From Rhizobium sp. SG_E_25_P2 (GTDB lineage Bacteria; Pseudomonadota; Alphaproteobacteria; Rhizobiales; Rhizobiaceae): a DNA stretch of 64,000 bases. Positions 1 to 64,000 of this stretch are shown here, one piece after another; position 1 is the stretch's first letter, and each line of letters begins with the position of its first letter. The translations under genes and the position numbers were made by a program. The notes below the pieces were generated by a model. That model did not search any database. It was given only the letters and a program-made list of their open reading frames with translations, and was not told the DNA's origin. The DNA lies in NCBI RefSeq assembly GCF_029892285.1, contig NZ_JARXVM010000003.1, positions 1 to 64,000 on the forward strand, given 5' to 3'.

Positions 1-1449
1 TTTCCAGGCGTTCTGGCCGTTTTCCAGGGCTTCCTTCGCGGAAATCTGACCGGTGACAGCGCGGTTGATCTCGTTGCCGAGCGCCTGCTCCATTTCGAAC
101 ATGCCGGGAAGGCGCGGTGCGCACCAGGCGTGTTCGAGGCTGTTGGCCCAGACTTCCATCGGCTGCGAGATGGCGCGCAGCCTTTCATTGCCAAGCACCG
201 AACGATAGCCGGGGGCGACGCCGTTGGCGTTGGCTTCGTTCATGGCCATGATCGAGGAGGTGGTGAGGAAGGCGAGCATCAGGAAAGCGCCTTCCGGATT
301 CTGCGAGGTGGCAGCGACGCAGGAGGTCGAGCCCGCGATGTTCGGCGGGGCGAAGACGCCGCCGGCGATGCGCGGCTCATAGATGGTGACGAAATCGTCG
401 ACGATTTTCGATTGATCGGGCCGCATCGCCTGCGTTCCCGAATCCTGCCAGCTGATATTGGTCGCAACCTGGCCTCCCAACCATGCAGCGCGGTTTTCGC
501 CCCAGCCTGCGCCGGAGGTGCCCTCGATGGCATTCTTCTGCAACGCCATGATAATGTCCATGGCCTTCATGCCGGCGTCGGAAGCGAGCTGTGGATTCCA
601 CTGTTCGTCGAACAGCTTCAGCCCGGCCTGAGCGCCAATATGCTCCCAGGTGTAGGTCGACCAGAAGCCGCGGGCGAGCATCATGCCGAGGCCAGCCACG
701 CCGCCGCCGAGTTTGTTGGCCTCGCCGCTGATGCGGATGAGTTCGTCATAGGAAGGAACGGACTTGGATTTGTCGATCGGCCCGCCGAGGATCTTTTCGA
801 CGATCGACTTGCGCAGATGCACCATCTGGATATCGCAGTCGAAGGGAATGCCGACGAGTTTGCCGCCGAAATAGCCGTAGTTCAGGCGATAGGTGTCGTA
901 GAAATCGTCAAGCGGCAGCTTCCACTTGGCGGCGTAGTCGTCGAGTTCGGCAAGGAAGCCGGGAGCGGCGAAGTCGCCGAGCCAGGGCGAGAAGAACTGC
1001 AGCGCGTCGAAGGAGGCGTTGCCGGACACGAATTCGGCGACGGCCTTGTCATAGAAGCTGTCGTCCGGGATCGGCACGAGTTCGACCTTGATGCCCGACA
1101 GCGCTTCGAACGGCTTCAGGCCTTCTGCGGCGGAATCCTGGTCGGCGGCGCCGATGGCGAAGCGAACCGTTTTGCCGGATTGCTCCGACCGGACCTTTTC
1201 CCAGTCGACGGTGCGGATCCAGTCCTTGGCCGGATCCCACAGCGGATCGGAGCTCAGCTTGTAGAGTTTGCGGTAATCCTCGCGCACATAACCGTCGACC
1301 GAGATCTTGTCGAGCGTCGCCTGGATGTCAGGCAGATTGGACTGCGCATAGGCGGGCAGCTTCAGCCCTGCGGCGCCCGCTGCGAGACCCACCGTGGCGG
1401 TGGTGCGCAAAAACGAGCGACGCGATAGGTTTTGGTTGAATAACGTCAT
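1..1449 (-). CDS. Sugar-type ABC transporter solute-binding protein (C-terminus beyond window)
   Basis: This is an extracellular solute-binding protein of family 1 that would deliver a sugar or polyol to an ABC permease in the periplasm. The reverse strand reads 483 codons from an ATG at 1449 with no stop, so the C-terminus lies outside the window. The N-terminus has a twin-arginine-like signal (SRRSFLR followed by an Ala/Gly-rich hydrophobic run), which suggests Tat export. The mature part has the usual features of large sugar-binding proteins, including a DALQFFSPWLGD segment and an aromatic-rich middle. A GGGAGG ribosome site lies just upstream of the ATG. It diverges from the DRL/dehydrogenase operon at 1698, so the transported compound may be what that operon degrades. 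The family is clear; the substrate is unknown. Confidence 0.85.
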   Translation of the reverse strand, partial: MTLFNQNLSRRSFLRTTATVGLAAGAAGLKLPAYAQSNLPDIQATLDKISVDGYVREDYRKLYKLSSDPLWDPAKDWIRTVDWEKVRSEQSGKTVRFAIGAADQDSAAEGLKPFEALSGIKVELVPIPDDSFYDKAVAEFVSGNASFDALQFFSPWLGDFAAPGFLAELDDYAAKWKLPLDDFYDTYRLNYGYFGGKLVGIPFDCDIQMVHLRKSIVEKILGGPIDKSKSVPSYDELIRISGEANKLGGGVAGLGMMLARGFWSTYTWEHIGAQAGLKLFDEQWNPQLASDAGMKAMDIIMALQKNAIEGTSGAGWGENRAAWLGGQVATNISWQDSGTQAMRPDQSKIVDDFVTIYEPRIAGGVFAPPNIAGSTSCVAATSQNPEGAFLMLAFLTTSSIMAMNEANANGVAPGYRSVLGNERLRAISQPMEVWANSLEHAWCAPRLPGMFEMEQALGNEINRAVTGQISAKEALENGQNAWK

Positions 1450-1468
1450 CGTCAGAATCCTCCCAGAC

Positions 1469-1486
1469 GTCACTCACTGGAGTGAC
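1469..1486. promoter_or_regulatory. 18-bp palindrome in the divergent promoter region
   Basis: Perfect inverted repeat GTCACTC-N4-GAGTGAC, about 20 bp upstream of the start codon of the leftward solute-binding protein gene. A weaker repeat (GTGAA-N7-TTCAC, 1546-1562) lies closer to the middle of the intergenic region. These are candidate operators for the SorC regulator at 6694, or a hairpin in the 5' untranslated leader. No binding data are available. Confidence 0.4.
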
Positions 1487-1644
1487 TGGATTTTCAGGCG
1501 GAACATCAAGACGCGACTCCGTTTCCCCCGCGCTTGCTGCCTGAAGTGAACTTTCGTTTCACAGATGCTCACTATGTACGGAATATTTTACCTGTCAATC
1601 CCCGGTGTTCAGCATTCATCGCGGCACCGCAGCATAAACTAATG

Positions 1645-1672
1645 TTGACAGAAAAAACAAATGTGCAATAAC
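1645..1672 (+). promoter_or_regulatory. Probable sigma-70-type promoter of the DRL/dehydrogenase operon
   Basis: A consensus -35 box TTGACA (1645-1650) is followed after 16 bp by an AATAAC -10-like hexamer (1667-1672). An AGGAGG ribosome site (1687-1692) sits 5 bases before the ATG at 1698. The -35 match is perfect and the -10 match is moderate (4 of 6). Confidence 0.45.
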
Positions 1673-1697
1673 CGAGGCAAGAACCTAGGAGGAAATC

Positions 1698-3017
1698 ATG
1701 CCCACGAATGTCGCCCTCACGGGCCTTGCCCGCGATCTTGCCGCCAGAGCGGAGTCCGGAAAACCCATACGCATCGGATTGGTCGGGGCTGGCGAAATGG
1801 GCACCGACATTGTCAGCCGGGTCGCCCATATGAATGGCGTCCAGATCGGCGCCATCAGCGAATTGAAGCCCGGCGCCGCCCAGAGATCGGTCGAAATCGC
1901 CTATGGCGATAAGGACCGGGTCGTCGAGGTCAGCAATGGCGATCAGGCCAACGCGGCGATGGAGCAGGGCAAGGTCGCCATCACCGACAATGTGAACGCC
2001 CTTCTTGATGCAGGTCTTGTCGATGTCGTGGTTGACGCTACCGGCATTCCCGCCGTCGGCGCAGAGATCGGCCTGACCGCAATGGAGCGCGGCAAGCATC
2101 TCGTGATGATGAATGTCGAGGCCGACATCACCATCGGCGCCTATCTTCGCGCCGAGGCGGAGCGGTTGGGCGTGGTCTATTCGCTCGGCGCCGGTGACGA
2201 GCCGTCGAGCTGCATGGAGCTCATCGAATTCGTCAGCGCCATGGGCCACCGGATCATCAGCGCCGGCAAGGGCAAGAACAATCCGCTCAACATCGACGCG
2301 ACGCCTGACGCCTATGCGAAGGAAGCGTCTGACCGTCATATGAACCCGCGCATGCTGGTGGAATTCGTCGACGGCTCCAAGACTATGGTGGAAATGGCGG
2401 CCATCGCCAACGCCACAGGTCTTACCCCTGACAAGCCCGGCATGCACGGCCCCGCCTGCAGCCGGGAAGAGCTCAACAAGGTGTTGATTCCCGAAAGCGC
2501 CGGCGGCGTGCTGTCTTCCTCGGAGGGACGCGTCGACTTCACCATCGGCAAGGGCGTCGCGCCCGGTGTGTTCGTCGTCGCCGAGATGGATCATCCGCGG
2601 ATCTGGGAGCGGATGGAGGATCTGAAGATGGGCAAGGGGCCTTACTTCACCTTCTTCCGCCCCTATCATCTGACGTCGCTCGAAGTGCCGCTGACCTGCG
2701 CCCGCGTCGTGCTTTACGGCAAGGCCGACATGCAGCCTTTGGCCCGCCCGGTCGCCGAAGTCGGCGCGCTCGCCAAGAAGGATCTGCAGCCCGGCGATCG
2801 TCTCGATCAGATCGGCGAATATTGCTATCGCGCCTGGATCATGACGGTGGAGGACGCCAAATCGGCAGGCGCCATTCCCTGCGGCCTTCTGGCCGGCGCG
2901 ACCGTTACCCGTCCGATCAAGAAGGGCGAGTTGATTACCACCGCCAATGCCTCGGTTCCCGCCGACAGCAAGATTGCCGCGCTGCGCGCTCGCCAAGACG
3001 TCATGCTGGGGCTCTGA
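1698..3017 (+). CDS. DXR-II/DRL-like NAD(P)-dependent oxidoreductase with C-terminal SAF domain
   Basis: A 439-residue protein. A Rossmann fold near the N-terminus carries IGLVGAGEMG (about residues 27-36), and the C-terminus is SAF-like (GLLAGATVTRPIKKGEL). This architecture was long annotated as predicted homoserine dehydrogenase (COG4091). From memory, the N-terminus (TNVALxGLARDLAARAE) and the GKGKNNPLN and AGDEPSSCMELIEFVSA segments closely match the Brucella abortus DRL enzyme, which reduces and isomerises 1-deoxy-D-xylulose 5-phosphate to methylerythritol phosphate in place of DXR. It is the first gene of a tight operon; the E1 alpha gene starts two bases after its stop. That context suggests a catabolic role, perhaps the reverse reaction, rather than isoprenoid synthesis. 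The family call is strong; the reaction here is inferred. Confidence 0.82.
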   Translation: MPTNVALTGLARDLAARAESGKPIRIGLVGAGEMGTDIVSRVAHMNGVQIGAISELKPGAAQRSVEIAYGDKDRVVEVSNGDQANAAMEQGKVAITDNVNALLDAGLVDVVVDATGIPAVGAEIGLTAMERGKHLVMMNVEADITIGAYLRAEAERLGVVYSLGAGDEPSSCMELIEFVSAMGHRIISAGKGKNNPLNIDATPDAYAKEASDRHMNPRMLVEFVDGSKTMVEMAAIANATGLTPDKPGMHGPACSREELNKVLIPESAGGVLSSSEGRVDFTIGKGVAPGVFVVAEMDHPRIWERMEDLKMGKGPYFTFFRPYHLTSLEVPLTCARVVLYGKADMQPLARPVAEVGALAKKDLQPGDRLDQIGEYCYRAWIMTVEDAKSAGAIPCGLLAGATVTRPIKKGELITTANASVPADSKIAALRARQDVMLGL

Positions 3018-3019
3018 TC

Positions 3020-4018
3020 ATGACGGCGCCGGACAACAGACCCTTCGCCATCCGTACATATTCTCCCGATCAGTTGCGGGAAGCGCTCAAGCGCATGTTT
3101 CTGATCCGGCGTTTCGAAGAGGGCGCCGAAGAGAGCTATATGCGCGGCCTCATTCACGGCACGATGCATCTGTCGATCGGGCAGGAAGCCAGCGCCATGG
3201 CGACCTGCATCGAGCTTTCGGACCAGGACAAGATCACCTCCACCCATCGCGGCCACGGCCATTGCATCGCCAAAGGCGCCGATGTCGGCCGGATGTTTGC
3301 CGAATTCTTCGGCAAGGAGACCGGTTATTGCCACGGTCGCGGCGGTTCGATGCATATCGCCGATGTGAAAACCGGCAATCTCGGCGCCAATGGCATTGTC
3401 GGCGGCGGCCTGCCGATCGCGGTCGGCGCGGCGCTCTCGGCCAAGCGCCTGGGCAAGACCGACGTGACGATCTGCTTTTTCGGCGACGGCGCTAACAATG
3501 AAGGGGCCTTCCACGAAGCGCTCAACATGGCGGCCATTTGGAAACTGCCGGTGATCTTCGTCTGCGAAAACAATCGCTACGGCATGTCCACCGCCGTATC
3601 CCGCTCAACCGCCGTGAAGAATATCGCCGAGCGCGCGGCTGCCTATTCCATGCCGGGCGTCACTGTCGACGGCAATGATTTTTCCGCCGTCGCCGAGGCC
3701 GTGCATAACGCGATCGCCCGCGCCCGCGCCGGCGAAGGCCCGAGTCTCGTTGAGAACCTCACCTATCGCTGGCGCGGCCATTCCAAATCCGACCGCAACC
3801 GCTACCGGACCAAGGAGGAGATCGAGGAATGGATGACGCGCGACCCCATCGCCCGTTTCCGCGCGGACCTGATCGGCCATGGAATTCTGGATGAAGCAGG
3901 GGCCAAGTCCATCGAAGAAGCAGCTGTCGCCGATGTGGCGGCCGGAATCGAATTCGCCAAAGCGAGCCTCGCCCCGTCGATCGACGAGGTGACCCGCTAT
4001 GTTTATGCAGAGGCCTGA
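3020..4018 (+). CDS. Thiamine-diphosphate-dependent dehydrogenase E1, alpha subunit (AcoA/PdhA-like)
   Basis: A 332-residue E1 alpha subunit of a 2-oxoacid or acetoin dehydrogenase complex, of the heterotetrameric type. The thiamine diphosphate/Mg motif runs from [13 protein letters not shown] (near residue 155) to CENNRYG, and the upstream SIGQEA and GRGGSMHI segments are typical of the family. The ATG at 3020 is chosen because a longer open frame overlaps the DRL coding region and lacks family homology, whereas 3020 starts two bases after the DRL stop. The partner beta subunit follows with one base between the genes. Pairing with an alpha/beta-hydrolase-type E2 favours an acetoin-type (acyloin-cleaving) complex over pyruvate dehydrogenase. 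The exact substrate is not shown by the sequence. Confidence 0.9.
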
Positions 4019-4019
4019 G

Positions 4020-5033
4020 ATGAACGCTGTGGCGCGAAACCTCGAAGAACGCACGCTGTCTTACTCGGAAGCCATCCGCGAAGCGATGTCGCTCGCCATG
4101 GACGCCGATCCCACCGTGATCCTGATGGGCGAGGACATCGGCGTCTATGGCGGCGCCTTCCAGGTGACGCTCGATCTGGTCGACAAATACGGAACCGATC
4201 GGGTGATGGACACGCCGATTTCCGAACTAGGCGGCGCGGGCGTGGCCGTCGGCGCGGCGCTGACCGGGTTGAAGCCGATCTTCGAGTTTCAGTTTTCCGA
4301 TTTCGCGGCGCTCGCCATGGAGCAGATCGTCAATCAGGCCGCCAAGCTACGTTACATGCTGGGCGGCGAGGCGTCGGTGCCGGTCGTCTTCCGCATGCCC
4401 GCGGGATCCGGCACGGGCGCCGCGGCGCAGCACAGCCAGAGCCTGGAGGCCTGGTTCGGCCATGTTCCCGGTCTCAAGGTCGTCCAGCCCTCTACGCCGG
4501 AAGACGCCAAGGGCCTTCTGCTGGCGGCGCTCGCCGATCCCGATCCGGTGCTGATTTTCGAGCATAAGCTCCTCTACAAGATGAAGGGCCATGTGCCGGA
4601 GGGCCATTACACCGTGCCGATCGGCAAGGCGGCGGTGCGGAGGCAGGGCAAAGATCTCACCATTGTCGCCAGTTCGATCATGGTGCATCGCGCGCTCGAG
4701 GCGGCCGAGCGGCTTGCGGCTGACGGCATGGATATCGAAGTCATTGATCTCAGATCGGTTCGCCCGATTGATCGCGACACAATCCTGGCTTCGGTACGCA
4801 AGACCGGCAAACTGATGGTCGTCTATGAGGGTGTCAAAAGCTACGGCGTCGGCGCCGAGATCAGCGCCATGGTGGCCGAGAGCGACGCCTTCGACTTTCT
4901 CGATGCGCCGATCCTGAGGCTTGGCGGCGCGGAAGCGCCTGTGCCCTATAATCCCGACCTCGAGCGCGCTTCGGTGCCGCAGGTCGACACGATCGAGGCG
5001 GCGGCCCGCCGTCTGCTCGGCGGCGAGGTCTGA
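4020..5033 (+). CDS. Thiamine-diphosphate-dependent dehydrogenase E1, beta subunit (AcoB/PdhB-like)
   Basis: A 337-residue E1 beta subunit, the transketolase pyrimidine-binding and C-terminal half of the E1 heterotetramer. Diagnostic segments are [34 protein letters not shown] and the C-terminal [13 protein letters not shown], all in the expected order and at normal family length. The ATG at 4020 starts just after the TGA of the alpha subunit, so the two are probably translationally coupled. It works with the alpha subunit to bind thiamine diphosphate, cleave the substrate and transfer an acyl (probably acetyl) group to a lipoyl arm of the E2 encoded next. No oddities were seen. Confidence 0.9.
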
Positions 5034-5034
5034 C

Positions 5035-6666
5035 ATGCCTGTCGAGGTGATCCTGCCGAAAGTGGACATGGACATGACCCATGGCACGCTCGCGACCTGG
5101 CATGTCGCGGAAGGCGACTATGTGGAAAAAGGCGCGCCTTTGTTCGACATCGAAACCGACAAGGCGGCGATGGAGGTGGAAGCCCCCGCCAGCGGACGAT
5201 TGAGCGCGGTAACGGCCCAGCCGGGTGATAGGATCCCCGTGGGTTCCGTGGTCGCCTTCCTTCTTGCCGAGGGCGAAAGCGCGCCGGTCGGGGAGGTCGT
5301 CGCCGCAACCACCGACCCGGCGACCGCAATCTCAAAAGCGGTGGAGGTTATTCTACCGAAGGTCGACATGGACATGACCGAGGGTCAGATCGCCGTCTGG
5401 CATGTCGCCGAAGGCGCTCATGTGGAAAAGGGCGCGCCGCTGTTCGATATCGAGACCGATAAGGCGGCGATGGAAGTGGACGCGCCCGCCAGCGGTGTGC
5501 TTCAACAGGTGACAGCCGCCCCAGGCGATCGCGTGCCGGTGGGGCAAGTCATCGCCTATATCTGCCCTCCCGGCGTTTTTCTGAGTCGTCCGCCCCAGGG
5601 CGCGTCGAAGCCCGCTGCATTCGCGGCTTCGCTCTCCAATAGTCCGACAAGCGGCGCGCGCAGTTCTGTTTCCCTCCCAGCATCGCCGCTGGCGCCGATC
5701 GTTGCAGATGCGACGATGGATGGTCTACGCGCCACGCCGGCGGCGCGGGCCGAGGCGCGCAGATCCGCGATTGCCCTTTCCGATGTCGCCGGCACAGGCC
5801 CGCTCGGCCGTATCCAGATCGCGGATGTGCGCCGCCATCGATCGGGCCGATCCGAGGCGGGCCCACTTTATACGCCTGGCTGGATCGCGGAGCGCGGCCC
5901 CTTGCATGTATCGCGGCGGAGCGGTGACGGTGCGCCTATTGTGCTGATTCATGGCTTTGCTGCCGATAGTCCGAGTTGGACGCCGTTTGAGCGGGAATTG
6001 CGGCTGCCAAACCCGTTGATCCGAATCGATCTCCCGGGACATGGGAGATCACCGAAGCTGAATATCGCAAGCTTCGCCGAGCTTGCCAAACTGGTCGGTA
6101 AAACGGTGGATTCACAGGCGGAAAGTAGCCCTGTTCATTTGATCGGCCATTCCCTTGGCGGAGCGATCGCCCTCGCCATCGCCGACATCAGGCCGAAGAT
6201 GGTATCCACCCTGTCTCTGCTTGCGCCGGGTGGTCTTGGTCCTGAAATCGACGCAGCCGCCTTGCGTGGAATAGCAAGGGCTTCGCGCGTTGAGAGCCTT
6301 GCGCCGTGGCTTCGGCGGCTCACAGCCTTCCCTGAAGGCGTCAGCGATGATTATGCGAGGGCCGCCATGAAGCAGCGGATGGATGCGCGGATGCGGCTCT
6401 ATCAGGCCGATCTATGCGACGTTCTGTTTCCCGATGGCGTCCAGTCATTCGATCTGCGCCCCGCCGTGGGCCGATTGACGACGCCGACGGTGATGGTGTG
6501 GGGCAAAAGAGATCATATTCTTCCCCTCAGGCAAGTGCTTGCGGTTGATGGAGATTTTGCTATTCATCTCCTCAACGATACGGGCCATGCGCCCCAGATC
6601 GAATGCCCCGAGCGGCTCGCTAGGATCGTCCGCCGACATATCGTTGCAGCGACGGTGTCTGTATGA
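5035..6666 (+). CDS. Acetoin-dehydrogenase-type E2: two lipoyl domains, E3-binding domain and alpha/beta-hydrolase domain
   Basis: A 543-residue E2-like subunit starting one base after the E1 beta stop. Two lipoyl domains lie at residues 1-80 and 101-180; their DIETDKAAMEV motifs put the lipoylated lysines at K43 and K143, exactly 100 residues apart. A peripheral subunit-binding domain follows (about 230-268, ATPAARAEAR to GPLGRIQIADV). Residues 285-543 form an alpha/beta-hydrolase fold with VLIHGFA, nucleophile S373 in GHSLGG, probable acid D493 and H518. The usual acyltransferase domain of pyruvate dehydrogenase E2 (HxxxDG) is absent. This is the arrangement of AcoC-type acetoin dehydrogenase subunits, here with a duplicated lipoyl domain. 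No E3 gene is nearby, so a dihydrolipoamide dehydrogenase must come from elsewhere. Confidence 0.88.
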   Translation: MPVEVILPKVDMDMTHGTLATWHVAEGDYVEKGAPLFDIETDKAAMEVEAPASGRLSAVTAQPGDRIPVGSVVAFLLAEGESAPVGEVVAATTDPATAISKAVEVILPKVDMDMTEGQIAVWHVAEGAHVEKGAPLFDIETDKAAMEVDAPASGVLQQVTAAPGDRVPVGQVIAYICPPGVFLSRPPQGASKPAAFAASLSNSPTSGARSSVSLPASPLAPIVADATMDGLRATPAARAEARRSAIALSDVAGTGPLGRIQIADVRRHRSGRSEAGPLYTPGWIAERGPLHVSRRSGDGAPIVLIHGFAADSPSWTPFERELRLPNPLIRIDLPGHGRSPKLNIASFAELAKLVGKTVDSQAESSPVHLIGHSLGGAIALAIADIRPKMVSTLSLLAPGGLGPEIDAAALRGIARASRVESLAPWLRRLTAFPEGVSDDYARAAMKQRMDARMRLYQADLCDVLFPDGVQSFDLRPAVGRLTTPTVMVWGKRDHILPLRQVLAVDGDFAIHLLNDTGHAPQIECPERLARIVRRHIVAATVSV

Positions 6667-6693
6667 TATTTCTACAGCGAGGATTCACTGAGG

Positions 6694-7659
6694 ATGCAAG
6701 TGGCGCAACCCTTGACTGGCGTGCAGAGCGATGCCGATCGAATTCGTGCTCGCGCCGTATGGCTCTATCACGTTGAGGGTCTGACGCAGAACGAGATCGC
6801 AAATCAGCTCGGTATCAACCGGGTTATGGTCGTGCGCGCACTTGCGGACGCCAGGCGGCGAAACGAGGTCCGTGTCACCGTATCCGCGCCATTGGCGGAA
6901 CTGGTGGAGCTCGAAAGAAATGTCGAGAAGAGCTTCGGCATCAACCGGGTGATTGTGGCTCCGTTTTCTGATCCGGACGGCGATCCGGTGCGGGTGATTG
7001 CCGCAGCCGCCGGCAATTTTATTTCCGGCATCATGAAACCAGGGCTCACAGTCGGCGTGGGCTGGGGGCGTACGCTCTACAATACGCTGCCTTTCATCAA
7101 TGGCGGCACGCTTGAGGATTTCCGGGTCGTCTCCCTTCTCGGCGGCATAGCGGCTGCTCGCCGTTTCAATCCCGCCGAATTCGCCTGGCAGTTTGCGGAA
7201 CTGTTCCAGGGGGATGGTTACTTGGTGCCTGCGCCAGCCGTCGTCGACAGTATCGAAACGAAACACGCCCTTCTCGAACGTTGCGGCCTGGCCGCCATCT
7301 TCGAAATGGCCGACAAACTGGATGTGGCGCTGCTCTCCGTCGGCGGCATTTCGACGCTCACGACCAGCTATCGCGCCGGTTATATCAGCGAAGCCGACCG
7401 CCGATCGCTGATCGAAGCAGGCGCTGTCGGCGACGTATTGTATAACTTCATTGGGAAAAACGGCGAAATCCTCGACCACGAGGTGAATTCCCGCGTCATA
7501 TCCGTCAATCCCACGCGCCTGGGCCGCACGCCGGAGCGCGTGCTGATTTCGGGCGGGAAAGATAAAATCGTCGCGCTCAAGGCGGCCATTCGCACAGTGT
7601 CGCCGACAACCTTCATCACGGATGAGCAGACGGCAACGAGTCTGGCACGCGGCGTTTGA
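6694..7659 (+). CDS. SorC-family sugar-responsive transcriptional regulator
   Basis: A 321-residue SorC/DeoR-type regulator. The helix-turn-helix is near residues 30-60 (VEGLTQNEIANQLGINRVMVVRAL). It is followed by the family's sugar-phosphate-binding effector domain with GLTVGVGWGRTLYN and the C-terminal GGKDKIVALKAAIR segment. Length is typical. It lies 27 bases after the E2 gene and is probably cotranscribed, so it is the likely local regulator of the operon and perhaps of the divergent solute-binding protein gene. SorC members usually sense phosphorylated sugars, which fits a sugar or polyol phosphate as the operon's substrate. The ATG at 6694 is preceded by a GAGGA element. The effector is unknown. 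Confidence 0.9.
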   Translation: MQVAQPLTGVQSDADRIRARAVWLYHVEGLTQNEIANQLGINRVMVVRALADARRRNEVRVTVSAPLAELVELERNVEKSFGINRVIVAPFSDPDGDPVRVIAAAAGNFISGIMKPGLTVGVGWGRTLYNTLPFINGGTLEDFRVVSLLGGIAAARRFNPAEFAWQFAELFQGDGYLVPAPAVVDSIETKHALLERCGLAAIFEMADKLDVALLSVGGISTLTTSYRAGYISEADRRSLIEAGAVGDVLYNFIGKNGEILDHEVNSRVISVNPTRLGRTPERVLISGGKDKIVALKAAIRTVSPTTFITDEQTATSLARGV

Positions 7660-7825
7660 GCTCGGGCGCCAATGCAATCGGGTTGTTTCGCATAAGTCGA
7701 CGGTGGAGAGGTCACATCTCGGTTCCCGCTCACGGTCGGCGCATTGCGAGCGATATCCAGAGACATGCGGACGGCTCGCGGCATCCTGCGGACGCGCGTT
7801 GCCAATGTTATGCTGCTCTTGTGAG

Positions 7826-8374
7826 CTAGCTGAGGTTAGCGTCGATCCAGGCGCGAGTCTCCTCCAGAATCTCATCCGATAGCGCCTGATCGTCGACCGA
7901 CCGTGCAAGGATGACGGCCCCTACCATGGCAGCCCAACTTCCTATCGCGGCGCGGCGTGCATCGGACGAGCCTTTGTTCGGGAGAGCCTTGTCGATACGA
8001 GCGATCTGCGCGCGAAGGCCATCTGCCATGGCGGTGTGAGCTGCCGGTGTTTGGTGGCGGATTGAAGCGGCAAGTCCTGCGGTGGGGCAACCGCCGGCGG
8101 CGTTGTCGCGATGGCGGCGTGACAGATAGGAACCGACGAAAGCGCGATAATCTCCTTCTCCAACGCTATCCGCAGCAAGCGCATGGGCGAGCGTCTGCGC
8201 CACCAGATCGTCCTTCGAACTAAAATGTCCATAAAAGCCACCGTGTGTGAGGCCTGCGGCCTTCATAACCTCCGCAACGCTGACGGCATCGAATCCCTTG
8301 TCGCGAAACAGCCGGCTTGCTGCATCCAGGATTCGGCGTCGGTTCTCAGCCATCTGTTCTCGACTGACCTTCAT
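7826..8374 (-). CDS. TetR-family transcriptional regulator
   Basis: A 182-residue TetR regulator. The N-terminal helix-turn-helix contains AASRLFRDKGFDAVSVAEVM and GLTHGGFYGHFSSKDDL, which is typical of the subgroup guarding short-chain dehydrogenase and reductase genes. Alternative in-frame ATGs lie at 8389 and 8404. The start at 8374 (MKVSREQM) is preferred because a GGAG lies nine bases upstream and because MKVSREQM is a common beginning in this subgroup. It is transcribed away from the SDR gene at 8485. A palindromic operator array at 8409-8450 lies between them and recurs before the operon at 10871, so this protein is the best candidate to repress both. The ligand is unknown. Confidence 0.88.
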   Translation of the reverse strand: MKVSREQMAENRRRILDAASRLFRDKGFDAVSVAEVMKAAGLTHGGFYGHFSSKDDLVAQTLAHALAADSVGEGDYRAFVGSYLSRRHRDNAAGGCPTAGLAASIRHQTPAAHTAMADGLRAQIARIDKALPNKGSSDARRAAIGSWAAMVGAVILARSVDDQALSDEILEETRAWIDANLS

Positions 8375-8397
8375 TTGAAAATTCTCCATGACGATCG

Positions 8398-8450
8398 TTG
8401 ACATTTACATGATGAGCATCATATTTAGCATCAATCATGATGATTGTCAT
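8398..8450 (+). promoter_or_regulatory. Promoter with paired palindromic operators (copy 1)
   Basis: A TTGACA -35 box (8398-8403) is followed by the perfect palindrome ATGATG-AG-CATCAT (8409-8422) and, 28 bp further on, an imperfect copy (8437-8450). A -10-like CATATT (8420-8425, 16-bp spacing) overlaps the first palindrome, so a bound repressor would block RNA polymerase. The 42-bp core matches the array at 10763-10804 without gaps at 33 positions by my count. An overlapping CAATCA-N3-TGATTG repeat lies at 8432-8446. Confidence 0.65.
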
Positions 8451-8484
8451 GAATATAAGTGCAGCTACAGAAAAGAGCAATCCA

Positions 8485-9273
8485 ATGAGCCAACTTCCCG
8501 CAGTTCTTATTACCGGCGCTTCCACAGGCATTGGCGCCATCTATGCCGACCGGTTCGCTCGGCGTGGGCATGATTTGGTGCTGGTCGCACGCGACATTGC
8601 GCGCATGGAGGCGGTTGCAGGCCGTTTGCGTCAGGAAACCGGCGTTACGATCGATATCCTTCAGGCAGACCTGACGCAGCCCGCTGATCTTGCCAAGGTC
8701 GAGACGCGGCTGCGTGACGATGCGCATATCGGCATCCTGGTCAACAATGCCGGCACGGCCATTGGTGGAACCTTCGTCGAGCAGAGCACCGACGACATGA
8801 GCAGGCTTGTCGCACTAAACACGACAGCGCTTGTCCGGCTTGCAAGCGCCATAGCGCCCCGACTTGCCAAGGTCGGCGAGGGAGCGATCGTCAATATTGG
8901 TTCTGTGGTCGGACTGGCGCCTGAATTCGGGATGTCGGTTTATGGCGCCACCAAGGCTTTTGTTCTCTTCCTGTCTCAGGGGCTCGATCTGGAGCTTGGT
9001 CCGAAAGGCGTCTACGTCCAGGCGGTGCTTCCGGCCACAACCCGAACCGAGATCTGGGAACATGTCGGCGCGGACGTCAACGCCATGAACAATGTGATGG
9101 AAGTGGCCGATCTTGTGGATGCGGCGCTGGTCGGCTTCGACCGTCGCGAACCTGTGACGATCCCGCCGCTTCATGACGCTGGGCAATGGGACGCTTTCGA
9201 CGCAGCGCGCAAAGCCATGCTCGGCAATCTCGTGAACGCACTTCCTGCGGAGCGATACCGCAGGCTCGCCTGA
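8485..9273 (+). CDS. Short-chain dehydrogenase/reductase
   Basis: A 262-residue classical SDR. The NAD(P)-binding motif GASTGIG is at residues 11-17, NNAG at 87-90, catalytic serine at S140, and YGATK with Y153 and K157. The ATG at 8485 (MSQLPAVLIT) is chosen because upstream in-frame ATGs fall in or beside the operator at 8437-8450, and a purine-rich AAAGAG lies seven bases before this one. The gene is divergent from tetR and followed by the old-yellow-enzyme gene 56 bases downstream, so it probably heads a two-gene TetR-repressed unit. The substrate is unknown; it may reduce aldehydes or ketones formed during breakdown of a hydrophobic compound. Confidence 0.88.
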   Translation: MSQLPAVLITGASTGIGAIYADRFARRGHDLVLVARDIARMEAVAGRLRQETGVTIDILQADLTQPADLAKVETRLRDDAHIGILVNNAGTAIGGTFVEQSTDDMSRLVALNTTALVRLASAIAPRLAKVGEGAIVNIGSVVGLAPEFGMSVYGATKAFVLFLSQGLDLELGPKGVYVQAVLPATTRTEIWEHVGADVNAMNNVMEVADLVDAALVGFDRREPVTIPPLHDAGQWDAFDAARKAMLGNLVNALPAERYRRLA

Positions 9274-9329
9274 GCGTTTCGCAACCAACGAGTCAATACC
9301 GCAAGCAGCGGCAACACTACAGGTATAAC

Positions 9330-10424
9330 ATGTCTGATAACTCGCTTTTCGAACCCTATGCGCTTGGGTCCGTGACCCTTTCCAATCGGATTGTCATGGC
9401 TCCGTTGACGCGCAACCGCGCCGGCGCCGGCTTCGTTCCGGGCGACATCACCGCCGAATATTACGCTCAGAGGGCTTCGGCTGGTCTGATCATTTCCGAA
9501 GCGACCCAGATTTCGCAACAGGGGCAGGGCTATCAGGACACACCCGGAATCTACACCGATGCCCAGATCGAGGGTTGGCGCAAGGTTACCACAGCCGTGC
9601 ACGAGAAGGGCGGGCGCATCTTTCTCCAGCTTTGGCATGTCGGTCGCATCAGCCATGTCGATCTTCAGCCGAATGGCGGGCCGCCGGTTGCGCCCTCCGC
9701 GATCCGAGCCGAAACCAAGACCTTCGTCAACAACGGCTTCGTCGATGTGTCCGAGCCGCGTGCGCTGGAACTGTATGAGTTGGCTGGGATCGTGAACGAC
9801 TTCCGTCAGGCTGCAGCCAACGCCATCAAGGCGGGCTTCGATGGTGTCGAGGTTCACGGGGCCAATGGCTATTTGCTTGAGCAGTTCGCCAAGGACGGCT
9901 CCAATGTTCGCACGGACGCCTATGGCGGTTCTGTCGAAAACCGCACGCGCATGTTGCTGGAGGTCACCGCTGCAGTCATTGAAGAAATTGGCGCAGAGCG
10001 CACCGGCGTCCGGATTTCGCCAGTCTCTCCCGCGAATGGCATCTCGTGCAGTGATCCCCAGGCGCAGTTCGACTATATTGTCGATCAGCTCAATGCGCTC
10101 GGCATCGCCTATATTCATGTCGTCGAAGGCGCTACCGGTGGGCCCCGCGACGTCGCGCCGTTCGACTACGGTTCCCTTCGCCGTCGTTTCAGCAAAACCT
10201 ATATCGCCAATAATGGCTACAATCTTGATCTCGCGACCTCGCATCTCGCTGATGACAACGCGGATCTGATCGCCTTTGGACGGCCCTTCATTGGCAACCC
10301 TGATCTGGTGGCGCGCCTGCAAAGCGGCGCGCCTCTGGCGCCGTTCGATCCTGCAACGATTTATGGCGGTGGCGCTGCGGGTTATACCGACTATGCGCCT
10401 TACTCTCCGGCATCCGGCAAATGA
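9330..10424 (+). CDS. Old-yellow-enzyme-family alkene reductase (NemA-like)
   Basis: A 364-residue FMN-dependent ene-reductase of the N-ethylmaleimide/xenobiotic reductase group. It reduces activated carbon-carbon double bonds, or nitro and nitrate-ester groups, using NAD(P)H. Visible motifs are APLTRNRA near the N-terminus, the FMN-site LWHVGRISH, the substrate-anion-binding pair H176 and N179 in EVHGANGY, and FGRPFIGNPDLVARL at the C-terminal phosphate site. The ATG at 9330 gives the family's normal N-terminus (SLFEPYALGSVTLSNR); a longer open frame runs upstream through the SDR gene. It sits behind the TetR-controlled SDR and is followed by a strong hairpin. The physiological substrate is not known. 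Confidence 0.92.
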   Translation: MSDNSLFEPYALGSVTLSNRIVMAPLTRNRAGAGFVPGDITAEYYAQRASAGLIISEATQISQQGQGYQDTPGIYTDAQIEGWRKVTTAVHEKGGRIFLQLWHVGRISHVDLQPNGGPPVAPSAIRAETKTFVNNGFVDVSEPRALELYELAGIVNDFRQAAANAIKAGFDGVEVHGANGYLLEQFAKDGSNVRTDAYGGSVENRTRMLLEVTAAVIEEIGAERTGVRISPVSPANGISCSDPQAQFDYIVDQLNALGIAYIHVVEGATGGPRDVAPFDYGSLRRRFSKTYIANNGYNLDLATSHLADDNADLIAFGRPFIGNPDLVARLQSGAPLAPFDPATIYGGGAAGYTDYAPYSPASGK

Positions 10425-10750
10425 GAGGAGGGGGCCGAGCCTGAGTGCGGCCCCCCCCCCAAGATGCGAGTGGTCCATGATTCTTGCGCTGACGTGAACG
10501 GCGCATCGAAAAGCCTCAGGCCTTCCCAGGATACTCGTCAAATGATTTGGCGTGCTGGATTAAACCGGGACGATCTTTGGGCTTCTCACCCCCCCCCCGC
10601 ATATGGTCGACGCGACCTGTCGGCCTTTCATGCGTCACCGCATAATGTCGAACCGCGAATTCCTGGCGCTCCGCCAAGCCATCAAGCGCTTTGTTCTCGC
10701 CGACACATCGTAACAAAAACCAAGGGTTAGGTATCGCTAAAATATCTCGC
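10425..10750. other. Intergenic region with two C10 homopolymer tracts
   Basis: No credible gene was found between the old-yellow-enzyme stop and the promoter at 10751. Two runs of ten cytosines lie at 10451-10460 and 10589-10598. The first follows the 3' arm of a terminator-like hairpin. Such runs are slippage-prone, so their exact length may vary between cells or be uncertain in the assembly. Confidence 0.6.
10430..10455 (+). terminator. Terminator-like hairpin after the old-yellow-enzyme gene
   Basis: An 8-bp perfect G+C stem, GGGGGCCG (10430-10437) with CGGCCCCC (10448-10455), has a 10-base loop and starts six bases after the stop codon. It is followed by cytosines rather than a T tract, so termination efficiency is uncertain. 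Confidence 0.5.
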
Positions 10751-10804
10751 TTGACAATAATGATGATGCGCGTCATGAATAGCATCAATGATGATGAACA
10801 TCAT
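10751..10804 (+). promoter_or_regulatory. Promoter with paired palindromic operators (copy 2)
   Basis: TTGACA (10751-10756) precedes an imperfect palindrome ATGATG-CG-CGTCAT (10763-10776). Exactly 28 bp later comes the perfect palindrome ATGATG-AA-CATCAT (10791-10804). Spacing and the central TAGCATCAAT segment are conserved with the array at 8409-8450, so the same regulator, probably the TetR at 7826-8374, should control this promoter and the genes from 10871. Confidence 0.65.
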
Positions 10805-10870
10805 AAATAAGAATGAGCAATCCTCCAGCCCGCGCCGGAAAGGCGCGCGGCTCAGATAGAGAACAAAATC

Positions 10871-11695
10871 ATGACGACCTCTGTTGCAATAAAGCCGAAG
10901 ACTGCATTTGTGACCGGGGCATCCAGTGGGATAGGCAAGGCTGCCGCCCTGGTGCTTTCAGGGGCGGGCTACACGGTGATTGGAACCAGCCGGAAGGCTG
11001 CGCCGGACGAGATGCGCGACGGCATTCGAATGATCGCTTGCGACGTGACCTCTGATGTGTCGGTTGCTGAGGCTGTTGCGCTTGCCCATTCGGAACTTGG
11101 CGGGATCGACCTTCTGGTCAACAATGCCGGTTACGCCGTGTCAGGTGCGGCCGAGGAAAGCTCGGTGGAGCAGGTGCGGTCGCTGTTTGACACCAATTTC
11201 TTAGGCGTGGTGCGGGTGACAAACGCTATACTTCCGATCATGCGTCGCCAGGGCTATGGGAGGATCCTGAATATTGGCTCCGTCGTCGGGCTTATTCCGG
11301 GTCCTTTCGGCGCTTATTATACCGCCAGCAAGCATGCGATCGAAGGTTATTCGGAATCGCTGGACCATGAGGTGCGGCAGTTTGGCATCCGGGTTGCCGT
11401 GATCGAGCCCTGGGCCACGAAGACATCCATTGAGGCCAATTCGCCGCAGGGCGATCGTCCTGTTGCGGCCTATAGCCAGACATTCGCCAAATATCAGGCC
11501 GCGTTTAATGCGGCCATGGCGGCCGGCGACACGGCGGAAGATGTTGCTGCAACTATCCTTGCAGCGGCGCAGGCCAAGACGCCGCGGCTGCGTTACCCCT
11601 CCGGCAAAGCGGCAAGACAGACCTCCTTTGCCCGGCGTTTCCTGCCGCGCGCGCTGTTCGACCGCATTTTGCGCAAACAGTTCAACATCGCCTGA
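10871..11695 (+). CDS. Short-chain dehydrogenase/reductase
   Basis: A 274-residue classical SDR with GASSGIG (residues 16-22), NNAG (84-87), catalytic S137, Y150 and K154 (YTASK), and a C-terminal extension rich in basic residues (KAARQTSFARRFLPR). It is probably the first gene of the second operator-controlled unit, followed by the hydrolase and quinone-reductase genes with short gaps. It is not a recent duplicate of the SDR at 8485; the two differ throughout outside the fold motifs. The substrate is unknown. The ATG at 10871 is the natural family start and follows an AGAGAA purine stretch. Confidence 0.88.
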   Translation: MTTSVAIKPKTAFVTGASSGIGKAAALVLSGAGYTVIGTSRKAAPDEMRDGIRMIACDVTSDVSVAEAVALAHSELGGIDLLVNNAGYAVSGAAEESSVEQVRSLFDTNFLGVVRVTNAILPIMRRQGYGRILNIGSVVGLIPGPFGAYYTASKHAIEGYSESLDHEVRQFGIRVAVIEPWATKTSIEANSPQGDRPVAAYSQTFAKYQAAFNAAMAAGDTAEDVAATILAAAQAKTPRLRYPSGKAARQTSFARRFLPRALFDRILRKQFNIA

Positions 11696-11743
11696 GACCG
11701 CAAGCTCCAACCACGCGTCTCATCCAGGGCAAGTAGGACCATC

Positions 11744-12607
11744 ATGACAAACCTATCCAAGGCGCTCCTCTCAGCGACCCGCTATCTCGACGCTCCCAAT
11801 CGTTTCGTTAATATAGGGAGAACCCAACTTGCCTATCGCGAGCTTGGTCCACGCGGCGGCGTTCCTTTGGTGCTCCTGAACCATTGGGGTGCAGTGCTCG
11901 ACAACTTCGACCCCAGAATAGTCGATGCGCTCGCCGCCTTTCACCACGTGATCGCCGTAGACTACCAGGGGATTGGCCTTTCCAGTGGAACGGCCCCTGT
12001 GACCATTGACGGGATGGCTCGCGATGCAATCGATATGATCGGCGCACTTGGCTTTGAAGCCGTCGATCTGATGGGCTTTTCGCTTGGCGGGTTCGTGGCG
12101 CAGGATATTGCATTAAAAGCGCCCGGTCTGGTGCGCAAATTGATCCTGACCGGCACGGGCCCCGCAGGCGGCGCGGGCATTGCAAAGGTTGGGGCGGTCT
12201 CCTGGCCATTGATCATCAAGGGTATGCTGACCCTGCGCGACCCGAAAACCTATCTATTCTTCACCTCGACGGCCAATGGGCGCCGTGCGGCAAAAGACTT
12301 TCTGGCGCGGTTGAAGGAGCGTAAACTGGATCGCGACAAGGACCCGACTCCGCGCGCCTTCCTGCGTCAGCTTGCGGCGATCAAGGCCTGGGGCCGCCAG
12401 GCGCCGCAGGATCTCAGTCGCATTGGTGTCCCTGTTCTTGTGGCGAATGGCGACACTGACATTATGGTGCCTACGGCCAACAGTCATGACTTGGCCAGAC
12501 GCATCCCTGATGCTGAACTGGTTCTTTACGAAGACGCCGGTCACGGCGGGATCTTCCAATATCATGCCGAGTTTGCGCCGAAAGCCCTGGCTTTCCTGGC
12601 CGCCTGA
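11744..12607 (+). CDS. Alpha/beta-hydrolase-fold protein
   Basis: A 287-residue cytoplasmic alpha/beta hydrolase with LLNHWGAVLDNFDP in the oxyanion-hole region, nucleophile S113 in GFSLGG, an acid in NGDTDIMVP and the terminal histidine in DAGHGG. It resembles the haloperoxidase/esterase subgroup that commonly accompanies TetR-controlled reductases. An AGGA element precedes the ATG at 11744. It lies 48 bases after the SDR gene and 31 bases before the quinone-reductase-like gene, consistent with one transcript. It may hydrolyse an ester or lactone formed by the neighbouring oxidoreductases, but the substrate cannot be read from the sequence. Confidence 0.85.
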   Translation: MTNLSKALLSATRYLDAPNRFVNIGRTQLAYRELGPRGGVPLVLLNHWGAVLDNFDPRIVDALAAFHHVIAVDYQGIGLSSGTAPVTIDGMARDAIDMIGALGFEAVDLMGFSLGGFVAQDIALKAPGLVRKLILTGTGPAGGAGIAKVGAVSWPLIIKGMLTLRDPKTYLFFTSTANGRRAAKDFLARLKERKLDRDKDPTPRAFLRQLAAIKAWGRQAPQDLSRIGVPVLVANGDTDIMVPTANSHDLARRIPDAELVLYEDAGHGGIFQYHAEFAPKALAFLAA

Positions 12608-12638
12608 TCTGATTAAAGTTTCACACTGGAGAAAGCGC

Positions 12639-13643
12639 GTGAAAGCCTTCGTCGTCGACAAATACAAGAAGAAGGGCGCGCTGCGCCTGGCCGATATGCC
12701 CGATCCCCGGATGGGCGCCAATGATGTTCTGGTTCGGATCGCGGCCACTGCGATCAATCTTCTGGACTCCAAGGTTCGAGACGGCGAATTCAAGCTGTTC
12801 CTGCCCTATCGTCCGCCTTTCGTTCTGGGTCACGATCTGGCTGGAACCGCTGTCAGCGTTGGCGCGAATGTGAGGCAATTCAAAGCAGGGGACGAGGTTT
12901 ACGCCCGCCCGCGCGATCACCGGGCCGGCACTTTTGCAGAACTCATCGCAGTCGATGCCGCAGACCTCGCGCTGAAACCGGCAAGTCTTTCGATGGAGCA
13001 GGCCGCATCGATCCCGTTGGTCGGACTGACCGCTTGGCAGGCTCTGGTGGAGGTGGGCAAGCTTAAGCCCGGCCAGAAGGTGTTCATTCAGGCCGGTTCG
13101 GGCGGAGTGGGGACCTTTGCCATCCAGCTTGCCAAGCATCTCGGCGCCACGGTGGCCACCACGACCAGTGCTGCGAATATGGAACTTGTGAAGAGCCTCG
13201 GCGCAGATGTTGTGATCGACTACAAGACACAGGATTTCGAACAGCTCCTGTCCGGTTACGACCTGGTGCTGAACAGCCAGGACGCCAAGACGCTGGCAAA
13301 GTCGCTCAACGTCCTGAAACCGGGTGGAAAGCTGATCTCCATTTCCGGCCCTCCCGATGTTCCCTTTGCCAAGTCTCTGGGGCTGAACCTGTTTCTGCGA
13401 TTTGTGATGCGGATGTTGAGCCGCGGCGTGCTGAAGAAGGCGAAAAGCCGCGGCGTCGGATATTCCTTTCTGTTCATGCGCGCCGAGGGGAAGCAGTTGG
13501 CCGAGATCGCGAAGCTGATTGATTCCGGCGCCATACGCCCTGTCGTAGACAAGGTGTACCCTTTCGCCAAAACGGCGGAAGCCTTGGCCTATGTCGAGAC
13601 CGGGCGCGCCAAGGGAAAGGTCGTGGTCAAGGTTGCCGTTTAG
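12639..13643 (+). CDS. Zinc-independent MDR-family NADP-dependent quinone reductase-like protein
   Basis: A 334-residue medium-chain dehydrogenase/reductase of the quinone oxidoreductase type. The GroES-like domain (VLGHDLAGTAVSVG) lacks the zinc-binding cysteines. The Rossmann domain has AGSGGVGTFAIQLAKHLGA near residues 148-164, and the C-terminus ends AKGKVVVKV as usual for the family. The start is a GTG at 12639 (VKAFVVDKYKKKG) with GGAG seven bases upstream; an upstream ATG in the same frame would run through the hydrolase gene and is rejected. It probably reduces quinones or alpha,beta-unsaturated carbonyls with NADPH as part of the same detoxification or catabolic unit. Confidence 0.87.
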   Translation: MKAFVVDKYKKKGALRLADMPDPRMGANDVLVRIAATAINLLDSKVRDGEFKLFLPYRPPFVLGHDLAGTAVSVGANVRQFKAGDEVYARPRDHRAGTFAELIAVDAADLALKPASLSMEQAASIPLVGLTAWQALVEVGKLKPGQKVFIQAGSGGVGTFAIQLAKHLGATVATTTSAANMELVKSLGADVVIDYKTQDFEQLLSGYDLVLNSQDAKTLAKSLNVLKPGGKLISISGPPDVPFAKSLGLNLFLRFVMRMLSRGVLKKAKSRGVGYSFLFMRAEGKQLAEIAKLIDSGAIRPVVDKVYPFAKTAEALAYVETGRAKGKVVVKVAV

Positions 13644-14051
13644 TCTAGGCCACCCAACACTGGCGACCTGCAAGGAGGGCTTGCTATGAGCCCTGTCGCT
13701 CCGGCCTTCATACGTCAACACCAACCAGGATTCCCGCGCAGCGCGAGACCGGTTATGTAGCTGGCGCGACAACAGGCCAGGTTTGATGCTGGCGGAACCG
13801 CTCTGCCGGGTCACCACAATCGTCTGAAAATCGAGCTGGAAACCATCCCGGTGCTCCTGCTGCGGTGTCGAGTCGACTACGCCTTCGACATATAACTAAA
13901 ATAACGAAAAGGTCGTGAAATATGCGTCATTCGGGAAAGCCGGTCTTCGGGTCTCGCAGATTGCCGGCGAGCTATCGGTCGACCAGCTTGCGAAAGGTTG
14001 TAGCCTAAACGCCAAGCGATCAAGACCACCACTTAGATCAGGAGATACCCC
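13644..14051 (+). other. 408-bp intergenic stretch with degenerate coding traces
   Basis: No intact gene is recognised. A 24-codon frame at 13686-13760 starts with ATG behind a strong AAGGAGGG. In the same frame, beyond its TAG, coding-like sequence continues to a TAA at 13893-13895 (for example KIELETIPVLLLRCRVDYAFDI). This could be a decayed gene interrupted by a nonsense codon, a short leader peptide, or chance. A separate reductase-like fragment follows at 13915. Confidence 0.3.
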
Positions 14052-14055
14052 ATGA
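13915..14055 (+). pseudogene. Possible remnant of an aldo/keto reductase gene
   Basis: From a GTG at 13915 the frame reads VKYASFGKAGLRVSQI, which matches the usual beginning of aldo/keto reductases (MKYRxLGxSGLxVSxI). The next residues (GELSVDQLAKG) recall the C-terminal end of that family, as if the middle had been deleted. The frame stops at 14055, overlapping the thiolase start. It encodes 46 residues and cannot be a functional reductase. The similarity is short, so this is a tentative call. Confidence 0.3.
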
Positions 14056-15236
14056 GCACTCGTGACATCATCCTCGCCCATCCGGTCCGCACTGCGATCG
14101 GCTCTTACAATGGCGCGCTGAAAGGCGTGCCCGCCACCGAACTTGGCGCAATCGTTGTGCGCGAGACGCTGCGACGCAGCGGGCTTTCGGGGGATGACAT
14201 CGGCACGGTCGTGCTGGGCAATGTTATCCAGGCCGGAAACCGGATGAACCCGGCAAGGCAGGCGGCCATCGGCGGCGGACTTCCGGTGACGGCGCCGGCC
14301 TTGACCGTCAACCGTGTTTGCGGATCAGGGGCGCAGGCGATCCTGACCGCTGCGCAGGAAATTGCCGCAGGCGATTGCAACGCCGGCATTTCTGGCGGCA
14401 TGGAAAATATGGACCGCGCGCCGTATCTGATGGATGGCGGGCGCTGGGGCTACCGGATGGGGCCGGCGCAGATTTTCGACAGCATGCTCACGGATGGTTT
14501 GAACGACGCTTTCTCCGGTGAGCATTCCGGCTGGCACACCGAAGACCTCGTCTCCAGGTTCCAGATCACCCGTGAGGAGCAAGATGCGTTTGCGGTGCGT
14601 TCTCAACAACGGTTCGTTGCTGCGCAGGGTGCGGGACGGTTCGAGGATGAGATCGTCGCGGTCGAAATCAAGGGCCGCAAAGGTATTGATCGTTTTGCAA
14701 TCGACGAGGCTCCGCGGCACGATACGACGATTGACACACTCGCCCGGCTCAAGCCGGCTTTCCGTTCAGATGGCGCTATTACCGCTGGAAATGCCCCAGG
14801 GCTCAACAGTGCGGCGTCAGCGATGATTGTCGCCGAACGCGGCTTGGCCGATTCCAAAGGCATCGAGGCTATGGCGCGGCTTGCAGGCTATGGCGTTGCC
14901 GCTGTCGAGCCCGGCATGTTCGGACTCGGCCCCGTTCCTGCTGTGCGCAAAGCGCTTCAAAAGGCCGGATGGACGCTGGGCGAGATCGAGCGCATCGAGA
15001 TCAATGAGGCCTTCGCCGCCGTCCCGATCGCTGTCCAGCGCGAGCTTGGCCTGCCCGAGGATATCGTTAATGTCGAAGGCGGCGCCGTTGCGCATGGCCA
15101 CGCCATCGGCGCGACAGGCGCAATCCTCGTCACGCGGCTGCTTCACTCGATGAGACGCGATGGATTGTCGAAAGGTATCGTTACGCTTTGCATAGGCGGC
15201 GGCCAGGGTATCGCTTTGGCTTTGGAAGCGCTGTAG
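14052..15236 (+). CDS. Thiolase (acetyl-CoA C-acyltransferase)
   Basis: A 394-residue thiolase that condenses or cleaves acyl-CoA esters. All catalytic residues are visible: nucleophilic C90 in [12 protein letters not shown]350 in HAIGATGA and C380 in CIGGGQG. The NEAFAAVP segment is also canonical. The ATG at 14052 follows AGGAGATACCCC, a good ribosome site. It may finish the breakdown route started by the reductases upstream, or make or degrade acetoacetyl-CoA for storage polymers. A 408-bp gap separates it from the quinone-reductase gene, so it may have its own promoter. A stem at 15239-15252 just after the stop is too short to call a terminator. Confidence 0.93.
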
Positions 15237-15625
15237 CGGCCTCCTATGAGGCAGGCGGAAGTTCAAAAGCGCTGGAATCTCTGGCGATGCAGCCGTGAAA
15301 GCGTGCTCGGCTGCGGCATCACCGAGGCTTCGACGCGACTTATTGCATCTGCCTGTTCTCTCAAGGCGGTAGGGAATGACAAAAACCTGTCACGGGTATC
15401 GCGGAGGCGGTGAACCTGCCGGGCATCGGAGAATTCAGTGCGGTTTCGCCGCGAATATGGGTGGATTTCGCCGGTGTGGTCTCAGATCGGCAAAAGAATG
15501 GACCTATTGCGGAATGACTACTTGTAAAAGGTCTCAGACAGCACGACATCTATGTGGATAGCAGCTCGTTTTACGGGCGCTGCCGTTGAGGATCGAAGAT
15601 CTTCGCCCCAACAAAGGAGGACGAT
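15237..15625. other. 389-bp intergenic stretch, nothing recognised
   Basis: No gene, repeat or RNA is recognised. Short open frames occur on both strands (for example minus strand 15361-15549), but without ribosome sites or recognisable protein character. The 3' end carries the AAAGGAGG ribosome site of the small gene at 15626. Confidence 0.5.
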
Positions 15626-15913
15626 ATGTCTTCCATTCCCAATCAAAGACAAGCCGTATCGACCGATCCTGTGGAGACCTGGGACGGACTGCATATAGCT
15701 GGCTTCAGATGCGACGAAGCAAAGAAGGGCTCCGGTGCGAAACGCTCCTCCCTCGTTCTCGTCCGCTCCGAAGTCGAAAATGGCGGGAGAGCGAGGGACG
15801 GTTCTGTGGCGGCGCTGAGGGACAGAGGGGACGTTCGACACGATCCTTTAACGTCTGCTCGTTTTCAGAGACGTACAGCAAAAGAGCAATGGTCGGATGA
15901 TGGGGGCCAGTGA
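15626..15913 (+). CDS. Small protein of unknown function, coupled to the DUF1488 gene
   Basis: A 95-residue polar protein with no signal peptide, membrane span or motif that I recognise; it is rich in Arg, Ser, Asp and Glu. The case for a real gene is translational: AGGAGG lies five bases before the ATG at 15626, and its TGA overlaps the ATG of the next gene (TGATG at 15911-15915), a typical coupling arrangement. Against it, the composition is low in hydrophobics and the C-terminal half could be disordered. No function is proposed. Confidence 0.5.
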   Translation: MSSIPNQRQAVSTDPVETWDGLHIAGFRCDEAKKGSGAKRSSLVLVRSEVENGGRARDGSVAALRDRGDVRHDPLTSARFQRRTAKEQWSDDGGQ

Positions 15914-16179
15914 TGACCCTGTATTTTCCGAACGCCGCGCGAAGCTATGACCAGGCACATTCGCGCGTACGATTTCTCGGCCATGATGGGATGTTCGAGG
16001 TCCGGTTTTACGTGCTTGCTGAAGTGCTTGCTGGCGAACGCTCGACGCGGACCTTGAGTGAAGGCGACTATCTCGCTTTTTTCGATGCGTTGCGTTCACG
16101 GATCCTGGACGCCGCCCAGCGCGCATACAAAACCAGCCCGAACAAGTCCATCACCTTGGAACAACGGCATTTCGCCTGA
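15913..16179 (+). CDS. DUF1488-family protein
   Basis: An 88-residue protein matching the DUF1488 pattern as I know it: it begins MTLYFPNAARSYDQAHSRV, followed by VRFLGHDGMFEVRFYV and a C-terminal helix with FDALRSRILDAAQRAY. These are small cytoplasmic proteins widespread in Hyphomicrobiales; their function is unknown. It overlaps the upstream small gene by one base and is followed 64 bases later by a small membrane-protein gene. Small gene sets like this beside envelope genes are often stress-related, but nothing in the sequence proves that here. Confidence 0.8.
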   Translation: MTLYFPNAARSYDQAHSRVRFLGHDGMFEVRFYVLAEVLAGERSTRTLSEGDYLAFFDALRSRILDAAQRAYKTSPNKSITLEQRHFA

Positions 16180-16243
16180 GCACACAACAGTTTGCGCCGT
16201 GACGGCGCAGTATGAATTCATCCTGACAAGAAGGAGAATTGCA

Positions 16244-16636
16244 GTGACCACTGTTACCAGGACAAAAGAAACGCTTGTCCAGCGGTTCGATGGCTATCAG
16301 CCCACGAAGACCATTCTCGTCTGGGCCTGCGGCATGACAGCCGTCGCCACGATGGTTATCGGATTCGGCTGGGGAGGCTGGGTGACAGCGGGCAGCTCTC
16401 TGAAAACAGCGACGGCTGCAGGCGAATTGGCCAACCGAGAGCTCGCGTCGGCCATCTGTGTCGACAAGTTCAGGACTGCGCCGGATTCGGCGGCCAAACT
16501 GGTGGAATTGAAGGCTCTTCCTGACAGTTACAAAAAGCGGCAGTTCATCGAAGCCGGCGGATGGGCCGTGATGCCCGGGCAGACCTCGGCGAATAGTCGC
16601 ATTGCCGAAAGTTGCAGCGACGTTTTGTCGGCTTGA
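16244..16636 (+). CDS. Small membrane protein with one N-terminal transmembrane segment
   Basis: A 130-residue protein starting at GTG 16244, with AAGGAG seven bases upstream. Residues about 22-48 (TILVWACGMTAVATMVIGFG then WGGWV) form one hydrophobic span, followed by a soluble, probably periplasmic, domain with two cysteines (in SAICVDKF and AESCSDVL) that could form a disulfide. Similar one-span proteins with the WGGWV signature occur as hypothetical proteins in rhizobia, as far as I recall. It lies in the small-gene group ahead of ndvB. Function unknown. Confidence 0.68.
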   Translation: MTTVTRTKETLVQRFDGYQPTKTILVWACGMTAVATMVIGFGWGGWVTAGSSLKTATAAGELANRELASAICVDKFRTAPDSAAKLVELKALPDSYKKRQFIEAGGWAVMPGQTSANSRIAESCSDVLSA

Positions 16637-16697
16637 ACCGGCAGGCGCATGTGCGCCTTCCAACGTTCCGCATATCCTTGCCACAGGAGTTTGAATC

Positions 16698-16868
16698 GTG
16701 ATCCGTTTTAAAAAGCAAACAGCCGCCGACGCCGCACTTGCCGAGGCCGACCGCAATCCTTTCGATCAGGTCCGCGACGCAGCGGTCGAACAACCCGATC
16801 TGCTTTCCATGAAAGATGTGCGGCCCCGTCCACGCTCGGCGAAGACAGACGATACCCCCAGTTCATAG
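16698..16868 (+). CDS. 56-residue small protein of unknown function
   Basis: A short frame of 56 codons from GTG 16698, with AGGAG eight bases upstream. The protein starts VIRFKKQTAADAALAEADRN and continues with alternating acidic and basic residues, ending in a Pro/Arg-rich tail (DVRPRPRSAKTDD). It looks like a helical N-terminus with a disordered C-terminus. It follows the one-span membrane-protein gene by 61 bases. The ribosome site and codon use support a real gene, but the small size leaves doubt. Confidence 0.45.
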   Translation: MIRFKKQTAADAALAEADRNPFDQVRDAAVEQPDLLSMKDVRPRPRSAKTDDTPSS

Positions 16869-17086
16869 CGGCTCTTTGAGCCCAAACGATTTCCGAAGAC
16901 AGAATTTGCTTCGCCGGCTGCCGAGGCTGGAGGCGCGGTTGAACGCGCCCATGCTTTCCCGAGCGACTTGATGTGCACTGCGGTTGGTCGTGTCGGACTG
17001 GAGACGTCTTCAGCTTCGCCGCGATGAGGAACAATGCCCGTCATCACGTGTTGATGCCAAAATAACTAACGGATGGAACAAGAACA

Positions 17087-20000
17087 ATGAACATCCATCT
17101 GAACGGCGCCGCAGCCTCCTCTGATATCAAAACAGGACTGTCCGGGGACGCGCAGGCGCCGATACGCAGCGATTTTCAGACGCCTCGTGAGCTCGCCGAG
17201 CTTGGCCACAGGCTTGCTGCCGAAAAATCCGCCCAGCTCCACAGTTTTGGAGCCCTGCGGTTTCCCGAACAGCTCGACAGCAACGAAGAGGCGCTTCGCG
17301 CCAATCATTCGGCAATCGCCGAGGCGGCGCATAAGAAGCAGATGATCACACCTGCAGCCGAATGGCTTCTGGATCATCATCACACCGTCAAGGAAAATTT
17401 CCGCCAGGTGCGCCGGGATCTTCCGAAGAAATTCTTCCGTCAGCTTCCAGCGATCTCAGTCAATGGGACAACCCAATTGCCGCGCACCTTTGCGCTGACT
17501 TGGGAATATGTCGCACATACCGACAGTTCCTTCCGGCCGGAAACGCTGAGCGCCATCGTCGGCGGTTTTCAGGAGGTCGATACGCTGGCGATCGGCGAAA
17601 TATGGGCGGTGCCAGCGATCCTGCGTTACGTCCTGCTCGAAAATTTGAGGCGGTTGTCGGACCGGGTGGAGACGTCGCGTCGCATGCGCGAAAGAGCCAA
17701 TGATCTGGCCGATCGTCTGGCGTCCAGCGAACCGGGCGGCGATGTAAGCCAATCGCTGCGCGGCTATGAGATCGACACCGCTGACACGAGTTTCGTGGCG
17801 CAGCTTCTGTACCGGCTGCGGGAAGACACCAATTCGACCTCCAAGGCGCTGACATGGCTGGAGCAAAGGCTCGAGGACCGCCTCAGCGACGCCGAAGAGG
17901 TGATGATCTCCGAGCATGCCAAGATCTCGACCGGCAATGTCACCGTCGGCAATATCATTCGTAGCCTGAAGCGCATCGATGATTTCGACTGGACGATCTG
18001 GTTCGAGGACATGTCCAAGGTCGATGTGGCGCTTCGCGAAGCGTCCGATTTCGCGGCGCTCGATCCACGCTCGCGCAATCATTATCGCACCACGATCGAA
18101 ACCATCGCCCGGCGCTCCGACATGACCGAAATGGCCGTTGCGATGCTCGCCATTGACAAGTCGGGCTTTCATCGGGCGAACGGGGCAGCCATCGATCGCC
18201 GCAGCGATGTCGGCTATTACCTCGCGGGCAAGGGACTGGTTGAGCTCAAGGACGCCGCCGGCTATCGAGCGCCATTCAGGGAGCGGTTCGGCCGCGCCTA
18301 TAGCGGCATGGGCATTGCTGCGCTCGTTGCGCCGACGCTGGCCATCACGGCCGCCATTCTCGCCCTTGGCGCATGGTTCCTGATGGAGCAGTCGACGGCC
18401 TTAATCGCCGTGGCCCTGTTGCTCGCCACATTCGCCCTTCCGGCGCTGGAAGCGGCCTCGGCGCTGTTCCGTGCGATCGTTTTTGCACTTGCTCCGCCGG
18501 CCTTCCTGCCTGGTTTTGAGTTCAAATCCGGCGTGCCTCGATCAGCGCGCACGCTCGTGGTTATTCCGTGCCTGCTGACGGACCGCGACACGGTTGCAGC
18601 CCTGGTCCGAAATCTCGAAGTCCACTATCTCGCCAATCCGGATCCTGAGATCTTCTTCGCCTTGCTGAGCGATCTCGCCGACAGCAAGACCGAACAGACG
18701 AAGGGTGGGGCGGAGATCATCGCCTTTGCTGCAGCCGAGATCGAGGCGCTAGCGAGAAAATACGCCGCCGTGGGTCCGCGGCGATTTTTCCTGCTCCATC
18801 GCCGTCCGCTCTACAATCCGTCCGAAGGCGTGTGGATGGGCTGGGAACGCAAACGTGGAAAACTGCAGGAGCTCAACATGCTGCTGCGTGGCGACATCGA
18901 CACCACCTTCGGCGCGCCGGATCATGTTCCCGCAGGCGTCCAATATGTCTTGACGCTCGATTCCGACACGCGCCTGCCGCGAGATTCCGCCCGCAAACTG
19001 ATCGGGAAGCTCGCTCATCCGCTCAATGCTCCGACGATAGACCCGGTGACCCGGCGCGTGACGGAAGGCTACGCTATCTTGCAGCCGCGCATCACGCCCT
19101 CCCTGACCACAGGAGATGAAGCCTCGATATTCCAGCGCATCTTTTCGCGCGATCGCGGACTCGACCCTTATGTCTTTGCGGTGTCGGACGTCTATCAGGA
19201 CCTGTTCGGAGAGGGGTCTTTCACGGGCAAAGGGCTCTACCATGTGGATGCGTTCCATACGGCGCTCGAGGGCCGCATCGCCGAGAACACCATTCTCAGC
19301 CACGATCTCCTGGAAGGAGCCTTCGGCAGAAGCGCCTTGGTTACGGATGTCGTGTTCATCGAGGACTTTCCTGTTCAGTACAGCGTCGAGGCGTCGCGCC
19401 AGCATCGATGGGTTCGTGGCGACTGGCAATTGCTGCCCTATATCCTGGGAAGCGCGCCGGGGACACCGCCGCTATCGCGCTTCAAGATGATCGACAATCT
19501 GCGCCGCTCGGCGACGCCGGCCATTTGGATCATATCCTCGCTGGCGAGTTGGAGCCTTCTTGCCCCTGGTGGCGCCGTATTGTGGCAGCTTGGGCTGATC
19601 ATCGCCTTCTATGTCGGGCCGATCGTATCGCTGTTTGCCGGGATCGTGCCTCGCCAGGTGGGGGTGACACCGGAAATCCATGCCCGAACGCTCCTGGACG
19701 ATCTCACCGACATTCTCGCCCAGATCGGCCTGCATATCGCCTTCATGGCGCATAATGCGGCGTTGATGGCGGATGCGATCATCAGAACCCTGTGCCGGCT
19801 TTACTACAGCCGAAAGCAACTCATCGAATGGAAAACGACGCTCGAAATATCCTCCTCGGCATCCCGAAACCTGGCGGATTTCTATCGGCTGATGTGGGCG
19901 TCGCCCGCCATCGGCCTGGTTTGCATGGGCCTCGTCTTCGTCGTCAATCCCGTTAACGCCGCCATCGCCGTGATGTTCGGGCTGATCTGGATGGCAGCGC

Positions 20001-23000
20001 CGGCTTTGGCCTGGTGGATAAGCCAGACCCTGGAAACCGAGGATCGTCTCAAGGTGTCGGACGACGATGTCGCGACCTTGCGCGCGCTTGCGCGCCGCAC
20101 CTGGCGTTTCTTCGAAGTGTTTGTCACACGGGAGAACAATTTCCTTCCGCCCGACAATTTTCAGGAGGAGCCGATACCTGTCGTGGCGTATCGCACCTCG
20201 CCGACCAATATCGGCCTCTATTTGCTTTCGACCATCACGGCGCGGGACATGGGCTGGATCAGTTTTGCCGATTGTATCCAGCGGTTGGAGGAAACGCTCG
20301 ACACGGTCGAGAAGATGGAGAAATTCAAGGGGCACCTTTACAACTGGTATGATACGCGCGACCTCGCTGTTCTGCATCCGCGTTATGTTTCGGCCGTCGA
20401 CAGCGGTAATCTCGCCGGCCACCTGATCGTCGTGTCGTCGACGCTGAAGGAATGGTCCGAAGCGCTGACCGTACATTTGATCGGCGATGTGCGCGGCATC
20501 ATCGACACGGCCCGCGTGGTGCGCGAGACGTTGGACACAATTCCCGATGCGCGGCGCACGATCCGTCCGTTGCGACGCCGATTGGAGGAACGTCTGGCGG
20601 GCTTCGATGCCACGCTGCAATCGCGCCTGCACGAGCCGCAGCTGGCGTCGGTGCGCTCGATCAGCCTGTCGATCGTGGCCAGCGACGTGCAAGCCTGCGC
20701 CGGGGATCTCGATCATGAAATCGCTGGCGAATCCTCGGGCCTGCTGGTCGAATGGGCGGATCGGCTGCATGCTAATTGCGAAGCCCATTTCGCCGACGCT
20801 TTGTTCGATCGTTCTCGATACCGCGACTTACAAGCGCGGCTCACGTCGCTTGGCGAACGCGCCCGTAGCCTTGCCTTCAAGATGGACTTCGGCTTCCTGT
20901 TCAACCAAGAGCGCCGGTTGCTGTCGATCGGTTATAATGGCGTGGACCAAATGCTCGATGAATCCTGCTATGATCTGCTGGCGTCTGAAGCCCGGCTCAC
21001 CAGCCTGTTCGCCATCGCCAAGGGCGACGTTCCCAGCGAACATTGGTTCCGCCTCGGCAGGCCGGTATCGATTGTGAGGGGCCAGGCGTGCCTTGTGTCA
21101 TGGTCCGGCTCGATGTTCGAATATCTCATGCCGCCGCTCGTGATGCATGAACGGCAAGGCGGCATCCTCAACCAATCTGACAATCTGTCGATCGATCGGC
21201 AGATCGCCTATGGCAAATCGCTAGGGCTGCCCTGGGGCGTGTCTGAGTCCGCGTTCAACGCCCGCGACCGCGAGTTGAACTATCAATATCACAATTTCGG
21301 CGTCCCGGGCCTTGGGCTCAAACGCGAACTGGGCAGCAATGTTGTCATTTCCCCCTATGCCAGCGCACTGGCAAGCCAGTTCAAACCGCGTGACGGGGTG
21401 GCCAATCTCGGCCGTTTGGCGTCAATCGGGGCGCTTGGGGTCTATGGCTATTATGATGCGGTGGATTTCACCGAAGCCCGTTTGCCCGAAGGCCAAAGCT
21501 CGGCCGTCGTGCGCAATTACATGGCTCATCACCAGGGCATGTCTATCGCGGCCATCGGCAATGTCGTGCTGAACGGGCGGCTGCGCGACCGCTTCCACAG
21601 CGATCCGGTCATCGAGGCCGCCGAACTGCTGCTGCAGGAGCGGGCGCCGCGTGAAATCGTGCCGGTGCGCACGCCGGATGAGAGCGAACCTGTGAAAGAC
21701 GTCGTCACCGAGCTGGCCTCAGGCGTCAAATATCGCGTCATTGACAATCCGCTGAGCGCCAAGCGCTCCGTCGCCGTGATCTCCAACGGTCATTATTCGC
21801 TGATGGTCACCGCCACCGGCTCGGGCTATTCGCGCTGGAACGGCCTTGATGTCACCCGCTGGCGAGCCGATCCGACGGTCGACGACTGGGGCTCATACAT
21901 CTTTCTTCGGGATGTGGGCAGCGGCGACTGGTGGTCAGCCACCCCAGCGCCGCGCGCCTTTCCGGGCGAGACGGCAAGCACAGTCTTCTCGGACGAGAAA
22001 GCCGAGTTCCACAAGACCGCGGGCATGATCGAATCCAAGCTCGAATGCCTTGTGGCGACGGAAATCGACGCAGAGGGCCGCCGTCTGACCATCGTCAACA
22101 ATGGCGCCTATGAGCGGTTGATCGAGGTCACCTCCTACGGCGAGCTGGTTCTATCGGCGGCCGACAGCGATGCCGCGCATCCAGTATTTTCCAAAATGTT
22201 CGTCAAGACGGAAATCGGCGACAGCGGCGATGTCATCTACGCCTCGCGCAACAAGCGCGCTATCGATGAGCCCGACATGCACGTGGCCCATCTCGTCGGT
22301 GGATCGAGCGCACGTGGTTCGGTCGAAGCGGAAACGGATCGGCGCGCCTTCATCGGTCGCGGCCGGGATCTCGCTACCGCCCAGGCATTCGATCCGCACG
22401 CCAAGCTCGAAGGCCATGACGGCTTTACGCTCGATCCAATCTTTGCGCTGCGGCGCACCGTCCGCCTGAAGCCGGGGAAAAAGGCGAGCGTCGTGTTCTG
22501 GACCTTTGTCGCTCCCAGCCGCCCGGAGCTTGAGACGCGGGTCGCGCGCTACCGGCATGCGGAGAATTTCGACAATGAGGCGGCGCTATCCTGGACCCGC
22601 AGCCAGGTGCAGTTCCGTCATCTGGATTCTTCCAAGAGCGAGGCGCTGCTGTTTCAGCGCATCGCCTCCTTCCTGATCTATCCCGACACACGCCTTCGCC
22701 AGGTGCAAACGCCTGGAAATGTGGTGAAGGCGACACAGGCCGCGCTGTGGCCCCTGGGCATATCCGGAGATTTTCCCATCTTCGCGTTGCGCATCGACAA
22801 TGAAGCGGATCTGCCAATCGTGCAAAAATCCTTCCGCATGCAGGAATATCTCCGTTCTCGCGGCGTGATCGCCGATTTGGTGATCATCAATGAACGGACA
22901 GCCTCCTATGCCCAGGACATGCAGCACGCCATCGATTTCATGTGTGAAAACGCCCGCCGACGCGGCCTCTCGTCCGGCCCGGCGCAGCATATTTTCTCGG

Positions 23001-25564
23001 TCCGCAAGGATCTGATGGATGAGCGCGCCTATGACGCCTTGATCAGCGCCGGGCGCATCGTCTTGCACACTCGAAATGGCGCTATTTCCGAGCAGATCGA
23101 ACGGCTTGAGCGTCTGTCAGGCAGCGAGGCGGACACCGCCTCGCATATGTCGCGGTGGAGAAAGAGTCGGGTCGCGTCCAACTCCGTCGGGAAGACAGCC
23201 GTATCGGGCGAGGATCTGTCGTTCTGGAACGGCTATGGCGGCTTTGATCCCGAAGGTCGCGACTATGTCATCCGGCTCAATGGCGGCGCATCGACGCCGC
23301 AGCCCTGGATCAACGTGATCTCCAATGGCGCCTTCGGCTTTCATATCGCAGCCGAAGGGGCGGGCTTTACCTGGAGCGCGAATTCGCGCGACTATCAACT
23401 CACCCCCTGGAGCAATGACGCCGTCGTTAACCGGCCATCCGAGGCCTTCTACATCCGGGATCTCAAATCCGACAAAATCTTCTCTCCGTTTGCCGCCATC
23501 GGGCGCAATCCCCAAGACATCCATGAGGTCCGCCACGGGCCAGGCCGTTCGCGCTTCAAAGTGGGTGCCGACGGGCTCGACATCGTCATGACGCAGATCG
23601 TGGCGGAGAGTGATCCCGCAAAGCTGATGCAACTCAGCATCACCAATCATGGCGGCCACGCCAGATCGTTGCGCGTCTACGCCTATGCTGAATGGGTGTT
23701 GGGAAATAATCGAGCCCGCACCGCCCCCTATATCAAGACCTGGCATGAAGAGGGCCTTAATGCGCTGCTGGCGCAGAATCCGTTTTCGGTGGAAAGCTCG
23801 TCGCGCACTTCGTTTCTCGCCGCGAGCCGCGCATTGCATTCTTTTACCAGCGCTCGGGCTGAATTCCTGGGCGATGACAGCAACAGCTTTGCGCCCTCGG
23901 CGGTCAGCAGGCGCGTGACGCTCTCCAACACGCTTGAGACGGCGGGAGATCCTTGTGCGGCGCTGGCGGTCGATCTGATTGTCCAGCCCGGCGAGACGGT
24001 CGACACGCTCTTTGTTCTCGGCGATGTCGAGAATGAAGCGATGGCCGCTCCGCTGATTGAAAGACTGATCGGCGCTGGCTTTGCCGCAGAACAGGACAAG
24101 ACCAATCGCCAATGGGACGGGTTTCTCGACGCCCTGCAGGTCTCCACGCCCGACGAGGCTTTCGACCGGATGGTCAACACCTGGCTTCCCTATCAAAACC
24201 TCGCCTGCCGGATCCGCGCCCGCAGCGCTTTCTATCAGGCGTCTGGGGCCTTCGGTTTTCGCGATCAGTTGCAGGATACACTGGCGCTGATGCTGCAGGA
24301 CCCGAGCCTTGCCCGCGCCCAGATCCTCAATGCCGCCAGCCGGCAGTTTCCCGAGGGCGACGTGCAGCATTGGTGGCTGCCGAGAACGGGGGCGGGCGTG
24401 CGAACGCTGATTTCCGACGACGTGGTGTGGCTTGCCTATGCGACCGCCCATTATGTGGCGGTGACGGGAGACGCAAGCGTGCTGGACGAGGACCTCGCCT
24501 TTCTCCAGGGGCCGTTGCTTGGCGAGAAGCATGAAAGTTTCTTCCAGCCTGATATCTCGGAGGATCGCTCCAACCTCTATGACCACTGCGCCCGGGCGCT
24601 TGATCTGGCCATCACGAGAACCGGCGCCCATGGTTTGCCGCTGATCCTCGGCGGCGACTGGAATGACGGGATGAACCGCGTTGGCGTCGCTGGCGAGGGC
24701 GAGAGCGTCTGGCTTGGCTGGTTCCTGATCAAGGCGCTGGAGGCGTTCAGCCGCATTGCGGAGGCGCGCGGCGACCAAGCGCATGCGGACGCATGGCGGA
24801 CGCATCGGAGCGCGCTCAAGGCGGCCATCGAGGCCGATGGCTGGGACGGAGAATGGTACCGGCGCGGCTATTTCGACGATGGCTCCCCACTTGGCTCCGC
24901 CGAGAGCGACGAATGCCGGATCGATTCCATCGCCCAGTCCTGGAGCATCCTGTCGGGCGGCGCAGATCCCGATCGCGCCGCGCAGGCCATGGACAGCATA
25001 TCCAACAGGCTAATCGACCCTGAAGCGGGCCTCATCCGGCTGTTTGCGCCACCCTTCGAACATTCTGACAAGGACCCAGGCTATATCAAATCCTATCCGC
25101 CTGGAGTGCGTGAAAATGGCGGGCAATATACCCATGCGGCGATCTGGGTGGCCTATGCGTTGGCGGAAATGGGCCGCTCCGACGAGGCCTATCGGGTGTT
25201 TTCCATGCTCAACCCTATCAACCACGCCCTGACCCGGGAACTGGCGGATGTCTACCGCGTCGAGCCCTATGTCGTGGCGGCGGATGTCTATGGCGTGGGC
25301 GACAAGACCGGAAGGGGCGGCTGGACATGGTATACCGGCTCGGCCGGCTGGCTGTACCGCACTGCCGTCGAAGCCATTCTCGGCATTCGCCGGGAAGGCG
25401 ACCGACTGCGGATATCGCCCTCGCTGCCAGCAGCCTGGCCTGGTTTTGCGGCGCGGCTGGTGCAGGAGGGCGCTGTATATGAGATAGTCGTTTCACGCGA
25501 CGAGACGACGATCGTCGTGCATGTCAATGGTCAACTCGCCGAGAACGGGGTCTGGGTGGTCTAA
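17087..25564 (+). CDS. ndvB: Cyclic beta-1,2-glucan synthase (NdvB/ChvB/Cgs)
   Basis: A full-length, 2,825-residue inner-membrane enzyme that polymerises UDP-glucose into beta-1,2-glucan, sets chain length and cyclises it; the product supports osmoadaptation and host interaction. Hydrophobic clusters lie at about residues 405-475, 800-860 and 933-985. Between the first two is a processive glycosyltransferase domain with LDSDTRLPR (near 622) and the QHRWVRGDW motif (near 770). A glycoamylase-like domain with NYMAHHQGMS lies near 1475-1490. The C-terminal half has beta-sandwich regions and a GH94 phosphorylase-like domain with LGGDWNDGMN near 2,521. Length matches rhizobial and Brucella homologues. 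No frameshift was seen. The export gene ndvA/chvA is not in the window. Confidence 0.97.
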   Translation: MNIHLNGAAASSDIKTGLSGDAQAPIRSDFQTPRELAELGHRLAAEKSAQLHSFGALRFPEQLDSNEEALRANHSAIAEAAHKKQMITPAAEWLLDHHHTVKENFRQVRRDLPKKFFRQLPAISVNGTTQLPRTFALTWEYVAHTDSSFRPETLSAIVGGFQEVDTLAIGEIWAVPAILRYVLLENLRRLSDRVETSRRMRERANDLADRLASSEPGGDVSQSLRGYEIDTADTSFVAQLLYRLREDTNSTSKALTWLEQRLEDRLSDAEEVMISEHAKISTGNVTVGNIIRSLKRIDDFDWTIWFEDMSKVDVALREASDFAALDPRSRNHYRTTIETIARRSDMTEMAVAMLAIDKSGFHRANGAAIDRRSDVGYYLAGKGLVELKDAAGYRAPFRERFGRAYSGMGIAALVAPTLAITAAILALGAWFLMEQSTALIAVALLLATFALPALEAASALFRAIVFALAPPAFLPGFEFKSGVPRSARTLVVIPCLLTDRDTVAALVRNLEVHYLANPDPEIFFALLSDLADSKTEQTKGGAEIIAFAAAEIEALARKYAAVGPRRFFLLHRRPLYNPSEGVWMGWERKRGKLQELNMLLRGDIDTTFGAPDHVPAGVQYVLTLDSDTRLPRDSARKLIGKLAHPLNAPTIDPVTRRVTEGYAILQPRITPSLTTGDEASIFQRIFSRDRGLDPYVFAVSDVYQDLFGEGSFTGKGLYHVDAFHTALEGRIAENTILSHDLLEGAFGRSALVTDVVFIEDFPVQYSVEASRQHRWVRGDWQLLPYILGSAPGTPPLSRFKMIDNLRRSATPAIWIISSLASWSLLAPGGAVLWQLGLIIAFYVGPIVSLFAGIVPRQVGVTPEIHARTLLDDLTDILAQIGLHIAFMAHNAALMADAIIRTLCRLYYSRKQLIEWKTTLEISSSASRNLADFYRLMWASPAIGLVCMGLVFVVNPVNAAIAVMFGLIWMAAPALAWWISQTLETEDRLKVSDDDVATLRALARRTWRFFEVFVTRENNFLPPDNFQEEPIPVVAYRTSPTNIGLYLLSTITARDMGWISFADCIQRLEETLDTVEKMEKFKGHLYNWYDTRDLAVLHPRYVSAVDSGNLAGHLIVVSSTLKEWSEALTVHLIGDVRGIIDTARVVRETLDTIPDARRTIRPLRRRLEERLAGFDATLQSRLHEPQLASVRSISLSIVASDVQACAGDLDHEIAGESSGLLVEWADRLHANCEAHFADALFDRSRYRDLQARLTSLGERARSLAFKMDFGFLFNQERRLLSIGYNGVDQMLDESCYDLLASEARLTSLFAIAKGDVPSEHWFRLGRPVSIVRGQACLVSWSGSMFEYLMPPLVMHERQGGILNQSDNLSIDRQIAYGKSLGLPWGVSESAFNARDRELNYQYHNFGVPGLGLKRELGSNVVISPYASALASQFKPRDGVANLGRLASIGALGVYGYYDAVDFTEARLPEGQSSAVVRNYMAHHQGMSIAAIGNVVLNGRLRDRFHSDPVIEAAELLLQERAPREIVPVRTPDESEPVKDVVTELASGVKYRVIDNPLSAKRSVAVISNGHYSLMVTATGSGYSRWNGLDVTRWRADPTVDDWGSYIFLRDVGSGDWWSATPAPRAFPGETASTVFSDEKAEFHKTAGMIESKLECLVATEIDAEGRRLTIVNNGAYERLIEVTSYGELVLSAADSDAAHPVFSKMFVKTEIGDSGDVIYASRNKRAIDEPDMHVAHLVGGSSARGSVEAETDRRAFIGRGRDLATAQAFDPHAKLEGHDGFTLDPIFALRRTVRLKPGKKASVVFWTFVAPSRPELETRVARYRHAENFDNEAALSWTRSQVQFRHLDSSKSEALLFQRIASFLIYPDTRLRQVQTPGNVVKATQAALWPLGISGDFPIFALRIDNEADLPIVQKSFRMQEYLRSRGVIADLVIINERTASYAQDMQHAIDFMCENARRRGLSSGPAQHIFSVRKDLMDERAYDALISAGRIVLHTRNGAISEQIERLERLSGSEADTASHMSRWRKSRVASNSVGKTAVSGEDLSFWNGYGGFDPEGRDYVIRLNGGASTPQPWINVISNGAFGFHIAAEGAGFTWSANSRDYQLTPWSNDAVVNRPSEAFYIRDLKSDKIFSPFAAIGRNPQDIHEVRHGPGRSRFKVGADGLDIVMTQIVAESDPAKLMQLSITNHGGHARSLRVYAYAEWVLGNNRARTAPYIKTWHEEGLNALLAQNPFSVESSSRTSFLAASRALHSFTSARAEFLGDDSNSFAPSAVSRRVTLSNTLETAGDPCAALAVDLIVQPGETVDTLFVLGDVENEAMAAPLIERLIGAGFAAEQDKTNRQWDGFLDALQVSTPDEAFDRMVNTWLPYQNLACRIRARSAFYQASGAFGFRDQLQDTLALMLQDPSLARAQILNAASRQFPEGDVQHWWLPRTGAGVRTLISDDVVWLAYATAHYVAVTGDASVLDEDLAFLQGPLLGEKHESFFQPDISEDRSNLYDHCARALDLAITRTGAHGLPLILGGDWNDGMNRVGVAGEGESVWLGWFLIKALEAFSRIAEARGDQAHADAWRTHRSALKAAIEADGWDGEWYRRGYFDDGSPLGSAESDECRIDSIAQSWSILSGGADPDRAAQAMDSISNRLIDPEAGLIRLFAPPFEHSDKDPGYIKSYPPGVRENGGQYTHAAIWVAYALAEMGRSDEAYRVFSMLNPINHALTRELADVYRVEPYVVAADVYGVGDKTGRGGWTWYTGSAGWLYRTAVEAILGIRREGDRLRISPSLPAAWPGFAARLVQEGAVYEIVVSRDETTIVVHVNGQLAENGVWVV

Positions 25565-26013
25565 AAATGTGGGCCTGTTGACCTGCAAAAATTGAGAGCA
25601 GGCTCTATTTAAACTGTCTTGCCCTTCATAGTGGTCGGGTAAGTTGGGCGGTGACCGCATCTGCGCCTTGTGCCATCGCCCGCAACTATCCCGTTCACCA
25701 TGTTCGGGCCTCGCCAGACGAATTGGGTCCAGAGGGAAAGCACGCTTCACGCGTTCCTTCCGATACGAGAACGCTTGGCAATGGCCGGATGATGTAGACT
25801 CTGCAGAACCAACGCCTTGCGTGGACGGGCCAGATCTTGTCGAAAAATGTGTAGGCGGTCGTTGTCGCGACCTTCCGGCGGCGCGCAGTGTTCGATTATT
25901 GCGCGGTGTGAAACAATGAGCTGCATAGATCGGCTGTTCTAAATGCCTGCGAACCATAGCACCCTGCGCCTGCGGATCGGGATTGGCCCGTCCGGGAGCC
26001 GCGGGAGCGCATC
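25565..26013. other. 449-bp intergenic stretch after ndvB
   Basis: No recognisable gene. A 91-codon frame (25644-25919, plus) and a longer minus-strand frame overlap here, but neither has a ribosome site or family resemblance, and they read as mutual shadows. A short AGAGC-AG-GCTCT inverted repeat about 35 bases after the ndvB stop is too tight a loop to be a convincing terminator. Confidence 0.5.
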
Positions 26014-26628
26014 ATGAAACTCTATCATCATCCATTGTCGGGGCATGCGCACAGGGCGCGGCTGTTTCTGTCTTTGCTCGGCGCGCCGCACGAGCTTATC
26101 GAAGTGGACCTCGCCGCGGGCGGGCACAAGACGCCGGAATTTCTCAAGCTCAATCCATTTGGGCAGGTCCCGGTCCTCGACGACGAGGGGACGATCGTAA
26201 CGGATTCCAACGCCATTCTGGTCTATCTCGCCAAAAAACTGGGTCGTACCGAATGGCTTCCGGAAGACGCCGGCGGCGCGGCGGCCGTTCAGCGCTGGCT
26301 CTCGGTCGCGGCGGGCGAAGTTGCTTATGGGCCGGCCGCCGCCCGCCTGATCACGGTCTTCGGCGCCAGGTTCAATCCGGAGGAAGTGATCGGTCGGGCG
26401 CATATGCTGCTCGCCAGACTTGAGAGCTGTCTCGCCGACCGCGAGTGGCTGGCGGCAGAACGTCCGACGATCGCCGATGTCGCGATCTACAGCTATGTCT
26501 CCCGCGCTCCGGAAGGCAATGTGGACCTATCGAGCTATCCCGCCGTCAACCGCTTCTTGCGCCGAGTCGAGGCATTGCCCGGTTTCTTGCCATTCGCCGC
26601 AACGCCTGCCGGCCTTTCCGCCGCATAA
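26014..26628 (+). CDS. Glutathione S-transferase family protein
   Basis: A 204-residue cytoplasmic GST. The thioredoxin-like N-terminal domain (residues 1-80) has [30 protein letters not shown] with the cis-proline, and the glutathione-binding [10 protein letters not shown]. The all-helical C-terminal domain carries [15 protein letters not shown]9 is a likely activating residue. The gene lies 57 bases before the PNPOx-FNR-ferredoxin fusion, and this pairing suggests a shared transcript, perhaps handling an electrophilic or oxidised substrate. The true substrate is not evident. Confidence 0.9.
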
Positions 26629-26685
26629 GCCGCATCTGGGAGCGCAGCCTGCGCTTCCAGTCGAACGTGACCCCTGGAGGCGGAA

Positions 26686-28755
26686 ATGAGCGAGTTCCTC
26701 GAAAAATTACCGGTCTGGCATGAAGGCGAACGGCGCCTCCAGGAGAAAGTGGGGGCCGCTGAACGCATGGCCGCCGTCGGCCCGCGCGTGGTGCGTGATT
26801 TCATGCCGGACCAGCATAGCGATTTTTATGCACAATTGCCGTTCATTGTGCTCGGCAGTGTCGACCGCGGTGATGACGCCTGGGCGACGCTGATTGAAGG
26901 GCAACCGGGTTTCATAACCTCCCCGTCGCCGACCGCGCTTGAGATTGGAGCCTTTCCGGGCGCCGGAGACCCGGCCGGGGAGGGAATCGTCCAGGGCAAG
27001 GCGGTTGGTCTTCTCGGCATTGAGATGCTCACGCGGCGGCGCAATCGCATGAACGGGGTCGTGGCGAGTGCGGCGGATCATCTCCAGATTGAGGTTGACC
27101 AGAGTTTCGGAAATTGCCCGCGTTATATTCAGCTTCGCGACGTCGCCTTTGCACGCGCCCCCCATCAACACGGGACCGGTGAAATCGAAGAGCTTACGGC
27201 GCTCGACGCGCCCGCGCGGGAGCTGATTGCATCGGCGGACGTTTTTTTCGTCGCGTCTTTCGCAGACCGCGATAAGCGCAGGCAGGTTGACGTCTCGCAT
27301 CGCGGCGGCAAGACAGGCTTCGTCCGGGTTTCGGAGGAGGGTGTTCTGACCGTGCCGGATTTTGATGGAAATCTGTTTTTCTCGACGCTCGGCAACATTC
27401 TCCTGAATGGCAAGGCGGGTCTGCTTTTCGTCGATTTCGCCACCGGCGACGTCCTGCAGATGAGCGGAGACGCCGAAGTGATCCTGGATTCTCCGGAGAT
27501 CGCAGCCTTCCAGGGGGCGGAACGTCTATGGACCTTCGCGCCACGCCGGATCATGCGCCGGCGGAATGCGCTTGCCTTGCGCTGGACGTTTCGAGCCGAC
27601 GGCTGGTCGCCCAGTTCGCTGATGACCGGCGATTGGAGGCAGGTCGCCGACCGATTGACAGCGTCGGGACATCGTTTGGAATGGCAGCGTCTCACCGTGA
27701 CCAAGATCATCGACGAAAGCACGACCATCCGCTCTTTTTACCTCGAACCAGCGGAGGGCGGCGCACTCGCTCCTCATCTTGCCGGTCAACACTTGCCTAT
27801 CCGCCTGGTCGTGCCTGGGGGAGAAAGTCCTCTCATCCGGACCTATACGCTCTCGGACGCCCCGTCCGACGGGGTGTACCGCATCAGCGTCCGGCGTGAC
27901 GGACTGGTGTCGCGCCATCTACATGACGTGGTCCGCGTCGGCGACGTGATCGAAGCCCGGACCCCCGGGGGCGATTTCACCATTGATGCGCATGCGACGC
28001 GCCCGGCGGTGCTTCTGGCTGGCGGGGTTGGTGTGACGCCGCTCATTTCGATGCTCCGGCATGTGGTTTTCGAGGGGGTGCGTAAACAGCGAATGCGCCA
28101 GGTGATCTTGTTCCAGGCGGCGCGATCCAAACAGGAACGTCCTTTCGATCGGGAGATTGCCGAACTCGTCGACGCCGGACGAGGAGCAATTCGTCTGGTT
28201 CGTGTTTTGAGCGATCCGGTCGGCGCGGAGAAAGGCCGTGATTATGACGAAGCCGGCCGTATCGATATGGCGTTGCTCCGCCGTAACCTGACATTCGACG
28301 ACTATGACTTTTATCTCTGTGGGCCGCCGCAATTCGCTCAGGCGCTTTATGACGGGCTTCGCGCCTTCGGCCTCGTTGACGCCCGCATTCATACAGAGTC
28401 GTTTGGCCCGTCCGCCGTGAAGCGATCCTCGGATGCGAACGGCGTCACGACAGTGGCGCGCCGGCCGCAGTCGACCCGGTCCGCAGCGGTCCTCTTCGTC
28501 AATTCACTCAAGGAAGCCCGCTGGACGCCTGGCGCAGGCACTTTGCTGGATTTGGCCGAAGCGCGAGGGCTGCAACCCGAATTCGGCTGCCGCGCCGGCT
28601 CCTGTGGCGCTTGCCGCAGCCGGCTGATCGCCGGCGAGGTCGCGTATGTGAGGGACGTGACGGCGAGTGTCGGCGAAGGTGAGGTCCTGCTCTGTTCGAC
28701 GGCGCCGGCGGAAATCGACCGCAATGGTGAAAACCGGATCGAGTTGGCCCTCTGA
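26686..28755 (+). CDS. Three-part redox protein: PNPOx-like FMN domain, ferredoxin reductase, [2Fe-2S] ferredoxin
   Basis: A 689-residue fusion. Residues 1 to about 310 form a pyridoxamine-phosphate-oxidase-like split barrel (VDFATGDVLQMSGDAEV). Then comes a ferredoxin-NADP-reductase module with the FAD motif RTYTLSDAP and the NAD-binding GGVGVTPLISML (near residue 444), and a plant-type [2Fe-2S] ferredoxin with C635, C640, C643 and C670. Electrons can thus pass from NAD(P)H through FAD to the iron-sulfur centre and perhaps to FMN on the barrel. GGAGG precedes the ATG at 26686. It is cotranscribed with the GST by position. Proteins of this architecture are known in proteobacteria, but their substrate is generally undefined. 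Confidence 0.9.
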   Translation: MSEFLEKLPVWHEGERRLQEKVGAAERMAAVGPRVVRDFMPDQHSDFYAQLPFIVLGSVDRGDDAWATLIEGQPGFITSPSPTALEIGAFPGAGDPAGEGIVQGKAVGLLGIEMLTRRRNRMNGVVASAADHLQIEVDQSFGNCPRYIQLRDVAFARAPHQHGTGEIEELTALDAPARELIASADVFFVASFADRDKRRQVDVSHRGGKTGFVRVSEEGVLTVPDFDGNLFFSTLGNILLNGKAGLLFVDFATGDVLQMSGDAEVILDSPEIAAFQGAERLWTFAPRRIMRRRNALALRWTFRADGWSPSSLMTGDWRQVADRLTASGHRLEWQRLTVTKIIDESTTIRSFYLEPAEGGALAPHLAGQHLPIRLVVPGGESPLIRTYTLSDAPSDGVYRISVRRDGLVSRHLHDVVRVGDVIEARTPGGDFTIDAHATRPAVLLAGGVGVTPLISMLRHVVFEGVRKQRMRQVILFQAARSKQERPFDREIAELVDAGRGAIRLVRVLSDPVGAEKGRDYDEAGRIDMALLRRNLTFDDYDFYLCGPPQFAQALYDGLRAFGLVDARIHTESFGPSAVKRSSDANGVTTVARRPQSTRSAAVLFVNSLKEARWTPGAGTLLDLAEARGLQPEFGCRAGSCGACRSRLIAGEVAYVRDVTASVGEGEVLLCSTAPAEIDRNGENRIELAL

Positions 28756-28983
28756 CGTCTATCACTTAGGATTGATGCGCTGGAAGAAATAGTGCCTTCC
28801 GCAGTATCACCGTTCATCTCCGGGTCGAACAGGCCCATCTTGGATGAATGGAGAGGATCTTCTCTGCGCGCCACAAGCAGATCGTTGTGTTCCGACGGCA
28901 TCGTCGAGCAAAACGCTTGAAGCCGTACAACAGCCGGCGCGCCCACACCATCTCGCTTTCCTCAACAATAAGGATCAGACCCA

Positions 28984-29448
28984 ATGTCTCGCCCGCCTTT
29001 GCCTCCATTCAATGAACAGTCCGCAGTCGAGAAGGTGCGCCTCGCCGAAGATGGCTGGAACAGCCGCGACGCGGCGAAAGTGGCGCTTGCCTATACGCTT
29101 GACACTCGTTGGCGCAACCGCGCCGAATTTATCTACGGACGCGCCGAAGCGGAAGCGTTCCTGACGCGCAAATGGAACAGGGAACTCGATTATCGTTTGA
29201 TCAAGGAGCTCTGGGCGTTCAAGGAAAACCGCATCGCTGTCCGCTACGCCTATGAGTATCGCGACGACAGCGGACAATGGTATCGCGCCTATGGCAACGA
29301 GAACTGGGAGTTCGCCGAGGACGGCCTGATGCGCTCTCGCCATGCCAGCATCAACGAACAACCGATCGCGGAATCGGATCGCAAATTTCGCTGGCCGCTC
29401 GGTCGCCGTCCGGATGATCACCCCGGCCTTAGCCATTTCGGATTTTGA
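28984..29448 (+). CDS. DUF1348 (NTF2-like fold) protein
   Basis: A 154-residue protein with the family's features: [59 protein letters not shown] and the C-terminal [18 protein letters not shown]1348 proteins adopt an NTF2-like cone fold and are often found beside LysR regulators and flavoproteins; their activity is not established. AAGGA lies upstream of the ATG at 28984, and a 228-bp gap upstream leaves room for a separate promoter. The next gene starts 20 bases downstream, so the two are probably cotranscribed. Confidence 0.88.
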
Positions 29449-29468
29449 GCGATGCGCGGGGTGGAGTC

Positions 29469-29774
29469 ATGAGTGGGTTTCTGTTGGATGAACGCATGCG
29501 TCTGTCGATAGAGGTTGCGCTCGCCGCCGCCAGCGGCGACACCCGGCGCCTCTGCCGAGCAGAGGACGCAGCCATGGCCGCCGGCATGACCGGCGCGGAA
29601 ATTGACGCTTTTCGCAGGGGGCAAAGTTTCGATTTCCAACTGTCGAGGGCGATAGGATTGGCGCTCGCTCCGGACCAGGAGTTGTTGCGCCGCGCCAGAC
29701 GCGCCGGATTGAGCGACCGCGTCTGCATGGATATCGCGGCGCTGGCTGCGGCTAGTCGTGAAGTCAGGTCCTGA
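29469..29774 (+). CDS. Small AhpD/carboxymuconolactone-decarboxylase-like protein
   Basis: A 101-residue, mainly helical protein. The segment LCRAEDAAMAAGMTGAEIDAFRRG resembles the AhpD/CMD core helix (a cysteine, then an acidic or His position, then AxxxGxxxxEI), but it has one cysteine rather than CxxC, so peroxidase activity of the AhpD type is doubtful. The ATG at 29469 has a GTGGAG element just upstream; a TTG at 29445 in the same frame is less likely. It probably shares a transcript with the DUF1348 gene. Function uncertain. Confidence 0.55.
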   Translation: MSGFLLDERMRLSIEVALAAASGDTRRLCRAEDAAMAAGMTGAEIDAFRRGQSFDFQLSRAIGLALAPDQELLRRARRAGLSDRVCMDIAALAAASREVRS

Positions 29775-29871
29775 TCAGGCTTACGCTGTCTATTGGAGGC
29801 GCGGGCTTTCCGGCTGGCGCAGGGGCGGGATCGATGCGAAAGTTGCCGTGGATCGGAGAGGGAACATCGTC

Positions 29872-30762
29872 ATGGATCGCTGGCAGGCTATGCGGATCTT
29901 CGTCAAGGTCGCGGAGACCGAGAGTTTCGCGGCAACGGCGCGTCACATGAATATGAGCGCGCCGGCAGTCACCCGCATCGTCGCCTCGCTGGAGGAACTT
30001 ATCGGCGCGCGTCTTTTCGTGCGAACGACCCGCTCGGTGAAAATGACCGAGGCCGGCGCGCGCTATCTCGGAGATTGTCGCCGTATCCTCGCCGATATCG
30101 CAGAGGCCGAGGCGACGGCGGGCGGCTCCTACGCCACGCCGACCGGGACGCTGGCGATCACGGCATCGGCATTGTTTGGCCAAATGTATGTGCTGCCCAT
30201 CGTCATCAAATATCTCGACGCCTATCCTGGAGTACGGGCCCGGACGCTCTTTGTCGATCGGCCTCTCAACATGATCGAGGAAGGTGTGGATGTCGCGGTC
30301 CGCATTGGCCATTTGCCGGATTCCGGGTTTACGGCGATCAAGGTCGGGACCGTCAGGCATGTCGTCTGCGGTGCGCCGCGCTACTTCGAGCGGCATGGCG
30401 CGCCCGCCGCGCCGGGCGACCTGAGAGATCACCGGATCGCGGCCCCGACCAGCGCCTGGGCGTCACCGGAATGGCGCTTCGCCCGCGACCAGAAAGTGAC
30501 CATCACTCCTGTCCTCCAATGCAACACCAATGAAGCGGCGATCACCGCAGCCCGTGAGGGCTGGGGCTTGACGCGCGTGCTGCATTACCAGATTGGCCCG
30601 GCCTTGATTGCCGGAGAATTGCAGATCGTGCTCGCCGAACACGAGGAACCGCCACTGCCGATCCATCTTCTTTATCCCGAAGGACGCAGCGCTCCCGCAA
30701 AGGTGCGGGCTTTCATCGACATGGCGGCCGCGTTGCTGAAGGAAAACAGACTGTTGAATTGA
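29872..30762 (+). CDS. LysR-family transcriptional regulator
   Basis: A 296-residue LysR regulator. The winged helix-turn-helix is at residues 1-60 (MRIFVKVAETESFAATARHMNMSAPAVTR, split here as read), with the effector-binding domain beginning near residue 90 and a GVDVAVRIG motif. ATG 29872 is preceded by GGAGAGGG and gives the classic MDRWQAMRIF start; an ATG 114 bases upstream is in frame but precedes no family sequence. It follows the DUF1348/AhpD-like pair in the same direction, so it is the likely local regulator of this redox cluster. Effector unknown. Confidence 0.9.
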   Translation: MDRWQAMRIFVKVAETESFAATARHMNMSAPAVTRIVASLEELIGARLFVRTTRSVKMTEAGARYLGDCRRILADIAEAEATAGGSYATPTGTLAITASALFGQMYVLPIVIKYLDAYPGVRARTLFVDRPLNMIEEGVDVAVRIGHLPDSGFTAIKVGTVRHVVCGAPRYFERHGAPAAPGDLRDHRIAAPTSAWASPEWRFARDQKVTITPVLQCNTNEAAITAAREGWGLTRVLHYQIGPALIAGELQIVLAEHEEPPLPIHLLYPEGRSAPAKVRAFIDMAAALLKENRLLN

Positions 30763-31163
30763 AACGCCAGGAAAGGTTAGCTCCGCTGGGGCCTCAGAGG
30801 CGGATCCAGGCGATGAGCGCGGTAAAACAGGGAGCGGTTTCCTGTTCCATCAATCACATCAGGCTTTTGAGTGTGGCGGTGTGCATTCTATTTCCAAGTA
30901 AGAAATGGAAATGATATCAATATGTTCAAGGATGTATCGCGACTGGGGCATCGTGCGAATAAGGATCACACGCAATGAAACTGCCCCTGCGCCCATATTG
31001 TCCTCTTGGTCATTGCATTAAGCAGTAGCAGAACGCGTCGGCGTATTGGTTGCTTCGGCGGTCGCGGCATTTTCGTATTGCGCTGAAGCTCTTCTTGCGT
31101 CTCGGCTCACAGGGCGTAAACTGCTGGCGATATCTGCGTGAAAAAGCTGGGAGGAGCGACTTC
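30763..31163. other. 401-bp intergenic stretch, no gene seen
   Basis: No coding frame, RNA gene or repeat was recognised apart from the inverted repeat at 30890-30912. The middle (about 30880-31020) is A+T-richer than its surroundings and probably contains the promoter for the small gene at 31164, though no clear -35/-10 pair can be assigned. Confidence 0.5.
30890..30912. promoter_or_regulatory. Inverted repeat, candidate operator
   Basis: Perfect 7-bp arms ATTTCCA (30890-30896) and TGGAAAT (30906-30912) separated by 9 bp, in an A+T-rich non-coding region downstream of the LysR gene. Arm spacing would suit a dimeric regulator; a weak RNA hairpin is the alternative. Confidence 0.35.
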
Positions 31164-31535
31164 ATGAGACGACAGTGGCCTGACGACCTCGATTTCATTC
31201 TGGATGGAGCCCAGGAGGTGACGCTGGAAGAGCCGGCGAGCGACGGCGAGGGGAGGGCGAAGGACAGACCCGCGTCGCGTCAGGCGCTGAAGGTGCGCCT
31301 CACCCAGCAGGATTTCGAGCGCATCTGGCCGCTTGCCGAGGCCCGCTATCGTCTGGCCGGCGCTCGCTCCGGTAAGGCGATCACGCTGGTCACCACCAAT
31401 CCGCATTACCATCGCTGGCATCCCACAGACGGCGGCGTCGAGGAACATGTCAGCGAAAGCGGCCGCAGCGTGACGACGAAATATGTGGTCGTTCACTTTC
31501 TGCTCGACGATGTGCGCGAGACAGTCGAGGCCTGA
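31164..31535 (+). CDS. Protein of unknown function (123 residues)
   Basis: A 123-residue soluble protein with no recognisable domain. It has an acidic N-terminal third, a basic middle, and a C-terminal part with alternating hydrophobic residues (KYVVVHFLLDDVRETVEA) that could be a beta strand and helix. GGGAGGAG lies nine bases before the ATG at 31164, which makes a real gene likely. It stands alone: the LysR gene lies 401 bp upstream and the next gene is convergent. No function is proposed. Confidence 0.6.
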   Translation: MRRQWPDDLDFILDGAQEVTLEEPASDGEGRAKDRPASRQALKVRLTQQDFERIWPLAEARYRLAGARSGKAITLVTTNPHYHRWHPTDGGVEEHVSESGRSVTTKYVVVHFLLDDVRETVEA

Positions 31536-31605
31536 GCGCTCAAACCTCGTTGACGGATGAACGAGCGTCTCCGCCGTGACCATATCGGCGGGGACGGCGG
31601 CGGCC

Positions 31606-33066
31606 CTAGCCGACCACCGCTTCCGCCTCGATCTCGACCTCATAGTCGCCGATCAGATTGCCGGCCTCGATCAGCGTGTTGGCCGGCAAGACCTCGCCGA
31701 AGACGCGGCCATGGGCGCGGGAGACCGGTTCCCACTGGTTAGCGTCCTTCAGATAGACGCGGGTGCGCACCACGTCCTCCATCTTGCCGCCGAGCGGGGC
31801 GAGCGAGGCGGCGATCTTGTCGAGAATATAGGTCGCCTGTGCGCCTGGGTCTCCCGGGGCGACGCAGCGGTTCGGACCATGGGTTGCCGTGGTGCCGGAG
31901 ACAAGGATGCGGTCGCCCACGCGGACCGCGCGGCTATAGCCGGCGATCGGCTCCCAGACGCTGCCCGAGGATACCCTGAGACGATTAGGACGTCCCGGCA
32001 CGGGCACAGCCTGATAGACCGAAGGGATTGCATCCAGATGATGGCTGAGGTCGCCGGACGCCGTGAGGAATGGCGGCTTGCGATATTCGTCGCCGCAATC
32101 GCCGGGAATGGGCGTGGTCTCAGCGAAAGCCGCATCCAGCGCGGCATGGTCGTCAGCGTCGAGCGCGAAGCGGAAGACATTGAGATTGTCGTCGCGATGC
32201 TCGCTTTCGCCGAGACGCGCGCCGATGATGGTGGCCGCGACGGCCTGATGCTCCAGCACCCAGCGGCTCGCGACATTGGACAATGACACTCCGTGCTTGC
32301 GGGCGATGTTTGAGGCGGCGCGGAGGATCGCCTGATAGGGCTCCCAGCCGCCGGCGGCGTCGATGAATCGCTTGTATTTCGACCGGCTCCAGTCTGCGAT
32401 TTCGGCCGGCTCGGGCTGCCCAAGCCATTTTTCCGACAGGAAACCGCCGCAGAGCGTGCCATAGGCGAGAAGCTTGACGCCGGATCGGGCGCAGACGCGG
32501 GATAAATCGCCTGCCGCGCGCCGATCGATGAGCGAGAACGACACCTGATTGCTGACGATCTCGATGCCGTCAGCCAAGGCCAGCGCCAGATGCGCGGCGT
32601 CGACATTGGTGAGGCCGAGCGCGCCGATGAGACCTTCGTCCTTCATCGCCTGCATTTCATGCAGCGCGTCGAGCCAGGCCGGATGCTCGAATGTCCACCA
32701 GTGGAATTGCAGAAGGTCGATCTTGGAGACGTTCAGCCGCTGCAGCCGCTCCTCGACGCCGCGCCGTACGATCTCGCGGCTCATCGGGCCCGGCTCCGGG
32801 CACCATTTGGTGAAGGCGCGCGGCCTGTCGGCGCCCTCGAAGCGGGCCAGCAACCGGCCGGTGATGATCTCGGCAGAGCCGTAATGATCGGCCATGTCGA
32901 ATGTGTCGAAGCCCGCCTTCGCATAGGCGGTGAGCGCATCAGCGCCGGATTCGGGATCGATGGTTGCGCCATTCTTCTCGATGTCGGCGACCTGCCATAA
33001 CCCGCAGACGAGGCGGCTGATATCGAGATCGGGAGTGAGGCGGATACGGTCGGGGCGGGCGGTCAT
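31606..33066 (-). CDS. Aldo/keto reductase fused to a RidA-like domain
   Basis: A 486-residue fusion. Residues 1 to about 330 are an aldo/keto reductase with the catalytic tetrad D57, Y62, K87 and H122 (TFDMADHYG, FTKW, LQFHWW). Residues from about 355 to 486 are a YjgF/YER057c/UK114 (RidA) domain with VSGTTATHG, RTRVYLKDANQW and a PANTLIEAGNL tail. RidA deaminases use an arginine in the PAR motif; here that position is N463, so classical enamine/imine deaminase activity is doubtful. It is the last gene of the leftward Liv-type operon, four bases after the permease stop. It may reduce an imported carbonyl compound and handle a reactive product. Substrate unknown. Confidence 0.9.
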   Translation of the reverse strand: MTARPDRIRLTPDLDISRLVCGLWQVADIEKNGATIDPESGADALTAYAKAGFDTFDMADHYGSAEIITGRLLARFEGADRPRAFTKWCPEPGPMSREIVRRGVEERLQRLNVSKIDLLQFHWWTFEHPAWLDALHEMQAMKDEGLIGALGLTNVDAAHLALALADGIEIVSNQVSFSLIDRRAAGDLSRVCARSGVKLLAYGTLCGGFLSEKWLGQPEPAEIADWSRSKYKRFIDAAGGWEPYQAILRAASNIARKHGVSLSNVASRWVLEHQAVAATIIGARLGESEHRDDNLNVFRFALDADDHAALDAAFAETTPIPGDCGDEYRKPPFLTASGDLSHHLDAIPSVYQAVPVPGRPNRLRVSSGSVWEPIAGYSRAVRVGDRILVSGTTATHGPNRCVAPGDPGAQATYILDKIAASLAPLGGKMEDVVRTRVYLKDANQWEPVSRAHGRVFGEVLPANTLIEAGNLIGDYEVEIEAEAVVG

Positions 33067-33070
33067 GATG

Positions 33071-34042
33071 TCAGTCCTTGTTTTTTATAGCGCGGGCGGA
33101 TTTGAGGCGGCTCAGCGGGCTGACCTCTCCGAACAGGCCGCGAGGGCGCCAGAGAAGCATCAGGCAGAGCCCGACGCCGATGGCGACAATCTGCAGAGCT
33201 GCGGCCCGCGCCTGCTGATCGGGTGGAACGAAACTCGAGACGGCGGCTGCGGTGAGCGCCCAGAGACCCCAAACAAGAATAGCGCCTGCGATTGCGCCCT
33301 TGTTGTTGCCGGAGCCGCCGACGATGAGCATGGCCCAGACCTGGAAGGTGAGGATCGGCATGTAATTGTCCGGCGCAATAAAGCCGATGAAATGCGCCTG
33401 GCAGGCTCCGGCGAGCCCCATGATTGCGCCGCCGAGCGTAAACGCCTGCAAGCGGAAGCGGATCGGCCGCTTGCCGAGCGCCTGCGCCGCCGTTTCATCC
33501 TCGCGCACGGCGCGCAGCACGCGGCCCCAGGGGCTTTTCGCCAGATGCTCCAGGCCGAGATAGAGGCAGAGAACGACGACGGCCATGACGCCGAAATTGG
33601 CGAAGCTGAACAGCGCGGCATTCTCCTGCCAGGCGCCGAAGGGGCGGGGAATGAAGCCGATGCCGAAGGCGCCGCCGGTGACCGGCTGCAGATTTAGCAT
33701 GGCGAGCTGCATCGTCACGGCCACGCCGAAGGTGGCGATGGCGAGATAATCTGAACGCAGGCGGATGGTGAGCGCGCCGACGCCCCAGGAGAGAAGCCCT
33801 GAGAGGACAGCCGCGCCGAGCCAGCCCACAACGATCGGCAGGCCGAAACCGCCCAGCCGATCGGGCGCGTCGGGCGTCGTCAGAATGGCCGATGTATAGG
33901 CGCCGACCGCAACGAAAGCGGCGACGCCGACATTGAACAGCCCGGTCATGCCCCATTGGACATTGAGCCCGAGGCAGATGACTGCATAGGTCAGCGCCAT
34001 GGTCAGGAAGAAGGCGGCGTAAGCGAGGATATCGAGGCTCAT
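33071..34042 (-). CDS. Branched-chain-amino-acid-type ABC transporter permease (LivM-like)
   Basis: A 323-residue inner-membrane permease of the LivM group, with about nine hydrophobic segments and the family signature GAWQENAALFSFANFGVMA region and AIGVGLCLMLLWRPRGLFGE at the C-terminus. The ATG at 34042 overlaps the stop of the LivH-like gene by four bases (ATGA); a longer upstream frame would run into that gene. It forms the channel with the LivH-like partner. The whole leftward operon (LivG, F, H, M and the fusion enzyme) is joined by such overlaps. The substrate is unlikely to be simply leucine, given the catabolic neighbours. Confidence 0.9.
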   Translation of the reverse strand: MSLDILAYAAFFLTMALTYAVICLGLNVQWGMTGLFNVGVAAFVAVGAYTSAILTTPDAPDRLGGFGLPIVVGWLGAAVLSGLLSWGVGALTIRLRSDYLAIATFGVAVTMQLAMLNLQPVTGGAFGIGFIPRPFGAWQENAALFSFANFGVMAVVVLCLYLGLEHLAKSPWGRVLRAVREDETAAQALGKRPIRFRLQAFTLGGAIMGLAGACQAHFIGFIAPDNYMPILTFQVWAMLIVGGSGNNKGAIAGAILVWGLWALTAAAVSSFVPPDQQARAAALQIVAIGVGLCLMLLWRPRGLFGEVSPLSRLKSARAIKNKD

Positions 34043-34950
34043 GACGCTCTCCCGAACAGGCCGCGCGGTCGCGCGAGCAGAACCGCGATCAGAATGACGA
34101 AGGCGACCGCCGCGCGCCATTCCGCGCCGACAAGCTGCACCGCCAGCGCTTCGCAGAGGCCAATGATCAGCCCCGCCAGCATGGCGCCCGGCACGCTGCC
34201 GATGCCGCCGAGAATCGCGGCGGCGAACAAAGGCAGCAACAGATCATGGCCGAGATAGGGGCGGATCTGGATCAGCAGACCGCTCATCACGCCGGCCACG
34301 CAGGCGAGCGCCGCGCCGAGAAACCACACCGTGCGGATCACACGTCGCACATCGATGCCGGCGATGCTGGCCAGCGCCGGATTTTCACTGACCGCCCGCA
34401 TGGCGCGGCCGATATCGGTGCGGGTCATCAGCAGATGCACAACGATCACCGCGATGGCCGCCAGCGCCAGCATCAGCAGCTGGTCGGGCGTGGCGCGCAG
34501 GCCCCCGCCGAGCTTCATGGCGATCTGCAGCGCATTGGTGAAATAGGCGGGACTGGAGGTGAAGATGAATTCGAGGAGGCTGCGCAAAGCCAGCGACGCG
34601 CCGAAGCTCGCCATGACCATGATGATCACGGCGCTGCCACGGCGCCGAAAACTGGAAAACAGCATCGCATCCACGGCCAACGCCAGCAGTCCGGTCAGCA
34701 CGATGGCGAGAAGCAGTCCCGATGGCAGCGACCAGCCGAAGGAGAAAGGGCCGATGGGCGCCGAGAGCCCAGGCGCGAGATAGCCGAGCGCGCCCGAGGC
34801 GGCGAGGGCGAGATAGGCCCCCCAGGACAGAAGCTCGCCATGGGAGAAATTGGAAAAGCGCAGGATCGAATAGGTCAGCGTCACGCCGACCGCGCCGAGC
34901 CCGATGATCGATCCGGCAATCAGCCCGTCCATCAGAAATTGCGGGTTCAT
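34039..34950 (-). CDS. Branched-chain-amino-acid-type ABC transporter permease (LivH-like)
   Basis: A 303-residue inner-membrane permease with the LivH hallmarks: GLIAGSIIGLGAVGVTLTYSILRFSN near the N-terminus (about residues 9-34), the ISENPALASIAGID-like cytoplasmic loop, and VFVILIAVLLARPRGLFGR-like residues at the end. Eight or so hydrophobic spans are visible. The start at 34950 overlaps the stop of the LivF-like gene by four bases. It pairs with the LivM-like protein to form the translocation pore. No unusual features were seen. Confidence 0.9.
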   Translation of the reverse strand: MNPQFLMDGLIAGSIIGLGAVGVTLTYSILRFSNFSHGELLSWGAYLALAASGALGYLAPGLSAPIGPFSFGWSLPSGLLLAIVLTGLLALAVDAMLFSSFRRRGSAVIIMVMASFGASLALRSLLEFIFTSSPAYFTNALQIAMKLGGGLRATPDQLLMLALAAIAVIVVHLLMTRTDIGRAMRAVSENPALASIAGIDVRRVIRTVWFLGAALACVAGVMSGLLIQIRPYLGHDLLLPLFAAAILGGIGSVPGAMLAGLIIGLCEALAVQLVGAEWRAAVAFVILIAVLLARPRGLFGRAS

Positions 34951-35690
34951 GGGGAGCCCCTTTCACTCGGATGGGTCGCGCCCAGATAGATCTTGCCGAC
35001 CAGCGGGTCATCCGCCAGTTCCGCCGGCGTTCCCTGATGGCGGATCTGTCCCTCGGCCAGGATCACGGCGCGGCTGGCGATGGCGAGCGCGGCCTTCACA
35101 TTCTGTTCGACCAGGATCACGGTCACGCCGCTGGCGTTCACGCTGCGCAGCATGGAAAAAACCTCACCGACGATCTTGGGCGACAGGCCTGCCGAGGGCT
35201 CGTCGAGAATGATGACGGGCGGATCGAGCGCCAGGGCGCGGGCGACCGCGAGCATCTGTCGCTGTCCGCCCGACAGCGCGCCGGCGAGGCGAGAGGGCTT
35301 GGACGCCAGATCTGGAAAGCGCTGAAAAAGCGCCTCGATCGCCGTCTTGCGCTGGGACCGCGGCAGATGCGCAACTGCGATCTGCAGGTTTTCGAGAATG
35401 CTCATGGTGGCGAAGACATTTTCGGTCTGCGGCACGAAGCCCAGCCCTTCCGCCACTTTCCGATGCGGAGCGACGCGGGTGATATCGCGGCCGTTCAGCG
35501 TCATCGCGCCCGAATGGATGGGCACCAGACCGGCGATCGCCTTGACGAAGGTGGATTTGCCGGCGCCGTTGGGGCCGAGCAACACCACGAGTTCGCCCTT
35601 CGTCACCTCGAAATCGACGCCGCGGACGATCGGCAGGTCAGGCTCGTAACCGGCGACGAGGGCATGGGTGGAGAGGACGATGTCGCTCAC
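34947..35690 (-). CDS. Liv-type ABC transporter ATP-binding protein (LivF-like)
   Basis: A 247-residue ATPase energising the Liv-type importer at the cytoplasmic face. Walker A GPNGAGKST (near residue 36), signature LSGGQRQML, Walker B VIILDEPSAGLSP and the switch histidine region VEQN are all present. FVPQTENVFATMSILENL is typical of the LivF half. The gene overlaps its neighbours on both sides by four bases, indicating coupled translation. It lies between LivG-like and LivH-like genes in the usual order. Confidence 0.92.
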   Translation of the reverse strand: MSDIVLSTHALVAGYEPDLPIVRGVDFEVTKGELVVLLGPNGAGKSTFVKAIAGLVPIHSGAMTLNGRDITRVAPHRKVAEGLGFVPQTENVFATMSILENLQIAVAHLPRSQRKTAIEALFQRFPDLASKPSRLAGALSGGQRQMLAVARALALDPPVIILDEPSAGLSPKIVGEVFSMLRSVNASGVTVILVEQNVKAALAIASRAVILAEGQIRHQGTPAELADDPLVGKIYLGATHPSERGSP

Positions 35691-36487
35691 AAGCCGCCTC
35701 CGAGATAAGCGTCGATCACGGCGGGATTGGCCGCCACATCTGCCGGAGAGCCTTCCGCCAGCAGCTTTCCGAGCGCCATCGCCACGACGCGGGAGCAGAG
35801 CCGGGAGACCATGTCCATATTGTGCTCGATCAGCAGGATGGAGACGCCCTGACGGTTGAGCGCCGTCACGCGCTCGATGATCACCTCCAGCAAGACGGGA
35901 TTGACGCCCGCCGCCGGCTCGTCGAGCAGGATGATATCGGGATCGGCCATCAGCACGCGGGCGAGTTCCAGCAGCTTGCGCTGGCCCCCGGAAAGAATTC
36001 GGGCTGGCTGATGTTCGAGATGGCCGAGCGTGACGAAATCGAGAAGGCTGCGGGCCTTGTCGATCAGCGCGGTCTCGCGGGCGCGCACCGCCGACGGACG
36101 GAGAAAGTTGGCGAACAGGCTTTCGCCGACCTGCTGCTGGCCGCCGACCAGCACATTTTCAAGCACGCTCATCTCCGGAAAGGGGCGCGGGATCTGAAAG
36201 GTCCGCGCCAGCCCATGGGAGATGCGGGTTTCCGGCGCGGCGCCCGAGACTTCGCGCCCTGAAATCCACAGTTCGCCGGAGGTGGGTTTCAGGCTGCCGG
36301 CGATGAGGTTGAACATCGTCGTCTTGCCGGCTCCGTTGGGGCCAATCAGGCCGATCATTTCGCCGCGACCGACGGTGAGCGACATCTCGGAGACCACGGT
36401 CAGGCCCTCGAAACGTTTGGTCAGCCGCCGCGCGTCGATAACGGGCGGGAGGGAGGCCGGTGTGGTTTGAACTGTGCTGGCGGACAT
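35687..36487 (-). CDS. Liv-type ABC transporter ATP-binding protein (LivG-like)
   Basis: A 266-residue ATPase with Walker A GPNGAGKTT, the LivG-type HGLARTFQIPRPFPEMSVLEN (partial), signature LSGGQRKLLELARVL and Walker B IILLDEPAAGVNP. It is the first gene of the leftward operon and its start is taken as the ATG at 36487 (MSASTVQTT); a TTG two codons upstream is less likely. It diverges from the GntR gene across a 100-bp region containing a 12-bp palindrome, so both directions are probably under GntR control. It works with the LivF-like ATPase. Confidence 0.92.
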   Translation of the reverse strand: MSASTVQTTPASLPPVIDARRLTKRFEGLTVVSEMSLTVGRGEMIGLIGPNGAGKTTMFNLIAGSLKPTSGELWISGREVSGAAPETRISHGLARTFQIPRPFPEMSVLENVLVGGQQQVGESLFANFLRPSAVRARETALIDKARSLLDFVTLGHLEHQPARILSGGQRKLLELARVLMADPDIILLDEPAAGVNPVLLEVIIERVTALNRQGVSILLIEHNMDMVSRLCSRVVAMALGKLLAEGSPADVAANPAVIDAYLGGGL

Positions 36488-36506
36488 TTGCAAGATTCAG
36501 ACTTGA

Positions 36507-36531
36507 TTTGATGTGTGATGTTTGATCAAAC
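36507..36531. promoter_or_regulatory. Candidate GntR operator in the divergent promoter
   Basis: A perfect 12-bp palindrome GTTTGATCAAAC (36520-36531) is preceded 14 bp away by another TTTGAT half-site (36507-36512). It lies centrally between the leftward livG-like gene and the rightward gntR gene, the expected place for an autoregulatory operator. Confidence 0.5.
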
Positions 36532-36587
36532 TTTATGACCGGAAGAAAATCAACCGGTATTTCGCCGGAAAACGCATGAGGCGGGGG

Positions 36588-37298
36588 ATGACGGACATAC
36601 AGTCCAATCGCGTGGAAGGCCTGACGCCGGTCGGGCGTGAAACCGTGCAGGATCGCGTCTACGGCCAATTGCGCCAGACGCTGATCTCGGGAGGCTTCGC
36701 CGCCGGAGACGCGCTGCGCATCGTCGATCTCGCCGAACGGCTGCAGACCTCCACCATGCCGGTGCGTGAAGCGCTTGGCCGTCTCGTCTCCGAACAGGCG
36801 CTGGAGGCGATGCCGAACCGCACCGTCCGTGTGCCGCTGATCACCCGCCAACGGCTTGACGACCTCGAACGCGCCCGCGTGCTGATCGAAGGACGGATGG
36901 TCGAGCTCGCCATTGCCAATCTCACATTGCAGGATCACGAGATCCTCAAGGAAATCAACAGGCAATGCGATGCCGCGTTCACCGAACATGGCCAAGACAT
37001 CGGCCCGGTGACGTCGAGCTTCAACCAGCGCTTCCATTTTCACATTTATCAGGCGGCCGGCTCCAATGTGCTGATCCCGATCGTCGAAAGTCTGTGGCTT
37101 CAGTCCGGCCCAGTCGTGCGCGCCGCCGCCCAGATCCATGACGAGCAGGGCGGGCTTGCCGCCACCGACCATCACTGGGCGATGATCGAAGCGATCGAGC
37201 GCCGCGACGCCGACGCCGCCACGCGCGCGCTGGCAGACGATATCGGCCGATCCTTCGACCTCGTCAGAACCCGGCTTCTGGCTGAACAGGCGGCGTGA
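36588..37298 (+). CDS. GntR-family (FCD domain) transcriptional regulator
   Basis: A 236-residue GntR regulator. The N-terminal winged helix has LRQTLISGGFAAGDALRI, LAERLQTSTMPVREAL and the wing PNRTVRV; the C-terminal helical FCD domain carries RVLIEGRMVELA and FHFHIYQAAG with metal-ligand-type histidines. Several in-frame starts exist. The ATG at 36588 is preferred because GAGG lies six bases upstream, and because the most upstream candidate would begin inside the palindrome. It heads the rightward operon with the TIGR04076, reductase and solute-binding protein genes. Effector unknown. Confidence 0.87.
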   Translation: MTDIQSNRVEGLTPVGRETVQDRVYGQLRQTLISGGFAAGDALRIVDLAERLQTSTMPVREALGRLVSEQALEAMPNRTVRVPLITRQRLDDLERARVLIEGRMVELAIANLTLQDHEILKEINRQCDAAFTEHGQDIGPVTSSFNQRFHFHIYQAAGSNVLIPIVESLWLQSGPVVRAAAQIHDEQGGLAATDHHWAMIEAIERRDADAATRALADDIGRSFDLVRTRLLAEQAA

Positions 37299-37306
37299 GG
37301 AACAAA

Positions 37307-37648
37307 ATGAGCGTCAATGATCTGTTTGAACTCTACGATCTCCGCGTCGAGGTGGTGATTCCTGAAAACGGACCCGTCTATTGCGGCGCCAAGCCGGGCG
37401 ATCATTTCGAGCTTCGCGGCGAGATGCTGCATCTGCCGCCGGGGCAGGGCTTTTCGATCTATTCGCTCGCCTCGGTTCTGCCGCTTCTGGCCGCCAAGCA
37501 GCGCCCCACCCATCCGCATGACTGGATGACCACCGACGCCGAAATCGCCTGTCCGGACCCCAATTGCGGCACGCGTCTGCGCATCAAGCGGCTGGGCCTG
37601 CGCCGGTTCAGCCATGCCGAAACCACTGCCGTTCCCTTGAAAGACTGA
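37307..37648 (+). CDS. TIGR04076-family protein
   Basis: A 113-residue protein matching the TIGR04076 pattern: an N-terminal LYDLRVEVVIPENG strand, CGAKPGDHFEL, a central helix (SIYSLASVLPLLAAKQRP) and a C-terminal CPDPNCGTRLRIKRLG segment. Cysteines at about residues 25, 81 and 86 could bind a metal. The function of this family is not established. ATG 37307 begins eight bases after the GntR stop, and the reductase gene starts four bases after its own stop, so it is certainly part of this operon and probably acts on the same compound. Confidence 0.8.
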   Translation: MSVNDLFELYDLRVEVVIPENGPVYCGAKPGDHFELRGEMLHLPPGQGFSIYSLASVLPLLAAKQRPTHPHDWMTTDAEIACPDPNCGTRLRIKRLGLRRFSHAETTAVPLKD

Positions 37649-37652
37649 CATC

Positions 37653-38699
37653 ATGCAACGCATCACCCTCGCACCCGGCTACGACATTTCCCGCGTCATT
37701 CGCGGCGGCTGGCAATTGGCGGGCGGCCATGGCGCTGTCGATCCCGACGCCGCCATCGACGACATGGTGGCTTTCGCCGATGCGGGCATCACCACCTTCG
37801 ACTGCGCCGACATCTATACCGGCGTCGAGGAAATGATCGGCCGTTTTCGGCTGCGCTATCATGATCTTCGCGGTCAGGAGGCGCTCGACCGGATCCGCGT
37901 GCACACCAAATTCGTCCCCGATCTCGCCATCCTTCCCACCATCAGCAAGGCCTATGTGGAAGGCGTTATCGACACCTCGCTCACGCGGCTCAATCTGGAA
38001 CGGCTCGATCTCGTCCAGTTTCACTGGTGGGCCTATGATGTCGACAGCTGGTTGGAGACAGCGGGTTGGTTGAAGGAACTGCAGGCGGCGGGCAAGATCG
38101 ACAAGGTCAGCGCCACCAATTTCGATAGCGACCATATTGAGGCGCTGTTTGCCTCCGGCGTGACGCTCGCCTCGCTGCAGCTGCAATATTCGCTGCTCGA
38201 CAGGCGGCCCGAGAAGCGGATGACGGCGCTCGCCGCAGAGAAGAATTTCGCGCTGTTCTGCTACGGCACGGTGGCGGGCGGTTTTCTGAGTGATCGCTGG
38301 CTGGGCGTGAGTGAGCCCGAGCATCCGCTCGAAAACCGCTCTCTGACCAAATACAAGCTGATCATCGACGATATCGGCGGCTGGGATCTGTTCCAGGCGC
38401 TGCTCCGCACGCTGCGCCGCATCGCCGACCGGCGCGGAACCGACATCGCCACGATCGCCAGCGTCGCCATGCTGCGCCGGCCTGGCGTCGCCGCCGTCAT
38501 CGTCGGTGCGCGCAATCGCGATCATCTCGCCGCCAATCTGGCGATCTCCGACACGGCGCTGTCGGACGAGGATCTCTCCGAAATCGAGGCCGTCATGGCC
38601 GAGGCCAAGGAGCTGGAAGGGGACGTCTACACGCTCGAACGGGATCGGACGGGACGTCATGGGAGCATCATGAAATACAATCTCAACAAAGGGGAATGA
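37653..38699 (+). CDS. Aldo/keto reductase
   Basis: A 348-residue aldo/keto reductase with the catalytic tetrad D50, Y55, K86 and H124 (TTFDCADIYTG, HTKF, VQFHWW). It is clearly related to the reductase half of the fusion at 31606-33066: both have QFHWW, a Cys/Ala-YGT-GGFLS-WLG stretch and a TKYK/SKYKR-I-D-GGW segment. It lacks a RidA domain. It uses NAD(P)H to reduce, or NAD(P)+ to oxidise, a carbonyl/alcohol. Its gene ends one base before that of the solute-binding protein. The two related reductases probably act at successive steps on the imported substrate. Confidence 0.9.
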   Translation: MQRITLAPGYDISRVIRGGWQLAGGHGAVDPDAAIDDMVAFADAGITTFDCADIYTGVEEMIGRFRLRYHDLRGQEALDRIRVHTKFVPDLAILPTISKAYVEGVIDTSLTRLNLERLDLVQFHWWAYDVDSWLETAGWLKELQAAGKIDKVSATNFDSDHIEALFASGVTLASLQLQYSLLDRRPEKRMTALAAEKNFALFCYGTVAGGFLSDRWLGVSEPEHPLENRSLTKYKLIIDDIGGWDLFQALLRTLRRIADRRGTDIATIASVAMLRRPGVAAVIVGARNRDHLAANLAISDTALSDEDLSEIEAVMAEAKELEGDVYTLERDRTGRHGSIMKYNLNKGE

Positions 38700-38700
38700 C

Positions 38701-39957
38701 ATGAAAAAACTGGTTCTCGCATCCACCATGCTGGCGGGCCTCGCCCTGCCGGCCTTCGCCGCCGATTGCGACATCACCGTCGGCGTCGTCATGGAACTCA
38801 CGGGCCCGGCCGGCGAATATGGCAAGGCCGGCGCGAAATCGATCGAAATGGCCTTCCGCGACTTCAACGACGCCGGCGGCGTCGGCGGCTGCAAGCTCGT
38901 CATGGACACCCGTGACAGCCAGAGTCAGGGCAATGTCGCCGTCGATCAGGCCACCCAGCTGGTCAACATCAAGAAGGCGCCGGTGATTATCGGCGGCATC
39001 ATCTCGTCGGTGTCGATCCCGATCCTGACCTCGGTCACCGCGCCTGCCGGCGTGCCGCAGGTCTCGCCCGCTTCGTCCTCGCCGACGCTGACGGCGCTGG
39101 GTCGCGAGGGCAAGACCAATGGCGTGTTCTTCCGCACCATCACGTCTGATGCGCTGCAGGGCACGGCGGCGGCCAAATACGCCATCGATCAGGGCCTCAA
39201 GAAGATCGCCATCGTCAATGTCAACAACGACTTCGGCGTCAACATGGTGAAGGAATTCTCCGCCGCCTACACCAAGCTCGGCGGCGTCATCACCTCCACC
39301 ACGCCCTATAACGAAAAGCAGGCGAGCTATTCGGCCGAAGCCAGCGCCGCAATGAACGGCGAGCCGGAAGCCCTCTATCTCGTCAGCACGCCTGTCGATG
39401 GCGCGACCATTGCCCGCGCCTGGATCTCCGGCGGCGGCCCGGCCAAGTTCCTGCTCAATGACGGCATGAATTCCGGAGACTTCATCTCCGCCGTCGGCGC
39501 GCAATATCTGAACGAAGCCTATGGCACGTCCTCGGGCACCAGCCCGACCGCGTCGACTGAATATTTCAATGCCAATTACGAAAAATTCTCGGGCGGCATC
39601 TCGCCGGCGGCGCCGGCGGCAGACCGCTCCTATGACGCCGGCGCGATCGTCGCGCTCGCCATCGCCAAGGCCGGCAAGGCCGACAAGGCCGCCATCAAGG
39701 CCGCTATTCCGGAAGTCGTGGCCCCGGGCGGCGAGCCCATCCATGCCGGCAAGGCGGAGTTTGAAAAGGCGCTGAAGCTTCTCAAGGAAGGCAAGCCGAT
39801 CAAGTATGAAGGCGTCATCGGCAATGTCAGCTTCGACAAATATGGCGACATCACCGGCCCCTTCCGCCTGTGGAAGATCAAGGACGGCGAAGTGACGACC
39901 GTCGGCCAGATGGAAGCCGACGAGGTGACCAAGCTCAAGGCGTCGCTCGGCGAATAA
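38701..39957 (+). CDS. Liv-type ABC transporter solute-binding protein
   Basis: A 418-residue periplasmic binding protein of the LivJ type. A Sec signal peptide (MKKLVLASTMLAGLALPAFA) is followed by the mature start ADCDITVGVVMELTGPAGEYG. The fold-typical ISSVSIPILTSVTAPAGVPQVSPASSSP and KIAIVNVNNDFGVNM segments are present. GGGGA lies upstream of the ATG, which begins one base after the reductase stop. It supplies the LivFGHM-like proteins encoded divergently. The ligand is unknown; Liv-type receptors bind amino acids, amides, urea or aromatic acids. A strong terminator follows. Confidence 0.92.
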   Translation: MKKLVLASTMLAGLALPAFAADCDITVGVVMELTGPAGEYGKAGAKSIEMAFRDFNDAGGVGGCKLVMDTRDSQSQGNVAVDQATQLVNIKKAPVIIGGIISSVSIPILTSVTAPAGVPQVSPASSSPTLTALGREGKTNGVFFRTITSDALQGTAAAKYAIDQGLKKIAIVNVNNDFGVNMVKEFSAAYTKLGGVITSTTPYNEKQASYSAEASAAMNGEPEALYLVSTPVDGATIARAWISGGGPAKFLLNDGMNSGDFISAVGAQYLNEAYGTSSGTSPTASTEYFNANYEKFSGGISPAAPAADRSYDAGAIVALAIAKAGKADKAAIKAAIPEVVAPGGEPIHAGKAEFEKALKLLKEGKPIKYEGVIGNVSFDKYGDITGPFRLWKIKDGEVTTVGQMEADEVTKLKASLGE

Positions 39958-39978
39958 TTGATCCTGCTATCAAGACGA

Positions 39979-40004
39979 GGGCGGCGGCATGTGCGCCGCC
40001 CTTC
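39979..40004 (+). terminator. Rho-independent terminator after the Liv-type binding protein
   Basis: Perfect 8-bp stem GGGCGGCG (39979-39986) and CGCCGCCC (39994-40001), with a 7-base loop and a short TTCT tail, 22 bases after the stop codon. It ends the gntR-to-binding-protein operon. Confidence 0.75.
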
Positions 40005-40064
40005 TGCATTCACCGGCTGAAATTAGTATCTGCTCTTCGCCTCATCTGTGGGGCTTATGGGCCC

Positions 40065-40955
40065 TCAGCCGATATCCCTGTCCATCGCATGATCGAGCAA
40101 CGGGCCGATCAGCGGATTGGGGAAGCGGCGTTTGACTGTCACGGCGTAGAAGGATTCGATCATGCCGGGCAGGGCGTCGAACTCCATGAGCGAGCCGGCT
40201 TCGAGTTCGCCCTTGACCACGATCGGCGGCAACACTGCGAGGCCAGCGCCTTCGCGCGCCAAAAGACGCATCATCGCCATGTCGTCCACTTCCGCGGCCA
40301 CTTGCGGCGTCACGCCGAGACGGGCGACGAGCGCTTCGAATTGCGCCCTGACGCCGCTTTCGAGCGTCGGCAGAATGACCGGATGGGCGGCAAGGAGATC
40401 GGCGAGCGTCGCGCCTGCTTGGCCATAGGTCGGACGGCCAATCAGGCTCACCCGCTGCTGATAGACATGCTGGGCGATAAAGGGGGTGACGGAGTCGGCC
40501 ATCGGCGCCTGGTTCAACAGCACGATGTCGAGATTGAGCCCCTCCAGCGCTCCTAGCAATTCGCTGGCGCTGCCCGAACGCAGGATGATGTCTACATCCG
40601 AGCGCCCGAGAATGGGGCGAAGAAACTCGATCTGGAAGTTGCGGGACAGGGTCGCGAGCGCGCCGATGCGGATGGCGCGACGGGTTCGCCCGGTTTCCTT
40701 CAGCGTCTCGACCAGTTCCTCGCCGGTGGAGAAAATCGTGTCGGCATGGTCGAGCGCGATCCTGCCGGCTTCGGTCAGAAACAGTTGCCGGCCCCGACGC
40801 TCGAACAGCGCATGCCCCAAACGCTCCTCCAACTGCTTGATCTGAATTGATAAAGCCGATTGCGACAAGTTCAGCCGTTCGGCCGTGCGCGTCAGATTTC
40901 CGTCATGGGCGACGGCGCGGAAATAGCGCAAATGATGATAGTTCAGCTCAGACAT
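40065..40955 (-). CDS. LysR-family regulator (NhaR-like), divergent from dabBA
   Basis: A 296-residue LysR regulator. The helix-turn-helix is at about residues 18-40 (LTRTAERLNLSQSALSIQIKQL), and the N-terminus MSELNYHHLRYFRAV resembles the NhaR subgroup. The effector-binding domain contains DDMAMMRLLAREGAGLAVLPPIVV. It diverges from dabB-dabA, and a 17-bp perfect palindrome starts one base beyond its start codon, so it probably controls both itself and the pump. The signal may be inorganic carbon or pH status; this is inferred from context. Confidence 0.9.
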   Translation of the reverse strand: MSELNYHHLRYFRAVAHDGNLTRTAERLNLSQSALSIQIKQLEERLGHALFERRGRQLFLTEAGRIALDHADTIFSTGEELVETLKETGRTRRAIRIGALATLSRNFQIEFLRPILGRSDVDIILRSGSASELLGALEGLNLDIVLLNQAPMADSVTPFIAQHVYQQRVSLIGRPTYGQAGATLADLLAAHPVILPTLESGVRAQFEALVARLGVTPQVAAEVDDMAMMRLLAREGAGLAVLPPIVVKGELEAGSLMEFDALPGMIESFYAVTVKRRFPNPLIGPLLDHAMDRDIG

Positions 40956-40956
40956 G

Positions 40957-40973
40957 GTTCTATAATATAGAAC
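40957..40973. promoter_or_regulatory. 17-bp perfect palindrome, probable LysR operator
   Basis: GTTCTATAATATAGAAC, 8-bp arms around a central A, directly upstream of the LysR start codon. It includes a TATAAT hexamer (40961-40966) and fits the T-N11-A LysR box. Location suggests autorepression and control of dabBA. Confidence 0.6.
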
Positions 40974-41080
40974 GAAATTGCAGAAACAATGAATTTTTAT
41001 TGAGCATACTCGACTGATAACAAAGCCGTGAATTGCGCGGCGCCGCCTCCCAGGCCCGCAGCTCTGATCGGAGATATCTC

Positions 41081-42664
41081 ATGATCCATGCTTTACCGCT
41101 TCTTGCGCCGCTGTTGCTCGCGGCGGCATCGCTTTACGCCTTCAGATCCCCGGGCCTGCGTCCGCGCGGAGCGATCCGCGCCGCTGAAGTCGCCGCATTA
41201 AGTTCCATAATAGTTATTACCGCTTCGGGGTTTGTGCTCGGCCTCTATGGGGCGGGAACCAGCGCGACCATCGGCCTCGGCTATTTCACCCTGTCCGTTC
41301 GCCTTGATCTCGTCAGTCTGGTGATGCTCGCTTTGGTCTCCTTCATTGGTTGGGTGGTGCTTCGCTTCGCAGGAACCTTTCTGGACGGCGAGGCCCGGCA
41401 AGGCGCATTCACGGGCTGGATGACGGCAACCCTGGCGGCGGTCCTGCTGCTGGTGCAGGCGGGCTCGCTTCTGGTCCTGATCATCGGCTGGGTCGGCGCA
41501 AGCCTGCTGCTGCACCGGCCCCTGCTGTTTTATCCGGCGCGGCCCGCCGCCCGGCGCGCCGCGCGCAAGAAGTTCATCGTCTCCCGCATCGGCGACGCCG
41601 CGCTGATCTTCGGCGCCGCGCTTCTGGCGATTTCCTTCGGAACCGGCGATATCGCGACCATTCTGGCCGCCGCGCGCGAGGGTCGGGGTCTGCCGCTGAC
41701 GGTCTGCGCCGCTGCGTGTTTCGCGCTCGCCGCGCTGCTGAAATCGGCGCAGTTTCCGACCCATGGCTGGCTGACAGAAATGATGGAAGCGCCGACGCCG
41801 GTCTCCGCGCTGCTGCATGCCGGGGTGGTCAATGCCGGCGGTTTCCTGCTGATCCGGTTTGCCGATGTCATGCTGCAGGCGCCGGGCGTGCTGGCGGTTC
41901 TCGTCATGGTTGGGGGCTTCACGGCGTTGTTCGGCTGTGTGGTGATGCTCACCCAGCCGGCGGTCAAGACTTCGCTCGCCTGGTCGACCGTCGCGCAGAT
42001 GGGCTTCATGATCCTGCAATGCGGCCTGGCCCTGTTTCCGATCGCGCTGCTGCACATCGTCGCCCATTCGCTCTACAAGGCGCACGCCTTCCTGGCCTCC
42101 GGCTCGGCGGTCGAAAGGGTCGCGTCCCTCCGCCGGCCGGGTCCTGTGGCGATCCCCAACGCCCGGGCGGTCGGCCGGGCTTTCCTCCTGGCCCTCATCA
42201 TCTATGCCGCGATCGGCTTCCTGTTCGGCTTCGGTCCTATGCCGGTCCAGGCGCTGGCGCTCGGCGCCATGCTGATCTTCGGCGTCGCTTATCTCATCGC
42301 CCAAGGCCTGGCCGATGAAGCCCCCTGGGCGCTGACCGGGCGGACGTCGCTCTACTCCATCTCGGCCGCCACCGCCTATTTCGGGCTGCACCGCGTCTCC
42401 GACATGCTGATGCATGACGTGTTGCCGCCGCCGCCCTCGCCCGGTCCGCTCGAATGGACGTTGATGTTGCTCGCCGTCGTGTCCTTCGGCGCGGTGGCCG
42501 TCGCCCAGTCGCTGTTTCCGCTCTGGGCCTATCATCCGGCAGCTGCGGGCCTTCGCGTGCATCTCGCCAACGGGCTCTATGTCAACGCGCTGTTCGATCG
42601 TCTTCTCGGGGGCTGGTCGTTTGACCGCCCCGTCGCCTCAATCCCTGCGTCCGTAAAGGAGTGA
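41081..42664 (+). CDS. dabB: DabB, proton-translocating membrane subunit of the inorganic carbon pump
   Basis: A 527-residue polytopic membrane protein of the NuoL/MrpA proton-antiporter family, with roughly a dozen hydrophobic segments. The family hallmark [20 protein letters not shown] (with VSALLHAG after it) is present; K in this motif and acidic residues in the membrane normally serve proton transfer. No other complex I or Mrp genes are adjacent. Instead the DUF2309 gene follows after four bases, the defining arrangement of DabB-DabA, where DabB couples the proton gradient to DabA. The start at ATG 41081 has GGAGA upstream; a longer frame from 41033 lacks family sequence. Confidence 0.9.
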
Positions 42665-42668
42665 ACCC

Positions 42669-45080
42669 ATGGCCGATACACCCTCTTTCGATACGCTGCG
42701 TGGTCAGGCGCTCGCTCGTGCGGCGGATAAGGCTATCACGGCGATCCCGCCGGCCTGGCCGCTGACGGCGAGTGTCGCGGTCAATCCCTTTCTCGGCCAG
42801 GCAACCGAAAGGTTCGACAAGACCGCCGCCCTGTTTTCCCGGATCGCCGGCGTGCGTCTCGCTCTGCCGCGCAAGCATTACGCCGACAAGATCGCATCGG
42901 GCGAGATTGCCCAAGAGGATCTGCTGTCGGCTCTGGCTTCCGCAGGCGCCGTCGATCTGGACCTCGCAGCGATCACATCTGCGGTGACGATGGAGCCGAA
43001 GCCGGTCTTCGCCTTGCCGACCATCGCCGATCTCGCCGCTCGCGCTGACGGAAGGGATTGGCCCGGGCTCGTGGCGGATCGTATCGGGGCCTTCGCCGCC
43101 GGCTTCTTCGATGAGGGACAGGCGCTCTGGGCCGCCTCGCGCCGCAATGGCCTCTACGCCGCCTGGCGGGCCTTCGCCATGCATGACCTGACGCCGGAGA
43201 TCCTGGGTCTCAAGGGTTTCGGCGCGCATGTGGCCGACACGCCGGAGGCGCCCGAGGCCGCGATCGAACGGGCCGCCGTCTCGCTCGGCCTCGGAGCCGA
43301 GCCGGGGACATACTTCCACCAACTGCTGCTGACGCTCGGCGGCTGGGCGCAATATGCGCGGCACATTCAGTTCAAGGCCGAAGTCTCGGGCCGCACTGAC
43401 CCCTCCCCGCTCGAATTGCTCGCTATCCGGCTCGTTTTCGAGGAAGCGCTTTTTGTCAGGCGCAAAGCCGCAATCGAAGAAGAATGGCGCAAGGTGCGGA
43501 AGATCCATGCCGGACCGCTAACCCCGGATGCCGATACACGCATCGACGCCGTGCTGCAGCAGGCCGTAGAGCGGGCGGCCCAGCGCAAGCTGGCGTCTCT
43601 CCTCGCCGCGCCGCAGGCCGACAAACTTGCCGAAATCAGACCTATGCTGCAGGCCGCCTTCTGCATCGATGTCCGGTCGGAAGTCTTCAGGCGCGCGCTC
43701 GAAAGCGCCGATAGCAGCATCCGGACGCTCGGCTTCGCCGGCTTCTTCGGCCTCGGCGCGAGCCATAAGGGCTTTGCCTCCGATGTGTCCGAACACCGCC
43801 TGCCCGTTCTGCTGAAGCCGTCGGTCTTCACCTGCGCCGAGGTGGAGGAGAACAAGGATGCCGATCGGCAGGCGCGCTTCAGCGCCCGCGCTATCCGCGC
43901 CTGGGGGCGGTTCAAGCTGGCGGCGGTGTCTTCCTTCGCCTTTGTGGAGGCAATGGGGCCTGTTTATGCGGCCAAATTGCTGCGCGACGGCCTCTGTTTC
44001 GGCAAGGGCAAGCGGCCCGACGCCGCCAAGCCACGCTTTTCTCCGAGCCTCGATCTCGATCAGCGCGCCGGCATGGCCGAGACGGTGCTCAGAGCGATGT
44101 CGCTGACCGAAGGCTTCGGCCGCTATGTGTTGATCGCGGGTCATGGCGCCAATACGGTAAACAATCCCTATGCCAGCGCGCTGCATTGCGGCGCCTGCGG
44201 CGGCTATGCTGGTGATGTCAATGCGCGTCTGCTCGCGGACCTGCTCAATGATCGCGACATACGCGAGAGGCTGGCGCTGAAGGGCATCCGCATCCCGACG
44301 GATACTGTGTTCCTGGCCGGTCTGCATGACACAACGACCGACGCCGTCACCTTGTTTACGGATGATGTCGACGCCGCTGTCGCCGCAGAAGATCTGTCGC
44401 GCATCCGGAATTGGCTGGCGCTGGCGGGCCAGCTGACGAGGGCGGAACGCGCGCTCAGGCTGCCGCGCGCCAAGGCGGGCAACGTGAGCGGACGGAGCCG
44501 CGACTGGTCGGAAGTGCGCCCGGAATTCGGCCTCGCCGGTTGCCGCGCCTTCATCGCCGCGCCGCGGAGCCGCACGGTCGGACGGTCGCTCGAGGGGCAG
44601 GCCTTCCTGCACGACTATGTCTGGCGGAAGGACGAGGGTTTCAAGATCCTCGAACTGATCCTGACGGCGCCGGTGGTGGTGGCGAGCTGGATCAGCCTGC
44701 AATATTTCGGCTCTTCGGTCGCGCCCTCGCTGTTTGGGGCCGGCAACAAGCTGTTGCACAATGTCGTCGGCGGCATCGGCGTGGTCGAAGGCAATGGCGG
44801 AACCCTTCGCGCCGGACTTCCCTGGCAATCGGTGCATGACGGCGAGGGTTTCTTGCATGAGCCGCTGCGCCTGACGGTGGCGGTGGACGCTCCGAGGGCG
44901 GCAATTTCAGATATCCTGCAGCGCCATCCGCAAGTCCGCGCGCTGTTCGACAATGGTTGGCTGAGCCTCTTCTCGCTCGATGATGCGGGGCAATTGGCCT
45001 GGCGTTACAAAGGCGATCTGCGCTGGGAGGACGCCACATCCGGTCTCGAAGGGCGTGCGATGGTGAAAAATGCGAGCTGA
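42669..45080 (+). CDS. dabA: DabA (DUF2309), zinc-dependent subunit of the inorganic carbon pump
   Basis: An 803-residue cytoplasmic, membrane-associated protein of the DUF2309/DabA family, which resembles beta-carbonic anhydrase and is thought to hydrate CO2 to bicarbonate vectorially. The predicted zinc and catalytic residues are all visible: C332 and D334 in FCIDVRSE, H492 in [11 protein letters not shown] and C507 in LHCGACGG. Their spacing (2 and 15 residues) matches, from memory, the Halothiobacillus protein. AGGAG precedes the ATG at 42669. With DabB it would raise cytoplasmic bicarbonate for carboxylases in a heterotroph growing at air-level CO2. Confidence 0.93.
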
Positions 45081-45119
45081 TAGCATATGCAGGAAAGACG
45101 CGTGCGACTCAGATAGACA

Positions 45120-46424
45120 ATGCTCATCCCATCTCATGATAAGAGCAGCGCCAGCGTGATCGAGCATCCCCGAGATTTTCTGAAACGGCTTTTCGAGCGG
45201 GCGGTTGAAGTTGCCGATCCCATGCGCTCGCTGGCCGGGTTTCTGCCTCCCAAGCCTGACGGTCGGATTCTGGTGGTCGGAGCGGGCAAGGCGAGCGCCC
45301 GCATGGCAGAGGCGGTCGAGGCGGCCTGGGGTCCTTGCAATGGGCTGGTGATCACGCGCTATGGCTATGGCCGTCCCTGCCAGGGCGTCGAGATTGTCCA
45401 AGCCGCCCACCCGGTGCCTGACGAGGCCGGGCTCCGGGCGACGGCGCGGATGCTGGATCTGGTCCGAAGCGCCGGTGAGAATGACTTCGTGTTGGCGCTG
45501 ATTTCCGGTGGCGCCTCCGCGCTTCTGGTGCAGCCGGTTGACGGCGTCACACTTGAGGAGAAACAGGCGGTCAATCAGGCGCTTCTCGCCTCCGGCGCGC
45601 CGATTGATCGAATGAACACGGTGCGCAAGCATCTGAGCCGGGTCAAGGGCGGTCAATTGGCGGTAGCGGCCTATCCCGCCCACATGCTGGCGCTGCTGAT
45701 ATCGGATGTGCCTGGCGATGATCCCGCTTTTATCGGCTCTGGTCCGACAGTGGGAGACAGCTCGACGCCAGCCGATGCGCGCGCCGCGCTTGAGCGCTGG
45801 CGCGTGGCTGTTCCCCCATCCGTGGAGTGCGCGCTTAACCGCGCAACCGGCGTGATGGCTCCCGGCGATCCCAAACTCTCTTGCGTCGACAATGTCATAG
45901 TCGCAGCTCCTCGTCAGTCGCTGGACGCTGCGGCGGATCTCGCATCCCGCTCCGGCTGCGAAGTGCGGATGCTGGGAGATGCCCTCGAAGGCGAAGCTCG
46001 GGACGTGGCGATCCTACAGGCGCGTCAGGCGCTGGAGATCCGCGCCTCGATGCGGCCAGGCGACGCGCCCGTCCTGCTTTTGTCGGGCGGCGAATTGACC
46101 GTGACGCGGCGCGGCGCAGGCGTGGGCGGACCGAATGCGGAATTCTGTCTGGCGCTTGCCTTGGCGCTCAATGGCGCCCCCGGCATTCATGCGCTCGCCT
46201 GCGACACAGATGGCGTCGACGGCGCGGCTGAAGTTGCCGGCGCAGTGGTCGATCCCGCGACATTGGCCCTCGCAGCGCAAGCCGGGCTCGATGCCGGCAA
46301 ATACCTGGCGGAGAATGATGCGCACAGCTTCTTCCAAGCCGTTGGCGGCCAGATCGTTACTGGCCCGACGCTGACCAACGTTAATGACTTCAGGGCGATC
46401 CTGATAGAGCCCGCTTTGCTGTAA
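45120..46424 (+). CDS. Glycerate 2-kinase family protein (TtuD/GckA type, DUF4147-MOFRL)
   Basis: A 434-residue protein of the glycerate kinase type that phosphorylates D-glycerate (some members were historically called hydroxypyruvate reductase). The N-terminal DUF4147 domain has VVGAGKASARMAEAVE and LISGGASALLVQP, with TVRKHLSRVKGGQLA; the C-terminal MOFRL domain has SGGELTVTRRGAGVGGPNAEF and ALACDTDGVDG. It lies 39 bases after dabA and 159 bases before the sugar operon. It could serve photorespiration-like glyoxylate/tartronate metabolism or be a final step for the sugar pathway downstream. No clear ribosome site precedes ATG 45120. Confidence 0.88.
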   Translation: MLIPSHDKSSASVIEHPRDFLKRLFERAVEVADPMRSLAGFLPPKPDGRILVVGAGKASARMAEAVEAAWGPCNGLVITRYGYGRPCQGVEIVQAAHPVPDEAGLRATARMLDLVRSAGENDFVLALISGGASALLVQPVDGVTLEEKQAVNQALLASGAPIDRMNTVRKHLSRVKGGQLAVAAYPAHMLALLISDVPGDDPAFIGSGPTVGDSSTPADARAALERWRVAVPPSVECALNRATGVMAPGDPKLSCVDNVIVAAPRQSLDAAADLASRSGCEVRMLGDALEGEARDVAILQARQALEIRASMRPGDAPVLLLSGGELTVTRRGAGVGGPNAEFCLALALALNGAPGIHALACDTDGVDGAAEVAGAVVDPATLALAAQAGLDAGKYLAENDAHSFFQAVGGQIVTGPTLTNVNDFRAILIEPALL

Positions 46425-46540
46425 CGGACCAAGGTTCGGTGACAACGCCCAGTCGGGACGTTCTCGCGTCGTCGTGCGCCTTGGTTTGACCTGCGGTGCG
46501 GGCACAAGAAAGAATTGGTGCGTCGCACAACATTTTCTAA

Positions 46541-46568
46541 CTTTACAAACAAACATATATTTGTGAAG
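46541..46568. promoter_or_regulatory. Candidate operator of the sugar operon
   Basis: Near-perfect inverted repeat CTTTACAAA (46541-46549) and TTTGTGAAG (46560-46568), one mismatch in nine, 10-bp spacer, immediately upstream of the isomerase start at 46584. An internal ACAAA-N6-TTTGT repeat shares its centre region. The likely binder is the RpiR regulator encoded in the operon. Confidence 0.45.
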
Positions 46569-46583
46569 TGATGCCATCAGACA

Positions 46584-47588
46584 ATGATGGACAGATCCGT
46601 GACAGACACCCGTTTCGCAACCCGCCTGAACTCCTTCGCCTCTGGCGCTCACCTTGCCTGGCCCGACCATTCCGGCAAGCCCACGATGATGATGATGGCC
46701 GAGCGCGCAGCGTCGGTTCCAGGGTTGACGGATCTCGACCTCAATTATCCCGACCATGTCTCAGAAGACCCCGAAGACATCGCCAAAAGGCTGCAGGACC
46801 TCGGTCTTTTAATCAATGGCTTCGCGATGCGCTATTACACCAATCCGGCTTTCAAGCTCGGCGCCTTCACCCATCCGGATGAAGCGGTGCGGCGCGAGGC
46901 GATCGATCTGACCAAGCGCGGCATCGACGCTGCGCGCGCCGCCGGCAGCAATCTCATGACAATCTGGCTCGGCCAGGACGGTTTTGATTACGCGTTCCAG
47001 GCTGACTATGCGCGTTTATGGATGCACGAAATCGAAGGAATTCGTGAAGTTTGTGAACATGATCCAGAATGTCAGATCTCTATCGAATACAAGCCGAACG
47101 AGCCGCGCTCCTACAGCCTGATGCCCGACTGCGCCACGACCTTGCTCGCGATCAAGGATGTCGGCGCCGCCAATCTCGGCGTCACGCTCGATTTCGCCCA
47201 TGTGCTCTACGCCGATGAGCAGCCTGCTTTCGCCGCGTCCATGATCGCTCGCCACAGCAAGCTGCTCGGCGTGCATCTGAACGACGGTTACGCCAAGCGC
47301 GACGACGGGCTGATGGTCGGCGCCGTCCACACGCTGCAGACCATCGAGCTGCTGCGCCAGATCCGCCGCGACGGCTATCAGGGCGCCATCTATTTCGACA
47401 CGTTTCCGGATCTGACCGGCCTTGATCCGGTCCACGAATGCGAGGTGAATATCAAGACCGTCCAGCGCATGCTGAAGGTCGTGGAACGCCTCGAGCAGGA
47501 CAATCGCCTCACCGGTGCGATTGACCGCCAGGACGCCGTCTCCGCTCAATCCATCATCCAGGAGCTGATGATGGGCGCGGACGCATAA
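46584..47588 (+). CDS. Sugar isomerase/epimerase, xylose-isomerase-like TIM barrel
   Basis: A 334-residue TIM-barrel protein of the AP-endonuclease-2/xylose isomerase group. Metal-ligand-type motifs are visible: ISIEYKPNEP (glutamate), LDFAHVLYADEQ (Asp/His), GVHLNDGYAKRDDG and IYFDTFP. Such enzymes interconvert keto and aldo sugars or 3-keto sugars. It is the first gene of a tight operon with an RbsBAC-like transporter and a PfkB kinase, so it should isomerise the imported sugar or its phosphate. Two ATGs (46584 and 46587) are possible starts and no strong ribosome site is seen. The exact sugar is unknown. Confidence 0.85.
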   Translation: MMDRSVTDTRFATRLNSFASGAHLAWPDHSGKPTMMMMAERAASVPGLTDLDLNYPDHVSEDPEDIAKRLQDLGLLINGFAMRYYTNPAFKLGAFTHPDEAVRREAIDLTKRGIDAARAAGSNLMTIWLGQDGFDYAFQADYARLWMHEIEGIREVCEHDPECQISIEYKPNEPRSYSLMPDCATTLLAIKDVGAANLGVTLDFAHVLYADEQPAFAASMIARHSKLLGVHLNDGYAKRDDGLMVGAVHTLQTIELLRQIRRDGYQGAIYFDTFPDLTGLDPVHECEVNIKTVQRMLKVVERLEQDNRLTGAIDRQDAVSAQSIIQELMMGADA

Positions 47589-47614
47589 ACCCCAGCATCT
47601 TTCGGGAGGATGAC

Positions 47615-48661
47615 ATGAAGAGACTGTTTACTGCGGCGCTTGCCGCCAGCCTGTGGGTCGGCGTCGCCGCCGCCCAGGACCTCGCGCCGCTCAATTCGGA
47701 CTCTGAGCCGGATCGTATGGACTGGTCCGAACTGGAATCCAAGCTCGGCCCCATGCCGGCCGTTGAGAAGGGCATCAAGGTCGGCGGCGTCTCCAAGACG
47801 CTCACCAACGAATACTGGCGTTCCCTGGGCGATGGCTACAAACGCTTCGCTGACAAGGTCGGCGCCGAGATAGCCTATCAGGCCGCCCAGAGCGAGGGCG
47901 ATCAGCTCGGCCAGCTGACAATTGCCGAAGGCATGGTCACCCAGGGCTACAAGGTGTTGCTGGTTTCGCCGCAAACCGACGCCAATTTGCAGCCGGTGAT
48001 GGAACAGGCCAAGGCCGCCAATATCCCCGTCGTCAACGTCAATGACGCCGTTATCCCGCAGGCCGAGCACTATGTCGGCAATGTCCAGCGCGACAATGGC
48101 GTGCGCGTCGCCAAGTGGTTCATCGAAAACCGTCCCGAGGGCGGCAAGGTTGCGATCATCGAAGGTCAGGCTGGCGTCTATGCCGCCGTGCAGCGCACCG
48201 ACGGCTTCAAGAAGACCATCGAGGACGGCGGCAAGTTTCAGGTCGTCGCCAGCGTTCCCGGCAATTGGGATCGCCAGATGTCCTACGACGCCGCCACCAA
48301 CATTCTGCAGCAACATCCCGACCTCGTTGGCTTCTACTGCAACAATGACGGCATGGCGCTTGGCGTTGTCGAGGCAGTCAAGGCCGCCGGTCTTGCCGGC
48401 AAGGTCGTGGTCTTCGGCACTGACGGTATTTCCGACGCCTACAAGTCGATCGCTGCAGGCGAACTGACGGGCACGGTCGACTCCTTCCCGGTGCTGACAG
48501 GCGAAGTGGCTTTGGAAGTCGCGCTCCGTCTGGTGTCCGGCCAGAAGCTGCCGCGCGTTGTGGCCACGCCCCAAGCGCTGATCACAGCCGACAACTACAA
48601 GGAGTTTCAGGGCGCGCCTGACGATGTCCGCGCCGTCCTGATGAAGGCGGCCGGCAAGTAA
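47615..48661 (+). CDS. RbsB-like sugar ABC transporter solute-binding protein
   Basis: A 348-residue periplasmic binding protein of the ribose/galactose type. A signal peptide (MKRLFTAALAASLWVGVAAA) precedes the mature QDLAPLNSD. The two-lobed Rossmann-like fold shows KVLLVSPQTDANLQPVMEQA, NVNDAV and GFYCNNDGMALG. GGGAGG lies just before the ATG at 47615. A stem-loop follows its stop (48671-48698) and may give it higher expression than the transporter genes behind it, as is common for such receptors. Ligand unknown. Confidence 0.92.
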   Translation: MKRLFTAALAASLWVGVAAAQDLAPLNSDSEPDRMDWSELESKLGPMPAVEKGIKVGGVSKTLTNEYWRSLGDGYKRFADKVGAEIAYQAAQSEGDQLGQLTIAEGMVTQGYKVLLVSPQTDANLQPVMEQAKAANIPVVNVNDAVIPQAEHYVGNVQRDNGVRVAKWFIENRPEGGKVAIIEGQAGVYAAVQRTDGFKKTIEDGGKFQVVASVPGNWDRQMSYDAATNILQQHPDLVGFYCNNDGMALGVVEAVKAAGLAGKVVVFGTDGISDAYKSIAAGELTGTVDSFPVLTGEVALEVALRLVSGQKLPRVVATPQALITADNYKEFQGAPDDVRAVLMKAAGK

Positions 48662-48670
48662 AGCTGGCCC

Positions 48671-48698
48671 GGGCGGCTGTGTTTCCCTGCGGCCGCCC
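48671..48698 (+). terminator. Intercistronic stem-loop after the sugar-binding protein
   Basis: GGGCGGC (48671-48677) pairs with GCCGCCC (48692-48698) across a 14-base loop, followed by ATTTTCC. Being inside an operon, it is more likely a partial terminator or a 3'-end stabiliser that raises the receptor's mRNA share than a full stop. Confidence 0.5.
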
Positions 48699-48718
48699 AT
48701 TTTCCGAAAGGCATTTCC

Positions 48719-50242
48719 ATGGCTGTTTCGCGGCTGGCGTTCGACGCCGTGACCAAAGAATTTCCCGGCGTGCGCGCCCTGTCGAATGTCTCTTTCGACG
48801 TCGCCCCCGGTGAAATCCACGCTTTGCTCGGCGAAAACGGCGCGGGCAAGTCGACTCTCCTCAAGATCCTCTCCGGTGTCTATCGCCCCACCAGCGGCGT
48901 CGTCCGCATTGATGGCGAGGACTTCCATTTTCGCAAACCCGAGGACGCGCGCCGCGCAGGCGTGGCGATGATCCATCAGGAACTGCAGCAGGTGCCGCAT
49001 CTCACCGTGGCGCAGAACATGTTCCTCGGCCATTCCATCACCCGGTTCGGCGGTTTGCTGGTCAACAGATCCGAACAGGAGCGGCGCGCCGGCGAAGCGC
49101 TCGCGATGATCGATCCCTCCATCGATCCCGCAGCGCCGATTTCCTCGCTCCGCGTCGCTCAGCGCCAGGTCGTCGAGATTGCGCGGGCGCTTCTGGATCG
49201 CGCCAAACTGATCGCCATGGACGAGCCGACATCGAGCTTGACGCCCAGCGAATTCGTCAGGCTCGCCGAGATCATCCGCAAGCTGTCCGAAAGCGGGGTG
49301 TCGATCATTTATGTGTCGCACAAAATGGACGAAGTCTTTGGTCTTTGCGAACGCGCCAGCGTAATGCGCGACGGCAAAATGGTCGGCCTGGTCGATCTCA
49401 AGACGACCGAGCCGCGTCAGGTCATCGCCATGATGGTGGGCCGCGAACTCGCCAAGGAAGACCATCGCGGTTACGCCACGCCTGATGTGAGCGTCGACGT
49501 GCGCCATCTCACGACGGATCGCGTCCGCGATATCACTTTTTCTCTTCACAAGGGCGAAGTCCTTGGCGTTGCCGGTCTGGTGGGCTCAGGTCGAACCGAG
49601 CTTCTGCGCGCGCTCGCCGGCGCTGATCGGCTGACCTCTGGCGAAATCATGGTCAACGGCGCGCCCCTGAAACTGGACGGACCACGATCGGCGATCGCCG
49701 CTGGAATCGGTCTGCTGCCCGAAGAGCGAAAGCGCGAAGGCATCATTCCCGGCCGTTCGGTCACCATGAACATGGCCCTGCCATCGCTGCCGGCCTTCTC
49801 GACATCAGGCGTCATTCGCCATCGCCGCATAGCGTCGACCGCTGAGACCCTGCTGAAGCGGGTCAACCTCCGGCCCTTCCTGCTCGACAGGCCGATCCGG
49901 CTGTTCAGCGGCGGCAATCAGCAGAAGGCCATCATCGCGCGCTGGCTGGCCGCCGGATCCAGAATCCTTCTCTTCGACGAGCCGACGCGCGGCATCGATA
50001 TCGGCGCCAAATCGGAAATCTATCGTCTCATTGAAGACCTCGCAGCCGAAGGCCATTCGATCATCGTCGTCTCCTCTGAATTGCCGGAAGTGATCCGCGT
50101 CTCCGACCGTGTGCTGGTAATGCGCGATGGCGCCATCGCCGCCGAACTCTCCCGCGCCGAGCTTACCGAGGAAATCATCGTGTCCCATGCGGTCGGTAAG
50201 CCCGCCGCGCTTTCGGACAAACAGGAACTCCACCATGTCTGA
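48719..50242 (+). CDS. Sugar ABC transporter ATP-binding protein (RbsA-like, double domain)
   Basis: A 507-residue ATPase made of two tandem nucleotide-binding domains, as in RbsA/MglA. The first has Walker A LLGENGAGKST (near residue 36), signature region SSLRVAQRQVVEIARALL and Walker B LIAMDEPTSSLTP. The second has the usual degenerate P-loop AGLVGSGRTE and a functional signature FSGGNQQKAIIARWL with LLFDEPTRGIDIG. Its last eight bases overlap the permease start. It powers uptake of the sugar recognised by the RbsB-like protein. Confidence 0.93.
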   Translation: MAVSRLAFDAVTKEFPGVRALSNVSFDVAPGEIHALLGENGAGKSTLLKILSGVYRPTSGVVRIDGEDFHFRKPEDARRAGVAMIHQELQQVPHLTVAQNMFLGHSITRFGGLLVNRSEQERRAGEALAMIDPSIDPAAPISSLRVAQRQVVEIARALLDRAKLIAMDEPTSSLTPSEFVRLAEIIRKLSESGVSIIYVSHKMDEVFGLCERASVMRDGKMVGLVDLKTTEPRQVIAMMVGRELAKEDHRGYATPDVSVDVRHLTTDRVRDITFSLHKGEVLGVAGLVGSGRTELLRALAGADRLTSGEIMVNGAPLKLDGPRSAIAAGIGLLPEERKREGIIPGRSVTMNMALPSLPAFSTSGVIRHRRIASTAETLLKRVNLRPFLLDRPIRLFSGGNQQKAIIARWLAAGSRILLFDEPTRGIDIGAKSEIYRLIEDLAAEGHSIIVVSSELPEVIRVSDRVLVMRDGAIAAELSRAELTEEIIVSHAVGKPAALSDKQELHHV

Positions 50243-51209
50243 CACAATCCGCCAGGATGCTGCCGCCCCTTCCCGCTTGTTGTCCTCGCTGTCGCTGCGC
50301 GATGCGGGCACCCTGATCGGGCTGATCATCATTATCGCCATCTTTGGTCTGCTTGCCCCTGATTTTCTCAGCCAGCGCAACCTCGTCAATATTCTCCAGC
50401 AGTCGAGCATCAATGCCTGCCTGGCGCTCGGCATGACGTTGGTGATTATTTCGGGCGGCATCGATCTGTCGGTCGGTCCGACGGCGGCGATCGCCGCCGT
50501 GGTGACGGCGTCGCTTCTGGTCATGGGAACGCCCGTTCCCCTTGCCCTGATCGCGGGCCTCGGCATCGGCGCGATGTGCGGGCTCGTCAATGGGGTGCTG
50601 GTCGCCTATGTCGGTCTGCAGCCTTTCATCGTTACGCTCGGCACCCTCTCGACCTATCGCGCCATCGCGCTCATCTATACCGGCGGCAATCCAGTGCTCG
50701 GTGTGCCCCAGGGGTTCCGCACCCTGTTCAACGGCTCCGTCATGGGCATTCCCAACTCCGTGCTGATGGTGGCGGTCGTCGCCTTCCTCGCCTGGATGCT
50801 GCTGAAAAAGACGCCGCTCGGCGAGTATATGCTGGCCGTCGGCGGCAATGAGGAGGCCGCCTATGTCGCGGGCGTTCCGATCGCGCTCACCAAGATCACC
50901 GCCTATGTGATTTCGGGCCTGCTCGCGGCATTGGCGTCGATGGTTCTGATTGGCCGCCTCGGCGCGGCGGAACCCATTCTTGGCAATCTCTGGGAGCTTG
51001 ACGCCATCGCGGCGGCGGCGATCGGCGGCGCGTCGCTGATGGGCGGCAAAGGCAGCATTGTCGGCACGCTGCTCGGCGCGATCATTCTCGGCAGCATGCG
51101 CAACGGGCTGACGTTGATGAATGTGCAAGCCTTCTATCAACTGCTCGCCACTGGGCTTATTATCCTCGTCGCGATGATGATCGATCGCGTGACGAGGGGA
51201 AAAGGATGA
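50235..51209 (+). CDS. Sugar ABC transporter permease (RbsC-like)
   Basis: A 324-residue inner-membrane permease with eight to ten hydrophobic segments and the RbsC-family landmarks ALGMTLVIISGGIDLSVG (residues about 72-89), GLVNGVLVAYVGLQPFIVTLG, and the cytoplasmic loop AVGGNEEAAYVAGVPI. The ATG at 50235 overlaps the ATPase stop; a longer frame from 50127 would be read inside the ATPase gene. It ends in an ATGA overlap with the RpiR gene. Confidence 0.92.
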   Translation: MSDTIRQDAAAPSRLLSSLSLRDAGTLIGLIIIIAIFGLLAPDFLSQRNLVNILQQSSINACLALGMTLVIISGGIDLSVGPTAAIAAVVTASLLVMGTPVPLALIAGLGIGAMCGLVNGVLVAYVGLQPFIVTLGTLSTYRAIALIYTGGNPVLGVPQGFRTLFNGSVMGIPNSVLMVAVVAFLAWMLLKKTPLGEYMLAVGGNEEAAYVAGVPIALTKITAYVISGLLAALASMVLIGRLGAAEPILGNLWELDAIAAAAIGGASLMGGKGSIVGTLLGAIILGSMRNGLTLMNVQAFYQLLATGLIILVAMMIDRVTRGKG

Positions 51210-52078
51210 ATTCAGACAATGATCCCAGGGCAGTGGGCCCGCGCATCCGCATGATGATGCCGAAGCTCACGCCCTTGGAGGCGCGCGTGGTGGAGACGGT
51301 ATTCGCCTTGCGGAGCTTTTCGGATGAAACAGCTCTCAAGGATGTGGCGACCGAGGCTGGCGTCTCCGAAGCCATGGTGGTGAAAATCACCAAGAAGCTG
51401 GGTTTTCAGGGCTATCGCGATTTCCGGTCCGCCGTGGCGCTCTACAACCGGCTGCCGACGGCGGAAATGCATCAGGAACTCTCTGCCGAGGACACGTCGC
51501 GCGAGATTGTCCAGAAAGTGTTTCGGACATCGATCCAGGCTCTGGAGGAGACGCTGTCGATCTTCGACATCGAGGCCTTCGACCGCGCCGCCGATCTTGT
51601 CTATCGCGCCCGGCAGCGGGATTTCTACGGCGTCGGCGGCTCCGCCCAGATCGCTCGCGACGTGGCCCACAAGTTTCTGCGCATCGGCGTGCGCGCCAGT
51701 GTTCAGGACGATTCGCATCTGATGCTGATGTCGGCTTCGCTTCTCGGGCCGGATGATGTCGCGATCGGCTTTTCCCATTCCGGCAACACCACGGCAGTGA
51801 TCGATGCGGTGCAACTGGCGCGCAAGAACGGCGCCCGCACCATTGCGGTGACCAATTATAACGGGTCTGCCTTGGCCAGCATCGCCGATGTCGTGCTTTG
51901 TTCCACCGCGCAGGGCTCGCCGCTGATGGGCGAAAACGCGGCGGCCCGCATCGCGCAGCTCAACATTCTCGACGCGCTGTTCATGGCGGTCGCACAACGC
52001 AATTACCAGGCGGCCGAACGCAATCTCGAAAAAACCATGGCCGCCGTCATGTCGAAGCGAAAGGACAAGATCCCATGA
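51206..52078 (+). CDS. RpiR-family transcriptional regulator
   Basis: A 290-residue RpiR regulator with an N-terminal helix-turn-helix (LKDVATEAGVSEAMVVKITK, near residues 45-65) and a C-terminal SIS sugar-isomerase-like domain (FYGVGGSAQIARDVAHKF, IGFSHSGNTTAVIDA) that binds phosphosugars. Both ends overlap neighbours by four bases, so it is made together with the transporter and kinase. It probably responds to the phosphorylated substrate and acts at the inverted repeat at 46541-46568. Confidence 0.92.
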   Translation: MNSDNDPRAVGPRIRMMMPKLTPLEARVVETVFALRSFSDETALKDVATEAGVSEAMVVKITKKLGFQGYRDFRSAVALYNRLPTAEMHQELSAEDTSREIVQKVFRTSIQALEETLSIFDIEAFDRAADLVYRARQRDFYGVGGSAQIARDVAHKFLRIGVRASVQDDSHLMLMSASLLGPDDVAIGFSHSGNTTAVIDAVQLARKNGARTIAVTNYNGSALASIADVVLCSTAQGSPLMGENAAARIAQLNILDALFMAVAQRNYQAAERNLEKTMAAVMSKRKDKIP

Positions 52079-52947
52079 GTTCCAAGCCGTCGGTTGTGGT
52101 GTTGGGCAGCCTGCACTACGACATCATGGTCTATGGCCCCGACCGTCCACGCAAGGGCGAAACGGTCACCGGCCGCGCCTGGGAGCCGAAATGCGGTGGC
52201 AAAGGCGGCAATCAGGCTGTGGCCGCCGCCCGCGCCGGCGTCGCAACGGCCATGATCGGCGCTGTCGCCGACGACGCCTTCGGCAAGGCCCTCATCGACA
52301 ATCTCAAGGCCGGCGGGGTCGATCACAGCCATGTCCGCACGCTTGCCGGTTCAGGCAGCGGCATGAGCGTGGCGATCTTCGACGCCGAAGGCGATTATGG
52401 CGCGGTCATCGTTTCCGGCAGCAATCTGGCTTTGGGACAGGCCGATATTGACGCCGCAGTGGACCTCTTCACGAATGGGGCTGTTCTGGTATTGCAGAAC
52501 GAGGCGCCCGAAGCCGCCAACATCGCCGCCGCCAAGGCCATGCGCGAGGCAGGCGGCGCGGTCATCCTGAACGCCGCGCCGGCGCGTCCGCTGTCAGAGG
52601 AGATGGCGGGGCTCGTCGATGTCCTCGTGGTCAATGCGATCGAGGCCGAGCAGATCGGCGGTTCAGCCGTGGTCGATTCTCTCTCCGGCGCTCTCGATGC
52701 AGCCAGGGCGCTGGCAAAACGCTTCCCCGCCGTCGTGGTGACGGCCGGCGGCGACGGTGTCGCGGCCGTCGTGGACGGCGAAGAATACTCGATCGAGGCG
52801 ATCAAGGTGAAGCTGGTCAGCACTCATGGGGCCGGCGACGAATTCACCGGCGTTCTCGCCGCGGAGCTGGCGCGGGGAGCAGGCTTCGAGCAGGCTCTGC
52901 ACAGCGCCAACCGCGCAGCGGCGGCCTTGGTGAGCAAGGAGAGATAA
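52075..52947 (+). CDS. PfkB-family carbohydrate kinase (ribokinase-like)
   Basis: A 290-residue ribokinase-like kinase. Motif 1 is PKCGGKGGNQAVAAARAG (near residues 38-55), and the C-terminal motif STHGAGDEFTGVLAAEL contains the catalytic aspartate. It transfers phosphate from ATP to a sugar or keto-sugar. It begins in an ATGA overlap with rpiR and is the last gene of the operon, before a strong terminator. With the isomerase it would convert the imported sugar into a phosphorylated central-metabolism intermediate. Confidence 0.92.
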   Translation: MSSKPSVVVLGSLHYDIMVYGPDRPRKGETVTGRAWEPKCGGKGGNQAVAAARAGVATAMIGAVADDAFGKALIDNLKAGGVDHSHVRTLAGSGSGMSVAIFDAEGDYGAVIVSGSNLALGQADIDAAVDLFTNGAVLVLQNEAPEAANIAAAKAMREAGGAVILNAAPARPLSEEMAGLVDVLVVNAIEAEQIGGSAVVDSLSGALDAARALAKRFPAVVVTAGGDGVAAVVDGEEYSIEAIKVKLVSTHGAGDEFTGVLAAELARGAGFEQALHSANRAAAALVSKER

Positions 52948-52965
52948 CCGCCCCTGCTCATCGCG

Positions 52966-52985
52966 CGCGGCCTAATCAGGCCGCG
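52966..52985. terminator. Bidirectional terminator between convergent operons
   Basis: Perfect 8-bp stem CGCGGCCT (52966-52973) and AGGCCGCG (52978-52985) with an AATC loop. The stop codon of the leftward MttB-family gene (52976-52978) lies in the loop and arm, so the terminator includes the last codons of that gene. It can serve both strands. No long T tract follows. Confidence 0.6.
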
Positions 52986-54526
52986 TCAAGTTGGCCGCGG
53001 CCAATTTCGTCTTTGCGGCGCGCGATATAGGCTTCGAGTTCTTCTTCGATCGCGGGATCCAATGCCGGCTGTTGATAGGTTCTCAGCAGCTCCTTCCAGA
53101 TGGCGTTGGCGCGTTCGGTGCCGCTGCGGGCCCCTGTTTCGGACCATGTTTCGAAATTCCGCCAATCCGACAGCATCGGCTCGTAAAAGGCGTTTTCGAA
53201 ACGGGCGATCGTGTGCGGCGCGCCGAAGAAATGGCCGCCGGGACCGACATCGCCGATCGTATCGACCGCGCGTGTGTCGGCGTTGACCTGAAGCGGATCG
53301 AGGAAGCTGCGCATCATCTGCAGCATTTCTGCGTCGAGGATCAGCTTTTCGAAGGAGGCGGTCAGCCCGCCCTCAAGCCAGCCGGCGGCGTGTTCGATGA
53401 GATGGGCGCCGCCCATGATCGTCGACCACAGCGACATGCCGCTTTCATAGGCCGCTTGGACATCAACTGTATTCGAGGCCGTGACATTGGAAGAGCGGAA
53501 GGGAATACTGTATTTCCGCGCCAGTTGGCCCGAGGCGATCTGCGCCTTGGCGTATTCCGGCGTGCCGAAGGCCGGCGATCCCGTGCGCATGTCGACGTTC
53601 GAGGTGAAGCCGCCATAGAGAACCGGCGCGCCGGGCGCTGCGATCTGCGCCAGCGTGATCAGCGCCAGCGCTTCGGCATTCTGCTGGGTGAGCGCCCCGG
53701 CGATCGTGACCGGGCTCATGGCGCCGGACAGCGTAAACGGCGTCATCGCCACCGGCTGGCCAGCCCGCGCCATGGCGAGAAGCCCCTCCCCCATGGGAAT
53801 GTCGAGCCGAAGCGGCGAATTTGAGTTCACCACCGTCAGCGTCGCTGGCTTCTGGCGCAACTCATCGCGGCTCTGGCCAAGCGCGATCGCCAGCATTTCC
53901 AGCGCATCTTCGACCCGATAGCGGCCCAGCGCCCAGCATTGCCAGGTCTTGTCGGTCAGGCGGATGGCCGCGTCGTAGAAATCGAGATGGCGGGAGTCAG
54001 GATCGAGATCGGTCGGCTCGCAGGGACATCCGCCTTCCTGGTGAATGACATTCAGGCTCTGGACGACTTTGATACAGTCGCACATATCGCGATAATTGCC
54101 GGCGCGGCGGCCGCGATCGAGATCGGAGACAAAGGCCGGGCCGCCGGTGGCCGCGAAAATCAGGCTGCCGTCGCCAACCCGGAGATCCCGGGCGGGATTT
54201 CGGGCCTGCAATGTGAAGGACGACGGCGCGCTGCGGATGATCTCCTCGATCATGGCGGGATCGAAGCGCACCCGCTGGCTCGTCTCGTCGACATCTGCGC
54301 CGGCCGCTTTCAGCAGCTTTCGGCTTTCGTCATGCATCACCTCCATGCCCGTCCGGGCGAGAAGATCGAGCGAGGCGAGATGGACGGAATGGACCTCGTC
54401 CTCGCTCAACAGCGTGATCGGCGGATAGCGATTGACGACGCCGCCAAAACCCATCTGTCTGATCCCGCCTGCCGCACGTCTTGCCTCGCGGCGTCCCGCC
54501 TGTCGCGTCATGGTCTTCTCCTGCAT
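52976..54526 (-). CDS. MttB-family (trimethylamine methyltransferase-like) protein without pyrrolysine
   Basis: A 516-residue member of the MttB superfamily. The TIM-barrel core shows FAATGGPAFVSDLDRGRRAGNY, GGCPCEPTDL, APVLYGGFTSNVDMRTGSPA and MGGAHLIEHAAGWLEGG as typical segments. There is no in-frame amber codon, so it belongs to the non-pyrrolysine majority, several of which demethylate quaternary amines (glycine betaine, proline betaine, carnitine) onto a corrinoid protein. No corrinoid protein or activase gene is visible. GAGGAG precedes the ATG at 54526 but lies in a hairpin. It ends the leftward amine-type locus. The substrate is unknown. Confidence 0.9.
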   Translation of the reverse strand: MQEKTMTRQAGRREARRAAGGIRQMGFGGVVNRYPPITLLSEDEVHSVHLASLDLLARTGMEVMHDESRKLLKAAGADVDETSQRVRFDPAMIEEIIRSAPSSFTLQARNPARDLRVGDGSLIFAATGGPAFVSDLDRGRRAGNYRDMCDCIKVVQSLNVIHQEGGCPCEPTDLDPDSRHLDFYDAAIRLTDKTWQCWALGRYRVEDALEMLAIALGQSRDELRQKPATLTVVNSNSPLRLDIPMGEGLLAMARAGQPVAMTPFTLSGAMSPVTIAGALTQQNAEALALITLAQIAAPGAPVLYGGFTSNVDMRTGSPAFGTPEYAKAQIASGQLARKYSIPFRSSNVTASNTVDVQAAYESGMSLWSTIMGGAHLIEHAAGWLEGGLTASFEKLILDAEMLQMMRSFLDPLQVNADTRAVDTIGDVGPGGHFFGAPHTIARFENAFYEPMLSDWRNFETWSETGARSGTERANAIWKELLRTYQQPALDPAIEEELEAYIARRKDEIGRGQLDAA

Positions 54527-54530
54527 CAGT

Positions 54531-54554
54531 GCTCCTCTTTCAGTGAAGAGGAGC
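54531..54554 (-). promoter_or_regulatory. Hairpin sequestering the ribosome site of the MttB-family gene
   Basis: Perfect 9-bp inverted repeat GCTCCTCTT (54531-54539) and AAGAGGAGC (54546-54554) with a 6-base loop. In the leftward transcript the 3' arm is the GAGGAG ribosome site just before ATG 54526, so folding would hide it. The element lies between the solute-binding protein stop and the MttB-family start. Confidence 0.6.
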
Positions 54555-54570
54555 CGTATCGGGGTTATGG

Positions 54571-56127
54571 TCAGGCTTTGGCGAAGCGGGTGACGTCGAG
54601 ATAGCCATCGGCGAGGATCAACGGCTTCAGCCCTTTGCGCGCCACGGCCGCAAAGGTTTCATGGGTCAGGAAGACGAAACCGCCAGATTCCTCCATCAGA
54701 TCCTGCATCTTCTTGTAGATGACGTCGCGCTTGGCCGCGTCCGTCTCGGCCATGCCCTCCTGATAGAGCTTCTCGAAGTCGGGACTGTCGAATTGCGACC
54801 AGTTGTAGACGCCGATCTGCGAGGGGCGGAACCAGGTGAGATTTTCGGAGGGATCTACGCCGCCGGCGAAATTCATCAGCACGATCTCCAGCGTCTTCCA
54901 CTGGTCGCCCGAACTCTTGTCGCCGACTGTCCAATAGACGCCGTCATCCAGCGCCTTAATCTCGACGGTGACGCCGATCTGGCCGAGCAGCGCCTGGACG
55001 ATCTGGCAGGTCAGCTGGCTGGTCTTGTCGTTCTGGCAGATCAACTCCACCGTCAGCTCTGAGACGCCGGCCTCTTCCAGGAGCGCCTGCGCTTTTGCGG
55101 CGTCGGCGGGGTAGAGGATCGCGTCGCGATGGCCGGTCATGCCGGGCGGGATCACGCCGGTGGCCGCCTTGGCGAGACCGGAATAGCTGCCCTGCATGAT
55201 CTGCTCGACATCGACGGCATATTGGATCGCGCGGCGGACGCGTTCGTCCTTGAATTTCTGATTGTTGACGTTGATGGCGAGCCACAGAAAGCGATTGCCG
55301 TCCATCTCGATCAGGTCGGTATTCTCCGGCAGCTTGTCGCGATAGGCGGCGAGCGTGTTGAGGCTGATCTTGGCATAGTCGATCGCCTTGGATTCATAGG
55401 CGAGCGCGGCCGCCTCGTCGTCGGTGACGATCTCGAAACGGATTTTCGGGAAGGCCGGGGCGGGTCCCTTCCAGCCGGGATTGAGGGCGAGCGACAGATT
55501 CTGCTTCGGCGTCCATTTTTCGATCACATAGGGGCCTGACGTCGCCGGCGCTTCGGTGGTGAATTTGCCGCCCGCCTTTTCCACCGCTTTGCGGCAGACG
55601 ATCTTGCCCATGTAATAGGGCATGGTGGTCAGCCAGAAGGGCGCCGAGGGCGCATTCAGCTTGATGACGCCGGTGCGTTCGCCCGTCACTTCGACCTTGT
55701 CCATGGCGTCGAAAGCATAGGCCCAGGCCGAGGCGTTGGCGGGATCCTTCACCCGTTCGAAGGAGAATTTCACGTCGTCGGCAGTGACTGGGCCGTAGCC
55801 GCCGGTCCATTCCAGCCAATCATGCAGCTCAAAACCGATTTCGGTCGGCGACAGTTGCTTGAGTTCTTTGGCGGCGTAGAGATCCCATTTCGTGCCGCCG
55901 CGGACATCGCCGAGCCGGTTGAGCGACAGAAACAGCGCGCGGCCGACCTCCTCTTCAAGAAGACCGTTCTGGAAGGCGGGATCGAGCACTTCGATATCGG
56001 AAGCGCCGCGGATCACCAGCGTGTCGCCGTCGACGGCGTAGGAAAGGCCCGGTCTCAGCGCCAGTGCGCCGGCCGCCGCCGCTGCTGTATGAAGGAAATG
56101 CCTGCGATTCATCATCAGTCCGGTCAT
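54571..56127 (-). CDS. Peptide/opine-type ABC transporter solute-binding protein
   Basis: A 518-residue binding protein of the family-5 (DppA/OppA/nickel) type. A twin-arginine-like signal (NRRHFLHTAAAAAG) is followed by the mature start DGDTLVIRGASDIEVLDPAF. Family features such as DDVKFSFERVKDPAN, APSAPFWLTTMPYY and DERVRRAIQYAVDVEQI are present. GAGGGA lies six bases before ATG 56127. It serves the permease and ATPase genes upstream in the same leftward operon and would bring in a peptide-like or N-methylated compound for the hydrolase, flavoprotein and MttB homologue. Ligand unknown. Confidence 0.92.
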   Translation of the reverse strand: MTGLMMNRRHFLHTAAAAAGALALRPGLSYAVDGDTLVIRGASDIEVLDPAFQNGLLEEEVGRALFLSLNRLGDVRGGTKWDLYAAKELKQLSPTEIGFELHDWLEWTGGYGPVTADDVKFSFERVKDPANASAWAYAFDAMDKVEVTGERTGVIKLNAPSAPFWLTTMPYYMGKIVCRKAVEKAGGKFTTEAPATSGPYVIEKWTPKQNLSLALNPGWKGPAPAFPKIRFEIVTDDEAAALAYESKAIDYAKISLNTLAAYRDKLPENTDLIEMDGNRFLWLAINVNNQKFKDERVRRAIQYAVDVEQIMQGSYSGLAKAATGVIPPGMTGHRDAILYPADAAKAQALLEEAGVSELTVELICQNDKTSQLTCQIVQALLGQIGVTVEIKALDDGVYWTVGDKSSGDQWKTLEIVLMNFAGGVDPSENLTWFRPSQIGVYNWSQFDSPDFEKLYQEGMAETDAAKRDVIYKKMQDLMEESGGFVFLTHETFAAVARKGLKPLILADGYLDVTRFAKA

Positions 56128-56157
56128 GATCGTTCCCTCTTTTGTGATGCGATGCGG

Positions 56158-57144
56158 TCAGCCGTCTCCTGACGCCGGCGGCGTGAGCGGAGTGTGGCAG
56201 CGAATGCGGTGATCGTCGGAGAGCTGGGTCTCCACAGGCGCGTCGGTCCGGCAGCGATCTTGCGCGAAGCGACAGCGCGGATGAAATTCGCAGCCTGTGG
56301 GACGATGCAGGAGGCTCGGCGTTTCGCCGATCACCGGCGGTTCGGTGCGGCGCTTGCGCGGATCCGGCGCGGGTTCGGCGGCCAGAAGCGCCTGCGTATA
56401 GGGATGGCGCGGGGCGGCGAAGATGTCGCGCGTTGGCCCTGTCTCGACGATGCGGCCAAGATACATGATGGCGACGCGGTCGGAGACGCGGCGCGCCACG
56501 GCCAGATTATGAGTGATGATCAGGAAGGCCGAGCCGACATCGTCGCGGATGTCGAGAAACAGGTTGAGTACGCCCGCCTGCACTGAGAGATCAAGGCCAG
56601 CGGTCGGCTCATCGGCGATGATCAGCCTCGGCGTCACCGAAAGCGCCCGGGCTACCGCTGCCCGGCGCGCCTGCCCGCCTGAGAGCCCGTGCGGAAAGCG
56701 TTCGAGCAGGTTGCGCGTGAGACCGGCTTTCGTAGCGAGTTCCGCGATTGCGTCCCGGCTGGTGTCGCTGCGACCGGCGATATGGCGCGGCTCGGCGATG
56801 ATCGAGCCGATGCGCTGGCGGGGGTCGAAAGAGGTGACCGGGTCCTGAAAGAGCAGCGCCGCCGCCTTCCGTAGACGTCTCACGCTCGATTGCGATTTCG
56901 GAAGCGCCTCACCGTCGAGCAGGATCTCGCCGCCGGACCGGTTCATCAGGCCAACCAATGTTCGTCCGAAGGTCGATTTACCCGAGCCGCTTTCGCCGAC
57001 CATCGAGATGATTTCGCCTCGGCCAATATCCAGCGACACGTCCCGGAGGATATCGAGCGTCTGGCCTTTTACGAATGGCAGCCGGCTCTTGCCGGGAACG
57101 GAGACCGAGAGGGAACGCGTCTCAAGGATTGGCATGGCCGTCAT
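56158..57144 (-). CDS. Peptide-type ABC transporter ATP-binding protein (DppF-like)
   Basis: A 328-residue ATPase with Walker A GESGSGKST (near residue 51), signature LSGGQARRAAVARAL, Walker B LIIADEPTAGLD and the C-terminal oligopeptide-transporter extension (GCEFHPRCRFAQDRC), whose cysteines are typical of [4Fe-4S]-like C-terminal motifs in this group. It begins in a four-base overlap with the DppD-like gene. It partners with that ATPase to drive uptake. Confidence 0.92.
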   Translation of the reverse strand: MTAMPILETRSLSVSVPGKSRLPFVKGQTLDILRDVSLDIGRGEIISMVGESGSGKSTFGRTLVGLMNRSGGEILLDGEALPKSQSSVRRLRKAAALLFQDPVTSFDPRQRIGSIIAEPRHIAGRSDTSRDAIAELATKAGLTRNLLERFPHGLSGGQARRAAVARALSVTPRLIIADEPTAGLDLSVQAGVLNLFLDIRDDVGSAFLIITHNLAVARRVSDRVAIMYLGRIVETGPTRDIFAAPRHPYTQALLAAEPAPDPRKRRTEPPVIGETPSLLHRPTGCEFHPRCRFAQDRCRTDAPVETQLSDDHRIRCHTPLTPPASGDG

Positions 57145-57986
57145 CGCGCCGCCTCCATCGTCTCATCCCACGCGATGGCCGGAAGCCGCTTGGCGTCGTC
57201 GTCGACCAGCGACAATTCGCAGGCGAGCAGCGCCCGCGTATAGGGATGTCGGGGTTCCGCGAAGATCTGCTCGACGGGCCCCTCCTCCACGATCCGGCCC
57301 GCCTGCATCACCGCGACACGGTCGCAGATTTCGGCGATGACGCCGAGTTGATGCGAGATCATCAGGATCGCCACGCCGGTTCTCTGGCGCAATTCGCGCA
57401 TCAGATGCAGGATCTGCGCTTCCATGGTGACGTCGAGCGCGGTGGTCGGCTCGTCGGCGATCAGGAGCGCCGGTTCGCACATCAGGGCGGCGGCGATCGA
57501 GACGCGTTGCAACATGCCGCCTGAGAGTTCGAAGGGATAGGCGCCGAAACGCGCTTCGGGATCGGAAATGCCGGCTTCCGCCAGGGCGGCGATGATTTTC
57601 TCACGCTTCTGGCGCTCTGTGGAGGTCCGGTCGCGCCAGAGGAAATCCGTCAGTTGCCGGCCGATCCGGTGCAGCGGGCTGAAAGTCGCCATCGGATTCT
57701 GGAACACCATGGCCGCAGCCGGACCGCGCAGCCGGGCGAAATCGCGCTCCCCGGCGGTCAAGAGGTCGACGCCGGCAAGTCGCATGCGGTTCCCGCTGAT
57801 TTCGGCGCTTTTGGGCAACAGGCCGAGAATGGAATGGGCGAGCGTTGATTTCCCCGATCCGCTTTCGCCGATCAGCCCGACCACTTCGCCCGGCATGACT
57901 TTCAGGCTGACCTCTGAGACGGCGCGCGCGACGCCGCTATAGGTGATGCTGACCTTATCGATGTCGAGCACGGGGGCGTCCGTCAT
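57141..57986 (-). CDS. Peptide-type ABC transporter ATP-binding protein (DppD-like)
   Basis: A 281-residue ATPase with Walker A GESGSGKST (near residue 41), signature LSGGMLQRVSIAAAL and Walker B LLIADEPTTALDV. The ATG at 57986 gives the normal family N-terminus (MTDAPVLDIDKVSITY); a longer open frame extends back through the permease gene and is rejected. Its start overlaps the permease stop by four bases. Compared with typical DppD it lacks the long C-terminal cysteine extension, which is present in its DppF-like partner. Confidence 0.92.
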   Translation of the reverse strand: MTDAPVLDIDKVSITYSGVARAVSEVSLKVMPGEVVGLIGESGSGKSTLAHSILGLLPKSAEISGNRMRLAGVDLLTAGERDFARLRGPAAAMVFQNPMATFSPLHRIGRQLTDFLWRDRTSTERQKREKIIAALAEAGISDPEARFGAYPFELSGGMLQRVSIAAALMCEPALLIADEPTTALDVTMEAQILHLMRELRQRTGVAILMISHQLGVIAEICDRVAVMQAGRIVEEGPVEQIFAEPRHPYTRALLACELSLVDDDAKRLPAIAWDETMEAAR

Positions 57987-58888
57987 GTCGACCGCCTCCT
58001 GGCGAGCTTGGGATCGAGTGCGTCGCGCAGGGCCTCGCCGAAGAATGTGAAGCCGATCGTGGCGATGATCAGCGGCAAGCCGCCGGCGATCACCGGCACC
58101 GGCGTCTTGCGCAGCACGGCGAAGCCATCGCTGAGGATATTGCCCCAGCTGGGGATCTGCGGCTTCACGCCCAGGCCGAGAAAGGAGAGGCCGGCTTCGA
58201 GCGTGATGATGGTGGAGAGGTCGAGACAGGCGAGGATGAGCAGTGGACCCACGGCATTGGGTAGCAGATGCAGGAAGAGAATGCGTGGCGTGCTGGCGTT
58301 CATCGCCTGCTGCGCCTTGATGAAATCGAGCGATTTCAGGCTCAGCACCTGGGCGCGCACCAGCCGGGCATAGCTCGGAATGCAATAGAGGACGATGACG
58401 AGAATAACCGTGCCCAGGCCGGGTCCGAGAAGCACCACGAGCGTCAGGCCGAGCATGATCATCGGCAGCGAGGAGAAACTGTCAAAGACGAGGATCATCA
58501 GCGCGTCCAGCCAGCGCGGCCCATAGCCTGCGATCAATCCGAGCGGCAGGGCCGCTGCGAGGGCGATGGTAAGCGCCGTTAGCGCCACGCTCATGGCCGT
58601 GCGCGTGCCGATCACCACGCGCGAGAAGAGATCGCGCCCGAGCTGATCTGTTCCGAGCCAATGCGCCCAGGAGGGATCGGCAAGCCTCTCCTTCACATTG
58701 ATGGCGGTGGCCGGATAGGGCGCGAGCCAGGGGGCAAACAGCGCCGTGAAAACGACCAGCAACACGAGCGCCGCTCCGATCAAGCCGAGCGGCGTCGACA
58801 GGACCGAGACGAGCACCGCCACGATCCGCGCCAGCGCGCCGGGCTCCTGATGTCTGTCTTCGGTCCGGGCGCTGGCGATCTCGGCCAT
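57983..58888 (-). CDS. Peptide-type ABC transporter permease (DppC-like)
   Basis: A 301-residue inner-membrane permease with an N-terminal cytoplasmic segment, about six membrane spans and the DppC hallmarks HWLGTDQLGRDLFSRVVIGTR and the EAA loop ARLVRAQVLSLKSLDFIKAQ. The start at 58888 (MAEIASARTED) is one base after the DppB-like stop; an ATG further upstream would overlap that gene. It forms the channel with the DppB-like permease. Confidence 0.9.
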   Translation of the reverse strand: MAEIASARTEDRHQEPGALARIVAVLVSVLSTPLGLIGAALVLLVVFTALFAPWLAPYPATAINVKERLADPSWAHWLGTDQLGRDLFSRVVIGTRTAMSVALTALTIALAAALPLGLIAGYGPRWLDALMILVFDSFSSLPMIMLGLTLVVLLGPGLGTVILVIVLYCIPSYARLVRAQVLSLKSLDFIKAQQAMNASTPRILFLHLLPNAVGPLLILACLDLSTIITLEAGLSFLGLGVKPQIPSWGNILSDGFAVLRKTPVPVIAGGLPLIIATIGFTFFGEALRDALDPKLARRRST

Positions 58889-58889
58889 A

Positions 58890-59834
58890 TCAGAGGGCGC
58901 TCCTGACGCGGGGATCCAGGGCTGCGGCGAGGAGATCGGCAATGATCATGCAGGCGACATAGAGGGCTGAGGCAATGAGCACAGCGCCCATCACCAGCGG
59001 ATAATTGCGCGACATCACCGCGTCATAGGTCAGTTTGCCGAGGCCGGGACGGGTGAAGACGATTTCGGCGAAAACCGAGCCGGTCAGCAGTCCGCCAAAG
59101 CCGATGGCGATCACCGGCAGAGCCGAGAGAAAGGCCTGCCGCAGCGCGTAGCCATAGACGATGCGGCTTTCCCGGACCCCGAAGGCCCGGAGCGTCCGGA
59201 CGTGGCTCTCGCCGAGCGCTTCGATCATCGCGGCGCGCATGATGCGGGCGACATAGCCTACCCAGCCGATGCCGATGGCGAAAGACGGCAGGATCAGCGC
59301 CCGGATCTGCGACAGGGGATCGCCCGCCTCGCCTGCCCCGATCGCCGGCAGCCAGTTGAGCGTAACCGCAAAGAACAGCAGCGAATAAAGCGCCACCACG
59401 AAGGACGGCACGGCGACGAAACCGACCGAGAACAGGCCGATCAGCCAATCCTGCCAGCGGCCATGATGAACCACGGCGATGCAACCGAGCAGCGTGCCGA
59501 GCGTCACCGCCCAGGCGAAACTGCAGAAGGCCAGCGTCACCGTATAGGGCAGCGCTTCCATCACGATATCTGTGACCGGCCTACGGCTCCAGACATCCTG
59601 ACCGAGATCGAGATGCGCAAGGCGAACAAGATGGGCGCCGAGTTGCTCGATAAGCGGCTTGTCGAGGCCCATCATCGCGCGGAAGGCTTCGCGCATCTCC
59701 GGCGTCGAGCGTGGTCCGAGCGCCACCACTGTTGCGTCGCCGGGGATCATATGCAGCATCAGGAAGAGCAGGATCGAGACCAGAAGCAGGATCAGCCCGC
59801 CAAGCGCAATGCGCCGGATAATGAAGGCGGTCAT
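58890..59834 (-). CDS. Peptide-type ABC transporter permease (DppB-like)
   Basis: A 314-residue inner-membrane permease. It starts MTAFIIRRIALGGLILLLVS, a typical DppB first span, followed by a periplasmic loop (residues about 30-95), five more spans and the EAA-type loop YVARIMRAAMIEALGESHVR. It is the first transporter gene after the hydrolase, with a 58-bp gap. It pairs with the DppC-like permease. Confidence 0.9.
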   Translation of the reverse strand: MTAFIIRRIALGGLILLLVSILLFLMLHMIPGDATVVALGPRSTPEMREAFRAMMGLDKPLIEQLGAHLVRLAHLDLGQDVWSRRPVTDIVMEALPYTVTLAFCSFAWAVTLGTLLGCIAVVHHGRWQDWLIGLFSVGFVAVPSFVVALYSLLFFAVTLNWLPAIGAGEAGDPLSQIRALILPSFAIGIGWVGYVARIMRAAMIEALGESHVRTLRAFGVRESRIVYGYALRQAFLSALPVIAIGFGGLLTGSVFAEIVFTRPGLGKLTYDAVMSRNYPLVMGAVLIASALYVACMIIADLLAAALDPRVRSAL

Positions 59835-59892
59835 GATGTCGCCCTCCCCCGGCCAAGGCGCGGCCCAGTTGCCCGTAGTCTCCTCAACGGGG

Positions 59893-61911
59893 CTAGAGAT
59901 GATCCCGATCGATCCATGCCTCGCCCTCCCTGGTGAAAATAGTCTCGTTCTTCTCCCGCGCCTCGATGCGCCATTGCAGATGGAATTGCGTCGCTGTCGA
60001 CTTCAGCGTCACTCGCGAGGTCGCCTCGGCGTCGCATTCGCCGCTCTTGAAGCCGAGCGTCCAGCCGGTTTCCAGTCTGGCCGACAGCGGATCATCCTCG
60101 GTGATCGCCATGATGTCGCGCACTGCGGACCAGGTTTCGATGCCGCGATCCTCAAGCCTCTGGCGGCCGTAATCGCTGTCGAGCGTCAGAGTCTCCTGCC
60201 GCTTTCCCGCGTCGATCGTCACAATGCGGCTGTCATGCGTCTCGCGCAACTCGGTCGCGGCGACGGGCGGGGATATTTCGGCGGGTTCAAAGGCGATGTC
60301 GCCGTCGCCGGGCTGGGCGGTGCGGACGGGCAGGATCAGCGCTGAAACGCCGGAAGCAATCGTGAAGGTCGGCATCTCCGGCGCAGGCCACAGCACGGGC
60401 CAATGCTGGTTGGAGAGAACCAGCCGGAGGCGGTTGCCGCGCGCCAGCCGCCGGCCACAATGATTGAGCTCAAACCGCGCTCTGACCGTCTCTCCCGGGA
60501 CGAGCGGCGTCGGCACCTCGCGGCTCTCCCGTTGGCTCAAATTGAGTGCGCCCCAGGTGATCAATGTGGACACGCCATCGGGCCAGACCTCGCAGAGCCT
60601 GGCGATGATGGTCGCCTGCGGCCGGTCCGAGGCCAGTTCGAGGTCGACTGCGGCTGCGCCGAGCAACACGAGATCGTTCTCGAGTTCCGCCGTCTCAAAA
60701 CAGAGCCCCAGCCCATCCTCGCGGCGCTGATCGCCCGCCATATCAGGAACTTCACCGCCATAGCCGCCGTAACGGCCGCAATCGCGGCCCGCCGTCACGG
60801 GCGACTTAAGGCGCATCACAGGACCATTCGTCGGCTCGATGGCAAGCCCATTGGCGTTGAGATAGAGCCGCTGCATCTCAACCGATGGCGTCGGCCAGCC
60901 GGGTTCGCCGACCCATTGACCGGGATGCTCAGGATAGAAATGCGCCGGCCGGTGCGGATCCTTGATCAGCACGGTATAGGAGGGTTCCTCCATGATGCCG
61001 GTGTCTTCGCCAACCAGCCAATGCCGCCACCAGCGGATCGCCTCCTTGAGATAGTGGATCGCGGGACCGGGGGCGCCGAGAAAAGGATAGGCGTGGCTCC
61101 ACGGGCCGATCAGCCCTTTTTTCGGTCCTTTCAAACCCTGCATCAACCGGGGCACGGCGTTGAAATAGGTGTCGTCCCAGCCGCTGATCGCATAGACGGG
61201 GATGTCTATGGCGGAGAAATCCTCCGCGACCGAACCGAACGTCCAATAGGCGTCGCGGCGTTGATGGCGGAGCCAGGTCTCCGACCAACAGGATATGGCC
61301 TCCAGACGCTCGCGCCACATGTCCCGCCAGCGCACGCCCACGATTTGCGGGTCCGGCGGCAGCGCATTCATGCCCAGCATGAAACTCGACCACATGCCGT
61401 CCTCGGTCAGCAGATTGCCGCCGAAATAGTGGACGTCATCGGCATAACGCTCATCAGAGCAGCAGAGCGCGATCACCGCCTTCAGCGCCGGCGGACGCCG
61501 GGCCGCCACCTGAAGCGCGTTGAAGCCGCCCCAGGAAATGCCGGTCATGCCAACCGCGCCCGTGCACCAGCTTTGCGCGGCCAGCCAGGCGATGATGTCT
61601 TCCGCGTCCCGCTGTTCGCGCTCGGTGTATTCGTCGGCCAGCACGCCTTCGGAATCCCCCGATCCCCTGATGTCGACGCGGACGCAGGCGAAGCCGTGTC
61701 CGGCGACATAAGGATGCATCTTCATGTCGCGGAACACCGTGCCGTCGCGGCGCCGGTAGGGAATGAGTTCGAGAATGGCCGGCACGGGGTCGGCCTCGGC
61801 GTCTTCAGGCAGCCAGATTGTGGCGGCGAGCGTCACACCGTCCGACATGGTGATGAACACCGGATCGAGCGTTTTGACGGAGCGGGGAAAGGCGTCGACG
61901 ATCCGGCTCAT
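59893..61911 (-). CDS. CocE/NonD-family hydrolase (X-Pro dipeptidyl-peptidase-like)
   Basis: A 672-residue serine hydrolase of the CocE/NonD group. The N-terminal alpha/beta-hydrolase domain has RVDIRGSGDSEG, nucleophile S126 in GISWGG, a probable acid in ISGWDDTYFN and the histidine in GPWSHAYP. The C-terminal jelly-roll domain of the family follows (from about residue 400). No signal peptide is present, so it acts in the cytoplasm. Members hydrolyse esters (cocaine esterase), cephalosporin esters or X-Pro peptides. It overlaps the MFS gene upstream by four bases. Here it may release an N-methylated amine or betaine from an ester or amide; this is inferred from neighbours. Confidence 0.9.
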   Translation of the reverse strand: MSRIVDAFPRSVKTLDPVFITMSDGVTLAATIWLPEDAEADPVPAILELIPYRRRDGTVFRDMKMHPYVAGHGFACVRVDIRGSGDSEGVLADEYTEREQRDAEDIIAWLAAQSWCTGAVGMTGISWGGFNALQVAARRPPALKAVIALCCSDERYADDVHYFGGNLLTEDGMWSSFMLGMNALPPDPQIVGVRWRDMWRERLEAISCWSETWLRHQRRDAYWTFGSVAEDFSAIDIPVYAISGWDDTYFNAVPRLMQGLKGPKKGLIGPWSHAYPFLGAPGPAIHYLKEAIRWWRHWLVGEDTGIMEEPSYTVLIKDPHRPAHFYPEHPGQWVGEPGWPTPSVEMQRLYLNANGLAIEPTNGPVMRLKSPVTAGRDCGRYGGYGGEVPDMAGDQRREDGLGLCFETAELENDLVLLGAAAVDLELASDRPQATIIARLCEVWPDGVSTLITWGALNLSQRESREVPTPLVPGETVRARFELNHCGRRLARGNRLRLVLSNQHWPVLWPAPEMPTFTIASGVSALILPVRTAQPGDGDIAFEPAEISPPVAATELRETHDSRIVTIDAGKRQETLTLDSDYGRQRLEDRGIETWSAVRDIMAITEDDPLSARLETGWTLGFKSGECDAEATSRVTLKSTATQFHLQWRIEAREKNETIFTREGEAWIDRDHL

Positions 61912-63173
61912 GCGTCAGCCTTTCCGTCACTGCCGTCCGCCTGATCATGCGGCGTCCATTCATAGACCATCGGCGAGGTCTGGGGATAGGCGACGAAATG
62001 TTCGCGCTTGCGGGCCGGCGGCTGGCGATAGAGCCGGAACAGCGCATAGAAGGCAAACAGCGCCGACAGCCCGATGCCGTACCAGAAAAACAGATCCGCG
62101 CCGAAAGAGCCAACACCCGCCGTCACGATCGCCGGACCCACCGCGCCGCCAAAGGCCCAGATCAGCAGGAGATTGGACGACAGCATGACGAAATCGGCGG
62201 GATCGGCCTTGTCATTGGCATGCGCCACGCCGAGCGGATAGAAGATCTCGGAAATGCCGCCGAACAGCGAAAACAGGATGAGATAGAGCCAGAACGGCGA
62301 ATCCGCCCGCATCAGCAGGAAGACGCCGCAGACCAGCGCGAGCGAAAGCGACAGCCACAGCATCATCGCGCGCCTGTCCACCCGGTCGGAGAGATAGCCG
62401 AGCGGAAACTGCAGGAACAGCGCGCCCAGTTGCGTGGCCGCCATCAGGAAAACGATGGTCTTCTGGCTGAAATTCATCTGCAGTCCGTAAAGCGGGCCGA
62501 CCGAGGCGAAGGTCGAGGATATGAGCCCGGTCATCAGGCAGGCCAGCGCGCCGATCGGCGAGATCGCGAAGGTGCGGAACAGCCTCACACCCACCGGCAC
62601 ATGCAGTTGCGGCTCGCCGACCCAGATCGCGGTCACCGGCGCAAGCGCAATGACATAGAAGCCGGCGGTGATCATCAGCATCGGATGGCCGGCGGGATCG
62701 AGATTGGTGGCGAGCAACTGGCCCAGGCCGTAGAACAGCCCGAGCACCAGCACATAAAGCGTCAGCACCCGGCCGCGATGGACATTGGAGACCATGGCGT
62801 TGATCCAGCTTTCGATCACCACCGCCTGGCCGGCATTGGCGAAACCGATCACCGCCTGGATCGCCATGAACAGCGCCAGATGCGGATCGAGCCCCAGGCA
62901 GAGGATCAGCGTCGCCGACACGGCCGAGAGCGCCGCGTAAGCCCTGACTTCGCCGACCGAGCGGATTAGCCTGACAGAACCGATACAGCCCAGTATGAAG
63001 CCGACGCCTTCCGCACCCACCACCAGACCCACAACGTCCGCCCCCTGCCCGTCCGCCACCAGCCGCAGGGGCAGTAGCGTGTGAAACAGGCCCGACCCCA
63101 CCGCATGCAGCGCCCCGCCGGCAAGCGGCGATGCGACGGACCAGGGCGAGAGAGTGGGCGCGGTGGTGGTCAT
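61908..63173 (-). CDS. Major facilitator superfamily transporter (YcaD-like)
   Basis: A 421-residue transporter with 12 predicted membrane spans and the MFS A-like motif GYLSDRVDRRAMM between spans 8 and 9. The sequence (SGLFHTLLPLRL, GFANAGQAVVIESWINA) resembles the YcaD subgroup. Both ends overlap neighbouring genes, so it is part of the operon with the flavoprotein and hydrolase. It gives the locus a second transport route beside the ABC system, perhaps for product export or an alternative substrate. Direction and substrate are unknown. Confidence 0.88.
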   Translation of the reverse strand: MTTTAPTLSPWSVASPLAGGALHAVGSGLFHTLLPLRLVADGQGADVVGLVVGAEGVGFILGCIGSVRLIRSVGEVRAYAALSAVSATLILCLGLDPHLALFMAIQAVIGFANAGQAVVIESWINAMVSNVHRGRVLTLYVLVLGLFYGLGQLLATNLDPAGHPMLMITAGFYVIALAPVTAIWVGEPQLHVPVGVRLFRTFAISPIGALACLMTGLISSTFASVGPLYGLQMNFSQKTIVFLMAATQLGALFLQFPLGYLSDRVDRRAMMLWLSLSLALVCGVFLLMRADSPFWLYLILFSLFGGISEIFYPLGVAHANDKADPADFVMLSSNLLLIWAFGGAVGPAIVTAGVGSFGADLFFWYGIGLSALFAFYALFRLYRQPPARKREHFVAYPQTSPMVYEWTPHDQADGSDGKADA

Positions 63174-64000
63174 CAGGCCTCCGCCAGGCCGGCGCGCGAG
63201 GTGAAGGCCGGTTCGAACTCGACGATCGGCGCATCGCGGCGGAAGCCCCGGGCGCCCTGCCCCATCTCCCGCGCATAGAGATGGCCGCTATGGACGGCAT
63301 GCGCGATGGCGCCGGGGGCAAGCGCATCGCCGATCCGCTCGATCGTCTTGACGCCCGCATCACGCAACATGTCCTGCCGGGCGATTAGCTCCTGGAAAAG
63401 TTCGTCGCGGGGCAGCCGGAGCCCGGTGATCACCAGATTGCGGCAGGGTCGTTTTTCTTGTTCGCCAGTGAAGATATGGGTCAGCGTCGCCACTTCGCCA
63501 TCGAAATCCGAGACGGTGACCAGCGTGGTGACCGGCACGGCGCGGCGGCTGAGCGCGCGATGCACCAGCGGCAGTTCATTGGTCATGATCGTCCAGGCCG
63601 AGGCTTGCCCCGCCGGCGTGGCGTAGGAAACGCTGACGCCTCGCCCGGCCAGATATTCGGTGATGACGCCGCCCACGTAATAATTGTCGAAATCGAACAC
63701 CAGCGTCGGGCCCTCGGGCAGTCGCCCTGCGGCGATGTCGTCGGGCGTGAAGACATGGGGATGGTCGATGCGGCCAACCGGGATTTCCATCGAGGAATAG
63801 GTGAAATTGGTCCAGCGCGCGCCGGTCGCCACCGCCAAATGATCAGGGGCGAAATCAGCGATGTCGTCGGCCCCGAGCCGGCTTTCGAGATAGAGCTGGA
63901 CATTGGGCATTTCCCGCAACCGGCCCAGGCGATAATCCACTACCCGGTTCCAGGCCGAAAGACCGGGAAGGCTACGCTCGAACACCAGCCGGCCGCCGAA
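63173..64000 (-). CDS. Trimethylamine-dehydrogenase-like NADH:flavin oxidoreductase (N-terminus beyond window)
   Basis: The last 275 residues of a large flavoprotein; the frame is open at the window edge. The visible part is the C-terminal nucleotide-binding region of the trimethylamine/dimethylamine dehydrogenase family: LPGLSAWNRVVDYRLGRL, VATGARW, DHPHVFTPDDIAAGRLPEG and LVFDFDNYYVGGVI. The N-terminal old-yellow-enzyme barrel and iron-sulfur cysteines would lie outside the window. Relatives oxidatively demethylate tertiary amines; from memory one is proposed to act on N-methylproline in rhizobial stachydrine catabolism. It overlaps the MFS start by one base. The family call is good; the substrate is unknown. 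Confidence 0.85.
   Translation of the reverse strand, partial: FGGRLVFERSLPGLSAWNRVVDYRLGRLREMPNVQLYLESRLGADDIADFAPDHLAVATGARWTNFTYSSMEIPVGRIDHPHVFTPDDIAAGRLPEGPTLVFDFDNYYVGGVITEYLAGRGVSVSYATPAGQASAWTIMTNELPLVHRALSRRAVPVTTLVTVSDFDGEVATLTHIFTGEQEKRPCRNLVITGLRLPRDELFQELIARQDMLRDAGVKTIERIGDALAPGAIAHAVHSGHLYAREMGQGARGFRRDAPIVEFEPAFTSRAGLAEA

Follow-up and report, generated by a model that had tools for sequence, protein, structure and literature searches.

A conserved operon joining a type II DXR to a ThDP/lipoyl dehydrogenase complex is probably a catabolic cassette for methylerythritol or a close relative

Results

A DXR-II gene is packed with genes for a dehydrogenase complex

We analysed a 64,000-nucleotide stretch of DNA from Rhizobium sp. 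SG_E_25_P2 (the window; contig NZ_JARXVM010000003.1), which opens with genes for a type II DXR (DRL), E1 alpha, E1 beta, an AcoC-like E2 and a SorC regulator in tandem, and with a sugar-binding protein gene divergent from them. A first-pass annotation had described this arrangement, and our coordinates and gaps agree with it.

1 to 1473, minus strand: substrate-binding protein (SBP_bac_1) of a sugar ABC transporter, divergent (PF01547, 81 bits)
1469 to 1697, no strand: divergent control region with motifs GTGAACTTTCGTTTCACA (1546-1563) and AACAAATGTGCAATA (1656-1670)
1698 to 3017, plus strand: DRL (DXR type II), proposed oxidoreductase from MEP to DXP (PF21135, 223 bits, cut-off 27)
3020 to 4018, plus strand: ThDP-dependent E1 alpha of a proposed DXP-cleaving complex (PF00676, 303 bits)
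4020 to 5033, plus strand: E1 beta (PF02779, PF02780)
5035 to 6666, plus strand: E2, proposed to transfer acetyl to CoA (PF00364 twice, PF02817, PF12697)
6694 to 7659, plus strand: SorC/DeoR-type sugar-binding regulator (PF04198, 170 bits)

The gaps from DRL to E1 alpha, from E1 alpha to E1 beta and from E1 beta to E2 measure 2, 1 and 1 bases. The window DRL aligns end to end with the Brucella DRL entries 3UPY and 3UPL (650 and 649 bits), and a candidate SAF domain at its C-terminus scores 20.1 bits against a cut-off of 21 (PF08666). All four of the residues K191, K193, T229 and R320, listed as important for DXR-II in the consulted part of PMC3847144, are found in it. Two lipoyl domains, an E3-binding domain and an AcoC-type alpha/beta hydrolase make up the E2, which passes the acetoin-dehydrogenase E2 model (NF011457, 418 against a cut-off of 307). 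E1 alpha lies under the PDH equivalog cut-off (TIGR03182, 381.4 against 393.85), and the cluster in the window contains no acoX, acoR or butanediol dehydrogenase gene. Motifs similar to GTGAACTTTCGTTTCACA and AACAAATGTGCAATA occur in relatives (alignment of 15 divergent regions), and the pair are probable candidate sites for SorC.

The window begins at base 1 of a 324,245-base contig (C3). The two ends of C3 share an overlap of about 90 bases, so the replicon is most likely circular, opened at an arbitrary point that became position 1. The frame of the sugar-binding protein extends past the contig end, with its 3′ end across the join (its start, judged by eye, is perhaps at 1449). The expectation of a sugar kinase beyond position 1 was borne out by a PfkB kinase gene about 3 kb before it (C3:320254-321210), whose product is 95% identical to the kinase of sister locus L042. 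Between this gene and the binding protein lie same-strand open frames whose counterparts in L042 are ABC transporter genes; in L042 and a further locus, L125, the binding protein gene is followed by permease, ATPase and PfkB kinase genes. Two other conserved proteins are encoded beside the kinase (alignments A1 and A2). The predicted model of the A1 protein is mostly helical (pLDDT 81), and the fold search gave no significant match for it (best E 0.84).

The linkage is conserved and comes with one of three input modules

Among the 80 closest loci in genome_contigs, picked by DRL similarity, a choice that favours the operon type, 74 have genes for both E1 subunits and for E2 following DRL, which excludes chance adjacency. 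Genes in unannotated fetched loci were called by a simple script. When loci of at least 19 kb were compared (three of 25 solitary DRL loci were too short), a PfkB kinase, a glucitol-type PTS or an AfuABC-like importer was present at 52 of the 54 operon loci and at none of the 22 solitary ones (Fisher p 3.8e-17). Within 10 kb on both sides of 51 operon loci, a single module was the rule: PfkB at 21, the glucitol-type PTS at 17 and the AfuABC-like importer at 8, with two modules at only three loci (PTS plus kinase at two, kinase plus AfuABC-like at one), as expected if the modules share the same job. Two of the 51 (L078 and L079) have no input module in this range. A ribose-type ABC permease (at least 35% identity) lies near six of the 22 solitary DRLs, and the solitary-locus control covers the three modules only. 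The nearest PDB entries to the binding protein of the AfuABC-like type are 8x1a, 4r72-4r75 and 6wce, the last of which is named a pyridoxal-phosphate-binding protein; the 4r7x entries we take to be AfuA, a sugar-phosphate binder. All three input routes would deliver a phosphorylated substrate.

The operon E1s form their own clade

In a phylogeny of concatenated E1 alpha and E1 beta sequences, the 14 sampled alphaproteobacterial operon E1s form one clade (100/99) and four acetoin-cluster E1s form a separate one (99.4/99). This refines the first-pass description of an acetoin-type complex: the window E2 is of the AcoC type, and the E1 is by descent no acetoin dehydrogenase. Six residues (R42, H46, T48 and K256 of E1 alpha, K187 and K273 of E1 beta) are kept, with R/K swaps allowed, in the 14 operon E1s and in that of Priestia, and are not kept in the four acetoin-cluster E1s or in the PDH E1 of the window genome. 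Their placement next to a conserved HL motif would suit a larger, phosphorylated substrate. Among the E2 catalytic domains scanned, those of Sinorhizobium meliloti and Priestia belong to the classical type and those of the window and three others to the AcoC type, so either may complete the reaction.

A DRL tree built by a quick method (90 rows, with two operon places counted twice) scatters solitary genes among operon genes. Label changes along it numbered 8 for operon (OP) and 9 for solitary (SOLO), with means of 26.6 and 22.1 after shuffling. The window DRL falls within a set of 25 rows drawn mostly from Rhodobacterales (support 97), from which we conclude that its genus, where three of nine searched genomes have a DRL, probably got the cassette by transfer.

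DRL clusters occur beyond Alphaproteobacteria

A plasmid stretch of the Bacillota species Priestia aryabhattai encodes a glucitol PTS, HPr, E1 alpha, E1 beta, E2, LpdA, two SorC regulators, an MFS transporter, a DRL (43%) and an FGGY kinase, with the DRL and FGGY kinase genes about 8-9 kb from those for E1/E2/E3. The Priestia E1 pairs with that of a Clostridioides difficile cluster (76.3/82), and its place next to the operon clade has moderate support (96.8/71); no DRL is among the annotated genes of the C. difficile stretch (52000-85408). In Listeria, Enterococcus raffinosus and Ligilactobacillus salivarius, DRL lies with a SorC-type regulator and a glucitol PTS, and no E1/E2 was found within 9 kb of it (for E. 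raffinosus, gene names were assigned by eye and by tblastn). Lactobacillales make isoprenoids via mevalonate, which makes a role of their DRL in MEP synthesis very unlikely.

DRL is often a second DXR in operon genomes

The window genome has an ordinary dxr gene (DXR-I) on contig C10 in addition to its one DRL. This answers the check that had been proposed for a separate dxr, and DRL as the only isoprenoid enzyme of this genome is ruled out. Across 247 genomes of the family, in which the best first-look candidates were scored (7 or 8 per genome, from two protein queries, so that a missed copy is possible), DRL (E ≤ 1e-100) was found in 157, DXR-I in 92, both in 8 and neither in 6. The two enzymes are nearly mutually exclusive in this set, and six of the eight genomes with both carry the operon E1. 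Operon-type E1 alpha (E ≤ 1e-130) was found in 41 of the 247, and by coordinates it adjoins DRL in 34 of these; in the other seven, DRL is on another contig (one), its place is outside the matches listed (three) or a contig edge is involved (three).

Another DXR was found in 23 of these 34 genomes, namely DXR-I in six and a further DRL at a different place in 17. In the remaining 11 the searches gave no DXR apart from the operon DRL, which therefore probably interconverts DXP and MEP. IspD, which consumes MEP, was matched in all 11, although in G654 the match is in pieces and below the cut-off; this genome also has a stop inside the E1 reading frame. Of the 49 genomes reached via 50 public loci, DXR-I was found in 29, all of them among the 44 with an operon locus, versus 0 of the 5 for which only a solitary locus was fetched. 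G691, one of the 15 operon genomes without DXR-I, has both an operon and a solitary DRL. A class-wide search found DRL (E ≤ 1e-100) in only three of 385 genomes, the window genome included, and hence yields no statistics.

Operon and separate copies can be the same protein

We compared the operon DRL with the second DRL in all 17 genomes having both. Three pairs are almost or fully identical: 434 of 434 residues in G621 (DNA 98.3%), 434 of 435 in G564 (DNA 95.7%) and 431 of 433 in G036 (DNA 98.7%). None of the three genomes yielded a DXR-I. The other fourteen pairs range from 61 to 89% protein identity. Because the differences in G564 and G621 are mostly silent, selection must have kept the same protein at both places. 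The two copies of Phyllobacterium endophyticum agree at 434 of 436 residues, again with no DXR-I found. Near-identical copies in genomes where DXR-I was not found indicate that one enzyme fills both roles. The residues K191, K193, T229 and R320 are all present in each of the 58 operon rows, where two places appear twice, while among three DLO rows K193 and T229 occur in none and R320 in one. Judged by these sequences, the operon DRL most likely has true DXP/MEP activity.

Discussion

From the observed gene content, conservation, linkage and DXR-I redundancy we infer the substrates and reaction directions of a pathway, and regard the operon as a probable inducible cassette that would catabolise 2-C-methyl-D-erythritol or a closely related compound. 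The polyol would be imported via the ABC transporter and phosphorylated by the PfkB kinase; elsewhere these two would be replaced by a glucitol-type PTS or by an importer of organophosphates, so that the substrate can also enter by the PTS or perhaps in a form already phosphorylated. DRL would then run in the oxidative direction, turning MEP and NADP+ into DXP. As a methyl-ketone acyloin, DXP would be attacked by E1 alpha/beta, which would release glyceraldehyde 3-phosphate and pass the acetyl group to the lipoyl-E2; E2 would yield acetyl-CoA, and E3 would hand the electrons back to NAD+. SorC would sense a phosphorylated intermediate and induce the divergent promoters. Catabolism of methylerythritol or DXP was the reading offered in the first-pass annotation, and the separate dxr, the kinase, the conserved link of DRL to E1/E2, the input modules, SorC and a case in a second phylum lend it support at the level of sequence. 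Plant methylerythritol and isoprene-derived 2-methyltetrols would be a plausible supply. A degradation pathway for either was not found in the open literature, as covered by titles and the starts of abstracts, and in the part of PMC6529453 consulted they are named only in the references.

Several points count against the methylerythritol reading. The 11 genomes with no other DXR would need the operon DRL for biosynthesis as well, two operon loci have no input module within 10 kb, and the ribose-type permease also occurs near solitary DRLs. The Priestia E1 is tied only moderately to the operon clade, and its nearest partner is from the DRL-less C. difficile stretch; DRL and PTS go together in Listeria, E. 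raffinosus and Ligilactobacillus with no E1/E2 found within 9 kb. The DXR equilibrium favours MEP, which counts against the oxidative direction. Finally, a different branched polyol phosphate would also be compatible with these comparisons.

This last point leads to the reading that the same logic serves another branched or deoxy polyol, such as 2-C-methylthreitol, apiitol or 1-deoxyxylitol, with DXP/MEP conversion just one of several DRL activities. Genes for an FAD glycerol-3-phosphate-dehydrogenase-like protein and a zinc alcohol dehydrogenase at 12 of the 51 operon loci speak for it, as do the genes near Lactobacillales DRLs for fructose-6-phosphate aldolase and transketolase (annotated) or phosphoketolase (by eye), which would suit xylulose 5-phosphate. 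We nevertheless think it unlikely: the operon DRL can match an isoprenoid DXR in protein sequence and keeps the DXR-II residues tested, and an acetyl-transferring E2 would want a methyl ketone. Could the operon instead supply DXP for biosynthesis? In the parts of PMC3424233 consulted, a mutant PDH E1 leads to DXP in vivo, and PDH and acetoin dehydrogenase are cited as forming 1-deoxyketoses. The operon DRL as the sole DXR found in 11 of 34 genomes fits such a role. Sugar importers, kinases, PTS and SorC fit catabolism, however, as does a lipoyl E2, which S. meliloti has together with E3 and LipA, and with another DXR in 23 of the 34 genomes we regard a DXP-supplying operon as very improbable.

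Salvage of imported methylerythritol into isoprenoids and, via DXP, into thiamine and pyridoxal would account for Listeria and E. raffinosus, where no E1/E2 was found near DRL and PTS. In the operon, E1/E2/E3 would drain DXP into central metabolism, which would be purposeless in salvage, and we give this explanation a very small chance. Smaller still is the chance that an ordinary acetoin or pyruvate dehydrogenase sits beside an unrelated DRL. The acetoin-dehydrogenase model that E2 passes would favour this, but E1 lies outside the acetoin clade, E1 alpha scores below the PDH equivalog cut-off, the cluster is devoid of the acetoin genes searched for, and the linkage is kept in 74 of 80 loci.

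On the preferred reading of methylerythritol catabolism, the parts belong to known families, and their arrangement and direction appear new. The Brucella DRL shares with that of the window full-length homology, the catalytic domain and the ligand and dimer residues; the window DRL differs in standing in an operon with E1/E2, in a genome with DXR-I, and in its proposed reverse direction. The acetoin dehydrogenase system (AcoA, AcoB, AcoC, AcoL) resembles the complex in its E1 alpha/beta type, its AcoC-type E2 and the splitting, proposed here, of a methyl acyloin into acetyl-CoA plus an aldehyde, whereas the window E1 belongs to a separate clade with no acetoin genes in the cluster, and the E2 catalytic domain of S. 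meliloti and Priestia is of the classical 2-oxoacid type. DXP synthase acts on the same DXP bond with the ThDP chemistry proposed for the window E1, but the net outcome would be the opposite and the window complex has two E1 subunits and a lipoyl E2. SorC-regulated polyol operons of the sorbitol and erythritol type share the SorC regulator, ABC or glucitol PTS import and a kinase, and we know of none with a DRL plus a ThDP/lipoyl complex. In the open literature, as covered by titles and the starts of abstracts, we found no account of such an operon breaking down MEP, DXP or methylerythritol (subscription journals were mostly outside this search). The main text of the 2013 DXR-II survey does not contain 'acetoin', 'pyruvate dehydrogenase' or 'catabol', and 'operon' appears only in a reference title (PMC3847144).

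If the pathway exists, intermediates known only from biosynthesis would have a catabolic path with a dedicated DXP-cleaving dehydrogenase complex, and a carbon sink for methylerythritol and 2-methyltetrols becomes testable. We also advance, tentatively and with more doubt than conviction, that DXR-II began, or is mainly maintained, as the catabolic enzyme of a mobile methylerythritol cassette, from which several lineages later recruited copies for isoprenoids on loss of DXR-I. Such a cassette might take up plant methylerythritol, atmospheric isoprene-derived 2-methyltetrols and perhaps, via the AfuABC-like importer, phosphorylated forms such as methylerythritol cyclodiphosphate. The pathway itself would answer a question raised in the consulted part of PMC3847144, namely how DXR-II could arise in bacteria already equipped with DXR-I, and would explain the DXR-II that the same source places in Finegoldia and Anaerococcus, both described there as having neither MEP nor MVA genes. 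A DRL gene in a genome would then be no proof of a role in isoprenoid synthesis.

The replicon and the conserved proteins beside the operon

About 90 bases are shared by the end and the start of contig C3, which carries the window (L125, its 12 kb end, compared with the window from position 1), and this overlap indicates that the window probably lies on a circular 324 kb replicon that was cut within the SBP gene. Besides the operon kinase, the same genome encodes a further PfkB kinase on another contig (G000:C4:22821-23738), and the two are 43% identical. Within the window, positions 7826-13643 begin with a TetR regulator; the genes after it, identified by eye, are in order an SDR, an old-yellow-enzyme-like gene, another SDR, a hydrolase and a quinone-oxidoreductase-like gene.

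At the sister locus L042, the operon is accompanied by two adjacent protein genes, for neither of which Pfam gave a significant match:

L042:3009-3647, minus strand, first protein
L042:3634-4341, minus strand, second protein

Their own-genome counterparts lie at L125 6609-7947. Homologues of the first protein occur in 33 of the 51 operon loci; it is predicted to be mostly helical, and no known fold was found for its predicted structure.

Putative entry genes and distribution

An AfuABC-like importer adjoins the operon in nine loci (among them L107, L120, L098 and L046), and no kinase or PTS was seen in eight of these nine operons. A metallo-beta-lactamase-fold hydrolase was seen in six of the nine loci, frequently together with a calcineurin-like phosphodiesterase, or with SurE in the case of L046. 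The importer may take up MEP or MEP cyclodiphosphate. Paired FAD glycerol-3-phosphate-dehydrogenase-like and zinc alcohol dehydrogenase genes (12/51 operon loci, including L063, L053 and L129) may provide entry for stereoisomers or deoxypolyols.

The Rhodobacteraceae genome C1_MAG_00057 encodes DXR-I together with two distinct DRL operons (L047 and L070). In genome G042 (94% complete), searches for DXR-I and for a close DRL found neither, the only hit being a DRL-like protein at 33%.

Related complexes and other possible product-splitting genes

A Clostridioides difficile record (NZ_CP033217.1, L145) holds a SorC, E1, E1, E2, LpdA gene cluster. Its E1 clusters with the Priestia plasmid E1 and not with acetoin-cluster E1s, and the complex may act on a substrate other than acetoin. 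In the loci covering Ligilactobacillus and Enterococcus raffinosus (L128/L134), DRL and a glucitol PTS adjoin fructose-6-phosphate aldolase and transketolase in the former and phosphoketolase, named by eye, in the latter, hinting at alternative product-splitting routes.
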